From assembly GCF_004011695.2 (NCBI RefSeq), contig NC_082411.1, forward strand, positions 434,001 to 498,000: a stretch of DNA of 64,000 nt, given 5' to 3'. The position numbers were made by a program, and so were the translations under genes. The notes beneath the pieces were generated by a model. That model made no database searches and was not told the DNA's origin. It saw only the letters and a list, made by a program, of their open reading frames with translations. Below, piece after piece: positions 1-64,000 of the stretch (positions within the stretch are counted from its first letter, which is position 1; each line of letters starts with the position of its first letter). Origin of the DNA: Ascochyta rabiei. Its lineage: Eukaryota > Ascomycota > Dothideomycetes > Pleosporales > Didymellaceae.

Positions 1-463
1 CGGCTTTCCTGGACCCAATCCAGATCGCAGGTATCGTCACAATGACGGGTACGAATATAATGACCAGGTGCAGAAACCGCAAGCCCGTAGCTATGGGCTC
101 GATTATGTAGTCTTCCACGAAAAAATAGATCCCACGCCTGTACTTCTTTGAGTTCTCCAAAGCTTTGGGGACTTGTTCTGCAAGTTCTTTTCTCGAAGCC
201 TCAAGCATGGCCTCTTCTTGCGTCTTCTCTCCATTCCCAGACTTATCGTGACTGATCTCAACAAATGCAAGAGGGCTGAGGGCTACCCCACCTACTGCAG
301 CAGCGCCGGACCATAGTATTGTTTTACCGCCAAATCGAGGTGTTGCGAACTGTCGGCGCGCGGCGGAGACGAATGAGCGCGTTGGCGCGCGGGCGACAAA
401 GGGCGTGGACTGCTGCAGGCCTTGTCGAAGACATTGTCGACCCAGCAGGAAGACAGTCCTCAT
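1..463 (-). CDS. ABC1/ADCK-type mitochondrial kinase, Mcp2-like (5' part only)
   Basis: N-terminal 154 codons of a gene that runs off the left edge. The product starts with a basic, Arg/Ser-rich presequence (MRTVFLLGRQ...), which suggests mitochondrial import. It continues into a segment with YRRGIYFFVEDYI, EPIATGLRFLHL and a hydrophobic stretch FVPVIVTIPAIWIG, as I remember for the region before the ABC1 kinase domain in fungal Mcp2/ADCK1-like proteins. Such proteins act at the inner mitochondrial membrane in lipid homeostasis (family knowledge). The kinase domain lies outside the window, so activity cannot be judged. An in-frame ATG at 544 would add 27 residues; I prefer 463 because the presequence then starts at the N-terminus. 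Confidence 0.75.
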   Translation of the reverse strand, partial: MRTVFLLGRQCLRQGLQQSTPFVARAPTRSFVSAARRQFATPRFGGKTILWSGAAAVGGVALSPLAFVEISHDKSGNGEKTQEEAMLEASRKELAEQVPKALENSKKYRRGIYFFVEDYIIEPIATGLRFLHLVIIFVPVIVTIPAIWIGSRKA

Positions 464-850
464 GGTACAAGATACTAGACGCAGGCGACGCGTGAAGGTT
501 CCATGCAGTTGAGCGAGCCCCTTGTGGGCCGGTTCGACTGTCATGACGTTGCTCGGTCGCAGGTGCCGTCGTGCACGGACTTCTACACACACCACAGAAC
601 ATGTGAGAGAAAGTGATTGAAGCTCACTCAAGACTGCTGCTTACGTACCCAAGCAAAGCAAACACCTTACCTATACTTGTGCCTCGTTTGCGAATAAGCA
701 GCAAATGTTTCCATGCATGGATCATTAACGCCGAATCAAGTCACTGGACGAAGAGATTATCTTTCACTTAACATTGATAACTAACCACTGATTATATAGA
801 ACAACGAAAAAAACGCTTAGTCAGATGCAGGAACAGTATCGCCACATATC
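464..850. other. intergenic, 3' side of the monooxygenase and 5' side of the ABC1 gene
   Basis: No convincing coding sequence, RNA gene or repeat seen. It should hold the ABC1-gene promoter and the 3' UTR of the monooxygenase. Confidence 0.5.
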
Positions 851-3772
<2,922 letters not shown>

Positions 3773-4070
3773 GTTCTCAAAAGACCAGGTATACCCTGTG
3801 ACCTAGGAGCAGTGGTGTACTTTACATACTGCCTGCATACACAGACAAAGAGCTAAGGTTTTAGCGCCCTTATCAAAGTAAAACACTTTTTACATTAAGT
3901 GCACCTTTAATTACAGAAGTAAAGATGCATGCTTTTAAGAAGACTTACTCTTCTTACTAACGCACACTTATAGTTTAAAACAATGTTAAGACCTACTTAT
4001 GTTTTGCTAAGTTAAAGATTAATTAACTCTGAATACTTGTGTCACGGGGTGAACCTGGTCTTTTGAGAAC
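3773..4070. mobile_element. MITE-like element with 30-bp terminal inverted repeats
   Basis: The left end 3773..3802 and the reverse complement of the right end 4041..4070 share 30 aligned positions with only about four mismatches; the outer 18 bases (GTTCTCAAAAGACCAGGT) are identical. The roughly 240 bp between them are clearly AT-rich, contain many TTAA-type words and have no reading frame of note. Size, inverted ends and lack of coding capacity are those of a miniature inverted-repeat element. I see no clear target-site duplication, so the superfamily and exact ends are open. Confidence 0.65.
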
Positions 4071-5017
4071 AACCCATAGCGAGCCAGGCCAGCATCCTGT
4101 ACCAAGCAAGGCACGGACCCATGAAGACCAAAAGCATATGTTGCTAGGATGTGCGAAATCTCAACCACATCGATACTTGTTTTCGTTGCGAAGTCAGGTC
4201 TTTGATCACCGCCTGTGATCTGGTCTCACACCCAGGTAAGCAGCTTTTCTTCTGCACGTTGGTAGTATTTCGAGTGGTCCGAAACCACAGAGCACACTGT
4301 TGGTCAAATGAAAAAAGCAAGCCTCACAGGTACATCGTGTTGTGAAAGTCTCGGGAAAAAGCGAAGCCCATCGCAGTCAAGAAATGATAACGCTCTCTGG
4401 AACTGTGATGGTATCACAAATCTTGTTTGTTTTCGCACTTCTTAACTTTTTGAAGCAGTTGAAGGGAAGGTTGGGACGCGACCATGCGGAGGTTTAGCTG
4501 GTTTCGCTTAAGCTCCCCCTTAACGGGAACAAACACTTATATTCCGAAGAGGTCCCTGCGTATCAATTGCTGTTTTGGCAGGCACCATCCGACCTACAGA
4601 GCAACCTGCGCAGCCACACGATATGGCCTGCCGAAGCAACCCGCCTCCATCTCTTGCTCTGCAACAATGTCGTTTTCTAGGCCGGCGCCGCTCGTTGCTG
4701 CATTCTTCGAAACATGGGGCAACGACACAATGATCAAGCTTGCCAAGACGTCTTATCACGTCTTGACATGATATTTGCTCCTCTTCGCATGCAGTCGTGT
4801 TGCAATTGGTGGGGATGGTACACTTCCCATATCCACACCGAACCTCACTACCACCGAAGAGGCAGGTCGGAACTGCCAAGGATGCCAAGGACGCACGTTG
4901 TACAACTTCGAGGCTGCGATCTGGTCTACCGCATCATCGGCCTATAAGCGGTACCTGGTCACTGGGAGCCCAATGAGTATGGATGTCACCAATGACGGGA
5001 TGGACGTGCCGAATAGG
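4071..5017. other. intergenic upstream of the aminopeptidase gene
   Basis: No supported gene. A Cys-rich minus-strand frame (4520..4888) was considered and rejected. Confidence 0.4.
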
Positions 5018-5023
5018 TATAAA
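5018..5023 (+). promoter_or_regulatory. TATA box of the aminopeptidase gene
   Basis: TATAAA lies 86 bp upstream of the start codon at 5109, a usual distance for a fungal TATA element. Confidence 0.4.
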
Positions 5024-5108
5024 GTGAGAGCCATGTCCGAGTCTCTGAGCCCGGTCACTTCTCTGGACAATCTTGCAAACCAGTGCAAACGAAAGCACCG
5101 ATACAGCC

Positions 5109-6700
5109 ATGCTTAAGTCAATCACTGCCGTTGCTGCCTGCGCAGCTACCTTCGTGGACGCCGCGGCTTTGCTGCCTCGTGCCAACTCCACTAAGAAGCT
5201 TGTTACCTCCGTCAGTAGCAATTCACCCTTTCCAATGTATATAGCTGACTATTAGTAGGAAGCCTTGAGGCATCTGCTTGATATTGACAACCTTTATGCC
5301 AAGGCCGAGCACTTGCAGGAGATTGCCTACAGTACTGAAGGCAAGAACCGTGTTATTGGCAGCAAGGGACACGATGACACAGTTGCCTGGATCAAGGAAA
5401 CTATCGGACAGTTTCCTGATTACTACACCATCCAGCTTCAGGGCGTCCCGCTCCTGGTTGGTGTGTCTGCGAACCTTACTGCCAACAACAAGACCATTGA
5501 AGTTTACCCGGTCACCCTTGCGCCGGAAGGTGATGTTTCAGGCCCGCTCGTTGCCATTCCCAATTTGGGCTGCGAAGAGGTGAGCTTCTCTGTATCCATG
5601 CACAAAGCATAAGTAACACGAGCTAGGCGGACTTCACTGAGAGCTTAGAGGGCAAGATTGCACTCATCAACCGCGGTACCTGCTCATTCGGTATCAAGGT
5701 TCAGCTTGCAGCTGCAAAGGGCGCACTTGGTGTGGTCGCCTGGAACAACGGCGAAGGCACTCTCGAGGGTTACTCGCTGCAGGTGTTTGAGGATCCTGCT
5801 AAGCCCTACGTGCCTGTTGGTGGTATCACTCTCGGCCAGGGCGAGTCCCTCCTCGCTCAGCTCCAAGCTGGCGTTGACATCAACGTCAACCTCAAGACCA
5901 TTGTGCAGAATGCCACTAGCTACAATGTCATTGCAGAGACAATTGCTGGTGATCATGACAACGTCATTCACGTCGGTGGACATTCGGATTCAGTTACCGC
6001 GGGCCCAGGAATTAACGACAATGGCTCTGGCTCTATCTCCCTTCTTGAGATCGCCATCCAGCTGACAAAGTTCTCCATAAACAACGCCGTTCGTTTTTCT
6101 TGGTGGACCGGTGAAGAGGCTGGTCTGCTCGGTGCTGAGTACTACGTCAAGCAGCTGTCGCAAGCTGAGAAGGACAAAATCCGTCTGTTCCTTGACTTTG
6201 ACATGATGGCATCACCCAACTACGCCATTCAGATCTACGATGGCGATGGTTCGGCATTCAACTCCACTGGCCCCGCTGGCTCTGCGGAAGCCGAGCACGA
6301 GTTCGCAGCATACTTCGACAACCTTGGTCTCAACCATACCGAGATCGAGTTCGATGGCCGTTCTGACTACGGTCCTTTCCTTGAGGCTGGTATTGCGGCC
6401 GGGGGTATTGCAGGTGGAGCTGAGGGCATCAAGACCCAAGAAGAGTTTGAGATGTTTGGTGGTGGCGCTGGTGTTCCCTACGATGTCAACTACCACGAGG
6501 ACGGTGACACAGTCAACAACCTAAACCTTGAGGCTTGGATCGAGTTTGCCAGAGCTATTGCGCACATGACCGCTACGTATGCCCGCAGCTGGGATACCAT
6601 CCCGCCAAGGAACGCCACTGCGTCGGTTAAGAGGTCTGAGAAGTACAATGAGTACAAGCAGGCTTTCCAGAAGACCAAGAGGTACCAGAGGTGGGTCTAA
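5109..6700 (+). CDS. APE3: M28 zinc aminopeptidase, aminopeptidase Y type, with PA domain
   Basis: Three exons, 5109..5210, 5259..5579 and 5627..6700, give 498 aa. The N-terminus MLKSITAVAACAATFVDAAA is a signal peptide. A PA-like domain covers roughly residues 140-240 (region with INRGTCSFG). The M28 catalytic part follows: HSDS near residue 260 (His and Asp ligands), NDNGSG, WTGEEAGLLGAEYY (catalytic Glu pair) and the late YHEDGDT His. All di-zinc ligands expected for the family are present. Yeast Ape3 is a vacuolar enzyme; many filamentous relatives are secreted, and the sequence does not decide between the two. Several N-x-S/T sites are present. Both introns are short with clean GT-AG ends. 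Confidence 0.92.
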
Positions 6701-7072
6701 AGACACAGTCTTGCATTTATTGATGGGATATACATCATTATCAAATTTAAAAGATCTATCGATAAACATAACTAGCATCCTCCGCAGTGACATATGAACA
6801 AGCGAGTAGGCTGCAAACTCTCGACGTACTAGAACAAGGGGTCTCTATGCACTACTGTTGAGCCCCGTTGAAAGTCCTCAACTTTACATTACATGACTTC
6901 TCGTTCCTGTATACGCATTTTACGATATTCGCACCCTCTGAGTATTTAATTCCGAAACTTTGCTCATGTTCAACACCCTTCTTGCAAGGCAGATCGTTGC
7001 CTTCTGTGGTGTCAATCAACGTTCCGCTATACATGAGGAAAGAACAAAAACAAGTTAGCAAATGAAATAAGA
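6701..7072. other. intergenic between convergent genes
   Basis: 3' UTR space of the aminopeptidase and of the minus-strand hypothetical gene. Nothing else seen. Confidence 0.5.
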
Positions 7073-7564
7073 CTAAAATCGCATGACAACTCCGTCGAGC
7101 TTCGTGAAGATGATCTTCTCTTCCGACTCGTCGTTCTCTTCGATTGACTCTGGATCCTGCTCAAATTGCAAGGCGGGGCGGCAAGCAAACATGACCAGGA
7201 GTGATATCCGTATCTGGAAGGAATTTCGGCTGTAGAGCTCTTCGAGGGGGAGAATGTTCTTGCTGTAAGCGACAAGTCTGAGCTGAAGATCGGTCATTTC
7301 GTTGACCTGATCCACCTCTCCGGATTGCGCAAGCCGGTAAGCGTCTTCGAGATAGATCAGCTCAGCCAGCAGAGCCTTGTTGTCGTAATTGACTCTTAGA
7401 AACTCTCGCATTGGCCCCAGACAACGGATGTGGAAGGCATTTGCGATTTCTTCGAGGTTGCTCTCCGATAGTTTCTTGGACGCGGCTAGGGTAGAGCACT
7501 CGCCGCTACGGAGAATGGAGAACACGTTCGAAAGGATGATACGAGAACAAGAGATGAAAGCCAT
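7073..7564 (-). CDS. hypothetical 163-aa protein
   Basis: Single uninterrupted frame, start ATG at 7564 in a good context (CAAAATGG). The product is mostly helical by eye, with an acidic tail (ESIEENDESEEK) before a short C-terminus. The central part, with alternating Leu and charged residues, slightly resembles the C-terminal helices of fungal BTB proteins, but I do not see a BTB fold and will not assign one. The frame stays open a further 33 codons upstream, so the start is not certain. Confidence 0.5.
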   Translation of the reverse strand: MAFISCSRIILSNVFSILRSGECSTLAASKKLSESNLEEIANAFHIRCLGPMREFLRVNYDNKALLAELIYLEDAYRLAQSGEVDQVNEMTDLQLRLVAYSKNILPLEELYSRNSFQIRISLLVMFACRPALQFEQDPESIEENDESEEKIIFTKLDGVVMRF

Positions 7565-8360
7565 TTTGGAGATGAGGTCTGCTGTTGGGTTGAGCTGGGA
7601 TGAAGCAAATGTTGAGGTACAAACAAATCTTTCTTGGACATTGTTTGTATAGTAGCATAACAAATCGGATACACTATTGAAGTGATTATTGAAAAGGGAA
7701 AAATGGTGAACCGATACCTACACCTCAAACCGTACTACAATCGTCCAATCAGCACGCTGACCATATGCGCAAGAGCCGGGTCACTCCATCATTTCTGGTG
7801 CTTCGCTAACCAAATTTTAAATAGCTGCCAGAACCAATGGGATACTCCAGGGCTCTGTAGTGTGTGTTGATCGCTTTTGTAGACCATATTGTCTTCTTCA
7901 AGCTATTGCGTGATCGAGTCAGCATATGCACTCGCAGGCGATGTAATAACATCATACATTTTCGGCTAAGACTACTGAAATTTGTTGTGAATCAAGAAAG
8001 CTCTGCAAGACCTGAGCCGTACATCTTTGCAGATTGGTGTTTGTTGGGTGTGATGCGAAGAAGGGGTTGATTTGGTTAGCCTTGATACTGCGGCTACGCT
8101 AGGCATGTGGCTCAAACAACGCACGTGTTTGCACTAGCCACCGCCCCAACTTTCTTGCCAGACAGCTGCGCCGTCTTGACATACGACACAACACCCTGAA
8201 CCTCTCGAGCCTTACCGTCTTACAACTTCTCGCGCTTCCCAAACCTTGGCTATATCCACGAACCCGCACTTGACCTTCCGACTGCGACATTACGTTCTTC
8301 GGCGGTGACGAACGCCAGAGGTCCACTCCAGATCGGCGCGAACAGCACACGACACACGAC
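7565..8360. other. intergenic, divergent promoter region
   Basis: Lies between a minus-strand gene and ARL1. No coding or repeat signal seen. Confidence 0.45.
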
Positions 8361-9166
8361 ATGGGCGGCTATATTTCAAAGTTCTCGGGGTTAATTTGGG
8401 CGAAGAAGGAGACTAGGATACTGATTCTTGGGCTTGTGAGAGCTGTCACTTGGAGAGCGCCAACAGCGGAGGTGCTGATGACAAATGCAGGATAACGCTG
8501 GCAAGACAACACTGTTGTACAGACTGAAGGTATGTTCAAGGCAGAGAAGGGAAGGAGAATGTTGGTTGCGCGTATTACTGAAAGAGGAGATGCGATTCAT
8601 GGTGGCGATGCTGACAATTGTAACAGATTGGCGAAGTAGTTACGACAATACCAACAATAGGGTTCAATGTCGAATCGGTGACATACAAGAATCTCAACTT
8701 CAATGTTTGGGTATGTCAAATCTACACAGTAGAGAAATGACATACGTAGTCTAATACATGGCAGGATCTTGGAGGCCAGACTTCGATTCGTCCATACTGG
8801 CGTTGCTACTACGCCAACACAGCCGCTGTAATATTCGTCATTGATAGCACCGATATCGATCGTTTGTCAACCGCCTCGGAGGAACTGTCTGCCATGCTGA
8901 ACGAAGAGGAACTACGAGACGCCGCCCTGCTCGTCTTCGCGAACAAACAAGATCAACCTGGCGCAAAGGGTGCTGGCGAGATTAGCGAGGCATTGAGGCT
9001 AGGCGAACTGAAGGATCGCAACTGGAGTATTGTTGCATGTAGTGCGGTCGATGGTCGTGGTGTGGACGAGGGCATGGATTGGCTTGTGGTGAGTACAGAA
9101 GAGTTATGGCTACTTTGAGAACGCGCTACTAACCTGCTGCAGTCGAATGTGAACAATGATAACTAG
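8361..9166 (+). CDS. ARL1: ARF-like GTPase Arl1
   Basis: Five exons: 8361..8435, 8491..8529, 8627..8710, 8765..9088 and 9143..9166, giving 181 aa. The N-terminus [10 protein letters not shown] has the Gly2 for myristoylation. The GTPase motifs are complete: DNAGKTTLL (P-loop), PTIGFNVE (switch I), WDLGGQ (switch II) and NKQD (base recognition). Near-full conservation with Arl1 is obvious from the stretch around [19 protein letters not shown]. Arl1 acts at the trans-Golgi, recruiting GRIP-domain golgins. The second exon is only 39 bp and the last coding exon only 24 bp, so automated gene calls may drop either. Confidence 0.95.
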
Positions 9167-9513
9167 ACCGCTGGCCGGCATGATTGCGAGATGGATGGTT
9201 AGGTAATGGTAGCGTATACTTTCAAGAGAAGGAGTGCCATCATACTGGCGGTGGGTGTGCAAACCGTGAATATCGACGAGCAGTAGGTAGTTCGCAATAC
9301 GTCTACTGAGACATACTACACCTTACAGAATTTCTGCTACACCAGCAGTTGGGTTCTGGTGCGTTTATTGAGCTCTTTCATTTGATCCAAGAAAACGGTG
9401 TGCCTGAACGCGACAGCTTGAACTAGCGCTGACGTCAAGGTCCGTGTTACGTACGTATGAGCGTCGTGGCTTCTTCAATCCAATCCAAAGCGCAACTGCT
9501 CTCAAGCTCAAAT
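9167..9513. other. intergenic between ARL1 and the Zn2Cys6 gene
   Basis: Terminator side of ARL1 and promoter of the regulator gene. Nothing else seen. Confidence 0.4.
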
Positions 9514-10756
9514 ATGCCACCGCTTCGAACACCAAATGCGCAGTGTAGGCAAAAGTCATGTTCAGAATGTGTAAGAGCTAAGCGAAGATGCGATATCGGA
9601 CTGCCATGTTGTGCACGATGCAGCAGGCAGCATCTTTGGTGCACTTATCCGCAACAACTCGATTCTGAGCGAGCATCATCAGATCCTAGGGGTGATTGAA
9701 ACCTTTCAGATGCCGCAACGATGAATTTGGTGGATGCTGGCGTCGGATTGTTTCCACTCGATCTCGAAGCATTCTGCATTCCAACAGCAACGGGAGATCA
9801 GCTTTATGATTTTGATCTACCCAGTGCTATCAGCTCCTTGAGTTCTCTCGGCCAACTCATAGGCAGCTCGACTGACGGCGAGGGCCAGATCACGTCGCAT
9901 AGTCCCTACAGCTCCGCGAAATTGTCGACCATATCATTCGCAGATATTGCACCTCTCGCCAAATCGAGACGGCTTCCCAATCATTCAACTGAAGTTAGCA
10001 CCTCGGATGATGGTGGAGAACAACTCAACTTTCTGGTGTCACGCCATGCTATATGATGAGCATATGCCCCGATCGTTGCAAGATGCACACGCCTCCTGTG
10101 CTCTCTACAATGCTAGGAATGACATTAACACCGACTTTGTGGCACGCCACATTATGAGCCGTGTTGATGAGCTCATAGCAGTGCCTTTGCCGACAGATGC
10201 AACCGAGATACTGGCTCAAGCGCATGCTCTAATGTTGTATCAAATCATGCTTGTCTTTGGTGGCGATGTGCAACACTACAGCCACGCCGAGGTTCTTGTG
10301 CCTCTTCTCGAAGCAGTCGACAACTTGTTGCTCCATCTCAGCACTCAGCAGACTGACCCTATCAACGAGCTGTCTCTGTACCCAAGCGCAGCTATGCGCG
10401 CCGTGTGGAAGTCGTTCGTATTTCGGGAGACCTTGCGCCGCACTATCTTGTCGCTCTTCCAGTTCCTGGCTTTGTGCCGTCTGCTGCGTGGACAATTTGG
10501 CTCTTGTACAAATGAACTTTCGCATGGCAACAAGGTGACACTTTCAGCACATCTTTGGAGTGCAACCACCGCCTTTGATAATGCAGTAGCTTGGAATGAA
10601 AAGAAGCATTTCCTAGTCCACGATCTGGATTTCACGGATGTCCTGCGGGATGCTCGGCCAGACGACATCGACAGCTTTGGGAGGACAATGCTTGTAGGGC
10701 TTCAGGGCATCGACGATTTCAAGGGTTGGTTCTACACGAGGGGTGGCACCTTTTGA
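9457..10756 (+). CDS. Zn2Cys6 transcription factor, secondary-metabolism regulator type; integrity uncertain
   Basis: The frame from ATG 9457 (or 9514) encodes a binuclear zinc cluster with spacing C-x2-C-x6-C-x6-C-x2-C-x6-C (CSEC, CDIG, CARC) and a basic linker RAKRRCD. The C-terminal part resembles the activation/regulatory half of AflR-like and other cluster-specific regulators. The reading is broken twice: an in-frame TGA at 9697 and a change of frame between about 9990 and 10060. Both can be explained by introns (9692..9787, 96 bp, good CAG acceptor; 9994..10060, 67 bp, weak GTTAGC and GAG ends), or by decay, which would fit the broken methyltransferase nearby. I cannot decide. Family role: nuclear activator of a neighbouring gene cluster. 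Confidence 0.6.
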
Positions 10757-11302
10757 GAGTACATACTGTGCGCCGCACGGATCGTCTGTCAGACTTTAAG
10801 GCGTAAGAAGAGCATTGACGATGCAATCTTGTGAGCAACTTCAGCTGGCAGAGACGAGGCACTACCACAGCAAGCGCTTAACGGTCCCCGGTCTCTTGTT
10901 GCGGTTTAAAAGCCTGCCCTTCACTACCACACCGCTGATTAGCAATTCTGGAGCTGAAATCTGCAGCTCACATTTGCCAAATCGAGGGACCGTTGGAACG
11001 ACGCTCGCGAGATCATGATTGCTCAATCCGAAATGGCAGGTCAAACTGCGAATTCACCGACCATTGCAATACACGGAAGCAGCTGATAGTCAGTAGTGTC
11101 CATTGCCGATGGTTGTCCGGATCGAAAATTTCACATTGGGTTCAAACTCATACCTCCGCCCCACTTCGAAAGAATCTACCGCCCACGGAACCAGCAGAAG
11201 AGTGCCAGGAAAACTAATACAGTTTTCAATGTAATGTCACCGTTAAATTGCACCGGTGATATATTGCTAATAGACGTTTGTCTTCCCATCTCAGTAATAA
11301 CT
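10757..11302. other. intergenic upstream of the tRNA gene
   Basis: No supported gene seen. Confidence 0.4.
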
Positions 11303-11367
11303 GGCCTAATGGCCCAATGGCAAGGCGCTTGACTACGATTCAATCGGCAATCAAGAGATTCCAGGTT

Positions 11368-11422
11368 GTAAGTAATTCCATCACCCGCAACGCCCAGCGT
11401 TCGATTCCTAACAATTCCTCAG
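11368..11422 (+). other. 55-nt GT-AG, spliceosomal-type intron-like insert inside the tRNA T-loop
   Basis: Starts GTAAGT and ends CCTCAG, with a consensus branch site CTAAC at 11408..11412, ten bases before the AG. Length and signals match introns of the protein genes in this window. The flanking tRNA bases rejoin as a standard TTCGACC loop. I see no bulge-helix-bulge at its ends, which tRNA-splicing endonuclease would normally need. The mode of removal is therefore inferred to be the spliceosome, or the gene is dead. Confidence 0.75.
11397..11408 (+). promoter_or_regulatory. B-box-like sequence inside the tRNA insert
   Basis: GCGTTCGATTCC matches the Pol III B-box consensus (GGTTCGANTCC) at all but the first position. 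The normal B-box of the gene is split by the insert after AGGTT. This internal copy could recruit TFIIIC instead. Confidence 0.5.
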
Positions 11423-11453
11423 CGACCCCTGGTTAGGTCATCACGACAGACAT

Positions 11454-11463
11454 CTTTTTTTTT
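11454..11463 (+). terminator. Pol III terminator (T10)
   Basis: A run of ten T begins 14 bases after the tRNA 3' end, the usual place for an RNA polymerase III stop. It argues that the interrupted tRNA gene is, or was recently, a real transcription unit. Confidence 0.75.
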
Positions 11464-12065
11464 GCGCTACAAGGCTGTCTTTTGACGGCACGCGCCTTCT
11501 CACTCTAACTATAGCTCCTTCATGCCAGGTTTGACCCCCGATTAAGTCAAAGACAATTCCTTTTTGCTCATATTGGGGTTTTGGTGCTCACTATATACTG
11601 ACCTGCCTTGCACGATGCAGAACGCAAAGCGCAGCGTCAACACAGTAAAAAGAGGCATGTTGCAGCACAAATGTAAGTTGTATACAGCTAAAACATTTCT
11701 AGCCGTTCTTTAATAATGTCTTAGCATTGTGTAGACACCCTAGGTGGCTATGGGTTCAGCTGTGCTACGCGAGTGACCTGATGGCCTGTATCGCACACAG
11801 CACATTACTGGCTGTGTTGTCCGCCAGAACGCCGGTTTCTTTTTCGTTTTTACCTCAGACTTGTTGCATCTTTGTAATTTGGTTCATATGGTCAGTGTAG
11901 CCTTGACTTAACCTACGCCATACGCTATCGTTTGTATCGTGCAAAAAGGTTTTGTGGGGAATGCATTTGATAGATATAGTTACAATACGACTGAGCGAAG
12001 AAACGTCCAATTCATGGAAGCTTTCAAGCGCAATCTCGACACTCATTGGAGCTTACTGGGACTTT
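11464..12065. other. intergenic between tRNA and methyltransferase pseudogene
   Basis: No gene seen. Confidence 0.4.
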
Positions 12066-13261
12066 TCAAGTCGGAACAGCAATGATGACACTGTGCTTCC
12101 GTATCTCGTCGTAAGTGTGCACCTCAACGATTCGAAGCCCGGCCCGATCCAGAAGACTTGTCCACTCATCTCTGCTACGCTCACACCCTCCCAACGAGGC
12201 AGACATGGTGAGGTCCATGAAAGCGCACTGTCAAGGCACATGGGTGTCCGGCCGAATCACTTCGTCAATGACGATGCGCGACTCAGGTGATAAAGCAGGG
12301 ATCAGGTTTTGGAGAATGTGGATGCTGTCCTCAGCCGTCCAGTCGTGCAGTATGTGCCGGAGATTGTAGTATTTGGCACCTTTGATGGTCTGAGGCGTGA
12401 AGAAGTCGTGTTCCTGAAATTCGATACCATCGATTCTGGGGGTGTAAGCCAGCGTTGAGGCTACGTCTTGGACAACGATACGACTTGTTGTTGATGCCAC
12501 CTGCGCCTTGAAAGCCACTGATTGTTGTCCGAAACCACCGCCAACATCAACCAGGAGTGCAGAATCCGCTGCAGCTTGGAATTTGCTGATATCTTTCTCA
12601 AAAGGATACGACCCAACTCAACTGTGCATACGCTCAATTCTCATTGCATGGCCCATGGCCTTCATCTGCTCGGGGTGTTTCCTCATCCATTCGAAAGGCG
12701 GCAGATCTGTGCCCAAAGCCAGATGGAAGGGTAGATCTTTGGTGTCGGTCATATCTTGGTACTTGTGATCGCGTAGGTAGCGAGGCAGAGCTTGAGCGGT
12801 TAAAGCATGCAGATGCGTGACATATGGGAAAGCACCAACGACATCTGGGTGGGCATGCGCGTTCGAAACGCCGTTCGCAGTGAAAGTGTCTTTCTTCGTC
12901 TCGAGGATCAAGCCAAAAGATACCAAAGACCGCAAGAGGTGAGCAAGCAATGTAAGGGATGCACCAGTTGCATCAAGGAAGTACTGCAGGCCGATCGGGT
13001 TGGTATTCGTAGAAAGGGTTGCGAATACGACCAGATCTATACCGATCTGAACAAGAGCCCATCGCATCTGCTACGGTTCTTCAGCATTGACGTCCAAACA
13101 CTAAGAAAAGTAACACTCACGCCTGACCCTAGCCCCCAAACCAGATCAAAGTTGGATGCGATGTCTCGTTGCACATCCCGAAGCTGTTCCTGGATATTCT
13201 GTCGCTCATGCGCGTCCGCATGAGCGTAGAGTGCTCGAATCTACTCCAGAATATTATCCAT
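12066..13261 (-). pseudogene. family-2 O-methyltransferase pseudogene (AflP/OmtA-like), three in-frame stops
   Basis: The exons 13121..13261 and 12066..13067 (53-bp GT-AG intron between) keep one frame over 380 codons. The fold is recognisable throughout: dimerisation part with MVQIG-like ALVQIGIDLVVF, SAM-binding LLVDVGGGFG, HDFF, RHILHDW (catalytic His) and a C-terminal RAGLRI-VEVHTYDEIR end. The frame is broken by TAG at 13241..13243 (codon 7, where Gln is expected), TGA at 12618..12620 (before VGSYPFEK, where Trp is expected) and TGA at 12231..12233 (after RPDTHVP, Trp expected). There are no indels. All three are one-step C:G to T:A changes. The family methylates phenolic polyketides; this copy could not make full-length enzyme. 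Confidence 0.85.
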
Positions 13262-13565
13262 GTTTTGCGGTGAGTGAAAGACTTGAGCGAGATGGATGGT
13301 CGAAAAGGCAGCCTAAGAAAACAAGTTCAGGCACTGTTGCTATGCGTATTATGTTCCTTCCAATGGCAGCAAACTTTATACAAGAGCACCCGGCCTTGGC
13401 AATTGAGCCTCTATGGGTAGGCTTTGACATATGTGAGTGTTGTACGAAGCGGGAGACCGAGAAGAGAAGAGCGCCAAAGACCGAGAAGGCCGAGAGAACA
13501 AGGTCGTCGCACAGCAGTGCACCCTTCAATGTTGAGGGTTTATCTGCTACCTCGGAATCTGTCAT
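13254..13565 (-). other. doubtful 103-codon frame with two hydrophobic stretches
   Basis: The frame begins MTDSEVADKP and contains DDLVLSAFSVFGALLFSV and a second hydrophobic run, faintly like the first helices of a fungal rhodopsin-domain protein. It overlaps the start of the methyltransferase pseudogene by a few bases. No homology I can name firmly; could be a relic or chance. Confidence 0.15.
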
Positions 13566-13623
13566 GAAATGACCGTGAAGACCGACACAGTCAATGCCAA
13601 AGATCCAGCTCTATTTGTAGCTC

Positions 13624-14343
13624 TTACGGAAGGCTTGCACCCACATTGCCTCTTTGTTGTTCTCGTGTGGCCCATGTCTTCTCACCGAACGCTTTCAGCT
13701 CCGCGCACCACTCGTCAAACTTCTTGTCGAGCGTCTTCCTGTACAGCCACTTGACTGTGTGCGCTAACACACCACCCATAACTTCCCACGTCCTCACTTC
13801 GCACTTCTCTTGCCCTCTGACAATGACTTCATGAAAACGTTCGGTATTCAGACCCTTTGCGAAGAAGTCCACTTTGTCACCCTTCCAAGCAACACGATAC
13901 ACAGTCGAGAGATCTGCTGTATACACTAAAGATACTTCGAGGGTGTCAGGAGGAATATACGACGAAGGCTCCAAAGGAGTCGACATGTCGCTGATTATCA
14001 GGTGTGTAGGCGTTTGCCTGGAGCCTGGCTCTCCCATCACAGCGAAGAATGTGAACTTGGTGCCTAGCTTGAGCACAGAGGACCTGTCGTCTGCTTTGCC
14101 GTCATTATGCTGGGCCGCATTATGGGGCTGCGCATCGACAACGACTTTAGGAACGAACGTGCACCAGTCTGAGTATGTGGAGGTATCGAGCAGAATGTCA
14201 AAGATGAATGACGCCGGCGCGTTGATGAGTGCTGAGCCTGTCGTTGCGAAAACGCCGTTCTGTACGGAAACAGTGGGGGTCGATAGACCTTCCTTGGGCG
14301 GCCAAACAACTTCCGTCATCGTAGGGACGAGTGCAGGTCTCAC
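13624..14343 (-). CDS. SRPBCC/polyketide-cyclase-like lipid-binding fold protein
   Basis: Single exon. 239 aa from ATG 14343, or 231 aa from ATG 14319 (MTEVVWPPK), which I find equally good. The sequence has the layout of the START-like superfamily: an early helix INAPASFIFDILLDTSTYSDWCTFVPKV, then beta strands, and a long amphipathic C-terminal helix around VKWLYRKTLDKKFDEWCAELKAFGEK. The family binds hydrophobic ligands in a central cavity; some members are cyclases or aromatases, but nothing here proves catalysis. It lies next to the methyltransferase pseudogene on the same strand, so a former link to that locus is possible. Confidence 0.7.
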   Translation of the reverse strand: MRPALVPTMTEVVWPPKEGLSTPTVSVQNGVFATTGSALINAPASFIFDILLDTSTYSDWCTFVPKVVVDAQPHNAAQHNDGKADDRSSVLKLGTKFTFFAVMGEPGSRQTPTHLIISDMSTPLEPSSYIPPDTLEVSLVYTADLSTVYRVAWKGDKVDFFAKGLNTERFHEVIVRGQEKCEVRTWEVMGGVLAHTVKWLYRKTLDKKFDEWCAELKAFGEKTWATREQQRGNVGASLP

Positions 14344-15308
14344 AGGTTGACGATGGCAGTTGATTTTTGCCAGAGTGGAACGTGTCCTTTACCAGGGTGG
14401 GCAAAAGGCAACTGAACCACGTCATGCATTGCTATAGTGCGACTAGTCGACACTAAGTAAGGTGTCATACAGCGGACAGGCGCACTTCTCTTCTTTCTGT
14501 CTATGTATATATGTGTACTATGGTCTCCGGCAAAAGTAAAGTCCCATGACCAGTGCGTAGGCTAGTGTACGGAACTGTTAACAACAGATATGTATGGACG
14601 ATTTCTATCTTACTAAGACGAAGGCAGCCTGCTTGTTGGTGTGGGACATGTTCTCAATTTCGGTAGAGACTTCGAGACACCCTGGTCGAATCCCTGTCTG
14701 CACTGGCCATGGGACTCTACTTTTGCCGGAGACCATAGTATGTCAACATTTGGATGCGTACTGCTATTTCCCATGGTCACCCGCACAATTGAGGAAGCTT
14801 GGCAGCACGCTTTCATTTATCTGAAGATGACGTCTAACGGAGGGACCACCACCTCCAACCTCCACGTATATTCTCATCGAAGCGGGTTCAATGAGAGCAA
14901 GACGGCACATGCGTTTTCATTTCGATAACAAGCTGCACCCCTTGCTGTATACATCGAAGTTCCACAGCTTAGGAGGCGCCTCGATTCTTTGTTGAGGGAC
15001 GGCAACATCGCTGGACGAACCCCCGCATTCAATTAAAGTCGGGCCTGGTCTCCGGGTGAGCGGACCCCAGACCCCAGAGGATGTAATTGCCGCGAGCCAA
15101 GCTTTCTACCCGACGCTCAGTCGAGAAAACGTGTGCTAAATTCGGCCCTTTGGCTTGCGCTTCCCAAAACAATGTTTCAAATGCGGGCCAAGCATGCAAG
15201 TGCGATGAAAAGGGGGCAATCGCAATGGTCTTGAGCAAGGACAGATGTTCTACATATAGAGATGATTTCCCCACGTGCTGAAGGGACTGCTGTTGCCAAA
15301 TTTCGAAC
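14344..15308. other. intergenic, divergent promoters
   Basis: Between the SRPBCC gene (-) and the lactonase (+). Short frames only, no domain or repeat noticed. Confidence 0.4.
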
Positions 15309-16499
15309 ATGTTGTTGCCGACGCAGTCGTCACTGATACCGCTCTTTGGGGGAGCTGCGGCTGCAGCAAACCTGTACGCGACACACTACTCAGGAACAAT
15401 CAACCACCTCGCTTTCGACAACAGCTCCTTGACCCTAGTGAGCTCAGTAAAGACCGGACAGACACTACCCAGTTGGATCACCTACGACGCCTCCGATAAA
15501 AAGCTATACATCCCAGACGAGAATTTTATCACTGAGGACTCCAAGGGGCTTCTGGTGTCATACTCCGTGGGCGTTAATGGCGCGCTGACCAAGGCTGAGA
15601 ACACAACCACACTCCGAGGTGGAGTCGCAACAATTCTATACGGTGGAAAAGACGGCAAAAGCTTCATCGCAAACGCACACTATCACACCGCGCAGGTGTC
15701 GACCAACAAGCTACCTCTGAAGGATGGCAAGCCACTCCAGACATTAAACTACACATTGGATGGCCCTGGTGCAGATCCAAATCGTCAGGAGGCGCCACAC
15801 CCGCATCAAGTCCTGGTGGACCCAACAGGCAAATATCTGCTTGTGACTGATCTTGGTTCTGACAAGATCCATATCAATAAAATCAACCAGAGGTCTGGCC
15901 AGTTGACCAAGTGTCCCTCTGCAAGAACTCTCTATGGCGCTGGCCCTCGCCACGCAGCTTTTTGGACCCCTGCACACTCTAAGCCAAGAGTGGCACACGG
16001 AAAGGGTACCATGCTTTACGTTGCAAATGAGCTTTCCAACACCGTGACTGGATGGAGCGTCTCGTACCCCCGCCAAGGTTGCTTGACATTGACGCCGAAG
16101 CAAATCGTTACACCATACAAGGGCAACAGCTCCGCGCCAGATGGTGCCAGCCTGGGCGAGATTCGAGTCCAAGGGAGTTTTCTGTACACATCAAACAGAG
16201 GCGACCAATCCTTCAAACCATACGATTCCCTTACTCAATATACCATCGCGGCCAACGGCTCGATCGCGTGGACAGAGATGACTTCCTCCCATGGCCTTCT
16301 CCCGCGTAGTTTCGAGATCAACAAGGCTGGGGATTATCTCGCCATCGGTGATCAAAATTCTGATAATGTGGCTATCGTGAAACGCGACACAATCACTGGA
16401 AAGCTGGGTGGTCTTGTAGCAAACTTGACAGTCACTGGACCATCAGACCCTAACTCTGGGAATCCAACTGGTCTGAACACCGTAATTTGGGCAGAATAA
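15309..16499 (+). CDS. lactonase, seven-bladed beta-propeller (6-phosphogluconolactonase / carboxy-cis,cis-muconate lactonizing type)
   Basis: Intronless, 396 aa. The sequence shows repeated blade signatures: NLYATHYSGTINHLAF, PHPHQVLVDPTGKYLLVTDLGSDKI, GPRHAAFWTP, MLYVANELSNTVTGW, IRVQGSFLYTSNRGDQS, PRSFEINKAGDYLAIGDQNSDNV and a closing GNPTGLNTVIWAE. These are diagnostic of the fungal lactonase family (Pfam lactonase, PF10282). An N-terminal hydrophobic stretch (MLLPTQSSLIPLFGGAAAAA) could be a weak signal peptide. Substrate is unknown; related enzymes open or close lactone rings of sugar acids or aromatic breakdown products. Confidence 0.85.
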   Translation: MLLPTQSSLIPLFGGAAAAANLYATHYSGTINHLAFDNSSLTLVSSVKTGQTLPSWITYDASDKKLYIPDENFITEDSKGLLVSYSVGVNGALTKAENTTTLRGGVATILYGGKDGKSFIANAHYHTAQVSTNKLPLKDGKPLQTLNYTLDGPGADPNRQEAPHPHQVLVDPTGKYLLVTDLGSDKIHINKINQRSGQLTKCPSARTLYGAGPRHAAFWTPAHSKPRVAHGKGTMLYVANELSNTVTGWSVSYPRQGCLTLTPKQIVTPYKGNSSAPDGASLGEIRVQGSFLYTSNRGDQSFKPYDSLTQYTIAANGSIAWTEMTSSHGLLPRSFEINKAGDYLAIGDQNSDNVAIVKRDTITGKLGGLVANLTVTGPSDPNSGNPTGLNTVIWAE

Positions 16500-17589
16500 G
16501 TGCTTATGGTACACATCAAGCGATCAGGAGCTTATGCGACTTTTACATAGACTGAAACATAAGTCAGATATAACAAATGCTTGAGAATTGTAGCACAGTA
16601 TTAAGAAACACCTGAAGTGTATTCGAGTGATGAGTCGTCTGGTGGCGCCCAGCTAACTCGACATGTCACAGTTCGTGTTTATTAATCTGCGTCCACTAAC
16701 CATACATTCAAGCGCTGCTACCTTTCCACTCATTGTCAATTTCGATCGACAGATCGACCTTAGCCAACGTGAAGAGCGATAAGGCACGAAGTCAACCATC
16801 TCGGCTGAAAACATATCCGGTATTCAAATTAGCAGAACGGCACCTTCCAACGCCAAGACGCCCTAGCAACAACCCTCTAGGTACCTCACATCACCCGAGA
16901 CGCTGCAAACCTTGCTTTGCCCTGCATTCCACGTCTTCCAAGCGACCTCCAAGCACGAAAAACACAACCCGCAGCTCGTTGTCCGACGCAAGGGCATCCA
17001 AGTCTTGGGGTCCACGGTCCACGGTCGACCATGCGCTCGCCCTTGGATCGGGAGCTACGCGCGCCGCGCGTCCTGCAACGCTTGAGGATTCGAGCATGTC
17101 GCGCGCCTGCGGATCGGGTACGACGGTTCGTGCCATCTCGAGGCTGTGGTGGGGAATGCGTGTTCGAGCAAGTGGAGCGAGGTGCAGTGCGGCGCGGCGA
17201 CTTTGGGTGCTATCGAGACGTGGCTAAGATGGTGGTCGAGAAGGAGGTGCTGGGTAGGCAGCGTCGAGCGGCGGTGTTGGCTGGTGGTATGCTGGAGGAG
17301 AGGTTTTGGGAGGGCAAGGTTGATGTTGAGGTTTCCTGGGTGGTAGGGTGACGGCGTGAGAGCTTTGCCGAGTTTTTCATGGGGAGTTTAGACGTGTTGA
17401 TAGTCGATGTTGCGACACTTCGAGATGTGGCGAGTCTTGAATCGTGGCATAGGATAATGCTCCGTTCAGGTGGAAACGGCATGTTCAGCATATCACCTCG
17501 CACAAACGATACTACCACGGCTCTGTTCTCGAATCACGTAGAGAGCAGAAGACTTTGGCTTACGACTACAAGCGAGACCGCGTACTCAT
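16500..17589. other. intergenic; possible unrecognised coding fragment around 16917..17351 (+)
   Basis: A frame ending at 17351 has a protein-like C-terminus (FEQVERGAVRRGDFGCY, LAGGMLEERFWEGKVDV). I recognise no family, the N-terminal part is Arg/Pro-rich and looks non-coding, and other frames are also open in this GC-rich stretch. Treated as unsupported. Confidence 0.2.
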
Positions 17590-20439
17590 CTACGCATAAA
17601 AGTAATACTGATTGAAATCGGCCGAAAAAGCAGCTCTAACCGTGTCGTTGGAGAAGTACAGAACATTTCCATTCTCCAATTCCACGCTAGTGGTGGGTTC
17701 CCCCTCAATTTCTTCGATCATCCCTTCTATGTAGGCCCTTGTGCTATCCTTTATTAGCACTGTACCCTCGATATGATTCACTTGTACTTACGCTATACGC
17801 GTGAGGGCGACAGCGTCTGGTATGCTTGCACCGGGCTCTTCGCTCCCAACCTTGGCTTTAGATCCGTTACCGCTTTGTTGGCTCTCCGATTCGCGGGGGT
17901 TGTGTGCGTCGTCGTCTTGCCCTGGACCCTGCCGAGTCGCATCAGCTGAAGGGCTCTCATCCTCGAGGGGGGTATCCAATGCAGTCTCGGAGCCCGAACC
18001 ATCTGAGGATCCTGTGTTCTCTATCTCAGTCCGCTCTAACGTCGTCATTGCCATGCGCGTTGCCGCTGAGCTCACACAAAGCGAACCCTCTTTTTCGATC
18101 AGATCGCGCAATAGCTCGACGGCCTTGGGCCACGTTGGCTCATGGTGACGTGGGACACTGCTGAGGTCTCGAAGAAGCTCTGCGAGTGTGGGGTTCATAC
18201 CATCGTCTCTGGCGAATCTGACGGCAGGGTAATCCTCCGGTGCCTCCTTGAGACATAGGTCCCGGATGCTCCTGAGGAGTATGCAGCACCTCATGTGGAA
18301 ATCATATATATTGAAGTTGAGCGCCTCTTCATCGATCTCGTACGCTTCTTTAGCCGCAATGATAAAGCCGATGGTGTTGGGCTCGCCATAGGGCGAACAC
18401 GGGTCCAGTTGGTTGTTGACGTAGGCGTCCATGGCACTGATCCTGTCGCTGCTTTGTAGAGTAGTGTACGACGTATTCGCTCCTTTTTTGAACTTTGAAT
18501 ACTCTCGGATGTACTCTGATAGACACTCGAGACGTCTCGGGGAGAATTTTTTGTTACGTATGTCGTTTTTTACTCGACCAACTCTCACAAGCTTCCTTTC
18601 AGGCTTGAACTTTGTCTGATCAAGACCATAGACAAGACAAAACCGACTCGAGTACTCTGGGTTCTCCATCGGGGGTTCGCCTGCGAAAACCCGGTTGTTG
18701 CACTGGTGATTGATAATGAACTCCATGTCTTCCCACTGCACCGTCCCCAAGGATCCTGACTCTTTGGCTGCATTGTAAAAATGCATGGCGGTAAGCACAT
18801 GTCCATGGTCGCTCAAAATGTCCATGAAGGACTCTTGAAACTCGTAGCGGTACTGAGACACTTGCTGCCCAACAAGTAGCGGGACGTGGCGGAGAAGTTG
18901 GAAACCTGGAAAGGAGCATTGTCTTCCGAATAAATGCTCGGTCCATTCCATATCTGTTTGAAACTTGCTGATATGGGTTATGGTTTCGCCAATGTAAGTG
19001 AACTGTTCGTACATGCTTTTGTGTCTTGAAGGGTGGCTGCTTTTGAGCTTTTCTGAACACCATGCATGGTCGTATTGCAAGTAGAGCCCATGCACATCCT
19101 GGCCGACTGTTGCGAGGATCTCTTCAACGCCTGCAGCTTGTGGATCGACCTCCTGTTGGATGTCCCATAACATTTGCGCGGCGAACACACTGTCGGTGTC
19201 AAGGGCACCACCGACAAGCGTGGCAGCTGCAGGATACATGTAATCCATCTTCCACACCTTCGGACCGAGCCCATCTATCTGGCTCAACAGGCGCAACTGA
19301 TACAGGGACTTCAGCAGACGCATATCGTCCAGCGTGGTCCCCCAATATTGTCCAGGCCGAGCGATGAAGGCCTCAAACAACAAGCGAGTGATTCGCGAGC
19401 ACGAGAGGGTGTTGATGTAGTAGCCTAAACGTCGGGTTGCATTTCTCGCGAAACCGACGTCCTCACAGTCCGGACTGACAGCGTCGGCAACGACTGCATC
19501 GGTGCCACAGTGCTGGCGAAAGAACGAGTCAATGTTCGTATGCACTCGCGTCGATTTCGTGGCCTTGAAGCGACTGAAACCATCCAGAAAGACAGCGCAC
19601 TTTTCTTCGATTTTCGTACAAGCGATGTTGGTGCAAAACGTCGCCGTCTGAATGCCTATTGCACCAAGGCTAAACTCGCGCCACGCACGGGCGGAGAAAA
19701 GCCTTAGGTAAGTGGCATCCTGGAAAAGGCAATAGACGGCAAATGCGGTGTCTTCGTCACAGTGCTCTAGCTTGTATATGACTTGGCCCTTTTCCAGTGG
19801 TATCTCCATAGGGTCCGTGAAATAAAGCGACTCTGTCCTTTCAACACCTTCGACACCTTCGAACATGCTGTCGGCACGGTTGCTTTCTGCGGAGGACTTC
19901 TCAAAGATCGCGGCCTGTGCGGCAGTTGGAGGCTGGCATTGAAGGTCCAGAAGCAGCTCGTCCAAGAGCCGGATGATGCGTCTTCGCCACTTGTTGCTCT
20001 TTTGCATTGTCTCTGATACAGCTGTATGTTGTTGGTTGCGGACGCACTACGTGGCAAATCCCTTCCGAGCGTGTATGATGCCTTTGAGCACCACTAAGAC
20101 GTTGAATGGTATTTCGATATTCCCTGCGGTCGCGATTGCTTTGCCGAGTCGTTTCAAGGTCTTGTAAGAGATTTCAATCGCCGAGGGAGAGGTGACGGTG
20201 CTCGTTGACTTGGTCCGGTTTCGTAGTTTGCCTCTCAGCTTTCGCATCCTGGACAGCGGTCCTGCGTGTTTGTCTTTCAGCCTCTGGAGGAAGGACGGAG
20301 GCGATATAGGTACATCCTCGTCGAATAAATCTTCAACAGTACCCGTCGCGCGCGCTGTTGTTGCGATCCATTGCACCAGGTCTTCTGTCGCGCCTCGGTA
20401 TGCATAGAAGGTTTCGCCGAGGGGAGGTAGGAAATGCAT
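17590..20439 (-). CDS. large fungal DUF6604 protein
   Basis: Three exons, 20051..20439, 17792..19981 and 17590..17743, give 910 aa in one frame. The N-terminal block (GETFYAYRGATEDLVQWIATTA, then ISYKTLKRLGKAIA and VLKGIIHARK) followed by a variable charged linker matches the layout I know from DUF6604, an ascomycete-specific N-terminal region. The body continues with conserved blocks (FAVYCLFQDATYLR and others) and a Ser/Glu-rich, probably disordered C-terminal region before a short last exon. The second intron has GTAAGT, a GCTAATA branch site and a TAG acceptor. The first (19982..20050) ends in AAG and is less sure. Function unknown. Confidence 0.7.
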
Positions 20440-21033
20440 TTTGGAACGAATGGTGTAGCGGAAGACAGAAATAGCGATCTGTTAAAAATGCAAAATGGGG
20501 GGTGGAGTTCCAACGATGAGGCAGCGATGTGCGGGTGAGAAAGCGACGAACAGAATCTGAGAGGAGACCTCAGATGTAAAAGGAAAGCGCTGTGAAGAGC
20601 CCGCTAGAAGCTCCTACCTCGGAGATGTATGTGTTCTATCGAAAAAAAAATCGAGTGCAGATATTCAATCGTATGCATCGTGATGATCCAATGATGGGTT
20701 TTTATTGCGGTCATGATGCTCGTTTGCAAGTATTCGGGGTTCTACGCATGTGATCAAGATATAGGATGTGACAGCAGAACCTTCGCACACACTGCCCCTT
20801 GACCGGCTGAGCTGTGCTTCAACAAACCTCTCGTGCATCTCAATGCAGCACCTGGAGGAAGTAAGAGAACTCGCGTCACGATCGAGGAAGGAAGACAACT
20901 CAACGCCTCCTCCGCATGCCTAGTCCCCGTCGACTAGCGCGCTTGGCAGCCCGAAACATTTCGAGAACCTCACGCCCACGCGCCATCAGCACGAACGCAA
21001 TCGCGCGGGCGTCAACACCACCCACCACACACG
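20440..21033. other. intergenic, divergent promoters of the DUF6604 and mL40 genes
   Basis: No gene seen. Short frames upstream of the mL40 start at 20916..21033 are probably 5' UTR. Confidence 0.4.
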
Positions 21034-21738
21034 ATGAATCTCTCGTCCTTGCGCCCCGTATTCCGGCCCTTCAGCGCCGCAGTCGCGCTCCTCCGCACAC
21101 CCGCCACACAAAGCGCCGCGCCACGAGCGCCCGCAGCGACATGCAACTTCTCGTCGACGGCGCGGCTGGAGAAGCGAGCCAAGGGCCCCGGAAAAGACCC
21201 CCGAATCAGTACGCAACACCCAGACCCCCATCCCGACTAGCACAGGCTCGCCGCCAGGCTGCCTAAACCCTACCCATTCCCAACCCGAGACGCTCTTGAG
21301 AGACGGCACAGCTGACCCAGCCTCCCCTCAGCCAACATCCGCTACCACCTCTCGCACCCCCTAACCCCCCGGCCCCTCCACTTCTCGCGCAATCGCTACC
21401 TACGCCACTGGACGATCCACCGCGCGTGGATGCTGTTCCTGCGCAAGCGGCGGTGGGCCGAGGAGCGTGAGCTAGAGCGCCAATACATGGCGATGCGCAG
21501 CGCGTGCGAGCACCTGCGTTTGATGGACAGCAACGGCAATTTGGTCAGCGAGGCGGAGGCTGGTGGGCAGGGGCCCGATGCCGGTCGTTTGGGCGTCAGG
21601 GGCCGTGAGGTCGGGCGGCTGTACAGGAGTGCCATGATCAAGAGGGGGATTTGGGGGAGTGTGCCGGTGGAGTATGCGAGGGTGCAGACGGATTATCCGA
21701 GCCGCCAGGGCTGGAACCATGAGTGGACGCGGAACTAG
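21034..21738 (+). CDS. MRPL28: mitochondrial large-subunit ribosomal protein mL40 (Mrpl28 family)
   Basis: Exons 21034..21208 and 21332..21738 give 193 aa. The N-terminus is a mitochondrial presequence rich in Arg/Ser/Ala and ends near CNFSSTA. The joined core KDPRITNIRYHLSHP followed by TPRPL and LRHWTIHRAWMLF is the family signature; a helix RKRRWAEERELERQYMAMR and a C-terminal VEYARVQTDYPSRQGWNHEW follow. The 123-bp intron splits codon Thr in KDPRIT, and the rejoined motif confirms the splice. The protein is part of the mitochondrial 54S subunit. Confidence 0.92.
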
Positions 21739-22240
21739 ATGGGGTCCTGGTCGGTGTACTATAGCAGGGAGAGCAGGGCATTGCGCAGTGTGTACATTTC
21801 TGTGTACGATAACAAGTACAGTCCATCACGAAGATGGATTTGCCGTATCGAGCAGAGCCAAGAAGCTGTTGGAAAGGGCAATGCGTGATACTATTAGCGC
21901 CCAACAGGGATAGGCTATGCCTCGCTTCCCCCATGTACCTGCTAAGCTACACCCGTCCTCCCCAACTATGCACACATGTAGATGAAAGTCCGTCATCATC
22001 ACGCGTCTGCCTCTTGGCGACAACGCTATGCTTACCATGTCCGTGAGAACCGGAGCATCCGTCCCACCTTGGCTACGGGAATTTTTTTCAAACAAGAGAA
22101 GATGTGCATGGAAAAACGCAGGAAGAATATGCAGCAGACGCTCAACAACGCCTAGCAGTTGGTGATAGCCCAAACAAGATAACGCCGCCCAATGCAGATA
22201 GTGTGCGAAACGGCCGATACAGCGAAGGTTGTGGAGCAGC
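21739..22240. other. intergenic between convergent mL40 and RHO2
   Basis: 3' UTR space. Nothing else seen. Confidence 0.45.
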
Positions 22241-23428
22241 CTACAGCACTACGCAACCGCAGCCGGCACCCTCTTTCTTGTCGACGGAAAGCAGGGCAGC
22301 GCGTGTGGCAGCCTCGAAGACGTCGTCTACACCGTCTCCCGTCAGCGAGGAGCATTCGAGGTATTTGCGCGCGCCAATCATCTCCTTCATGTCGCTACCC
22401 TGTTTGGGTGTGGTGAAACGAAGGGACTTCTTCCTCATCTCCTCTTGGGCGAGTGGATCGTCACGCAGGTCCTTTTTCAATCCAATCAGTATGAGAGGGA
22501 TGCCTTGACATCTTTCGCGTGCCTCCTCAGCCCACTTGTGCTTGACGTTTTCCAGCGAGTCAGGCGAGTCGACGGAGAAGCCGATGAGGATGACATGTGC
22601 CTTGCTGTAGGCGAGCGGGCGTAAGCGTTCATAATCCTCTTGGCCTGCCGTATCCCACAGTGCCAGCTGAACCGACTTGCCGTCTACTCTGCAGTCGGTG
22701 ACGTAGTTTTCAAAGACGGTGGGAACATAACGCTGCATGACACGTTAGCATGCTACCCTGACAGCTGCGCCACAGCGCAGCTCCGAGACGAGGGACCCAC
22801 CGTAGGGAAGTAGCCGAGGGTGAAAACGCTCAGAAGACTAGTCTTGCCGCAAGCTCCGTCGCCGATAATTACTAGTTTCCTGGTGGTCTCATGTCAGCAT
22901 GATGCACCGATACGCAGGCCAGGTTAGACAAGCGGAAACACGACTCCAATACGGCTAGCCAGCGCGTACTGGAAGCAAAGCGAATGCGCGGAGTCGCGTT
23001 GGACCATGGGGAGAGAAGACTGTACGAGAGTCGATAGATGCCGACATGGGTAGTGCGGTAGGGTGCCCTATTTTTAGACCAGGGCGTCGCTGGACCGGGG
23101 CACCAATGCAGACTAGGGCCGAAAGCCGGGGTCGCGGCCGCCCCAAATAACGCGTCGCATTGCAGCTGAGCGTTGCAGGCGCTGGGGGTGAGGCGAATCG
23201 ATGGAAAGAAGAAGAAGAAGAAGAAGAAGAAGAAGAAGATGATGATGATGATGGCGATGACGACAAAGGAAATAGCATTGCAGCACAAAGCGAGCCGAAA
23301 GCCAAGACAGGGGTGGGATGGAAGGTGGGCATGGATGCAGGGGAGTCGATCTGATAACAGAGGGCGAAAAGCAGAATTGCAGCTTACCTACGCATCACGG
23401 GCTCGCCATTGTTCTGCTGCTGAGACAT
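22241..23428 (-). CDS. RHO2: Rho-family GTPase Rho2
   Basis: Exons 23388..23428, 22801..22879 and 22241..22732 give 203 aa. Motifs: GDGACGKTS (P-loop), YVPTVFENY (effector loop), WDTAGQEDYERLRPL (switch II), then LKKDL and ECSS in the base-binding part. The insert KSLRFTTPKQGSDMKEMIGARKYLECSSLTGDGVDDVF and the tail CGCVVL separate it from Rho1, Rho3 and Cdc42 and match Rho2. The CaaX Leu predicts geranylgeranylation, and the extra Cys two residues upstream may be palmitoylated. Family role: cell-wall alpha-glucan and integrity signalling at the plasma membrane. The first intron (22880..23387) is 508 bp, ten times the local norm, and holds a GAA microsatellite. Confidence 0.93.
23206..23257 (+). 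repeat. GAA/GAT microsatellite in RHO2 intron 1
   Basis: About ten GAA/AAG units are followed by five GAT/ATG units and GATGACGAC. On the transcribed RHO2 strand this is a long TTC tract, that is, polypyrimidine. Confidence 0.9.
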
Positions 23429-23559
23429 GATGGAGGAGGTGCCGTGCACAAGGCAGCTGGCGACGTCTAGCCGAGCGTGGTGCTGCGGATAGAGCGGCGT
23501 CTCGGGGGTGCAGTCGCAGCGACGGTCGACGCGGTTGGTGAGGCGCGCGCAGCGAGTAG

Positions 23560-23625
23560 CGAGTGGTGCGTGGTGCGTGGAGCGTGGAGCGTGGAGCGTA
23601 GTGCGTAGTGCGTAGTGCGCGGTGC
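23560..23625 (+). repeat. degenerate 7-10 bp minisatellite (GGTGCGT / GGAGCGT / AGTGCGT)
   Basis: Successive GTGCGTG, GGAGCGT, AGTGCGT and GCGCGGTGCG units lie in the 5' region of RHO2. No coding role. Confidence 0.75.
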
Positions 23626-24429
23626 GAGCGGCGACGAGACAGCGAGCAACACGAGGATCCAAGGGGTTCAAGGGGTGGTGAGACACAGACGACGGCCGGG
23701 AGGGGCGGTTCCACGAGGGCCGCTGGAGCGAGTGACGGGTGGGCAGGTCAGCGAGGGAGAGAGGGCGGCGGACGGGAGGGAGGGAGGCTGCGTGGGCGAG
23801 CGGCGACGGTACGGGGCGGGCAGCGAGGTGGTGAGCGGCGCGGGTGCAAGACACAAGACAGGCGGGGCGTGCGGGCTTAAGAATGAACGGCGGCGATGCA
23901 GCAGAGCAGAGCAGCAGAGGCGCGCAGCCGTGCAGCAGCGTCGGCGGGGCCGAGGGGTGAGGCAGGGTGCGAGCACGGGCGGACGCGGTAGTCCAGAGTC
24001 CAGCGTCAAGAATAGCTGGAGGCGTGGTCTGGGTGCAGCAGGCCTGGCTGGTCGGCGTGTGGGCGTGGGTGCGTGGGTGCGTGGGTGCCGGTCGGCGGTC
24101 GGCGTGCAGCTCCCAGCGGCCGACTGCCCACTGCCCACCCGCTCAGCGCTCGTCCCTTGGTCAGTCGCGCCAAGACACCCATGCCTGCGCCTGCCTGTGC
24201 CTGAGTGTACGCCTGTGCCGGTCTGCGCACCGCCTGCGCACCGCCCGCCCACGCTCCGACCGCGCACACGACCGCCAGCGACGACCGCCCTCCCAGTCTC
24301 TGCCACCGCCGCCCGCTGCGGAGACTGTCCCGCTGCCACGCATCCCAGTGCGTCTGCCCGGCCCTGGCCGCCCTCCCTCTCTCTCTCTGCGCCCCCGAGT
24401 GTCCTGCCTCGCGCTAGCCCGCGCCCGGA

Positions 24430-24555
24430 GCTGCCACGCCCGCTGCCACGCCCGCTGCCACGCCCGCTGCCACGCCCGCTGCCACTGCTGCCACCGCTGC
24501 CACCGCTGTCACCGCTGCCACGCCCGCTGCCACCGCTGCCACCGCTGCCCGCAGA
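24430..24555 (+). repeat. tandem 12-bp repeat (CACGCCCGCTGC) grading into 9-bp units (CACCGCTGC)
   Basis: At least five near-identical 12-bp units are followed by 9-bp and mixed units, just upstream of the NST1 start. Likely in its promoter or 5' UTR. Confidence 0.8.
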
Positions 24556-24617
24556 AGCTCTTCTGACGCCCTCGGCCAGCTCCACACGCCGCACCACCGC
24601 CCCTGCCCCCCGCACCC

Positions 24618-27600
24618 ATGGCCCACGGCTCCAAGGCGCCAGCCCCCGCCGCCATGCCCTCCAATCCCTCGCCCGCCGCACATGCGCCCCAGCCGAGCGC
24701 CGTGAATCGCAAGAAGCAGAAGCGCCGCGAGAAGGAAGCCGCAAGGAAGGCTCTCCACGAGCCTGACGCCCCGCCCTCGCCCTCGTCCTCGCCCTCGCCC
24801 GTCAAGAACGGCGTTCATGGCATCCACGCTGTGTCGCCCGCCCTGGCCGCCGCCCTGGCCCGCCAGACTGCCCCGCCCTACGCCGCCCCCAACCCGGACG
24901 AGCCACGGTACGACGACGACGAAGACGACGACGACGAGCCTGAGTTCTACTCGGACGAGGAGGTCGAGCACTACGAGCATGCATACGCCGCCAACGGCCA
25001 CTACCCGCAGCCCTACGCTCACGCCTCCATACCCCCCGCCAGCGCCAAGAAGTCGAAACGGAAGAAGCGAGCCTCCCAGCCGCCCCCTCCGCTTGCCTAC
25101 ACACAGCACGCCGTGCCGCGACACAGCCCTGCCCCCGCGCATGCCCACGTCGCCAGGTCCGCTGCGCCCCGCAAGGATCGCATATGGAACACCTCCACCC
25201 AGGAGGAGCGTGAGCGCATCCGCGAGTTCTGGCTGTCCCTCGGCGAAGACGAACGCAAGTCGCTCGTCAAAATCGAAAAGGAAGCCGTGTTGCGCAAAAT
25301 GAAGGAACAGCAGAAGCACTCGTGCAGCTGCTCTGTGTGTGGGAGGAAGCGCACCGCCATTGAGGAGGAGCTGGAGGTTCTATACGATGCATATTATGAA
25401 GAGCTCGAGCAGTACGCGCACCTCCAGCAAGACGTCGGTAGTTTCTTGCCAGATGCTAATTACCGTCATGTCTCCAGTGCCCCGCACCCGCGCCCGCTCA
25501 TGACCACACACCCGCCGCCTGGCCACGCCCATGCTCATGCCCATGCCCATGCTCATGCCCATGCCCATCATTACGACGACGACGAAGACGAAGAGGACGA
25601 TGACGAAGACGAAGACTACTCGGGCGACGAAGAGGAGGACTACTCGAACAGCGAAATCTCCTCCGAGGCCGACTACAGCTCGGAAGAACGTAGCCTGCCA
25701 CCGCCTGAGGCGTCCGACTTCCTCCACTTTGGCAGTAGTCTGCAAGTCAAAGGTGAGCTTTCTGCTACACAGTCCTACACACACGGCTAATCTTGGCCAC
25801 CAGGTGGTATACTGACCGTGGCTGACGATCTGCTCAAGAACGACGGAAAGAAGTTCATAGAGATGATGGAGCAGCTTGCCGAGCGTAGGATGCAGAGAGA
25901 AGAGGAGGCTCAGTATCAAGCGCATCCAAGCATGTATCAGACGCACAACCAACACGCCCACGCACCCCCACCCGAAGAAGACGACTTTGACGACGAGGGA
26001 GACGAGGAAGAAGGCTACGAGGACGAAGACTACGAAGAAGAGGACGAGGACGAGGATGTGCGTACCGTTGGCGAGATCGCAGGCATCTTGGCTAATGGCT
26101 TGCAGGACACCATGACCGAAGAGCAGAGGATGGAGGAGGGGAGGCGAATGTTTCAGATTTTTGCTGCGCGCATGTTCGAGCAACGAGTCCTTCAGGCGTA
26201 TCGAGAGAAGGTCGCCGCGGAACGGCAGCAACGTTTGCTCGAAGAACTAGCAGAAGAGGACGAACGCAAAGACCAGAAAGAGGCCAAGAAGTTGAAGGAG
26301 GCCCAAAAACGAAAGGAGAAGAAAGACAAGCAGAAGCAGCAGAAGGCGGAAGAGAAGGCTCGCAAAGAAGCAGAGCAGGCCGCCAAAGAAGCTGAGCTCA
26401 AGGCGGCAGAGGAGAAGCGACTGGAGGAACAACGCAAGAAGCGTGAAGAGCAACGGAAAAGGAAAGACGCCGAACGGAAAGCCCAAGAAGAGGAGAAGCA
26501 GCGAAAAGAGGCCGAACGCCAGAGGCGTCAGCAAGAAGAGCGCGAGCGACAACAGGAGGCCGAAAGGAAAGCACGCGAGCACAAGGCTCAGGAGAAGAAG
26601 GCCAAGGAAGAGGCTAGACGAAAAGAGCGTGAAGAGAGAGACGCCAAGGAGAAAGAGGCTCGTGAGAAGAGGATACAAGAAGACAAGGAACGGAAGGAGC
26701 GCGATGCGAAAGCGAAAGCTGACAAGCAAGCTGCGGCAGCTGGTGCCCGGAAAGCGTCACAGCCTATTGCTGTCGCGCTGCCACCTCAGCTGCTGAAGCA
26801 AACCTCGTCTTCCGGAATGCCCTCACCACACGTTACTCCCGCGCTACCCAAGGCACCAACGCCCAACCACCCTCGGCACATCTCACACCAAGGCTCGCAT
26901 GGCTCTTCTCCGAACACACCGCAGGCTGCGCCAGGCACCAGCAAGTCCATGTCGCCTACGAACGCATATGGCCCTATCATGCCCAAGTCGATCCTGACGA
27001 AGCCAACAGCAGCGCAACATCAGAACCATCTTCAGCATGGCCAGCCAGCTCTACCCATGCTTCCCTTGGGACCTCCACCGGGCATGCAGGGGCCGCCAGG
27101 GCTGCACATGAGCGGTATGCCTCCCGCTCTGAATGGCTTCCCTGGCCAAGGCTCGATGCTACCTGGCATCATGGGTCCTCGTCCGGGCATGCCTCCGTTT
27201 CCGCCGCAGCTCGGTACACAGAACTTCCGTGGCTTCCCTCCACCAGGCATGCCAATGGGGCGCGGGTTCCCCATGGATGGTCCTCCTGGATTTGGTCCTA
27301 TGCCAGGGTTTGGTGGGCCAAACCAGATGCCTGGCTTTGGCATGGGCTTGTCGCCTCATTCGCGACAAGGATCCGGGTCGTTTGACCGACTGCCTAGCGT
27401 GGACAGCCCCATCTCAGGCCCTCAGGCCCAGCCGATACAGCGGCCGACGCCCATCAAGCGTCCCTCGAGCACGAAACCGACCGATGACGAGTCACGACCC
27501 GATGTTGACGACCTTGCTGATCATCTAGGTAGCAAAGCACTACTCGATGACGCAGAGGACATGCCCGAGCCCATGGAGCGAAGAGCAAGCGTGCAGCAGC

Positions 27601-28223
27601 ACAGCTCCTTCAGGAGCACCCCTATGGGCTTTGGATTTGCAGACGCACCAATGCCGTCCAGAAACGACTCGTTCTCGGCATTTGGAGCGCCTGGCGGCAA
27701 TATCTGGGGTACACCGCCCATGCCATTCGCACTGGGTCCTGGCGCTACATGGGGCAACTCGCCCACCTCTGGCTTCTTCAACAACAACCCGTTTCCTGTC
27801 GGCAGTATTCGCACCAACGAGCGTGGCCCTAATGAGCAGCGCATAGTATGGTTACGTCGTATGGTATGTACCGCGTGCAAGATGGTGGCTGCTCGCCAAC
27901 CCACACAAGACGGCTACGTGGATGCATCAGAGGTGCACCAGCAAATCGACGGGCTGCGCAACCCCAATGAGCCGGCCGTAACGCCTGAGGAAATCAAGGA
28001 GGCCTGCGATATCATCGACAGTACGCAGACGAACGGTGGAGGATCTCTCGAATACAAGGAGTCCGGCCCTGGTCGTCTGTCACACATCAAGTTCGTCGAT
28101 GTCGCGGCGGCTCCACCTGCAACACTGGGTGAGATTGGCAGCCCAGTTCCAGGGCACAGTGTCTTGGTGGGCGGGTTTGGCAACCCAAGGCCGTTTCCTG
28201 GTCTTGGACCACAAGGTTTCTGA
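24618..28223 (+). CDS. NST1: stress response protein Nst1
   Basis: Exons 24618..25752 and 25804..28223 give 1184 aa. Order of parts: low-complexity Ala/Pro N-terminus, basic [15 protein letters not shown], acidic tract after [17 protein letters not shown], the family core with [36 protein letters not shown] (a Cys cluster CSCSVCGRK), a (His-Ala)n run in exon 1, strongly acidic blocks, then about 200 residues of Lys/Glu/Arg/Gln coiled coil (roughly 500-690), and a Gly/Met/Pro-rich tail. The length and order match fungal Nst1, a negative regulator of salt tolerance known from yeast. The 51-bp intron splits a Gly codon. Predicted cytoplasmic. Confidence 0.93.
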
Positions 28224-28958
28224 GCGCTTGCATCGAATCTCTTATCCCTTTTCTTCAGGCCGTAGCTTCATCAGTATCTGGTAGCTGCGTAGGTCCTGGA
28301 CTTTCTTCGACTCTTTAGCTAGTCTCCATCCATGCTCCTTCTTCCGTGGAGGCAGCCAAGTTCATCGTCTCTCCCACCGGCGTTGTCCCATGATTTGAAG
28401 TGGTGTTGATGTTTGGTTTGCGTGTGGACTGCAAGCACAGCGTCGAGGCGTGCACAAAGCATAGGCATAAAGGCCTCCACTTACGTACGTGCTCACGAAG
28501 AAGCGGTCAAGCTCGGCTCGGTCGCATCTTGCAACCCCGCAGCCCAGGGCCTGAGCATTTCGTTGCGCGACCTCGAGTCGAGACAATCGTGTCTGGCATG
28601 ACTGAGCGATTGCAATACGTGCACAGGTAGTGGTACCCAGCCGTCATTGTGGTAGCTGCTGTTCAAGCCGCTCAAGCCGCTGTGCTGTGACTGTAAATAG
28701 CTCGTCAGGAACGGGTGATGCAACGTCACTCGAAATAGAAAGCACGTTGTTGATCTTAGAGCTGCATGATCCCTGTCTAGTGGGCTAGTGGGGGGCTTGC
28801 TGAGGCTCTGGCAGCTACATCAGACCTCCGCACGCCGCCCCGACCAACGTTCGATTTTCTCCCATCTGCCTTTCTCTCCTCTTCGCTGAGTGTGAGCTAT
28901 CTGTCTACTACCCCGTCAACCTCATATCCAGTCTATAACAACGCCATCCACCCTCGCC
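28224..28958. other. intergenic between NST1 and PCM1
   Basis: 3' UTR and promoter. CT-rich stretch before the PCM1 start, as in many fungal promoters. Nothing else seen. Confidence 0.4.
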
Positions 28959-30876
28959 ATGTCTGATCCTATTGCCGGAGCTGCGCAGAAGCACCCTGCG
29001 CCCGAGGGCCTTGTATACACATACGGAACTGCTGGAGTACGTAGAGCTGCGTCATCCCCTCCAGAGCCAGGCTAACGGACCACCGCACAGTTCCGCACCA
29101 AGGCGTAAGACCTCCCTTGCCCACACCCATATTCGTACCCCGCGCCGGCCCCGCAATGTGAAGCTGACCGCAGCAGCGATGTTCTCGACTCGGTCCTCAC
29201 GCGTGTCGGTCTGATTGCCGCCCTCCGATCGCGAGCACTGAAGGGCAAATGGATTGGTGTCATGATCACGGCATCCCACAACCCGCCTCAGGACAATGGC
29301 GTGAAGCTCGTTGAGCCGATGGTATGTGCTGCTGGCAGGCAATCAGCTATCAGGCTAACGTGGTGACAGGGCAACATGCTGCAAGTACGTTCCACCGATT
29401 CCAGGTGAAGAGAATGAGAAGGTAGGAACACAGCTCTGACACCAGTCTCTAGGAGGAGTGGGAGGTCATTAGTACCGAAATGGCGAATAAGACTAGCCCT
29501 GAACACGTCTCGAAATACTACCACGACATCGCCGCCAGGTTCAAGATCGACCTGAACACCCCCGCCCGCGTCGTCGTCGCTCGTGACACAAGGGCGTCTG
29601 GAGCAAGACTGCTTGGCTGTCTGCAGGACGGTCTCGCGGCCGCCGGCGCCGAAGTCAAGGAGTACGGCTTCTTGACTACACCGCAGCTGCACTACATGGT
29701 GCGCTGCCTGAACACTGAAGGCACAAAAGACGCCTATGGCACGCCCACCGAGAAGGGCTACTACGAGAAGTTCGGCGCTGCCTTCAAGACCGCGCTGCGC
29801 GGCAAGAAGCCCTCAGGCTCTTTGACAGTAGACGGCGCCAACGGTGTGGGTGGACCGAAGCTCGCCGAGCTGATCAAGTATCTGCCATCGAAGGAGGAGG
29901 GTGGTCTTGAGATCTTTGTCATCAATGACAATGTCATCAAGCCCGAGAGTTTGAACGTCGATGTAAGCCAGGCCTTCCAAACTGATGTGAGCAGCCAATC
30001 TGACCACGAATCCAGTGCGGTGCAGACTACGTCAAAACTAATCAGCGTGCTCCTCCCTCCTCCAAGGCTGGACCTGGTGACCGCTGCGCCTCCCTCGACG
30101 GTGATGCCGACCGCGTTGTGTACTACTTCAAGGACGAGCAAAACGTTTTCCGTCTTCTGGACGGTGACCGCATTGCGACCCTGGTAGCTTCCTTCCTTGG
30201 AGACCTTGTGCGCCAGAGCGGACTCGCCGACTCGATCAAGATCGGTGTCGTACAGACCGCATACGCCAACGGAGCCGCCACAAACTACGTTGAGCAGAAC
30301 CTGAAGCTCAAGGTCGACTGCACACCTACGGGGGTCAAGTATCTCCACCACGCAGCGGAGAAGCTCGACATCGGAGTGTACTTCGAGGCTAATGGCCACG
30401 GCACCGTCATCTTCTCGCACGACACCCTTGACACAATCGAGAAGTACGAGCCAAGGAACCCAGGCGAGAAAGAGGCCATTGAGGTCCTGCAGGCTTGCAT
30501 CAACCTCATCAACCAGTCTGTTGGTGACGCACTTTCCGACTTCCTGCTCGTCGAAGTTGTGCTTGCACACAAGCACTGGGGACCCCAGGAGTGGCTCTCC
30601 ACTTACACCGACCTTCCCAACCGCCTTCTCAAGGTTCTCGTCAACGACCGCACCATCTTCAAGACCACAGACGCTGAGCGTAAGCTCACAAGCCCGGAGG
30701 GCGTCCAAGCACAGATTGACAAGGAAGTGCAGAAGGTCCGCCAGGGACGTTCGTTTGCGCGTGCCAGTGGTACCGAGGACGCTGTCCGTGTTTACGCGGA
30801 GGCTGCGACCAAGGCGGAAGCTGAAGACCTGGCCAGGAAGGTCTCCGAGATTGTCAGAGCCGCTGGTGGCGCTTAG
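28959..30876 (+). CDS. PCM1: phosphoacetylglucosamine mutase
   Basis: Six exons: 28959..29036, 29091..29104, 29177..29321, 29370..29384, 29453..29962 and 30016..30876, giving 540 aa, the usual length. The enzyme converts GlcNAc-6-P to GlcNAc-1-P on the way to UDP-GlcNAc for chitin and glycans. All active-site loops are present: phosphoserine loop TASHNPP, metal loop DGDADR, sugar-binding EANGHGT and phosphate-binding [12 protein letters not shown]. The early core YGTAGFRTKADVLDSVL is split by introns, so exon 2 has 14 bp and exon 4 has 15 bp (GNMLQ). Conservation across these joins makes the micro-exons firm. Confidence 0.95.
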
Positions 30877-32352
30877 AGAGCGAACCGGATTTGCTACGAC
30901 GAGAGAGTGATTTTGAGGCTAGATAGAGGGCTGCCCTGAGGGACAGCTTTTGGCGTGGAGGCGGGATTTGATATGGGGAAGGAAAAAAAAGCATGATGGT
31001 CAGGGTAAGAGAAAAGGACATGATGGGATGACTTGACGATAGAGAAAAGCTTGGATATCGATATCACGCGGCATTGGCATAGTGTGGCTGCATCGACTCA
31101 CCCTGGTGACTTGTTCACAGTGCGACAGATGTTTGAAGCAGACCTCGGCCTTGTCCTTAGGTACGTACAGTATTGCACCGCTTCACCTGCCCACGGCGAT
31201 GATGACCGAGACAGTCGTGCAGTCCAAGGACCTCTCACGGCTGGCTCACTTACAGATACTGCGTAGCAGAGATCCCATGGTGGACTCGGTGTGCGATGAT
31301 TTTACAACCTGTCTGAGCCGAATGACTACCACCCTTCTTCCTCGTACACTCGCGCTTGTGGCGGACCGTGGCTGACGAGCAACAGTGGTTTGCACAGAGT
31401 TGGGTGGACTAGGTCCTTTCTCCGCTGGCCAGCGCACAACCACCAACGGCGTCTGGTGGGTGGTTGCCAGGTGGGTGGCGTGTCGTCACCCAGTGCGTTC
31501 CTGAAACACGAGCCATGGACAAGGCTGACTGCGGATACCGGCAAGGTTGTGCAGCACACACAGCCAATGACAGCACTGCCCTGGCCTTCATTCCCCAGGC
31601 CTTTCTGAGGGCCACTACATCGGTGTCTGACATGCGAAACGCGGTGCGCCGGTGCAAGGAATGCAATGCCTGTGTTACCAGGGTCGGCACAACCCGGGGC
31701 CTGTGACGGCGTTGGAGATGCTGTGTGCGCGCTCTTGCCTCTGTCGAGGGCAACGCGAGGCTGCACACGAGCGTTGCGTCAACTCTGGTTAACAGGCCGG
31801 GGCGGGGCGCCGTAGCGTGGGCAGTGGGTGGCAGCTGCTCTCCGCAAAAGCTGGCGTCGATCGCCTCCTGAAGGGGCAAGACGCTCTCTCGATGCAGCAA
31901 AGCCGGCGGGCAGCCTGGACAGAAATAAAATGTCGGCGTGTATGCGGCGGCAATATGGAGACGCAGGGCCACTCATAGGGCGCCTTGCAGCATGCCTGAC
32001 CCTGTCGCGTCCTCGTCCAACGGATGTCGGACGCGACAAGCTTCGTCCAACGCCGATCTCTGCAGCTCTCTTCTTGGGCCATTGTCGTTGGCACACTCTT
32101 CTGCAGCACCTGACCGTGATCTTCTCCTTGGTGTCTTTGTAGATTCTGCTTGCTGCGTCGCAATCAGCTGTACGTCCCACCGTCCCACCGTCTCTGCGAC
32201 CGCCGCACTTCGTCTTGCGCACAGCAGAGGACGCCTGCGAATACGACGAGGCATGTGCTGAGCGCCTCCCTCGCTGGACCCTCGACACTCGTCATACCGA
32301 CCCGCACGCGCTCACAACCACACTCGCTCCACCTCCTATACACACACGCACA
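30877..32352. other. long intergenic region between PCM1 and the channel gene
   Basis: Many short frames on both strands but no domain, no splice-consistent gene and no repeat structure that I could support. Confidence 0.4.
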
Positions 32353-35309
32353 ATGGCTGCGGCACCACCAAGATGGCTGCTCTCGCGGGACGAGAGCGTC
32401 GGCGAGAAGTTCGAGCAAATCATGAACCAGGACCCGTTGGGAGCTTCGGTACGCCCGACGCCGCCAACTGCCTGGGGCTCATACTGACAAAGCGCTGCAG
32501 GTAAACTCAGATGCTGTCGTTATTGCCATTGGAACCTCACTCGCTGTTACCGGTGCCATTTTCTTGGCCTTTCTATTACTTCGTCCATTCAACACCATTG
32601 TGTACGCCCCCCGCCTACGCCACGCAGACGAGAGGCACCGACCGCCGCCGCTCGACAAGTCGCTCTTCGCCTGGTACAAGCCCGTGTTCAAGACCAACGA
32701 AGACTACTACGTCGAGAAAATTGGCCTCGATGCTACCGTCTTTCTGCGGTTCGCGAGAATGTGCCGCAACATGTTCATCACACTGGCTGTCTTTGGTTGC
32801 GCCATCATCATTCCCGTCAACATCACCAACCAGATCAAGACTCGGAAGATCCAAAACCTGAGCGACGAGTCTAAGTTCATCTTCGTTATGATGACACCCT
32901 CCTTGCTGACTGGCCAGGTCTTTTGGGCCTTCGTGGTGGTCGCGTACGTGTTCGACATCATCGTTTGCGGTTACCTGTGGTGGACCTACCGAGCCGTGCA
33001 CCGACTGCGACGGAGATACATGGACAGCGCCGAGTACCAGAACAGTCTGCATGCTAGGACGCTGATGGTAACGGACATCAGCAAGGATTACCGCAGTGAT
33101 CAGGGCTTGCTTGAGATCACGGATAGCTTGAAGACCACACCCGAAGTACCACGCACGACCATTGGCAGGAACATGAAGGACATTCCAGACCTGATTGAGT
33201 CGCACGAGGAAGCCGTCATGGAGTTGGAAGCGGTTCTCTCCAGGTATCTGAAGAATCCGGATCAGCTGCCCGCCCAGCGCCCGCTGTGCACACCATCGAA
33301 GAAAGACCCAGAGTTCACAGACAAGAAGCAGAAGGTGGATGCCATCGACTACCTCACGGCCCGGATCCAACGTCTGGAAACGAAGATCAAGGAAGCGCGC
33401 GAGACGGTCGACAACAGGGATGCCATGCCTTTTGGATTTGCCAGCTACGAGACGCTCGAGTCTGCGCACACCGTCGCCTTCGTTGCGCGTAGTAAGCACC
33501 CCAAAGCTACCACCGTCCGCCTTGCACCCAAGCCAAAAGACATCATCTGGAAGAACCTGCTCCTGAACCCCAAGCAGAGACGATGGCGGCGATTCATCAA
33601 CAACGTCTGGATCACTCTGCTTACCGTTCTCTACTTCATTCCAAACGCCGGTATCGCTATCTTCTTGTCAAAGCTCAACAATCTGGCCCTTCTTTGGGAC
33701 ACCTTCAACACCGAAATGCACACGCATCCTAAATTTTGGGCCGTTGTGCAGGGTGTTCTGGCTCCAGCATTGACTTCCCTGTTCTACTATTTCTTGCCCA
33801 TCATCTTCCGTCGTCTGTCCATGAAAGCTGGCGATCAGTCGAAGAGCTCCCGCGAGAAGCACGTCATCCACCAGCTTTACGCCTTCTTCGTCTTCAACAA
33901 TCTTGTCGTCTTCTCGATATTCTCGGCTGTCTTCAAGATCATCACCAGTGCTCTGGCAGCAGCTGAAGGCGACTCGAGTTTCGTTGCAGTCGTCAGGGCC
34001 ATCGAGCCCTTCCAGCAGCTCATGGGCGCACTCTGCGATGTGTCTGGGTACTGGGTTACTTGGCTCGTTCAACGCAACCTCGGTGCGGTGATCGATCTGT
34101 CGCAGGCTGTCAATCTAGCCTGGGGCTCATTCTCACGCAAGTTCCTGAACCCAACACCACGTGAACTGATCCAGCGAACAGCCCCGCCACCTTTTGATTA
34201 CACGAGCTACTACAACTATTTCTTGTTTTACTCGACAGTCACTCTGATTTTTGGAATGTTGCAGCCTGTCACGCTGGTTGTGACTGCATTCTACTTCACC
34301 CTCGACTCCTGGATGAAGAAGTATCTCCTCATGTTCGTCAATTACGCTCCTGTTTTCACCTTCATAGCTGACATTCTACAGGTATGTGTTCTACACCAAG
34401 AACGAGACTGGCGGCCTCTTCTGGCGCGTTCTATTCAACCGCATGCTGTTCGGCGCCTTCCTGGCGAACGTTATTACTGCTTGCCTGGTGAGCACGAAAG
34501 GCGGCGTACAGCAGTACATGATGGCAGCTGCTATGGCTCCTCTTCCATTCCTCTTGCTCGGGTTCAAGTTCTACTGTAAGAAGACATACGACCACTCGAT
34601 GAAGTACTACACCCAGGGCAACACGAACAAGGGCGCCGAGGCCCAGACACCTATCGACAAGGAATCTCGCAGGCGCGATCGTGTCGCAACCCGCTTCGGA
34701 CATCCCGCTCTCTACCAGAAGCTCACCGTGCCGATGGTTTCTGAGAAGAGCAAGCACCTCCTCGCCGAAGTCTATCGCGGGCGTCTCGACGGCGATGTCG
34801 GCGACAATGCAGCTTTCAGCGACGTCTACTCCATGAAGCGCATGAGCAAAGAAAACCCTGGCAAGATCGCCACCTCGGCCACTGGACCGTTTGAATTTGT
34901 CTCAGAGAATAACATGGATTACGAGAACTTCAAAGACCGTTCCGAATTCAACTCTGACCGCGGCTCCATGTACGGCGAAAGCAACCGCCCGGACTCGCCA
35001 TCGACGCTGTGGGGCGATGATGGGCGCGGCCGTAGTTCAAGCCGCGGATCCACGCGCGCAGCCGACGACAACGGTGTCACGTATCCAGCCGGATACCACC
35101 AGACACCGAGCAATCTGCGCGAGTATAGCCCCAGCCCAGAACCGGAGTTGCGGCACATGGAGAGCAACTCGAGCCAACCGTACCAACTCCACGACGACCA
35201 TAATCTGCTAAGCGGTGCGGCCCCTATGGGGCATCAGACGCCCGCTGGGTATACGCCGTACAGCCCAGAGCGAGATGGCGAAAGGAGAGACGAGTATTTC
35301 CGCAGGTAG
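32353..35309 (+). CDS. OSCA/TMEM63/Csc1-type cation channel (DUF221 family)
   Basis: Exons 32353..32448, 32501..34332 and 34382..35309 give 951 aa. Layout of the fungal Csc1/Rsn1 family: an extracellular N-terminus, TM0 (VVIAIGTSLAVTGAIFLAFLLLRP), RSN1_TM helices, a large cytosolic loop with HARTLMVTDIS and AFVARS, then the channel core from NNVWITLLTVLYFIPNAG through FVFNNLVVFSIFSA to YTKNETGG and the last helices. A long polar C-terminal tail ends in FRR. The family forms osmotically or mechanically gated cation channels or lipid scramblases in plasma membrane or ER. The second intron needs the rare 5' site GTTCGT to keep frame and the LLMYVFYTKNE motif. Confidence 0.92.
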
Positions 35310-35984
35310 CAGGAACGGGGTGGTACAATGCAACGATTTCTTTTTAGGGTTAAAAAGGACTAGACAGGGCACTCTCTCTATCTCTCCGTGTCAGACATAG
35401 ATAGCAGCGGCTGTTTATTTTTATTTTTCTGGCGTATGCATCTAGATGGCGTTTTCCGGGGAGCGTAAACACCCCTTTTGCGCGCGCGCATGTGCGCCCC
35501 TTTTTGTGGGCATTCTGCACTGTTATGGATGGGCTCCTAGCTAGCTAGCTAGCTTTTGCACTTTTTTTTTTTTTTTTTTTTCTTTTGGCTTGCATGTCTC
35601 GGATTTGATATGCATAGTCAATGACCATACACATACAGCATTTCTCTCTCTCTCCTCTTACTAACTTGTGTGTCTTCTCTTGGGTTCCTCTGTGGATTTC
35701 CTACCTCAGCACGTCTTGTGAAGTCCAAGCTCTCTTTTGGAATCCACATCGACTTGCTGCATCGTCACGCAACGGGTAGAAGCTTGGATGTGGGTGGGTG
35801 CTCGAACAAGGGGGTTGTGGTGAGACATGGGATGCTGAACATATGCACGATGCTAGGGTTCGATTTGGTGGGGACGCTGGGTACCTGTGTGATGCGCTGT
35901 GTGTGGGGTCTTGTTTTGCGAATCTCTTGAATCTGTAGATTGGACAATGGCTCTGCACTCAACAGTCTGTCGCAGTGTGCTTTA
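35310..35984. other. intergenic with simple repeats
   Basis: Contains (CTAG)n at about 35538..35553, a poly-T run at about 35562..35581 and a CT-rich tract near 35645. No gene seen. Confidence 0.6.
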
Positions 35985-36943
35985 CTACAACGCCTTGGGC
36001 ATCTTATCCAACCCTCTTCCAAGAGACATCATAATCCGGTCCTGTCGGCCGATCCATCAGTCGTCATATCCATATGTACAGGAACAGGGGGGGGGTGAAC
36101 TCACATAGACAAAACCCGGCATGAAGGGCACCAGCCACCTTACCAGCATTATATTCCCACCCTTCCACAGCTTGCCCGCCGCGCCCGAGGAAACGGCACT
36201 CACGACCTCGTCGGCGAACCTGGCCGTGTTCATGTCCGAGAACTTGCCCTGCTTGGCGACATGCGCTTCCACGGCTTTATAGCGCGACGTCGCAGGGAGC
36301 TCAGAAGGCGGCGGCCCGTTGCTGCCAGCCGACATGTTCGACGCCACGTTGCCGGCTACCAGCGTGATGACGCGGACGCCCAGCGGGGCGAGCTCGAGGC
36401 GCAGCGTCTCGGAGAACATGTGGATGGCGGCTTTGGACGCGTTGTACTGGCCTGTAAATTGCATCAGTTCACTGCGTCTTTGTTGTGTGGAAGAAAGGAT
36501 GGCCTGCTTTGGAATGGCACGCTGACGACGCCGGCCCCGGAACCGATATTCACCACGCATCCCCGTGCTGCGATGAGCAGGGCGCTGAAGGCTTGCATCG
36601 TGCGGAGTGGGCCCCAGTAGTTCACTTCGAACAGCGCCTGAGCGGTGTCCATGTCCACGTCGAGTGCGGGCATGATGTATTGTTGGCCGGCGTTGTTGAC
36701 GAGGACATCTAGCTTGCCACCAGTCACTCCTTCCACCTCCTTGGCTGCTGCGGCGATTGAAGATGGGTCAGTCACGTCGAGGGCGAGCAGATGAATGTTG
36801 GGAAGCAAGGCCATATCGTCCATCTTCTTCGGTGAGCGCGCTGTGGCGAACACGGTGTAGCTGCGGCGCTGGAAGGACAGTACAAGTGCGTGGCCAATGC
36901 CGCCGGTGCTGCAGCCTGTTATGAGGACGGTTTTGGGTGCCAT
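35985..36943 (-). CDS. AYR1: SDR, 1-acyl-dihydroxyacetone-phosphate reductase (Ayr1-like)
   Basis: Exons 36508..36943, 36105..36451 and 35985..36041 give 279 aa. NADPH site TGCSTGGIG at residues 9-17, ALDVTD, NNAG, the NIGSGAG strand and YNASK catalytic pair follow in order; the segment after it (FSETLRLELAPLGVRVITLVAGNVASNM) is typical of Ayr1. The enzyme reduces acyl-DHAP in ether- and phospholipid synthesis on ER and lipid droplets. The first intron has GC instead of GT at its 5' end (36506..36507), needed for frame and for rejoining VPFQ to QYNASK. The 57-bp last exon gives the tail GRGLDKMPKAL. Confidence 0.85.
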
Positions 36944-37339
36944 GATATGTCAGTATGCGTATAATCTTTGGGGTTTGACGACAACAGAGGAATTGTATTG
37001 GACAGTAGCATATATATCATTACAGTCATTGTGAGCAGGTCTTTCATGCTTGAGCCTGCGCATCTCTTCTGATCGGTAGCTTTCTGAACTTGGCGTTCTG
37101 GAAGTTCAGAAGTGGTTTTGGTGAGATAGTGGGAAGGATGTCATGCACGACTACAGTTTGTGGTGCACTCGGCGCAACTATAGCTCCGACTTCAGAAATC
37201 GAGCATTACGATAGACTGCAGACACGGAAGAGGAGTATAATATCGCGATATGGTGTCCATCTCATCGTATGATGCTTTATTGTTTCGGTGTCAATGGTTG
37301 CTCCGAGCATCCAAGCCGGGCAAACCATCTCCCCGATTA
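36944..37339. other. intergenic, AYR1 promoter
   Basis: TATA-rich stretch near 37010..37018 (TATATATA on both strands), about 70 bp upstream of the AYR1 start. Nothing else seen. Confidence 0.4.
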
Positions 37340-39264
37340 AGCTGGATAAGCAAACCCAAAATGACTGAGGCATTCCTTGCGTGAACATGGAAGGTGCAAC
37401 ATCCATAGGAGAGAGTCGATTTGGAGACTGATGCCTACGATGAGTATTCTCATGCGTACATATAGCCCTTTTGCGGCGTCTGCACGTGGCCTGTGAGTGT
37501 GCAATGGCCAACTTCGTTTTTGGTTTCCTATAGCGTTTGTTGGCGTACTTGTTCCGCTCTTTGGCAAAGCAAATGGATGTACAGATACGATTGACGGAAA
37601 AGTAAAAGAGAGACAGAAGAGCTTGGGGCATGTTGGCCAGCCATGCAGGAAAGATCGCACCCCGGACATTGAAGTCGAAATGGATCTAGACATTGCTATT
37701 GAAAGGAACGACAACGCCGTTGATACGAATGTTCCACTAGACACATGGAGTCAGGTTTGAATCAGGCAATACAAAGCAGCATACAGTTTCCAAAGAGATT
37801 TTAGGTGGGTTCCAGATTCTGAACTTACAGGTTCACAATGGTCCGGCGCCTGCTACCAATGATCAAGGCCATCCTCTTTTTCTCTGCGTGCCACGAATTT
37901 GTTTGGGCTTTGCCGCTGATTTTGAGGAGTTGATATTGTGTTTCCGTATATTTCTTTTTCGTGTCAACACCTGGTCTTTGGAGGAATGTAGCAACAGCGT
38001 CGCCAACGGTAATATTGTGTCCCGAAGAACAGATCCGCAGGGTACAGAAAATGCACACAAATTTGACGATGTTCAAAACAATAACGGTTTCCAAGAACAG
38101 AAGCCCCAGCGGAACCTTTTTTCCGTACGGTCGAAGTTTCGCACGTGCATGACCTACTCGCAGCCCAACATGTGGTTGAATTAGCCACACATCGCTACAA
38201 GGTGCCAGCTGCTCATAGTACTGTTGGGTGACATTAACTTGAGTGAAACTCGGCCACTGTCTAGTCAGGTTGAAGCCATGTTGGAAAGCTTCATCCAGCC
38301 CGTAAGAAATTCAGGTGCTAGAGGCCGTATTTGGTCTCATAACGTTTGTGCTCAGATTCAGAGTTACCGGGAACCTGAAGTTGCTGTCGAGGACAACCGA
38401 AGGAACACAAGAGGAATTGGCGATTTGGAAGAACACCGTCCAGTGGTTGTGAACTGTCATTTTGGACGCTGCATTGTCAATCACCAGCAGTAGGTCGCCA
38501 TTTCCTGAAACGTAATCGTCAGAGGAGATCATAGTCCATTTCGCATTGGTCAGGGTTTTCCTAGTTGGAGTCTCTTGCAGCAGGCTCGTCTTCTTTCTTG
38601 ACGGCTGCAATGCTATAGTCTTGGCCACTGACAACTCCAAAGACGGCTGAATTATAACTGGCCTGGGCTAGTGCCTGGAGATGGCTGTAAGAGGTGCAGT
38701 GAGACATGCACTTACAAAGATGTAGAGGCGCAGAGCTAACCGCTAGTAACCACCAGAGTATTACTCTTCTCTTGTCGATGTGTCTTAGATTACGGAGACT
38801 CACGAGACCAATCTCGAGCCACTGGCCAGTGATGTGAGCATGATCGATCTCGTACCGTGTAGGAGTACTGTACTCACGATGTTAATGAGGACATGCAGTG
38901 CAACACCTATGAGCGAAACATATGCGGAGTGTCCCTTGACGAATGTACCAATACCGTCAACAATCCTGCTGTGTGACTGCAGCGAGCAACATCAAAACCA
39001 GATTGATGATGAGCACAAGCGGAGAGGCATAAAAGCCTACAAACAGTCCAACTCTCCAACCTTCATACTGAATCGATGCATTAGAGGTATTTGCTTGTAT
39101 GAAGAAATTCCATCTTTTTGCAATTTCCGAGGATAATCGAGCTCACTGATGTTGAATCCGGCCATTGTCGCAACTTGATCGTTATCGTCGTCATACTCCT
39201 GGCGAATTGAATCGGCTTCAACATACAGCTCGACAAGCTCGTAACGCCGACGGTTCGAAGCCAT
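37340..39264 (-). pseudogene. decayed DUF6536 multi-span membrane protein gene
   Basis: Conserved blocks of the DUF6536 family are found in order but in changing frames: start ATG 39264 (MASNRRRYEL), WRVGLFVGFYASPLVLIINL, GIGTFVKGHSAYVSLIGVALHVLINIVSTVLL, RYEIDHAHITGQWLEIG, SLRNLRHIDKRRVILWWLLAVSSAPLHL, YNSAVFGVV, GDLLLVIDN, NIVKFVCIFCTLR, VGDAVATFLQRP and LANMPQALLSLFYFS. After STVLL the usual GASNYCMQCL block is missing and the frame shifts, so this looks like a deletion. Further shifts follow near 39090 (after an intron-like step), 38640-38690 and 38600. Introns explain some, not all, breaks. Intact members are uncharacterised fungal membrane proteins. Confidence 0.7.
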
Positions 39265-39695
39265 CTTGGTCTTGTTGTACGGCAAGGCTGACATGCAAGA
39301 TGAATGACAGGTTACCAGAGCGGAGAGCTGGCTGTTCCGGCACGACATATACTCAGACGCGACTCCAAACTAGCCCCCACACGCTCAGGCGCGCTGTAAG
39401 CCTTACGTGTAGCACAAACTTACAGTCACAAGGCGTCCTAAGGTTCAGCCACATGGCGTCTTGTCCATGCAAGAGGCAGTTGATTTGTGTCGATAGTTGG
39501 TTGCTTGTGCAGTGGCAGCCTCGTTTCCTGCAAATGAATCAACGTGCATGTTCTGCCTTGAGCATTTATATTGAGAACGGGCTGCAGCATGTAATCACGC
39601 TTGGTGGGGGTCGTGAAGCCTGTGGTGACAATTTCGTCTCTATCGATCCATTGTTATTCCGAGAGCAGTCTCGGTGGTGAGATGCTTCATGCAAA
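39265..39695. other. intergenic between the DUF6536 relic and the small membrane gene
   Basis: Nothing supported. Confidence 0.35.
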
Positions 39696-40118
39696 CTAAA
39701 TGCTGCAGCCACTGTGTGCACCTCCTTGCAGGTGTCGAGGCCGAGCATCCGGCGCGTCTGGTGTGTCCGCTGCGGCAGCGCCCGTGCTACTTCCTGTGTC
39801 CTCCTTCGGTCGTGCGAGACTGAACCTCCTACGATGCCCGCTCGGTCGTTCTGTGAGGCTTGGTGCGCGTGGTCTGGCTTTTCCTCGGGCGCGGCCACCC
39901 ACGACTGGAATTTCGTAGGTGATGGCGCGGAAGACGTACAAGACCAGGTCATATACAACAAGCGCAGCCCATGGACCGATCATAACGAGGCCGAATATCA
40001 ACTATGCAACGTTTTCAGTATTGAGGGGTGACGAATTTGTACGTGCGCTTACGAATATACGTGTGAGCCATGTCTCGAGGGTTGAGAAGCTCGCAGGGAG
40101 GATAGATAGCAAGCCCAT
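39696..40118 (-). CDS. small membrane protein of unknown function (123 aa)
   Basis: Exons 40053..40118 and 39696..40001, joined over a GTAAGC...TAG intron of 51 bp, give 123 aa. It begins MGLLSILPASFSTLETWLTR, followed by one clear transmembrane helix (LIFGLVMIGPWAALVVYDLVLYV), a YEIPVVGGRARGKARP segment, a Ser/Arg-rich cytosolic part (PSLTERPSGHRRRFSL) and a polar tail. The positive residues after the helix put the C-terminus in the cytosol. I believe this layout is shared by uncharacterised proteins in related fungi, but know no function. Confidence 0.6.
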
Positions 40119-40898
40119 CGTGTGCGGCAGCGAATTAGAACCCACCAGGGCAAGCAACGTCGGAAAGAAACAGTGTCGCGCCCAAACCAGCAGACTACCA
40201 GATCAAGTCAAGTAGGAAACTCGGAGTGTCAATCGCGATAGTGGTACCGTGGTTATGTTGGGAGACGCCGGACGATCGAGCCACCGAATCACTGAGCATC
40301 ATCGTTTGTGGCTGAAGCTCGCGCACGTTCCTTCGCCCCTCCTTTCGCTTCAACACCACCGTCTCCGCAGCTGACCCTCAGGCATCCGTGCAACGCTACA
40401 CCATGACTGAAAGCAGCCATTGGATGGATGCGAGGGCTGAGCCAGACCAAGCCAATGGACAGTCCGCTGCCGCTTTGCACCGCATTTCCCAGGGCTTCTT
40501 GAGCCTCCCCACCCACCGTGATACACGCACAAGCAGTCAGCTCTATCATTGAAATCATATTGTGGCCCAGTTTCCCAAGCTCATAAGGCTCTAGAGGTCA
40601 TCGAGGAAGCCGTACAAGCACTGTCGTTGTTGGTGTGAAAGTAGATCGATCGAACATCTGAATAGCCACCCTCGCAGTCACGCTGCAGCCTAATCCCGCA
40701 GCCGGTCAGTCAAGCCTCGTCAGACTGAGGCCGCACCTCTAGTTCTCGTTCTCACGTCCTTTTCTCTGCTGTTTCATCCCTTTGACTTCCATTTCAAACT
40801 GTATTTTCTTGCTCGCTTTGGTTCTGCCTTGTTTGTACTGATCGATTTGTCTCCACTCCTGCCAGCCGCGGAGGCCAAAAGACCCTGGATCTGTCATA
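40119..40898. other. intergenic, divergent promoters
   Basis: Between the small membrane gene (-) and the BTB gene (+). CT-rich just before the BTB start. No gene seen. Confidence 0.4.
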
Positions 40899-42467
40899 AT
40901 GAACGACCTCACGTTCCTCGACAAAGAGCTGGCCAACGAGTACAGCACCAGCGATGCGACTCTGAAAGCAGTCCTGCCTGGCGGCAAAGTCATACACATC
41001 TCGGACAACATCTGTCCACTCAAAGTCCTGGACGTCTGCCCGCTGCTCTACTACAGTTTTGAGTACAACTCGCAAAACCAGCTTCAAGCAAGCATTGAGG
41101 CTTCGTCTGAAAGTGCCGTTGTATCGCTCGCCAGATACTGCTACACTGGCAGCTATCTTGCAAGTGAACCAGATGGGGACACTATCCTGCTTCTACCGCA
41201 TGCGGAGACGTACAAGATCGCCGAGGATTTCGATGTACCAGAACTTCAGATCATGGCACATGGCAACTTTTCCTGTCAAATCGAGTACGCTTGCTGCCTG
41301 CCGAAACCGCCAAAAGACCTTCTTGACACAATACGATTTGTATACCGATACTTTGCCAGTGAAGAAGCGCGCTGGGAACACAACCTCGTCGATACACTGC
41401 TCAACTACTGTGTCGCAGTCTACCTTTACCACAAACTTGGAGAGAGTTTGGACTTCTTGACAGCCGTTCACGAGGTCGCAGCCTTTCGTCAAGACCTTTG
41501 CCGGACGAACATTGCGCGAAACTTCAAGGATGACTGTGAGTGAATAGTCGCGGGCTCGTCAACACATGCCTTTCTGACTGAGATGACAGGTGCTGCAGAC
41601 ATCATTCGCTTGCCTTCAGGCTTTTTCGCTGAGCCAAGCAATCCCCCTACTATGCTGTCGTCCCGCGATCTGCCGAGCGAGATGTTGTACGAAAAGCCTT
41701 GCAACACTACAACCACCGACCTGGCAATCGCCGAACCAAGCAGTAGTTCAGTTCCGTTGTCGTTCCGCCAAAGAACACCGGGCACAGATATCTTCCGTCG
41801 CGAGATTCCACACCCTTCAAAGCATAGTGTCTCGCCGTCTGCACTCACGGCTGCACTCGAGAGGTACAGCGTAAACGCGTCTCCAGACACTGAGCAAGCT
41901 ACTGCAGAAGAAACATTGCGCAAGTACAAGCGCGCAAGAATTGACGAAACGTTGGTGAGGCTACCAGGGAGAGCGGTGCTTCCTGAGGGCAGCCCACCAA
42001 ATACATACTGTTGGAAGGAGAAGAGACCTGCAACTATCAAAGTAGAGCCCGCTTCTGCCGCGGGCGAAGGGTCCTATTGGCAGGGCGCGTTTGAGGGAGA
42101 GATGCAAACCTTCAAAGTTGCCACAGAGGGTACATCTCACAGTGCCCGTCGATTGCTCTTTGAGTATGGACGCCGTAACGTCCGATCTGAACCGGAGACA
42201 TCGCCAAGCCCACCAATGGTCGACAGCAATGCAGCTACCACGCTGCCTCACAGAACTCGCACTGTCAAGCGTAAATCCGACGTGAACACCACAGGCGATA
42301 TCACAAGTGAGGACGAAGGTTTCGCTATGGTGCACCATACCAAGGCGATTGCAAACGCTGTCTCACACAGTCCGATGTCCAGCCCTGAGCTTGTACCTGC
42401 AGCCTCGATTGCTCAAATTTCAAGTGATGATGTGGCTTCCAGCGACGACGATTGGACCATGATATAG
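40899..42467 (+). CDS. BTB/POZ-like domain protein, nuclear-type disordered tail
   Basis: Exons 40899..41535 and 41590..42467 give 504 aa. The first ~200 residues follow the fungal BTB pattern: strand KAVLPGGKVIHISDNI, SFEYNSQNQ, a ESAVVSLARYCYTGSY segment, HAETYKIAEDFDVPELQIMAHGNF and later helices through FLTAVHEVAAFRQDL. The exon-2 half is polar and Ser/Pro-rich, with a basic KYKRARID, TVKRKSD and an acidic SSDDDW end, so it is likely disordered and nuclear. BTB domains mediate dimerisation or Cul3 binding. The 54-bp intron splits Cys in DDC-AAD. Confidence 0.7.
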
Positions 42468-43562
42468 AGATTGTCTTAACAGGGGCGGATGCGCCTTGCA
42501 AATGTTTTTTCTCTCGCGAAAAGACACCATCCAAAAAACATCTTATGGCGTTGATTTGGCATTTCAGGTATATCACAGGATGGCTTCTACGACTTCCGCG
42601 ACATGGGTATGTACACGATGGGTGGCGATACAGGCGTTTATTCCGTAATTGCTACGCTTGTTACAAATTGGACGCTATATCGGCCGCGTTACGAATCGTG
42701 TTGGGCATATGAAGAAAAAAAAACAATACCAATCTTCATTGACATAACAGGTCATCACCTGAGCACACAGAGTTCTAAGCTTCAACTGATCAAACTGAAC
42801 ATGAACAAAAGAAATGCCGCGTAAGTGCGTGAAGAACTATACTTCGATCCACACTCACTGCATAGGCTGGACATACGTCTAATGAACATGCATTGGCGGC
42901 ATCCCAGCACTGATCTAAGACGTGCGGGTATGTTTTTCGTCGATGGGCTGGTTTGATCTGGGGGAAGAGACAGATCGGCGATGTTTATGTCTTATAGATT
43001 TTTGAATGGAAAGACTTGATAGCATGTATATGGGGGAAGCATTGTGTATTTTTAATTTATATTTCTCATCGAGTGAGGATTCACAGAATACGCAGAACTC
43101 AGAGCACACCGGCAGAGTTTTTGATGTTCTCAAAGCTAGATACTGCTTCACGGTTACATCGCCTCTAAGCGTGAAGAACCGCAGCGGGAGGTTTCCGGGT
43201 ACAGGCAGAGCTGGAGATGTATGTGGAAAAAGATATAGCAAAGAATGTAGTCATAGACTCGAGTATGATGATAGAATGTGAGGTTCACCGTTTCATGATC
43301 CAACGGACATGTGGAGATGATATCGGCGATGTGATGAAAATGAGAAGAGCTACAAGAAGTATACAAAACAAGACCTCTTGCGTCCGTGACTCGCTTTCCG
43401 TACTCCGCCTCCCTAGACAACCGATAACCTCATGAGAAGACAAGAGAAGACAAGAGAGGATGACTGAAGAGATGGATAGAAGGAACGTCTTTCGTGTTGT
43501 GTGTAGCGTCATAACCAAGAGGAAAGAAAACAAGGGTCAAAAATGAAAATTGGGGTGTAAGA
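42468..43562. other. intergenic between convergent genes
   Basis: A little AT-rich, with only short frames. No domain, RNA or repeat seen. Confidence 0.4.
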
Positions 43563-45332
43563 CTACCGAAACCCGCCTCTCCGTCGCGGCGTCTTCAACT
43601 CTTCCCTTGCGCCTTCTTGTGCATAGCTCGGTAACGCCGGTGTACTCTGTGTATGCTGCAATATCGGCGGCTGTGGAGGCTGCACGAACCCCCGTCCCTC
43701 ATATGGTGTCTGATACGGTGTTTGCCACGCTGGCTGGCCGTTCTCGATGTGGCTGTTCGAGTTGATGCGATGCGGTGTGTGCGGTGGGGGTGCGAAATCG
43801 TTGTACTGTGGCTGTGGTTGGGCATGTTGCTGGCGGAGCAGACCAAATGCCCAATTTGAAACATTGAAGCCACCGAAGATGAGAATCGTCAGGAAGATCT
43901 ATGTTGAGAGTCGACGTCAGCAAAGTCGTGGATGTTGAGATGGTGTGGGTTGTGAGAAGCTGATCTGAGGCTGATTGAAGTCTGGAAAGTGTTCTGTTGG
44001 TTCGGAGGGATGCAGAAATACGGCATGACCGTAAAATGGTGAGTGATACAAGGGAGAGTCGTGCGCCACGCGCAACCCGTCTCCCACTTCTTTGCTCGAT
44101 CCATGCAATCTCCACGCTTGTACCTGAAGCCAACCACATCCACAGATGAAAAGAAACGAACATACCATAGACTTGTAGCTGAACTCCTCGAAGAAGCTGT
44201 TGATGATGGAAGCGAATGTCTTGACGGTAACGCTCGCGCGAGCAAGCTTGTTTGGGTCACGGTTCATGCAGGTCTCCCAGTTGCCGCACGCCATCTCCAT
44301 GGCGGGGACGCGGGTGTCTGGCTCGCACCGGTTATCGCGGTAGTTCTTAACGCACTGGGCGATCTCGACCAACATCTCGGAGGCGTGCTTGTTCGATTCA
44401 ATGTCCACGTCCGCCATGATGCCGGTGTAGATGCAATAGAGGATGAACATGAAGGAGAGAGCAAGGAAGACGTTGACGGTAAACTGCATGTACCAGGAAA
44501 GCACCGAGGGGAGTCCTGGGTGTGCCTCAATCCAGTGGAAGAAGCCTGCAATTCTGGCGCCGTACGTTTGCTGCACTTGGCCCAGCTCTGTCGGTGCGCT
44601 CTTCTGTACCTGGGCCGGCTCATGGTCGGATTCCTCGTCGTCGCCGTCGCGCAGCACCAGCTGCTTCTTTCTCGATCGGTCGGAGCGTTCGCGCGTTGAC
44701 CGCCGCTTCGCAACGCGATTCTCCATCTTCTCGTTGTAGTGTTTGCGCGACACCTCCTTCTCTATCTCCTTCATCGACTCCTTCGCTGGGCTCGGGCTCC
44801 CCCAGTTCTGGATGCGCTTGAAAAAGCTTTGTCGGCGCCCGCCCTTCTTGGGGCTGGGGCTGTCCATCAGCAGCCGCATCTTGCCTGCTATTTGTGTATC
44901 GGGCGTGGCCTGTTCGCTGTCCTGCGCGGGTGTGTTCGGAGTCTCGCCGCCAGAGCTGAAGTCGTAGTCGGCCGATGGTGTGCGAGGCGTCCATGCGTTG
45001 GTGTGTGGCGGCAGCGAAGGAAGTGGCTTGCCGCCGCTTTGCGGAAAGCCAAGGGCCGTCTCGCGCAGGCGGCTTGGTGTTGCGAAAGCGCTCTTGGAGG
45101 GTGAATCGAATGGAGGGTTGGTGCCTGGCTGGCCGTACAACGGCCCGTTGGTTAGCTGGAATGTCCCATCGGCGGCGAGAGAGTGGCTTTGGCTAAGGAC
45201 AGGCTCACGTTTCCTCGCAGCGGGCGAGTTGGTGATGTTCATGAAAGGCGAACGATGGTCGACGGGGCCTTGTTTGTTGTCATACTCAAAGTCCATGGGC
45301 GTCAACGACTCCCGGTGGCCTCCGCGCGACAT
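43563..45332 (-). CDS. BRL1: nuclear envelope protein of the Brr6/Brl1 family
   Basis: Exons 44166..45332 and 43563..43898 give 500 aa from MSRGGHRESL. The frame is open farther up (ATG 45419 and 45455), so the start is uncertain. The N-terminal half is disordered (MDFEYDNKQGPVDHRSPF, proline/serine-rich, then a basic KRRSTRERSDRSRKK). The conserved core has TM WYMQFTVNVFLALSFMFILYCIY, an intermembrane domain with paired cysteines (IAQCVKNYRDNRC, MACGNWETCM) and a second TM rejoined over the intron (SYKSM to IFLTILIFGGFNVSNWAFGLL). The family works in nuclear pore assembly and envelope lipid balance. The 267-bp intron is long for this window. Brr6 versus Brl1 cannot be told. Confidence 0.85.
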
Positions 45333-45719
45333 ATTGTCTGAAAAGCGCAGGTTGGGCTCGAGGGCAACGGGCAGGGGCGGCGCGTTGTGGGGTAGAGGGG
45401 AACTGTGGTTGCTACGCATAGCAATAGCAATAGCAATAGAGTGGGTCGTAAACAAATCACTGTGGCTGCTGTGGCGTACGCGCTTGTGGATGCGGCACGA
45501 GCCACAGTGACGTCGTTACACCCGGCGCGTAGATGCCGACCTAGCTTCACCCTCAAACACGTACTCTGGTACTTCCATGGGTCCTCGTGGGCAAAAGGAG
45601 TACCACTCGCTATAGTGCGCAAGAGGCTGTCATGTGATTTCGAGAGGATCTATGAACCTTGGTATAGGGTCTTCCATGTACGTATAACCATCACCAAAAC
45701 CAGACCCTATCCTTCCCAC
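45333..45719. other. intergenic upstream of BRL1
   Basis: May include 5' extension of the BRL1 frame. Contains a short (AATAGC)n run near 45419..45438. Nothing else. Confidence 0.4.
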
Positions 45720-47311
45720 CTACAAGGGCTTCGCACCCTTGGGCAACCTGACCTTGAACACAAGGACTTGCGAGTCCAGACTGTAACCAGACGAGTCCTT
45801 GTACGCCTGCTTACCGAAATTGATGTATCCGTTCTGGGTGATGAAGTCGTTGTCCGAGAACGAGATCAAGTAGTACTCTTTACCCTCGCCCTTTGTCTGG
45901 AAATCCTCATCGACCGGCGCAATCGCGAAGCTCTCCCATTTCTCGTTCAACAGGTTCGCATCTTGCGCGCCTCCATTGCGCACACCAAAGCGGTTGAGCT
46001 GCGAATTCACATTGTACGACAACCATGGACAGTAGGTAGCCGGCACAACATCGCTCTTGAGCACGCCCTTGCTGCTTGCGATCTGAACATTGAAGTCATC
46101 ATACTTTCCCTTGATGTTCGTGGCGTTGGAGATGTCGATTACATCCGCGTTGCGGTAGATGGACGCGGATGCATCTTGGCCATGACCAGCGCCGGAGTCG
46201 CGCGCGAGGACAAGAAACTGAGTGTCGGAAATATAGTGCATCTCAGACTGACCGGCTACTTTTCCGTTCGACAGGACGGGAAGCTGAACAGCGTACTCGG
46301 CTTCGAGCTCGACTGACTTGGTCTTGACGCGATATTTGAGAAGGCGCGTGTTGCGACGTGTGGACGATTTAGAGCCGCCATCCTGGATCGTGGCGCTCTG
46401 CAACATCGTGTACATGTACTTTCCATCTGGACTAGCAGTCAAGGCCTCAAGACCTTGGTTGTTGGCGCGTCCGGTTGAAGGGTCCTTGGGAGAGATTTCG
46501 AAGTCCTGATTGTAGATCGGAGGAGAGGCAGCGCTGAACGATTCAGTACCGTTGCGCAGGGGGACGAAGGCGTCAGGAGTGCGGATGGCCTGGATCATTT
46601 TGCCGTTCTTGTCGAACTGGTAGACGTATGCCGCGTACTCATCGCTGATCCAGTAAGATTCATCATTACCAAGCACCAGGCCCTCGGTGTCGAGAGGAAC
46701 ACGCGATCCTCCTGTTCCGTTGTTGCCAAATCCATCGCCAGTGTCTTGAGAGTAGTTAGCTTTGAGCAAACGATGCCTTTCGAAACTATCTTACATATCG
46801 CCAATGGAAGGCTTGGGAAGCCTTTGTATGTGATGTTACCAGTGGGGTCAAGGCCAGTCAACGGCGTGCCGTCCGGGCCAGTAAGCAGCAGCGTATCAAG
46901 ATACGTGAGCTTGAAGTTGGGCGACGCCGGCTTCTCCAAGGTAGCGTCCACGATCTCAAAGTCGAAGCCGAACTTGTGAATGCGGCTCTGGGTGTTTTGT
47001 GTGCCCTGCGTGTTCCAGCCGCGATCAGGGAGACCATATACAATTCCCTGGTACGCTTCCGTCTTTCCCTTCTTGCTCTTCCAGCTCTTCTTATCGAGCG
47101 CAATTGCACTGCCGATGCCACCAATGGTGTCACCGAACTTGTCGCGCGCATCGCTGGCCAGCTTACCGTAGCCTGCGAGGGCGGAGTAGGTGTAGGTCCT
47201 GCCATTGCACGTTGTCACATTGACAGGCGCAGGCGTGCTACTTGGCGTTGGTTCTGCAAGCACCTGCGCGACTGGCAGGGCCAGCAGGCTAAGGGAGACA
47301 GTATATAGCAT
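45720..47311 (-). CDS. secreted esterase-like domain of phytase protein
   Basis: Exons 46795..47311 and 45720..46744 give 513 aa. A signal peptide (MLYTVSLSLLALPVAQVLAEP) is followed by a beta-propeller-like domain with GIGSAIAL, YGLPDRGWN, LDTEGLVLG, WISDEYAAYVYQFDKNGKM, NNQGLEALTASPDGKYMYTMLQS and SENDFI-type end SFSDNDFITQNG. This is the order of the esterase-like activity of phytase family (PF13449). Several N-glycosylation sites, no anchor. The reaction in fungi is not settled. The intron (46745..46794) uses GTAAGA and an AAG acceptor. Confidence 0.85.
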
Positions 47312-48592
47312 TTTGGGGTTTGATCGCGTACCTTAACGCAAAAGCGGTCGGTTGACCCAGGTTCTTATATCTTATGCTGCGGATCCCAAAGACGCGAACC
47401 CAAGAACCGAGCGCGTAGAGTCGATCAATAGTGTCTGCATGCTCAGACAAGCACGTTGCTTGTTGTTTGGCTGCAAAGTAAAAGATTGCGTTAGGCTCCC
47501 CGGATCTTGCCTCGCGGAGCGGGAAGTGGCGTGGGGATGTGCATTCAGGAACGCGTACTTTTTTCTGGGAGTTCAACGAGGCGGTTACTAAATACGAACT
47601 GTATTGATAGGTGTCCAATTGGAACGCTCGAGGGCACTTTGGGCCTGAAACCAGTGCGCACGTTGCTGGAACGAAACTCGTGAGTCGCTGAGGGGAATAG
47701 CACCAGCAGATGCGCTTGCTGAGAGAGGCAGGCCGTATTGCTAGCGCATCCATCACCTTCGGTCCTTCGCCTACATGTATTCTGGTATCACCCAACAGAA
47801 ATTGACCATTCTGCTCTTCGACACAACAACACGCCGTCAACCCGTTCGATACGTAACGACATATGGTGGGGAGCCTTCTCAGACGTTGCGCTTCGAAGCT
47901 GGGCTCTTGTTGACCGGCATCTCCGGAATCTCATCCGCAGAATATCTCATGCCCGGCAGCTCGACTCTCGCCATTTGAGCAAGTTTACCGTTGAAGGATC
48001 TGGTGGCAGCAGATAGTAGGTTTAGCTGCTTGCACATTGTGTCGCCATCTTGTGTCATGAGATCCAGAGCCATCTTTGCTGGTTCCGGTCTATGCAAACC
48101 GCAGACGGAAAGCACTTACCAACCGAGTTACGACAAGCTCTTCATATGGGCACAATAACCTACCAAGTGGAGCCAAGCGGAATGCTTCGTAGAGACGACA
48201 AGTCCTCAAGCGAAGTACATACTGTATTCGTATCTCGTATTCGAGAACCTGAGAACATGCCAATGTTCGCTGAGATGCATTTACAAGCGGTGGAAGATGG
48301 CCGTTGACGTGACTTCCCAAAGTTGGGGGAAGTCGCACGACTACAAGAACGTGTCACGACAGGACATTAGCTCCTTCCTGGAGCCTCGCAAACTCGACTG
48401 ACAGATCACGGCTGCGTCTCACGCCTTGACATGATGTTATGCACACCCTATCACTCCTGAATTGCTTTTCTGAGTGCCCCTCTTCCTACGCCTAATCTAT
48501 TCTTAAGACCTTACAGAACGGGGTGACGAATAACTCGTTAGATTCGTTCATTAACGAGCTCCTTCTATGAGAAGACCGCAACTCGTACCAAT
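47312..48592. other. intergenic, with one weak small frame (47879..48073, -)
   Basis: On the minus strand an ATG at 48073 opens a 64-codon frame (MALDLMTQDGDTM...) with a protein-like composition, preceded by a GTAAGT...AAAG intron-like step. No partner exon fits in frame without a stop, so I do not call it a gene. Confidence 0.2.
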
Positions 48593-50290
48593 ATGTCAGG
48601 GCTGCTTGGTACAGCATCAAAATCCGTCCCGTACACGAGCACCGAACCCATCGAAGGCGACGAGCCATCGAAGGCGAACAGCGACCCTGGTTATCTCGGA
48701 GAAGATGAAGGGCAGAAGCAGATACCTCGACAGCCGGCAAAGACATCACACTCGATGCAGAGCTTCAGCAGCGATGCAGATGTGCGCAACTGGATGAGGG
48801 ACGAGGACTCGAAAGCAAAGTCTGCGTCCAGTCTGACTCCTTCGTCTAGTCTGAATGCATGCCTGAGGCCATCCCAGTCGAAAATACATCCATCGTCAAG
48901 TATGTTGCAGACCAAGACAGATTTGCACTTGAAGGCATCAGCCAACGCATACACAACCAAATGCCAGTGGCTTATGGCTAAGCTCAGCAACATCAGCGGT
49001 ATGATTGCTCCAAGCCTGTCAAACATTGTGGTAAGAGTGGCGTCACTAATCGTGCTCTGAACAAAAGAAGAGAGAACCAGGCCCAAGATCGGAGGGTCCT
49101 CGTCTCTACGTTCGAACTCCGACCCGATCGTTCGGGAAGCCCCCGAGTTGTCGAACAAGACCGACCTTGACAAGCCACTGAAGACATGCCTAAAACAGAG
49201 AGCTCAAAGTGCAGACACAACACCCCCAAGCGAGCCTGTAACGGGTACGATAAGCTCGAACAAAGCCCAGAGGCTGCGGCGTGTGAAGACTGTAGACTTC
49301 GAAGACTCAGTTTTGGAGCATGTCCCATCTCGCGCGGGGAGTTCCAGCAAGACCAGAAAGCACGGAAAAACTAGGCCGGATAAAGTTTCAGAAAGATCAC
49401 CACTATGTCCTGGTAGGATCAGTTTGACCAGACCTCTGCCGGCGTGTCCGGCTGTCACTCGGACGGATGTCCATGTCATCTCAATTTCTCCCATATTATC
49501 GAAGTCTGCATCCCTAGGTCCGGGGCAATCAAAAGGAAATAGGGAGGCAGACCCGGCTACTCCTACCATGCAGATCGTAGAATCGAGCAACGGGAGTTAT
49601 GAGGTAATCTGGGATGACGTACCGCCTGAGCACAATGAAAGGATGCGAAGACATGACTCTTCAGTCAGCCAGGCGCTTGAAGCACTCAGCTATACAGCTA
49701 CCGACAGTCTCGAGCGTGTCAACACAAAGCTAAATGAATGGTCTGACACCTGGAATGCGCCATCCGACTGTTTCAAACCTACGATTGTCGTTTTCCCTGA
49801 CGATGATGGCCGCAGACCTCCGTATGAGTGTGCGATCGTTGATGACGAAGATATTGAAATATTTGCGCCCCCAAACAGCGAAAGGGCGAGTGCTGTTCAT
49901 TCGCAGCATCCCTCACGGCCTGTCAGTGCTCCGACGTCAAGAGCTGTTTCTCAAGACTGGTTCATCAGTACTGCAGATCCACAAGACACGCCGCTCGATA
50001 CTTCATATTTTGCAACGGAGCAAATACTTGCCATGCCAGACTCAGATGCATGGTCAGCGCATCTTGTCGCTGCTCGTCGAAAGCTGGGGGCGTCCAGCCC
50101 AGAGCGAAAGCTGTCCAATGTCGACGAAGCTGAGACGAAGTTTCGCAACCACCGTGACTCCGTTACCATAGCTCATTCGCGGCTGATTCGTTCTGGAGGA
50201 GTAGGACCTGAGCTTTTTGCGCACAGTGACTCGGTGTCACTTGCGAAGAAGCGAATACATGCCAGGAACCTTACCAGCTCAGCTTCTTAA
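48593..50290 (+). CDS. hypothetical disordered 551-aa protein
   Basis: Exons 48593..49030 and 49073..50290 keep one frame across a 42-bp GTAAGA...GAG intron whose acceptor is weak. The product is Ser/Pro/Lys-rich with few hydrophobic stretches, apart from short ones near residues 125-145 and around YEVIWDDVPPEHNERM. That last motif and the stretches FKPTIVVFPDDDGRRPPYECAIVDDEDIEIF are the most ordered parts. I know no domain for them. Predicted nuclear or cytoplasmic scaffold-like protein, no more. Confidence 0.55.
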
Positions 50291-51223
50291 CACACAGATC
50301 ACTCGAGGTTGGAGCCAGGTCAGTTTCCTAATAACGAAACAGCTGTAATGCTCCCTCTGCCGATCATGAAGGCATATGCAACCGAAGCGCTCAAAAAAGC
50401 TAGTCCATTCTCAATGCTGCGGCCAACGGAGTCGAATGCTCCGCAACATGTTCGTGGAGAGGAGTAATGGTCGTTTGTCCGTAGGTGGCGTACCTCTGAT
50501 CAAGATCAATATATGCTTCCATGCCTGTGTGTATCGCTGAGCGGGACGTATCTAGTTTGCGTCTGTTCTGGTGAAGTCGAAGGTAGAGTTGGTGAATACA
50601 GCCCCACTTACGAACTTGACAATGTGCACATCATTCGTTACATGTGTCCATATGTCCTAAAGTGAGAGCAACGTTGTTGTGTTCCGGTAACAAATGGGCG
50701 TGAAGGAAGGCAGGATTGTCAGGATCTTGTGTCGGCAGCTCGGCGTTTCGCCTTTTTGACGTGTTGACACGAGACGCGTCCACCCCTCACCCTCGACTTG
50801 CCCTTGACTCCTTACATTCGATTTTGTCATCGTGTTAATGAGCCGATGCCTCTGTTCAAAATTCTTCTTTTTCCGATATGAAGTCACCTACAGTTTACAC
50901 ATGGCGTCTTCATTTGCTCACCAGCCAGTCAATCCCAACTTCTCGCAAATTTGTGAACTCAGAAAACCAGGATTGTCAACAAAGTGATGCTCCTTCAACC
51001 ACCTGGCACAAAACGCTACTCGAATCAGTCTAGGGCTCTCTATTACGACCTGTTGATCGTGACCTGAGGCATCGAAGTCCCTTACCATGTACAATTCCTG
51101 ACACTTAGCGTTACAGCCCATGGTTGGTGGCGACAGAAACGAAACAATGCATAAGGAAGGAAACCCCGCCTTCTTGACCTGTTCACTGTCCCACTCTCAT
51201 ACAGATCTGTGGAAAATCTCGTG
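50291..51223. other. intergenic between the hypothetical gene and the UstYa-like gene
   Basis: No supported gene. CT-rich just upstream of the UstYa-like start. Confidence 0.4.
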
Positions 51224-52194
51224 ATGCCATCTTTCGCGCCGTACAAGTCGATACACGACGTCTCTCGGATTGAGCTCGGTGTGGAGACTAAGATAAAGAA
51301 CGATCAACGATATAACGCGCTGCGAGATCTGGATGACCTGTCTGACTCAAGCACTGAAGCAGGAGAATGGGAAGTAGAGGATGGCATGAAGCTTCAGCGG
51401 TCCGGAAAGCGGAGGTTCTGGAGGGTATTGAGTCATTACCGCTGGCTGCTCGACACGACGCTTCTTTTGGTCATCGTTGGGTTGCTCGCGGAAAAAAGAT
51501 GGAGACGCGACCACAGTTACCAGTATGAGTTTGCTGGAGACATCACAGGCTTCGCGCCAAAATGTGAGTCTGGACAGTCTGATATTGATGATGTTTGCTC
51601 ATTTATGCAAGTTTCACAACAGATTGTCACCTTCCGACCCAACCCAATCTTCGCGCCGGAAAACGCATCGGAGTTTTGGAATAGAGATGTCCAACAGGCC
51701 TGGCTGAACATTGTTCCCGGTATGTATATCTTCTGGTCTCACAGTTTTACATAACGTGCTCACAATCAGCAGAAGGATTAGGTTACGTCGAGGTCAAAGA
51801 CTCTGCGCAGCACGATAATCTTCCACGGCCAATCCACGACTACGTCAACAATACGGTATTCACGACTTCCATGACGCATCAGCTGCATTGTCTGTACACG
51901 ATTCTCAACGCTTACAACACAATGTCAGTCACGCTTGACAATCCCATGTTGAAAGTCAACCCCATACAACAGCCCTGGCATGTGAATCATTGCTTTGAGT
52001 ACATCAGGCAAGCTATCATGTGTGCAGGCGATGTCGCCTTAGAAGGAGCCGCAACAACCTTTCCGCTGGGTCCGAATGGAGAAGATCAAGGAGGGAGCGA
52101 TGGTTGGGATGGGAAACATGTCTGTAAGGACTACGGTCAGATCATCAAGTACCTGGAAAAAGAAACGATCAACCACGTCAGATGGATATCATGA
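51224..52194 (+). CDS. UstYa-like (DUF3328) membrane oxidase
   Basis: Exons 51224..51719 and 51773..52194 give 305 aa. Short cytosolic N-terminus, one TM helix (residues ~74-89, LLDTTLLLVIVGLLAE), then a lumenal domain with the family's twin metal-site motifs HQLHC and HVNHCFEYIRQAIMC. UstYa-type proteins catalyse oxidative steps such as peptide cyclisation in ribosomally made (RiPP) and other fungal metabolites. No repeat-bearing precursor peptide gene is seen nearby. A P450 and a short-chain reductase follow on the same strand. Start ATG 51224 was chosen because the frame upstream has only GTG. Confidence 0.85.
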
Positions 52195-52942
52195 TATCAG
52201 CACGAAGACTGGAGCCGTGAGCACTACCAATAGCATTCATAACTACATTTCTGCTCTGAGCTCCGAATCACATGTTTTCTTCCTACCGACCGACAGCTAG
52301 ACGCGTATTAGTAGGTATATATACCACAGTAGTGCGACCCGCGGCCAACCGACTAATCACAATTGACACATGTAAGCCTCGGAAGCTGAGATATATATTG
52401 CGTCAACGGCACCTCGGAACGCGCAGTCCACCGCTCCACTATCTCGCATCGCTAAGCGAACGAATCGGGCTTCAAGTTCAGCCACATCAGAGCAATTTCC
52501 TCTCTATTAGACCCCTTTCTTGAACGCGCTCCCTGGTGGGACCGTATAAGAGCCGAAGTCTCACACACCGACCGCGTGCTTCGGAACGAGACTGATTACT
52601 ATTCTGCTTTGTACAACCGTTTACACCACAATCAGGACGTTCAAAATTTGAGAATTGCTTGGCTATCTTGCTCGGCATAATTGCATACGGCCGTTAGCTC
52701 GACCGAGCTTTGAAAGTCACAGCACATAAGAACAAGTCCTGGAGAACCTAGGCAGATACCGACAACGCATTGTGTCTGCAGATCGACATCTCTCTGCGCG
52801 TTCGCCAACAACTACACAATCCTTCAAGTAACAACACGTTTACGCGGAATTTGCGCCTTCACAATCGACCAGCCGCGAACCATTACATCACTTGCAACAA
52901 GATCGAATCTGCCTCCATCTAGAACTCTACTGTTCCAGCAGC
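52195..52942. other. intergenic upstream of the P450
   Basis: No gene seen. The stretch before 52943 is CT- and CA-rich, probably the P450 promoter and leader. Confidence 0.4.
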
Positions 52943-54562
52943 ATGGTACTTTCACCTCTAATCTTCGCGCTTGCTGGAGCATTTGTTTCCTATGTTCTCT
53001 ACACGCAGGTTATGCTCTACCTTGCCCGGCGGCAGTTCAAGAAGGACAATGGTACGTCGATATGAAGTTTACGTTGTTGCGTGACACTGACAACTGTTAG
53101 GATGTCAGCCATGTACAAAAGTGTTCAACAAGGACCCTATCTTGGGCATCGATGTGATGCGCGTCATGGGTACCAACAGCAAGAAACACATTACGTTGGA
53201 CGAGAACAAGAAACGTTTCGAGCGCATGGGCAACACTTATCACACCAGAATGGCCGTTACCCCCGCCATCGCTACCTGTGAGCCGGAGAACGTAAAGACT
53301 ATCTTGAGCTTGAAGTTCAAGGATTATAGTTTGGGCAACAGGACTCAGTCATTCACACCGTTGTTGGGTCACGGCATTTTCAATGCTGATGGTGAACGCT
53401 GGTCTAACAGCCGTCATTTGCTGCGACCCAACTTTGCCAGGGATCAGGTCGCAGACCTTGAGGCTTTTGAACGCCATTTCAAACTCATGCTCAAGCACAT
53501 TCCCAAGGACGGTTCGACAGTTGATCTGCAAGTGCTGTTCTTCTGTCTTACCATTGACACCGCTACTGAGTTTCTCTTCAACCACTCAACGAACACGCTG
53601 CGCATGGTTGGCCAACAAGACGACGACAACGAGGATGCTGTCTTCGGTAGAATGTTCAACTACGCGCAGGATGATATTGTCACAAGACTTCGCATGGGAC
53701 CTCTCAACCGCTTCAGGAACAATGCAAAGGGCGAAGAAGCGATCCACATTTGTCACGCATACATCGATAAATTCGTCGACGATGCCATCGCATTCAAACA
53801 ACAGCAGGACGAGGAGAAGAAGGCGGTATCGCAGAAGGATGAGCGATACATCTTCATCCACCAGCTGGCAAAACAGACAACAGACAGGAAGAGATTGAGA
53901 GATGAGCTTGTCAACATTCTGCTAGCTGGCCGCGATACAACGGCTAGTCTGCTGAGCAACATGTTTTTTGAAATCGCGAAACGCCCTGACATCTTCGCAA
54001 AGTTGCGAGACGAAGTCGCGTTCTTGGAGGGACGAGCACCGACATACGAGGAGCTGAAGAACTTCAAATACCTGAAATGGTGCCTGAACGAATGTGAGTT
54101 GCATGATTCCTCCAAATAAGATCTAACGATTAACCCCTAATAGCTCTCCGCATCCACCCTGTTGTTCCTGGAAACTCACGTTCCGCTATCCGTGATACTG
54201 TCCTCCCCCTCGGCGGCGGACCAGACGGTCAGCACCCACTATTCGTGCCCAAAGGCACCACGGTTGGCTACTCACCATACGCCATGCACCGCCGCAAAGA
54301 CCTCTACGGCCCCGATGCCGACAAATATAAGCCCGAGCGTTGGGCAACTCTTCGTCCTGGGTGGGAGTACTTGCCCTTCAACGGTGGGCCAAGAATCTGT
54401 CTTGGACAGCAGTACGCTCTTACCGAGGCCGGCTACGTGACTGTAAGACTGGTGCAAGAATTTGCGAAGATGGAAAGTAGAGATGCTGGGCCATGGGAAG
54501 AGTGTTTGACATTGACTTGCTGTTCCAGGAACGGCACCAAGGTTGGGTTTACGCCTGCTTGA
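52943..54562 (+). CDS. cytochrome P450, CYP52-like (alkane/fatty-acid hydroxylase type)
   Basis: Exons 52943..53051, 53101..54093 and 54144..54562 give 506 aa. N-terminal membrane anchor ([20 protein letters not shown]), I-helix AGRDTT, ExxR as ESLR rejoined across the second intron, PERW, and heme loop [12 protein letters not shown] with the Cys thiolate ligand. The sequence around [23 protein letters not shown] and [22 protein letters not shown] is characteristic of CYP52 and close families, which hydroxylate the omega end of alkanes and fatty acids at the ER. Exact CYP family needs comparison. It lies between the UstYa-like and SDR genes. Confidence 0.92.
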
Positions 54563-54784
54563 AAGATTTCTTTTTTCTCGGTGGTTTTTGTCTAAAAGCT
54601 CTCGACGAGATCGCTGTGGTACACAAGCAACGCTGCTGTGAATGGAGGCTGCTAGTTACGTCATTTATTCGAGTTGACATCACGACTCCTACCAAAGACT
54701 TTATGTATAATCCTTGCTGTAGCAAACTAACAAGCTTCACAATAGTTTTTCTCGTCAATCAATTCAAGGAAATACATTACCGAA

Positions 54785-55654
54785 ATGCCCAAAAACCTCA
54801 CCGTCGTTGTCACAGGCTCCAATCGAGGCGTCGGCCAAGGCATTGTTCAACTCCTCGCCAAAACCTCACACACACAACCCCTAACCATCTACGCGACCTC
54901 GCGCTCCGGAAACGACTTGGGTGTGCAAGCCTCTCCGCCAAATGAGGTGCGATACAGCAAACTGGACATCGGGTCTTCATCCTCTATCCAATCCTTCTTT
55001 AGCAACGTCAAGGAAGTAGATGTGCTAATCAACAACGCCGGCATCAACAACAACAACTCAGAAACACCAGATCTGGCGGAGCAAGTCATTGATGTAAATT
55101 ATCGGGGCACGAGAGACATGTGTGAAGCCTTCCTCTTGGCGTCCGGCGGGAGAGAGGCCGGCGCGCGCATTGTGAACGTGTCTTCCACTGCCTGCCAACT
55201 CAACAACTACGCCTCGTCTACAGCGGAGAAGTTCCGCGCAGTCAAGAGCGTCCGGGACGTGGATGCGCTTGCGGAGACCTACATCAAGGCCGTGAAATCT
55301 GGGGGCAGCGCACAGAAAGACGAAGGATTCGGGTCGCCACCAAAATCCTATCAAGTTAGTAAAGCACTCATCAACGCCCTCACCGTCGTTTTGGCGCGAG
55401 AGAATCAGGACGTGGCGATCAATTGCTGTTGTCCTGGATGGGTGGACACAGATATGGGGCACCAGGTTGGCAAGCCGCCTAAGACGCTGGAGGAGGGTGC
55501 TAGGATTCCGGCCAGGTTGGCTATCGGAGAGTTGGGGGCCCGTGGAAATCAAGATGGTGCACTAGGTAAGGGTGGGAGTGAAAAGGTGAGTGGACGGTAC
55601 TTTGAGAACGAGGGGGTTACGGATCGGGGATGGGGACGAGAGAGGGAGTGGTGA
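54785..55654 (+). CDS. short-chain dehydrogenase/reductase, carbonyl-reductase type
   Basis: Intronless, 289 aa. NADP(H) site TGSNRGVG near residue 10, NNAG, NVSST with the catalytic Ser region, and YQVSK (Tyr/Lys pair); an insert of about 40 residues before YQVSK (AVKSVRDVDALAETYIKAV) is the mark of carbonyl reductases of the CBR1 kind. C-terminus polar. Starts 222 bp after the P450 stop on the same strand. Substrate unknown; aldehyde or ketone reduction is the family reaction. Confidence 0.85.
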   Translation: MPKNLTVVVTGSNRGVGQGIVQLLAKTSHTQPLTIYATSRSGNDLGVQASPPNEVRYSKLDIGSSSSIQSFFSNVKEVDVLINNAGINNNNSETPDLAEQVIDVNYRGTRDMCEAFLLASGGREAGARIVNVSSTACQLNNYASSTAEKFRAVKSVRDVDALAETYIKAVKSGGSAQKDEGFGSPPKSYQVSKALINALTVVLARENQDVAINCCCPGWVDTDMGHQVGKPPKTLEEGARIPARLAIGELGARGNQDGALGKGGSEKVSGRYFENEGVTDRGWGREREW

Positions 55655-55902
55655 GGGTCTTAAAGTAAAGGTGAGTGTTGTGTCTGGAATGCAAATAAGA
55701 GCGTGTATGGAGTGCAAGAGTATTCAGAGGTTCTGTGTTAAGTGGGAGGGGTTTCGACGGGATGGAGGTCAGAACTGTACTCGCGCTACACGAGAACTCT
55801 GCTTTCAATTCTCTAAAGTCTAGACGTAAGTGTGGGGTCATCAACTATCGATAGAACTGTTTGTCCAACACGCAGTATCAGTACCTTTCGGATACCACCT
55901 TT

Positions 55903-57713
55903 CTATAGTTCATTGTGCTCAGGCACATCCGGCTTCTTGACATCCACCCCACAAACCGCTGGCGTACCAACCTCCATCCTATATACACACTTCTCCTCCT
56001 CTACAACCTTCCACACCTCATCATTTTCAGCACATGCCAAGATGACGGTCGTGCTACGGTTCGGTCCATTCCAGCAGTGTTGTCCATTCTCGTACTTCAA
56101 TGCGATCCGGTCACCGCTTCCCAACCCCTTACCATCGGCCGGCAGGGTCTCATCAACAGTGACGATCTCAATACGCACAAAGTTGCCCATGCCAGTGTGA
56201 GCGCCACCTTTCTTCGACTTCTGGGTGGTCTTGCTAAGGAAGCAGTGCTCGTACGTGTATTCGCCGCTGTCCTGGCTAACGCAGCGGCCGTTCAGGGCGC
56301 GGAAGATGGAGTCCGGACCGTAATCCTTGGTGAGGTCTTCTTCGTGCTTAGTAAGCTCAGTCCTGTCGTTGGCAAGCTCGCGAGTGGCAGACTCGAGTTG
56401 GGTTTTGGCGTCTGTGACGGCTTTGGACTCGGGACTGTCGGTGTTGGGGTTCGCAAGGATGCCGTTCTCGATCAGTGTTACTCGAAGATCGCGTAGCTTT
56501 GTATCTACCCAGGTCCTGACAGATTCAGGTAGGTAGTTCTCGAATTGATAGACTGTGAGTGATAAGTAGTTGCTCAAGATGCGAACTCTCGGAGAACTTA
56601 CGGACGTCAACGTCAGATTCTTCAACAGTTTCGAACTCGTCCCACTTGATAGCGCTCTCAGAATCGGGCTTTAGGATGTCGTCGAGGTCGCGGTCGCGGG
56701 CAGCATCTGGTCCAGGCCAGTCCTGTGCCGCATAGTCCTCCCACGCTTTGACGGCGCGCTTCACACCCTCATCGTTGAAGTTGGGGTTGTACTCCTCCTT
56801 GAAGCGTTTCAGCATGCCCTCGAGCTCGTCGATTCTCCCCTTGGCTGCATCACGCTCCCGGCGCACCCGCTCAACAATCTCAGTGAGCTCCTGAATCCTG
56901 CCTTTTGCCAGGCTAGCTAGCACTGTGACCTTGCCACTCTTGCCTGCACCCTTGACTACCCTGCCCTTCTCCGCGCGCTCGATCTCGGCCAAGCTCTTTG
57001 TCAGTGCATCCACTTTTTGTGTCTGACCTTCAATCTGTGCCTTGAGGGTTGATATCCGGTCCTCGACCTCCTTCCTCAAACGCCCAGACTCGGCCACCAG
57101 CTCTTTGCGCTTCTGTCGCGCAGCGTTCAGGCTCTTCTGCCGCGCCTCGTCCTGCTTTCTCCACTCCTTTCCAATCTTAGCGCACTGGTCGGGGCATTTT
57201 ACCCCGCCAATGCCCTCGTATTCGTCGCTGCCGTCGCAGCACAGCTCGTAATCGCACTTGCCGTCGTTCACGTTCGTGAAGGGAATGTAGCTGGGAATGT
57301 GGCCCTTGTTCTTGCAGTAAAACCCTGGCAGGGCGAGGTTCTCGTCAAATGAGCCAAGCTTGACCGTCGAAGGTTGGGGAGGAGAAAGTGGAGAGATATA
57401 GGAGCACGCGGATGTGCCAGGTTCGTCTGAGCCGTCAGGGCAGTCGCAGTAATCGTCGTTCAGTCGGGAAATATCGAGCTTGATGCTGGGGTTGGAGATA
57501 CAAGTGAATGTCTCGGTATCTTTGTAGAATTTGGCGACTATATTGCTTAAGGTCAGCCCTCAATGTCCTTGGGGATATAGCTCCAACGCCCAATGTGGGT
57601 GACATACAATCAGGACCTACACCACGCGGTCGTGGAGGGTCTGATGCCGCATTTGTGGTGCTAGCAAGCAGAGAAAGGAGCAATGCAAGTGAGGAAAGAG
57701 TCTGCCTCCCCAT
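55903..57713 (-). CDS. GTB1: glucosidase II beta subunit (PRKCSH family)
   Basis: Exons 57608..57713, 56602..57537 and 55903..56552 give 563 aa. Signal peptide MGRQTLSSLALLLSLLASTTNA, then RGVGPDFAKFYKDTETFTC, two LDL-receptor-type Cys repeats (DYCDCPDGSDEPGTSAC and GKCDYELCCDGSDEY), a coiled coil over roughly residues 190-300, an acidic stretch, and a C-terminal MRH domain (GRCVSQDSGEYTYEHCFL, then GLGSGDRIALKYENGQHCWNGPNRST). The protein ends in HNEL, an ER retrieval signal. It retains glucosidase II in the ER and binds trimmed N-glycans during glycoprotein quality control. Confidence 0.95.
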
Positions 57714-58725
57714 TGTCAGATATTTGTGGAGGAATTGAAGCTCTCAAAGCTCTGGGGAAGCTGCCACATGTTCAAGAGCGTCCAGGTGGCAGACGGCGGC
57801 CCGTGCGAGATGACCGTTTCATCTCTCTACACCAGTATCGTAACTTCCATCAACACTCAATGATCCATTTAAACGTCACGCAAACACTATAAGCAGAAAG
57901 AAAATGGGCTCTAAAAGAAAGGCTCCTATCTGCTGGTGACATCGGAGCGTGATCTGGCGCGGATGTCCCGCTTTCAACGCTCGATTTCATTGCATTGTGC
58001 GGTAACAATAGCATTTCCAAAAACCAACGTCAGATCCCTCCGAACATTCACTTGAATCATTATATTCCTATCACAATCATGTTCAGCTGCATTGCTTAAA
58101 ACGACTCGTATTTACAAGCTATCTTTCACGATCCCATCCATGCTGCTTCCGCAATCAACACGAGCTCTGCCCTACTCATGCGTTTGTGCCGCTATGGTGC
58201 ACGTAATACCAATTTTGCAAACTCGCTATACTTTGCCTAATTTCTCTTCACCCCTCTTATCCAATCCGTCTTTGTACAATTCTTGCACTTCCAAGTTTCG
58301 CTTTTGAAGCATGGAAAACGCGATATCAGCAGAAAAAATACCAGTACATTTGGAAGACCAGTCATAGCGCCAAAAATTTCGGCCTGTCGACTGATGGCCT
58401 AAGAACGAACGACATGCGTGTGCAAACCATGCTTGTTGGAAGGCGGTCGACGCTCGCCGCAAGAGCAAACGCCCAGCATGTCCTCCCAATGCTCAATCGC
58501 GCGTACGCAACGTTCTCAACATGCATTTGCATGACTGCCTGACAGTCTCGAAGTTCGTTTTGTTTGCAACGTGCGGCGATCCGTTTATGCGCAATACGGG
58601 AGGCGCATCTTTTGGAGCATGTAGTATTGTCACTACCGCTACCCCCTCATCACATCGATCCCTACAATACGATCTTTCGACATCTCTCTGTTTCATACTT
58701 ACTTCTCTGACAGCTCGCCCACAGT
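57714..58725. other. intergenic, divergent promoters
   Basis: Between GTB1 (-) and the split relic gene (+). No coding or repeat signal seen. Confidence 0.4.
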
Positions 58726-59602
58726 ATGGCATACGAGGTTGAAGATGAAGTGGACTGGAGTGACGGTACTCTACACGAACTCCTCCCTTCATCTGCTGAG
58801 GGCCCCGGAGACTCTGTATATGTCAGTCCCGTCATGTACGAAGACGATGAGTCGGATTATCTGCTCAAGCCCCAAAGGAACGATCATTTCGAGATAGCTT
58901 TGGGTACAGCCCTTTCCCCGGGTACGCTCCTTTTCTGATCTTCGAATCTGCGACTGACTCTCAGCAGCGACTCAACGATCCACTTTGACTCGAGCTCAGC
59001 GCGCTCGCCTTGGTATCTGTCTGGATCGTCAGCCATCGGAACAATACTACGCACACTTCGCATTCTATTAAGCCAATCAAAAGGTATATGAAGCTACATT
59101 CCTCAAACCTTTTGTCAACCATGCTTTGGACCCATCGCAGATCGAAGAATGCTTCCGGAATATTGAGGATGCTTGTTTGAGTGTGCAGAGGTAGATCGCA
59201 GCTGTGTCTGCCAACATCAACGGCATCACGAGGAAGATGGCCTGGAACGCACATTGTCGTGCTGTCAACTTGCTTAGCAACGCTGGCAAAGAGAGTGCAC
59301 CGTTCTGGGACGTAGGCCACTATGATCAAAGCATCTTCCTTAATTTTGTTCCAGATACCACTATTCATGTGGCGCATAGGATGAACGACTCATGGCATCG
59401 CACGACACCCCACCCTGTTATGGTTCGCTTTACGACAAGAGAGTACCCTCTAAGCCACCATATCCCACCGTTCGAGGAGATTGATGACGTCTCAGCTACG
59501 CTTTTTGAGATGAGGCCTTTGTCAGGTCGCTGCCTCAGGGAGGAGGAGCAGCCTGCTTCTTTGCAGGTATTACTACCTTCACCTTATCTACCTCTAAGTT
59601 AG
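58726..59602 (+). pseudogene. 5' part of a decayed, apparently element-split gene
   Basis: Exon 1 (58726..58921) starts MAYEVEDEVDW and ends ALSP. A 43-bp intron with a CTGAC branch site and TCAG acceptor (58922..58964) leads to a long frame broken only by TAA (59069..59071) and TAG (59192..59194). Both are one C-to-T change from Gln codons in the CpA context favoured by RIP. The frame includes FLKPFVNHALDPSQIEECFR and DTTIHVAHRMNDSWHRTTP and then loses sense near 59580, where AT-rich DNA begins. No family recognised. The first exon has a normal Asp/Glu-rich start. The 3' half is taken to be at 60600..62715. Confidence 0.6.
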
Positions 59603-60560
59603 GAAAAGTCAGAGCAGAAGGGGGTTGTACTAACTTATATCATTAGGTTTTTCTCTATCTCTTACTTGTATTTCTTCTCCTGCTGACTGTGCAGCAGCAC
59701 TAGCTTGGTAGTAAAGCTCCTTATAGTACTCTACTTTTTTCTTAAGCTTAGAAAGCTCTAGGTGCAGAGAGGCCTTAGTAGGAGTTCTAATACAAGTTAG
59801 TAACAGTAAATAAAAGTAAAGAAAGAGGTAGGTATATAGAACTTAGGGTAATAACAAAGGATACAGAAGAAATAACTAAGAAAAGAAGAAAAGAAAAAGA
59901 AATAATAAGAAGAAGTAAAGAGTAGTGTCAGGACACGGCTCTGCCCACCGTGTCAAGCATCCAAAAGGTAACAATGCTCACTCAGATAGTGAGACTGTGG
60001 CCAGAACAGTACTTATTGCCATCACAGGTCAGAGGTGGACGCTGCCACATGCCTGAGGCTGAGAGTCTGACAAGTAGCTATAGAACGCTTACTGCATAGC
60101 ATTCCCAGACTTCTTTACAGCGTTGCGAGGCATTGTAGAGAGAAGAGCAAATTAGTAAAGTAGATAAAATATCCTACTTATTAGCTTTTAGAGAGGGGGG
60201 GAAATATTTATTTATGGAAAACCTTAACTCTCTAGCTACCCTGCACGAACAACAACAGAATAGAATGCTACCTAATAAACTAAAGTAAAAAGACAGTTCT
60301 ATAGAGCGTATTAAACTCTATATTTTGTACATACAGTTATATAGCTATATGTGCTAGTATAGTAGCGTATATCTAAGTTAAAGTAGTGAAAAAGATATGT
60401 TACACTAAATTTTATACAAAAGCAGCTAGGATAGTAGAGTAGCCTGGTAATGTAACTTGTTTATATATAGATGCAGCTTTAGTACATAGAAAGTAAATCC
60501 ATCCCAGCTCTTATAGAGTAGATAATATAAGGTTAGAGAAGAAAAAGCCTTAAAACATAC
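59603..60560. mobile_element. AT-rich, RIP-like transposon relic or LTR fragment
   Basis: Base composition changes abruptly: TA-, AGTA- and TTA-rich DNA with no frames, bounded by normal DNA on both sides. Inside, a GC-richer island at about 59934..60135 begins TGTCAGGACACGG and contains the dyad GACACGG...CCGTGTC, in the style of an LTR start. Polarity, class and ends are unknown. It sits between the two halves of a decayed gene. Confidence 0.5.
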
Positions 60561-60599
60561 GGGTCGATCTGTAAAACCGCCGTCAGCGAGAAAGGGAAA

Positions 60600-62715
60600 G
60601 AGCCAAGGTGTGACAGGGGCCAGAATAAGGGATCCAGCACCAAGCGTGTACTGCGGCGACTGGCTGGCATCGCTCATGTCGCCTACAACTGTTCAGAGAC
60701 GTGACTTTTCTCCGTCTGAGGATCCTTTCGTCAACGCGCTTGCTGTAGACGACAGCAATGTGACCGAGCCCAACCTCGTGTGCAACCTACGTCTTCTTCA
60801 CCGGGGCGACTCTGCTGAAGACGTGACTCAACATGCGGTGCCGGTGGAGACGTCTCACCCAAGCACTGACACTTCTGCCGACAGCTCAATACGCCTTGAA
60901 CAGCTTTTCGAGGAATTCGGAAACGACGTTCTAAGTGGCCATCATCGTAATATCGACATCTCATTTGAGAATGAGAGGATCGAGCAGGTACCTGCATGGC
61001 CCACAAGACTACTCAATCAATGACCACAGGTGGCGGCTGACGCAGAAATCGCCACAGTTCCTCCGGCGTACCTTGCCAGGTATCAGAGCAGTCGTTGCTC
61101 AAGCACTTCTGCAATGCTACCGTCTGACAAATCCTAATTTCGAAGAGCTCATTGTCGACGTTGAGACACGGGAACACGCCGAAGCGGCGTCTGCACTTGT
61201 ACCTATGAAGGTGACCCCAAGTGTTCAAAACAATGTGCAAGTCGTCTCGAGAAAGCAAAAAAAGTGTACACATGGCAAGAAGAGGAAGAGGGACCAGCCT
61301 GGGATCAGGATGTTAAACAGGCCGGTTGAGTCATCAAAGAAGAAGCGCAAAATAGATGTATCCGTGCTCGGTCTTGAAGGTCCATGCCAGTCAACAAAGC
61401 AAGCTACCAATACTTGTAAGCAGAAGCTCTGCCTTGAAAGCGCTTCGAGTTCAGAGCCCATGCAACCTCAGCGAAACTCCATGAAGCAAAAAGCAAGCCA
61501 GCACAAAACCACAACCCCGATCGACCCAACACCTCTACCACCCCACCCGAGTGGCTCTACGACTCCGGAACTCCATCAACAACTTCCTCCCAATGCATAT
61601 CTCACACTGAAAGATTCTTTCGAGAAGCCTGTTTGGCGCTGCGGTATCAGACATGCTATGGGTCATTGCTACAATGCCGGCGATCGCAAAAACTACCCTG
61701 GGTGCTTCACCGCACTCTCCGACAACGTCAATGCAAAAGTCATGGACTTCTACCTTCCCTCGCGTACGCACTTTCACCAACCCAAGCCCGCGTCGCGCTG
61801 GCGCCCAAGCAAGCCGTTCGGTCGCACCCGGCGCTCTACGTGTCTGAGCCATAACAGTATCGCAAAGGAAGCGTATTGGTCCACCATAGTCACTGGTTCG
61901 ACTGAAAACGATGCACTCAGAATCGCAGTTGATGTTGTGACTGAGCAGATCTAGGACCACACCCATCAGGTTCCACAGCTATGCAGCACGGCCAAGACCT
62001 GCCTGGCTGCGCTTACATCTCCAAACGAGAACAGTATGAGGGGTTTGCGTGGAGATGTGACACCAATCATGCGCTTGGGCGATACTACCCGGCAGGCGAC
62101 AAGCGCACGTGTCCTAGATGCGGGAGCAACAAGAACGGAGCAGGTAAGTACATGGAGATGGACTTCTTCATGCCGATAGGCGTAGCCGTAAGACAAAAAG
62201 TGAAAGATCTCAAGTGGAAGCCGAGGAAGCCATACAAGACGAGAGAGGGAAAGCCAAAAGATCCAGAGAAGATAGCAACGCCGTCGCACAGCTAGATCGC
62301 CAGCAAGAGGTACTGGGAGGCTGTCGAAGCCGGTCAGGAGCACGCCGAGGCGCTGCAGTCAGCTATTGAAGAGACAGACACGCATCTCAATGAGAAAGAA
62401 GTGGAGGCGTTGAAGAGAATTGAGGACCGAGCCAGGAGATAGACCGAGAAAACTGCCATCTCCACCTCGTTAACCCGTGCATGTTGCGGCAAGAGGCATC
62501 GGCCTTCGCAGCGCCCGCCAACCGTCTTCGATCCCCTTACTTGAGACGACGACGCAGCCGCAAGCTACCACAACGATCTCGGCCACGAAGACACGGAGGA
62601 TGCCGAGGGTTCGCAAGCGAACCACGAGCCCGAACATGTCGGTTTCGTAGGAGCCGAGACCTACCCTTCTTCTTCCGATGACGATGAAATGAGCTCTGGC
62701 TCGGACAGCGAGTGA
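60600..62715 (+). pseudogene. 3' part of a decayed gene with two tandem Cys/His domains
   Basis: Three open stretches in changing frames: 60610..61023, 60935..61954 and 61981..62715. The second carries a nuclear-localisation-like KKRKR/KKKRK region near 61260-61350 and, at 61579..61956, a domain with WRC, HAMGHCYNAGD and MDFYLPS. The third repeats the domain at 61993..62442 (WRC, HALGRYYPAGD, CPRC, MDFFMPI) and ends with an acidic SSSDDDEMSSGSDSE. The third stretch is one frame to 62715 but has TAG 62293, TAG 62440 and TGA 62542, all one C-to-T step from Gln or Arg codons. The frame changes near 61000 and 61960 are not explained by an intron I can find. Confidence 0.6.
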
Positions 62716-64000
62716 GGAGGCAACCTACCTTGGTTGCCCATGGACGGAATTGGGAGGGCCCGACGTAGATGGGTAGATCAGAATTTTCGATCCGATCTGG
62801 CAGGGTGGTAAAGCACATGTACACTTTATGCGGATGATTTCCTGTAGCATGGTGGTGTGTGTAAGGAAACTTTGGATGTGTGAACATGATATTCCCTATT
62901 GGGTATATATAGCATGTGAATAGGTTAGGATGGGCATCCTTCAACAACCTTTGAGCATGGACTCTTTGCTTTGATCTCTCACGAACACTGCATTTGAGTA
63001 GGTAGGAAGTGAGATGGATTCACAAACTTGCGAATCCTGAATGGGATTGGCGACCGAGGCATATTGCACAAGTAGCCTAGAAGATGGCAAAGTGCACTGC
63101 CATACCAGTACTGCCGTGTGGCAAGATGTAGCACGGTGCAAGTGTGGAGTGTATAGCGCTGGAGACGTTTGTGGTGGAGTTCGAATCGACCCTGTTGTTC
63201 GGATACATGGTATCGAACAGCTGTCAGGTGTTCGTGAGTGCTTCGAAGGCTTTCTGATGTGATAGAGCGTTCAATGAATAGTTGATGGGAGAAAGAGTGT
63301 AGCAGCTGCTGTTGACTCCTACCTCGCCGTAGTCGTGCTTACTGTTGGAGGCATCAATCCGGGACGCCCACGTGTCGCTGCTTCGCTCACAAATGGGATC
63401 TACTTCGTAATTTGATCGGTATCACCTGACACATCACTCTATAGTCAACTCCAGCAGTCCTTGCAAGCAATCTGGAACAAGTCACGTTGCCCTGTTTGTG
63501 TTCTGGCGGGCGTTTGGGCAAAAAAGATTGGAGTTGCTACTGATCCTTCACGTGAGAGAAGGGGATTCGTGTTCTTGGCAAGGTAAGTGCTGTAAGTTGT
63601 ATGCATAGCTGTTATATTAGGTGCATTGAGGAAGACGTGAAGAAGTGTTGTGTGAGCTAGGTCGTACATGGGTGAAAATATCCTGTGCCTCGACCCACAA
63701 GATAATGACAATCCTTCGACCTGTGGATTCGGATGTTCGGAGCCAGATGGCGTGTACGTGACTTCCACATGATATGGACACTTCTAGTCAAAGAGACACT
63801 TGCAAAGTAATCAAAGTCTCGAATCTCGATTTTCGATTCGATCTGCATGTCCGTAAGCAAAGGACTCGGAAGTCGAGTTTTCATATCGGCCTCCTCTTAG
63901 CAGGGGTTGTCTGTCGAGCTAAGATGCTGTTGACGTCACCGCCGTTCGGTTCCTCTTTCGCCGTTTCAACTGGACGCGAGGGAAGTGGAGCCGGCAGACG
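62716..64000. other. right-end intergenic region
   Basis: Short frames only. No recognised domain, RNA or strong repeat. Confidence 0.4.

Follow-up and report, generated by a model that had tools for sequence, protein, structure and literature searches.

Small spliceosomal introns occur in the rRNA genes of fungi, and the intron of the Schizosaccharomyces U6 gene reportedly matches the tRNA B box (Frendewey et al. 1990), an element with the consensus GGTTCRANYCC. U3 and U6 were in 2017 the only small structured RNAs so far known to be often interrupted by introns (PMC5832005). The U6 intron of S. pombe is of the mRNA type, and the catalytic role of U6 has suggested reverse splicing (PMC10484740). 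U3 snoRNA genes of fungi likewise carry ordinary fungal introns within a small structured RNA, and interrupted and intronless paralogs can coexist within a single genome (PMC5832005). One fungal example of a spliceosomal intron in rRNA is named in PMC11782384. Archaea, Cyanidioschyzon and nucleomorphs have ectopic introns within the body of the tRNA, in part within the T arm (PMC4090602). Searches of an open-access library gave no account of a tRNA gene interrupted by a spliceosomal intron.

The tRNA-Arg(ACG) genes of the ascomycete Ascochyta rabiei feature two interruptions. One is a canonical intron at 37/38, the site of TSEN introns (11339-11349 in the copy described below). The other differs from it, as it splits the T loop at 55/56 and carries a GT donor, a branch site and an AG acceptor. 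This 55-nt insert is very probably a U2-type spliceosomal intron, residing in the T loop of the sole tRNA-Arg(ACG) family found in the nuclear genome and likely providing a B box used by the gene. To judge from the sequences, tRNAs most likely join U6 as small Pol III RNAs with functional introns of the mRNA type.

As in Schizosaccharomyces U6, a spliceosomal-type intron is found in a Pol III transcript, and a B-box match lies inside the intron; one U6 gene of A. rabiei also carries two GT-AG inserts. There, however, the host is a spliceosomal RNA, whereas here the hosts are tRNAs, the original B box is broken, and all the Arg copies found are affected. Fungal rRNA introns are also spliceosomal and interrupt a structured RNA not made by Pol II, but the transcript is a Pol I product and no internal promoter is at stake. 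Fungal U3 differs in having a snRNA-like promoter and a cap, and introns located for the most part in the first 5' hairpin, and involves no tRNA (PMC5832005). In archaea and Cyanidioschyzon, the ectopic introns are linked to bulge-helix-bulge structures (PMC4090602), none of which was detected beyond chance in the Arg introns.

Structure of the tRNA-Arg(ACG) gene

The window denotes the whole stretch of 64,000 nucleotides analysed (contig NC_082411.1). The tRNA-Arg(ACG) gene spans positions 11303-11440 of the window, and all its features lie on the + strand. It is interrupted by 11 nt at 37/38 and by 55 nt in the T loop at 55/56. Exon 1 (11303..11338) includes the 5' strand of the acceptor, the D arm and the anticodon loop up to A37, and is identical in the six copies found in the genome. 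The A box of the Pol III internal promoter, TGGCCCAATGG (11310..11320), is exonic and invariant in 6/6 copies; we take this sequence to fit the A-box consensus. The canonical intron (11339..11349), placed by the cloverleaf, is the expected TSEN substrate; it measures 10-11 nt and varies in sequence across the six copies. Exon 2 (11350..11367) is made by A38, the 3' strand of the anticodon stem, the variable loop, the 5' strand of the T-stem, T54 and T55. The T-loop intron (11368..11422), 54-55 nt long across the six copies, is of spliceosomal type and separates T55 from C56, thus splitting the T loop. Exon 3 (11423..11440) carries the remainder of the T arm from C56, the 3' strand of the acceptor and the discriminator A73. 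A run of nine T residues (11455..11463) marks the Pol III terminator; a run of at least 5 T occurs within 32 bases downstream in 6/6 copies.

As read by eye, the acceptor strands GGCCTAA and TTAGGTC pair at 7/7 positions, with one G-T, and T8 and G9 precede the D arm. The anticodon stem (CTTGA/TCAAG) and the T-stem (CCAGG/CCTGG) both pair 5/5, also by eye, and the anticodon is ACG. Cloverleaf, anticodon, terminator and exon conservation, by which a functional nuclear tRNA-Arg(ACG) gene is recognized, are thus all present. Rereading of the sequence bore out the coordinates, stem pairings and two-insert anatomy given in the first-pass annotation. Its account of the insert signals was correct for GTAAGT, CTAAC and CAG, and needed amendment in the distance from CTAAC to the final AG, which measures eight bases rather than ten. 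The annotation mentions neither the B-box match inside the intron nor the 3'-end relic found past the gene.

Other genes of the window, assigned by Pfam and ordinary for a fungus, encode an M28 peptidase (5627-6700), a lactonase (15282-16499), a RSN1/PHM7-type channel (32426-34579), a Brr6-like protein (43917-45515), a P450 (53091-54119) and a glucosidase II beta-like protein (56525-57559).

Effect of the inserts on tRNA recognition

No tRNA was detected in the window by ARAGORN, nor by Rfam at the gathering threshold; at a loose E-value, the Rfam tRNA model reached just 15.5 bits in the window. A comparison of tRNA finding with and without the insert, which had been proposed along with the original observation, was run with ARAGORN on all copies. 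A tRNA was recognized in 0/6 unspliced genes, and in 6/6 once the T-loop insert alone was removed. In the latter set the default option called Arg(acg) in 5/6 (locus L005 being unclear), the intron option in 4/6, the calls for L003 and L005 being wrong in the vicinity of their 37/38 intron. Removal of both inserts gave Arg(acg) in 6/6 with either option, removal of the 37/38 intron alone a tRNA in 0/6. In minimum free energy folds, the precursor which retains the 37/38 intron and lacks the T-loop intron forms the acceptor and the T arm; the mature sequence alone does not give the full cloverleaf.

Six interrupted copies in the genome

The source genome measures 40.9 Mb and is divided into 23 contigs. 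A DNA search with the gene identified six loci, residing in contigs C7 (the window copy), C15, C5, C19, C4 and C8. The contigs range from 1.4 to 2.6 Mb, the flanks of the loci differ, and both inserts are found in 6/6 genes. The same six loci were detected by a 28-nt pattern covering the D arm through the anticodon (at most 3 mismatches; none in the control), and again by the joined mature sequence, which aligned over its first 54 bases only and never across the junction. A 24-nt pattern for the 3' end as joined, with at most 3 mismatches allowed, matched one place only in the genome, a relic beside L003 in C5 (3 mismatches; none in the control). An intact nuclear tRNA-Arg(ACG) copy was not found in the genome searches, in which the best candidates were scored; a diverged copy may conceivably exist. 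ARAGORN also called a tRNA-Arg(acg) on C23; this contig, 55 kb long and densely set with tRNA genes, looks like the mitochondrial genome.

Across the six copies (15 pairs), no difference occurs among the 72 exon bases. Mean pairwise identity is 0.708 (0.564-0.855; 15 pairs) for the T-loop introns, and 0.648 for the 37/38 introns. The flanks average 0.409 over 120 bases upstream and 0.429 over 60 bases downstream. Because exons are identical and introns have diverged, the product appears to have been kept and the intron left free to change. Exon identity could also stem from gene conversion, which would need to stop at every intron border.

The first-pass annotation had offered two alternatives, a Pol III transcript processed by the spliceosome or a gene inactivated by the insertion, and had stated that an assembly error at the insert, or the presence of several intact copies in other places, would speak against the former. 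What was found are six copies out of six interrupted at one site, in six contigs, with exons 100% identical and no intact copy detected, a picture that supports the spliceosomal alternative over that of a dead copy. Six interrupted loci in as many contigs, with no intact copy detected, are explained neither by an assembly error nor by the death of a single copy.

Splice signals of the T-loop intron

The 5' splice site GTAAGT (11368..11373) is conserved in 6/6 copies. The branch site (11408..11412) is CTAAC in five copies and CTTAC in one, thus CTNAC in all, and the 3' splice site (11420..11422) is CAG in five and TAG in one, thus YAG in all. The branch A is invariably located 11 nt from the 3' end of the intron. 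The consensus given for fungal introns includes a GTRWGT donor, a RCTRAY branch site, a YAG acceptor and a spacing of 6-36 nt (PMC5832005). Donor, acceptor and spacing of the Arg introns agree with it; the branch site, CCTAAC in five copies and CCTTAC in L006, is preceded by C and not by the R of that consensus. The fungal GT donor, branch site, YAG and spacing by which U2-type introns are defined are hence found in 6/6 inserts. The six introns are homologous, and their common motifs do not amount to six independent observations.

The signals are also featured by a protein-gene intron of the same window. This intron (29322-29369, 48 nt), located in a phosphoacetylglucosamine mutase gene, reads GTATGT..GCTAAC..ACAG, with GCTAACGTGGTGACAG at its end. 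Its removal joins KLVEPM to GNMLQ, and 2/3 homologues covering the exon border read ..DPMGEML.

Stretches of 54 or 55 nt fitting GTRAGY...CTNAC(4-14)YAG are rare in the window, 3 out of 255,782 on both strands, and the T-loop insert is one of the three. The remaining two, both 54 nt long and on the + strand, start at 9089 and 41536. Genome-wide, a GTNNGT...CTNAC...AG insert pattern at the T-loop site gave 32 matches, against 21 in the reversed control. Flanks were read for 30 of the 32, the other two residing in C22, and among these 30 a 5/5 T-stem was restored in the six tRNA-Arg(ACG) genes only. The next-best T-stem (4/5) was seen once, in L083, which is not tRNA-like. The T-loop pattern found 0 matches in collections of viral and genome contigs, neither of which is meant to hold fungi. 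From these signals we infer that the T-loop intron would be removed by the spliceosome.

A likely intronic B box

The B box of the gene itself is split by the T-loop intron (GGTT|CGACCCC). A candidate B box, GTTCGATTCC (11399..11408), is located inside the intron, and is likely to work as a replacement promoter element. The motif GTTCRAWTCC is found in 6/6 introns, starting at intron position 31 or 32, and overlaps by its last base with the branch site. A conserved B-box match inside the intron, the trait known from S. pombe U6, is thus present in all tRNA-Arg(ACG) copies. From the start of the A box to that of the intronic B box, the six copies measure 86-88 nt.

Seven of the nine B-box columns are invariant, compared to 5 of the 33 other non-signal columns of the intron (one-sided Fisher p = 0.0008, post hoc), and the two varying columns are just those, R and N, left free in the consensus. 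Since the motif had been seen before the test was made, and all six introns are homologous, the result denotes conservation within a single intron family. On the two strands of the 64-kb window, GTTCRANYCC has two occurrences in all. A composite of B box and branch site has 11 matches in the genome, six of which are the Arg genes, and 11 in the reversed control. A pattern requiring the B box inside the insert has 9 genome matches and none in the control, and six of these are the tRNA-Arg(ACG) genes. Among the three others, one was read with its flanks (C4:1235927), and by eye is not a tRNA. The intronic GTTCRAWTCC is likely, on the evidence of its sequence and position, to be a replacement B box for Pol III.

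Relics of intronless 3' ends

Decayed, intronless copies of the tRNA 3' end are found past the terminator of three of the six tRNA-Arg genes. The relic in the window, CCAGGTTTGACCCCCGATTAAGTCA (11525..11549, + strand), is identical to the joined 3' end at 21/25 positions, and is the best match to it in the window. The relic downstream of L003 (C5:350179-350202) is identical to the tRNA-Arg 3' end at 20/22 positions; a shorter one was recognized by eye downstream of L002. The relics suggest one of two histories, an intronless T arm formerly adjoining the genes, or the copying back of spliced RNA. A T-arm duplication might have given rise to the intron, in whose B-box region a resemblance to the T arm (CCAGcGTTCGAnnCCT) is seen; the score of this resemblance was reached by 16, 42, 51, 78, 240 and 1629 of 2000 shuffles in the six copies, and does not exceed chance in all of them.

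Other interrupted genes

A second type of interrupted tRNA gene was identified in contig C12. This tRNA-Leu(CAG) gene (L064, 238-373) carries a 55-nt GT-AG insert at 10/11, within the D stem and the A box. Its sequence reads GGACAGATGG, then the insert GTAAGC...TTCACTAACAATTCTACAG, then CCGAGCGG, and the insert signals are GTAAGC, ACTAAC and ACAG. The B box of this gene is intact, and its intron has no B box by eye. The sole other tRNA-Leu(CAG) copy found, in C4 (L045), is uninterrupted, and its exons are identical to those of the C12 copy at 81/81 positions. The C12 gene is detected by ARAGORN with default settings only after removal of the insert, and is called as a misplaced tRNA-Leu(aag) with the intron option. 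With a broken A box and an intact twin in the genome, it may be inactive, and is possibly a dead copy. A 3' motif common to the Leu intron and the window Arg intron (CTAACAATTCNNCAG, the sole motif tested for an introner family) was found in three places of the genome, two of which are these introns, and in none of the control.

Two U6 genes were identified at the Rfam cut-off, in C9 (L107) and C14 (L108). The C9 gene carries two inserts. The first (L107 149-214, 66 nt) follows ACAGAGAA and reads GTATGT...GTTAACACGTCGCAG, with a GCAG end; the second (L107 252-304, 53 nt) follows CGCTCA and reads GTGAGT...CTCACACCTCTGACAG, with an ACAG end. Both are of the GT..CAG type and feature weaker branch candidates, TTAAC in the first, TTGAC or CTCAC in the second. 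The C14 gene is uninterrupted, and the C9 gene, minus both inserts, is identical to it at 94/94 positions. Exact removal of the inserts hence restores the host RNA in all three cases, as judged by ARAGORN for Arg (6/6), and by comparison to uninterrupted paralogs for Leu (81/81) and U6 (94/94). B-box-like sequences occur shortly past the T-run of both U6 genes, at about 344-354 in L107 and on the minus strand in L108. The one in C9 shares CCAGCGTTCGA with three tRNA-Arg introns (L001, L002, L006).

The tRNA family search of the genome scored 63 of 1588 candidates and listed 62 matches, in which the C12 Leu gene figures as a partial match. Four tRNA-Phe genes were missed by this search; the two which were read both carry a 37/38 intron. 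Many isotypes are absent from the list, and further body introns may have gone unnoticed in the genes not listed. A tRNA-Lys(CTT) gene (L065, C5:855139-855197) ends early in the T stem and is followed by a T-run; by eye it is truncated and has no GT-AG insert. The other nuclear tRNA-Arg genes seen have the anticodons TCG, CCG, CCT (two genes) and TCT; the CCG gene was read by eye, and is called CCT by ARAGORN.

Alternative explanations

The intron may be spliceosomal, and GTTCRAWTCC be kept by its adjacency to the branch site or by mere descent, with Pol III relying on the A box and on elements located upstream or downstream. The abutment of the motif to the branch site, with one base in common, is consistent with this view, as are the B-box-like sequences which follow the two U6 genes, the B-box-like stretch contained in the relics past two tRNA-Arg copies, and the post hoc nature of a conservation test confined to one intron family. 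Yet GTTC.A.TCC is conserved outside the branch bases, and variation is limited to the two positions free in the consensus. Introns do not in general feature a B box next to the branch site, given 11 genome matches (six of them Arg) against 11 in the control, and by eye it is lacking in the tRNA-Leu(CAG) intron, the host of which has an intact B box. We regard this explanation as rather unlikely.

That the T-loop insert is an ectopic tRNA intron cut by TSEN, as in red algae, nucleomorphs and archaea, is quite improbable. Guillardia nucleomorphs and Cyanidioschyzon do have non-canonical introns in the D and T arms, and RT-PCR has confirmed some of these (PMC4090602), and the tRNA-Arg(ACG) gene already carries an intron at 37/38. 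In the Arg genes, however, the best bulge-helix-bulge at the T-loop junctions features 5-6 pairs out of 8, a score reached by 913-1770 of 2000 shuffled introns, and compensatory changes were seen in 0/35 pairs of a consensus fold of the introns. A bulge-helix-bulge intron was accordingly rejected, pairing being no better than in shuffles, no fold covarying, and the site being 55/56 and not 37/38. The conserved parts of the intron include GTAAGT, CTNAC and YAG, and we know of no requirement of TSEN for any of them.

Insertions in the D or T arm of eukaryotic tRNA genes mostly hit one of many copies and are supposed to mark pseudogenes, nucleomorphs and red algae being exceptions to this view (PMC4090602). 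The six Arg genes might in the same way be dead or dying, and CGC and CGU be read by the product of another, unseen tRNA gene, the more so as the genome tRNA survey, with 63 of 1588 candidates scored, is not exhaustive. This reading is very unlikely. All six copies are interrupted and an intact one was not found in the genome searches; exons are 100% identical against 71% for the T-loop introns; terminators, anticodon and stems are intact; and the tRNA-Arg(acg) called by ARAGORN on C23 resides in a contig of mitochondrial look. The unusual structure of the gene could also raise the suspicion of an assembly artefact or a contaminant, the probability of which is negligible, given six loci with different flanks in six contigs of 1.4 to 2.6 Mb. 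A single dead copy or an assembly artefact is rejected by the six loci.

Proposed expression of the gene and implications

A spliceosomal intron carrying a substitute B box, the reading preferred here, implies the following course of events. Pol III would transcribe tRNA-Arg(ACG) from the exonic A box and the intronic B box. Because the B box of the gene is split by the intron, TFIIIC is proposed to use the intronic one, and would bind it next to the branch point. The nuclear spliceosome would then remove the T-loop intron and restore the T arm. The steps that depend on the T arm, such as end trimming, T-loop modification and export, could take place only thereafter, and TSEN and the tRNA ligase would remove the 37/38 intron after T-loop splicing. 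In budding yeast, tRNA splicing by TSEN is a cytoplasmic step. Transcription from an intronic B box, spliceosomal removal of the intron and the order of the steps are what we infer from the organization of the six genes.

To our knowledge, CGC and CGU are read in eukaryotes by the ICG tRNA alone. The two codons account for 130 of the 263 Arg codons in eight long frames of the window, which were taken from stop to stop, so that some codons may be untranslated. The cell probably needs the mRNA-splicing machinery to make tRNA-Arg(ACG). We consider it likely that an essential cytosolic tRNA, for which no other reader of CGC and CGU was found, derives solely from genes that depend on both spliceosome and TSEN, that the intron brought, or evolved, a B box replacing the one it destroyed, and that spliceosomal introns have entered tRNA genes of this lineage more than once, as the tRNA-Leu(CAG) pair indicates.

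The tRNA-Leu(CAG) pair offers a natural presence/absence case for the gain of spliceosomal introns. The search for noncanonical introns by tRNAscan-SE 2.0 is described for the archaeal mode (PMC8450103), and tRNA finders which expect only 37/38 introns in eukaryotes will miss genes of this kind. If the reading is true, the introns of tRNAs and those of mRNAs, which textbooks keep apart along with the machineries that remove them, would be joined in one tRNA family, and the case would show how a gene with an internal promoter survives the cutting of that promoter. The translation of common arginine codons would then be tied directly to splicing.
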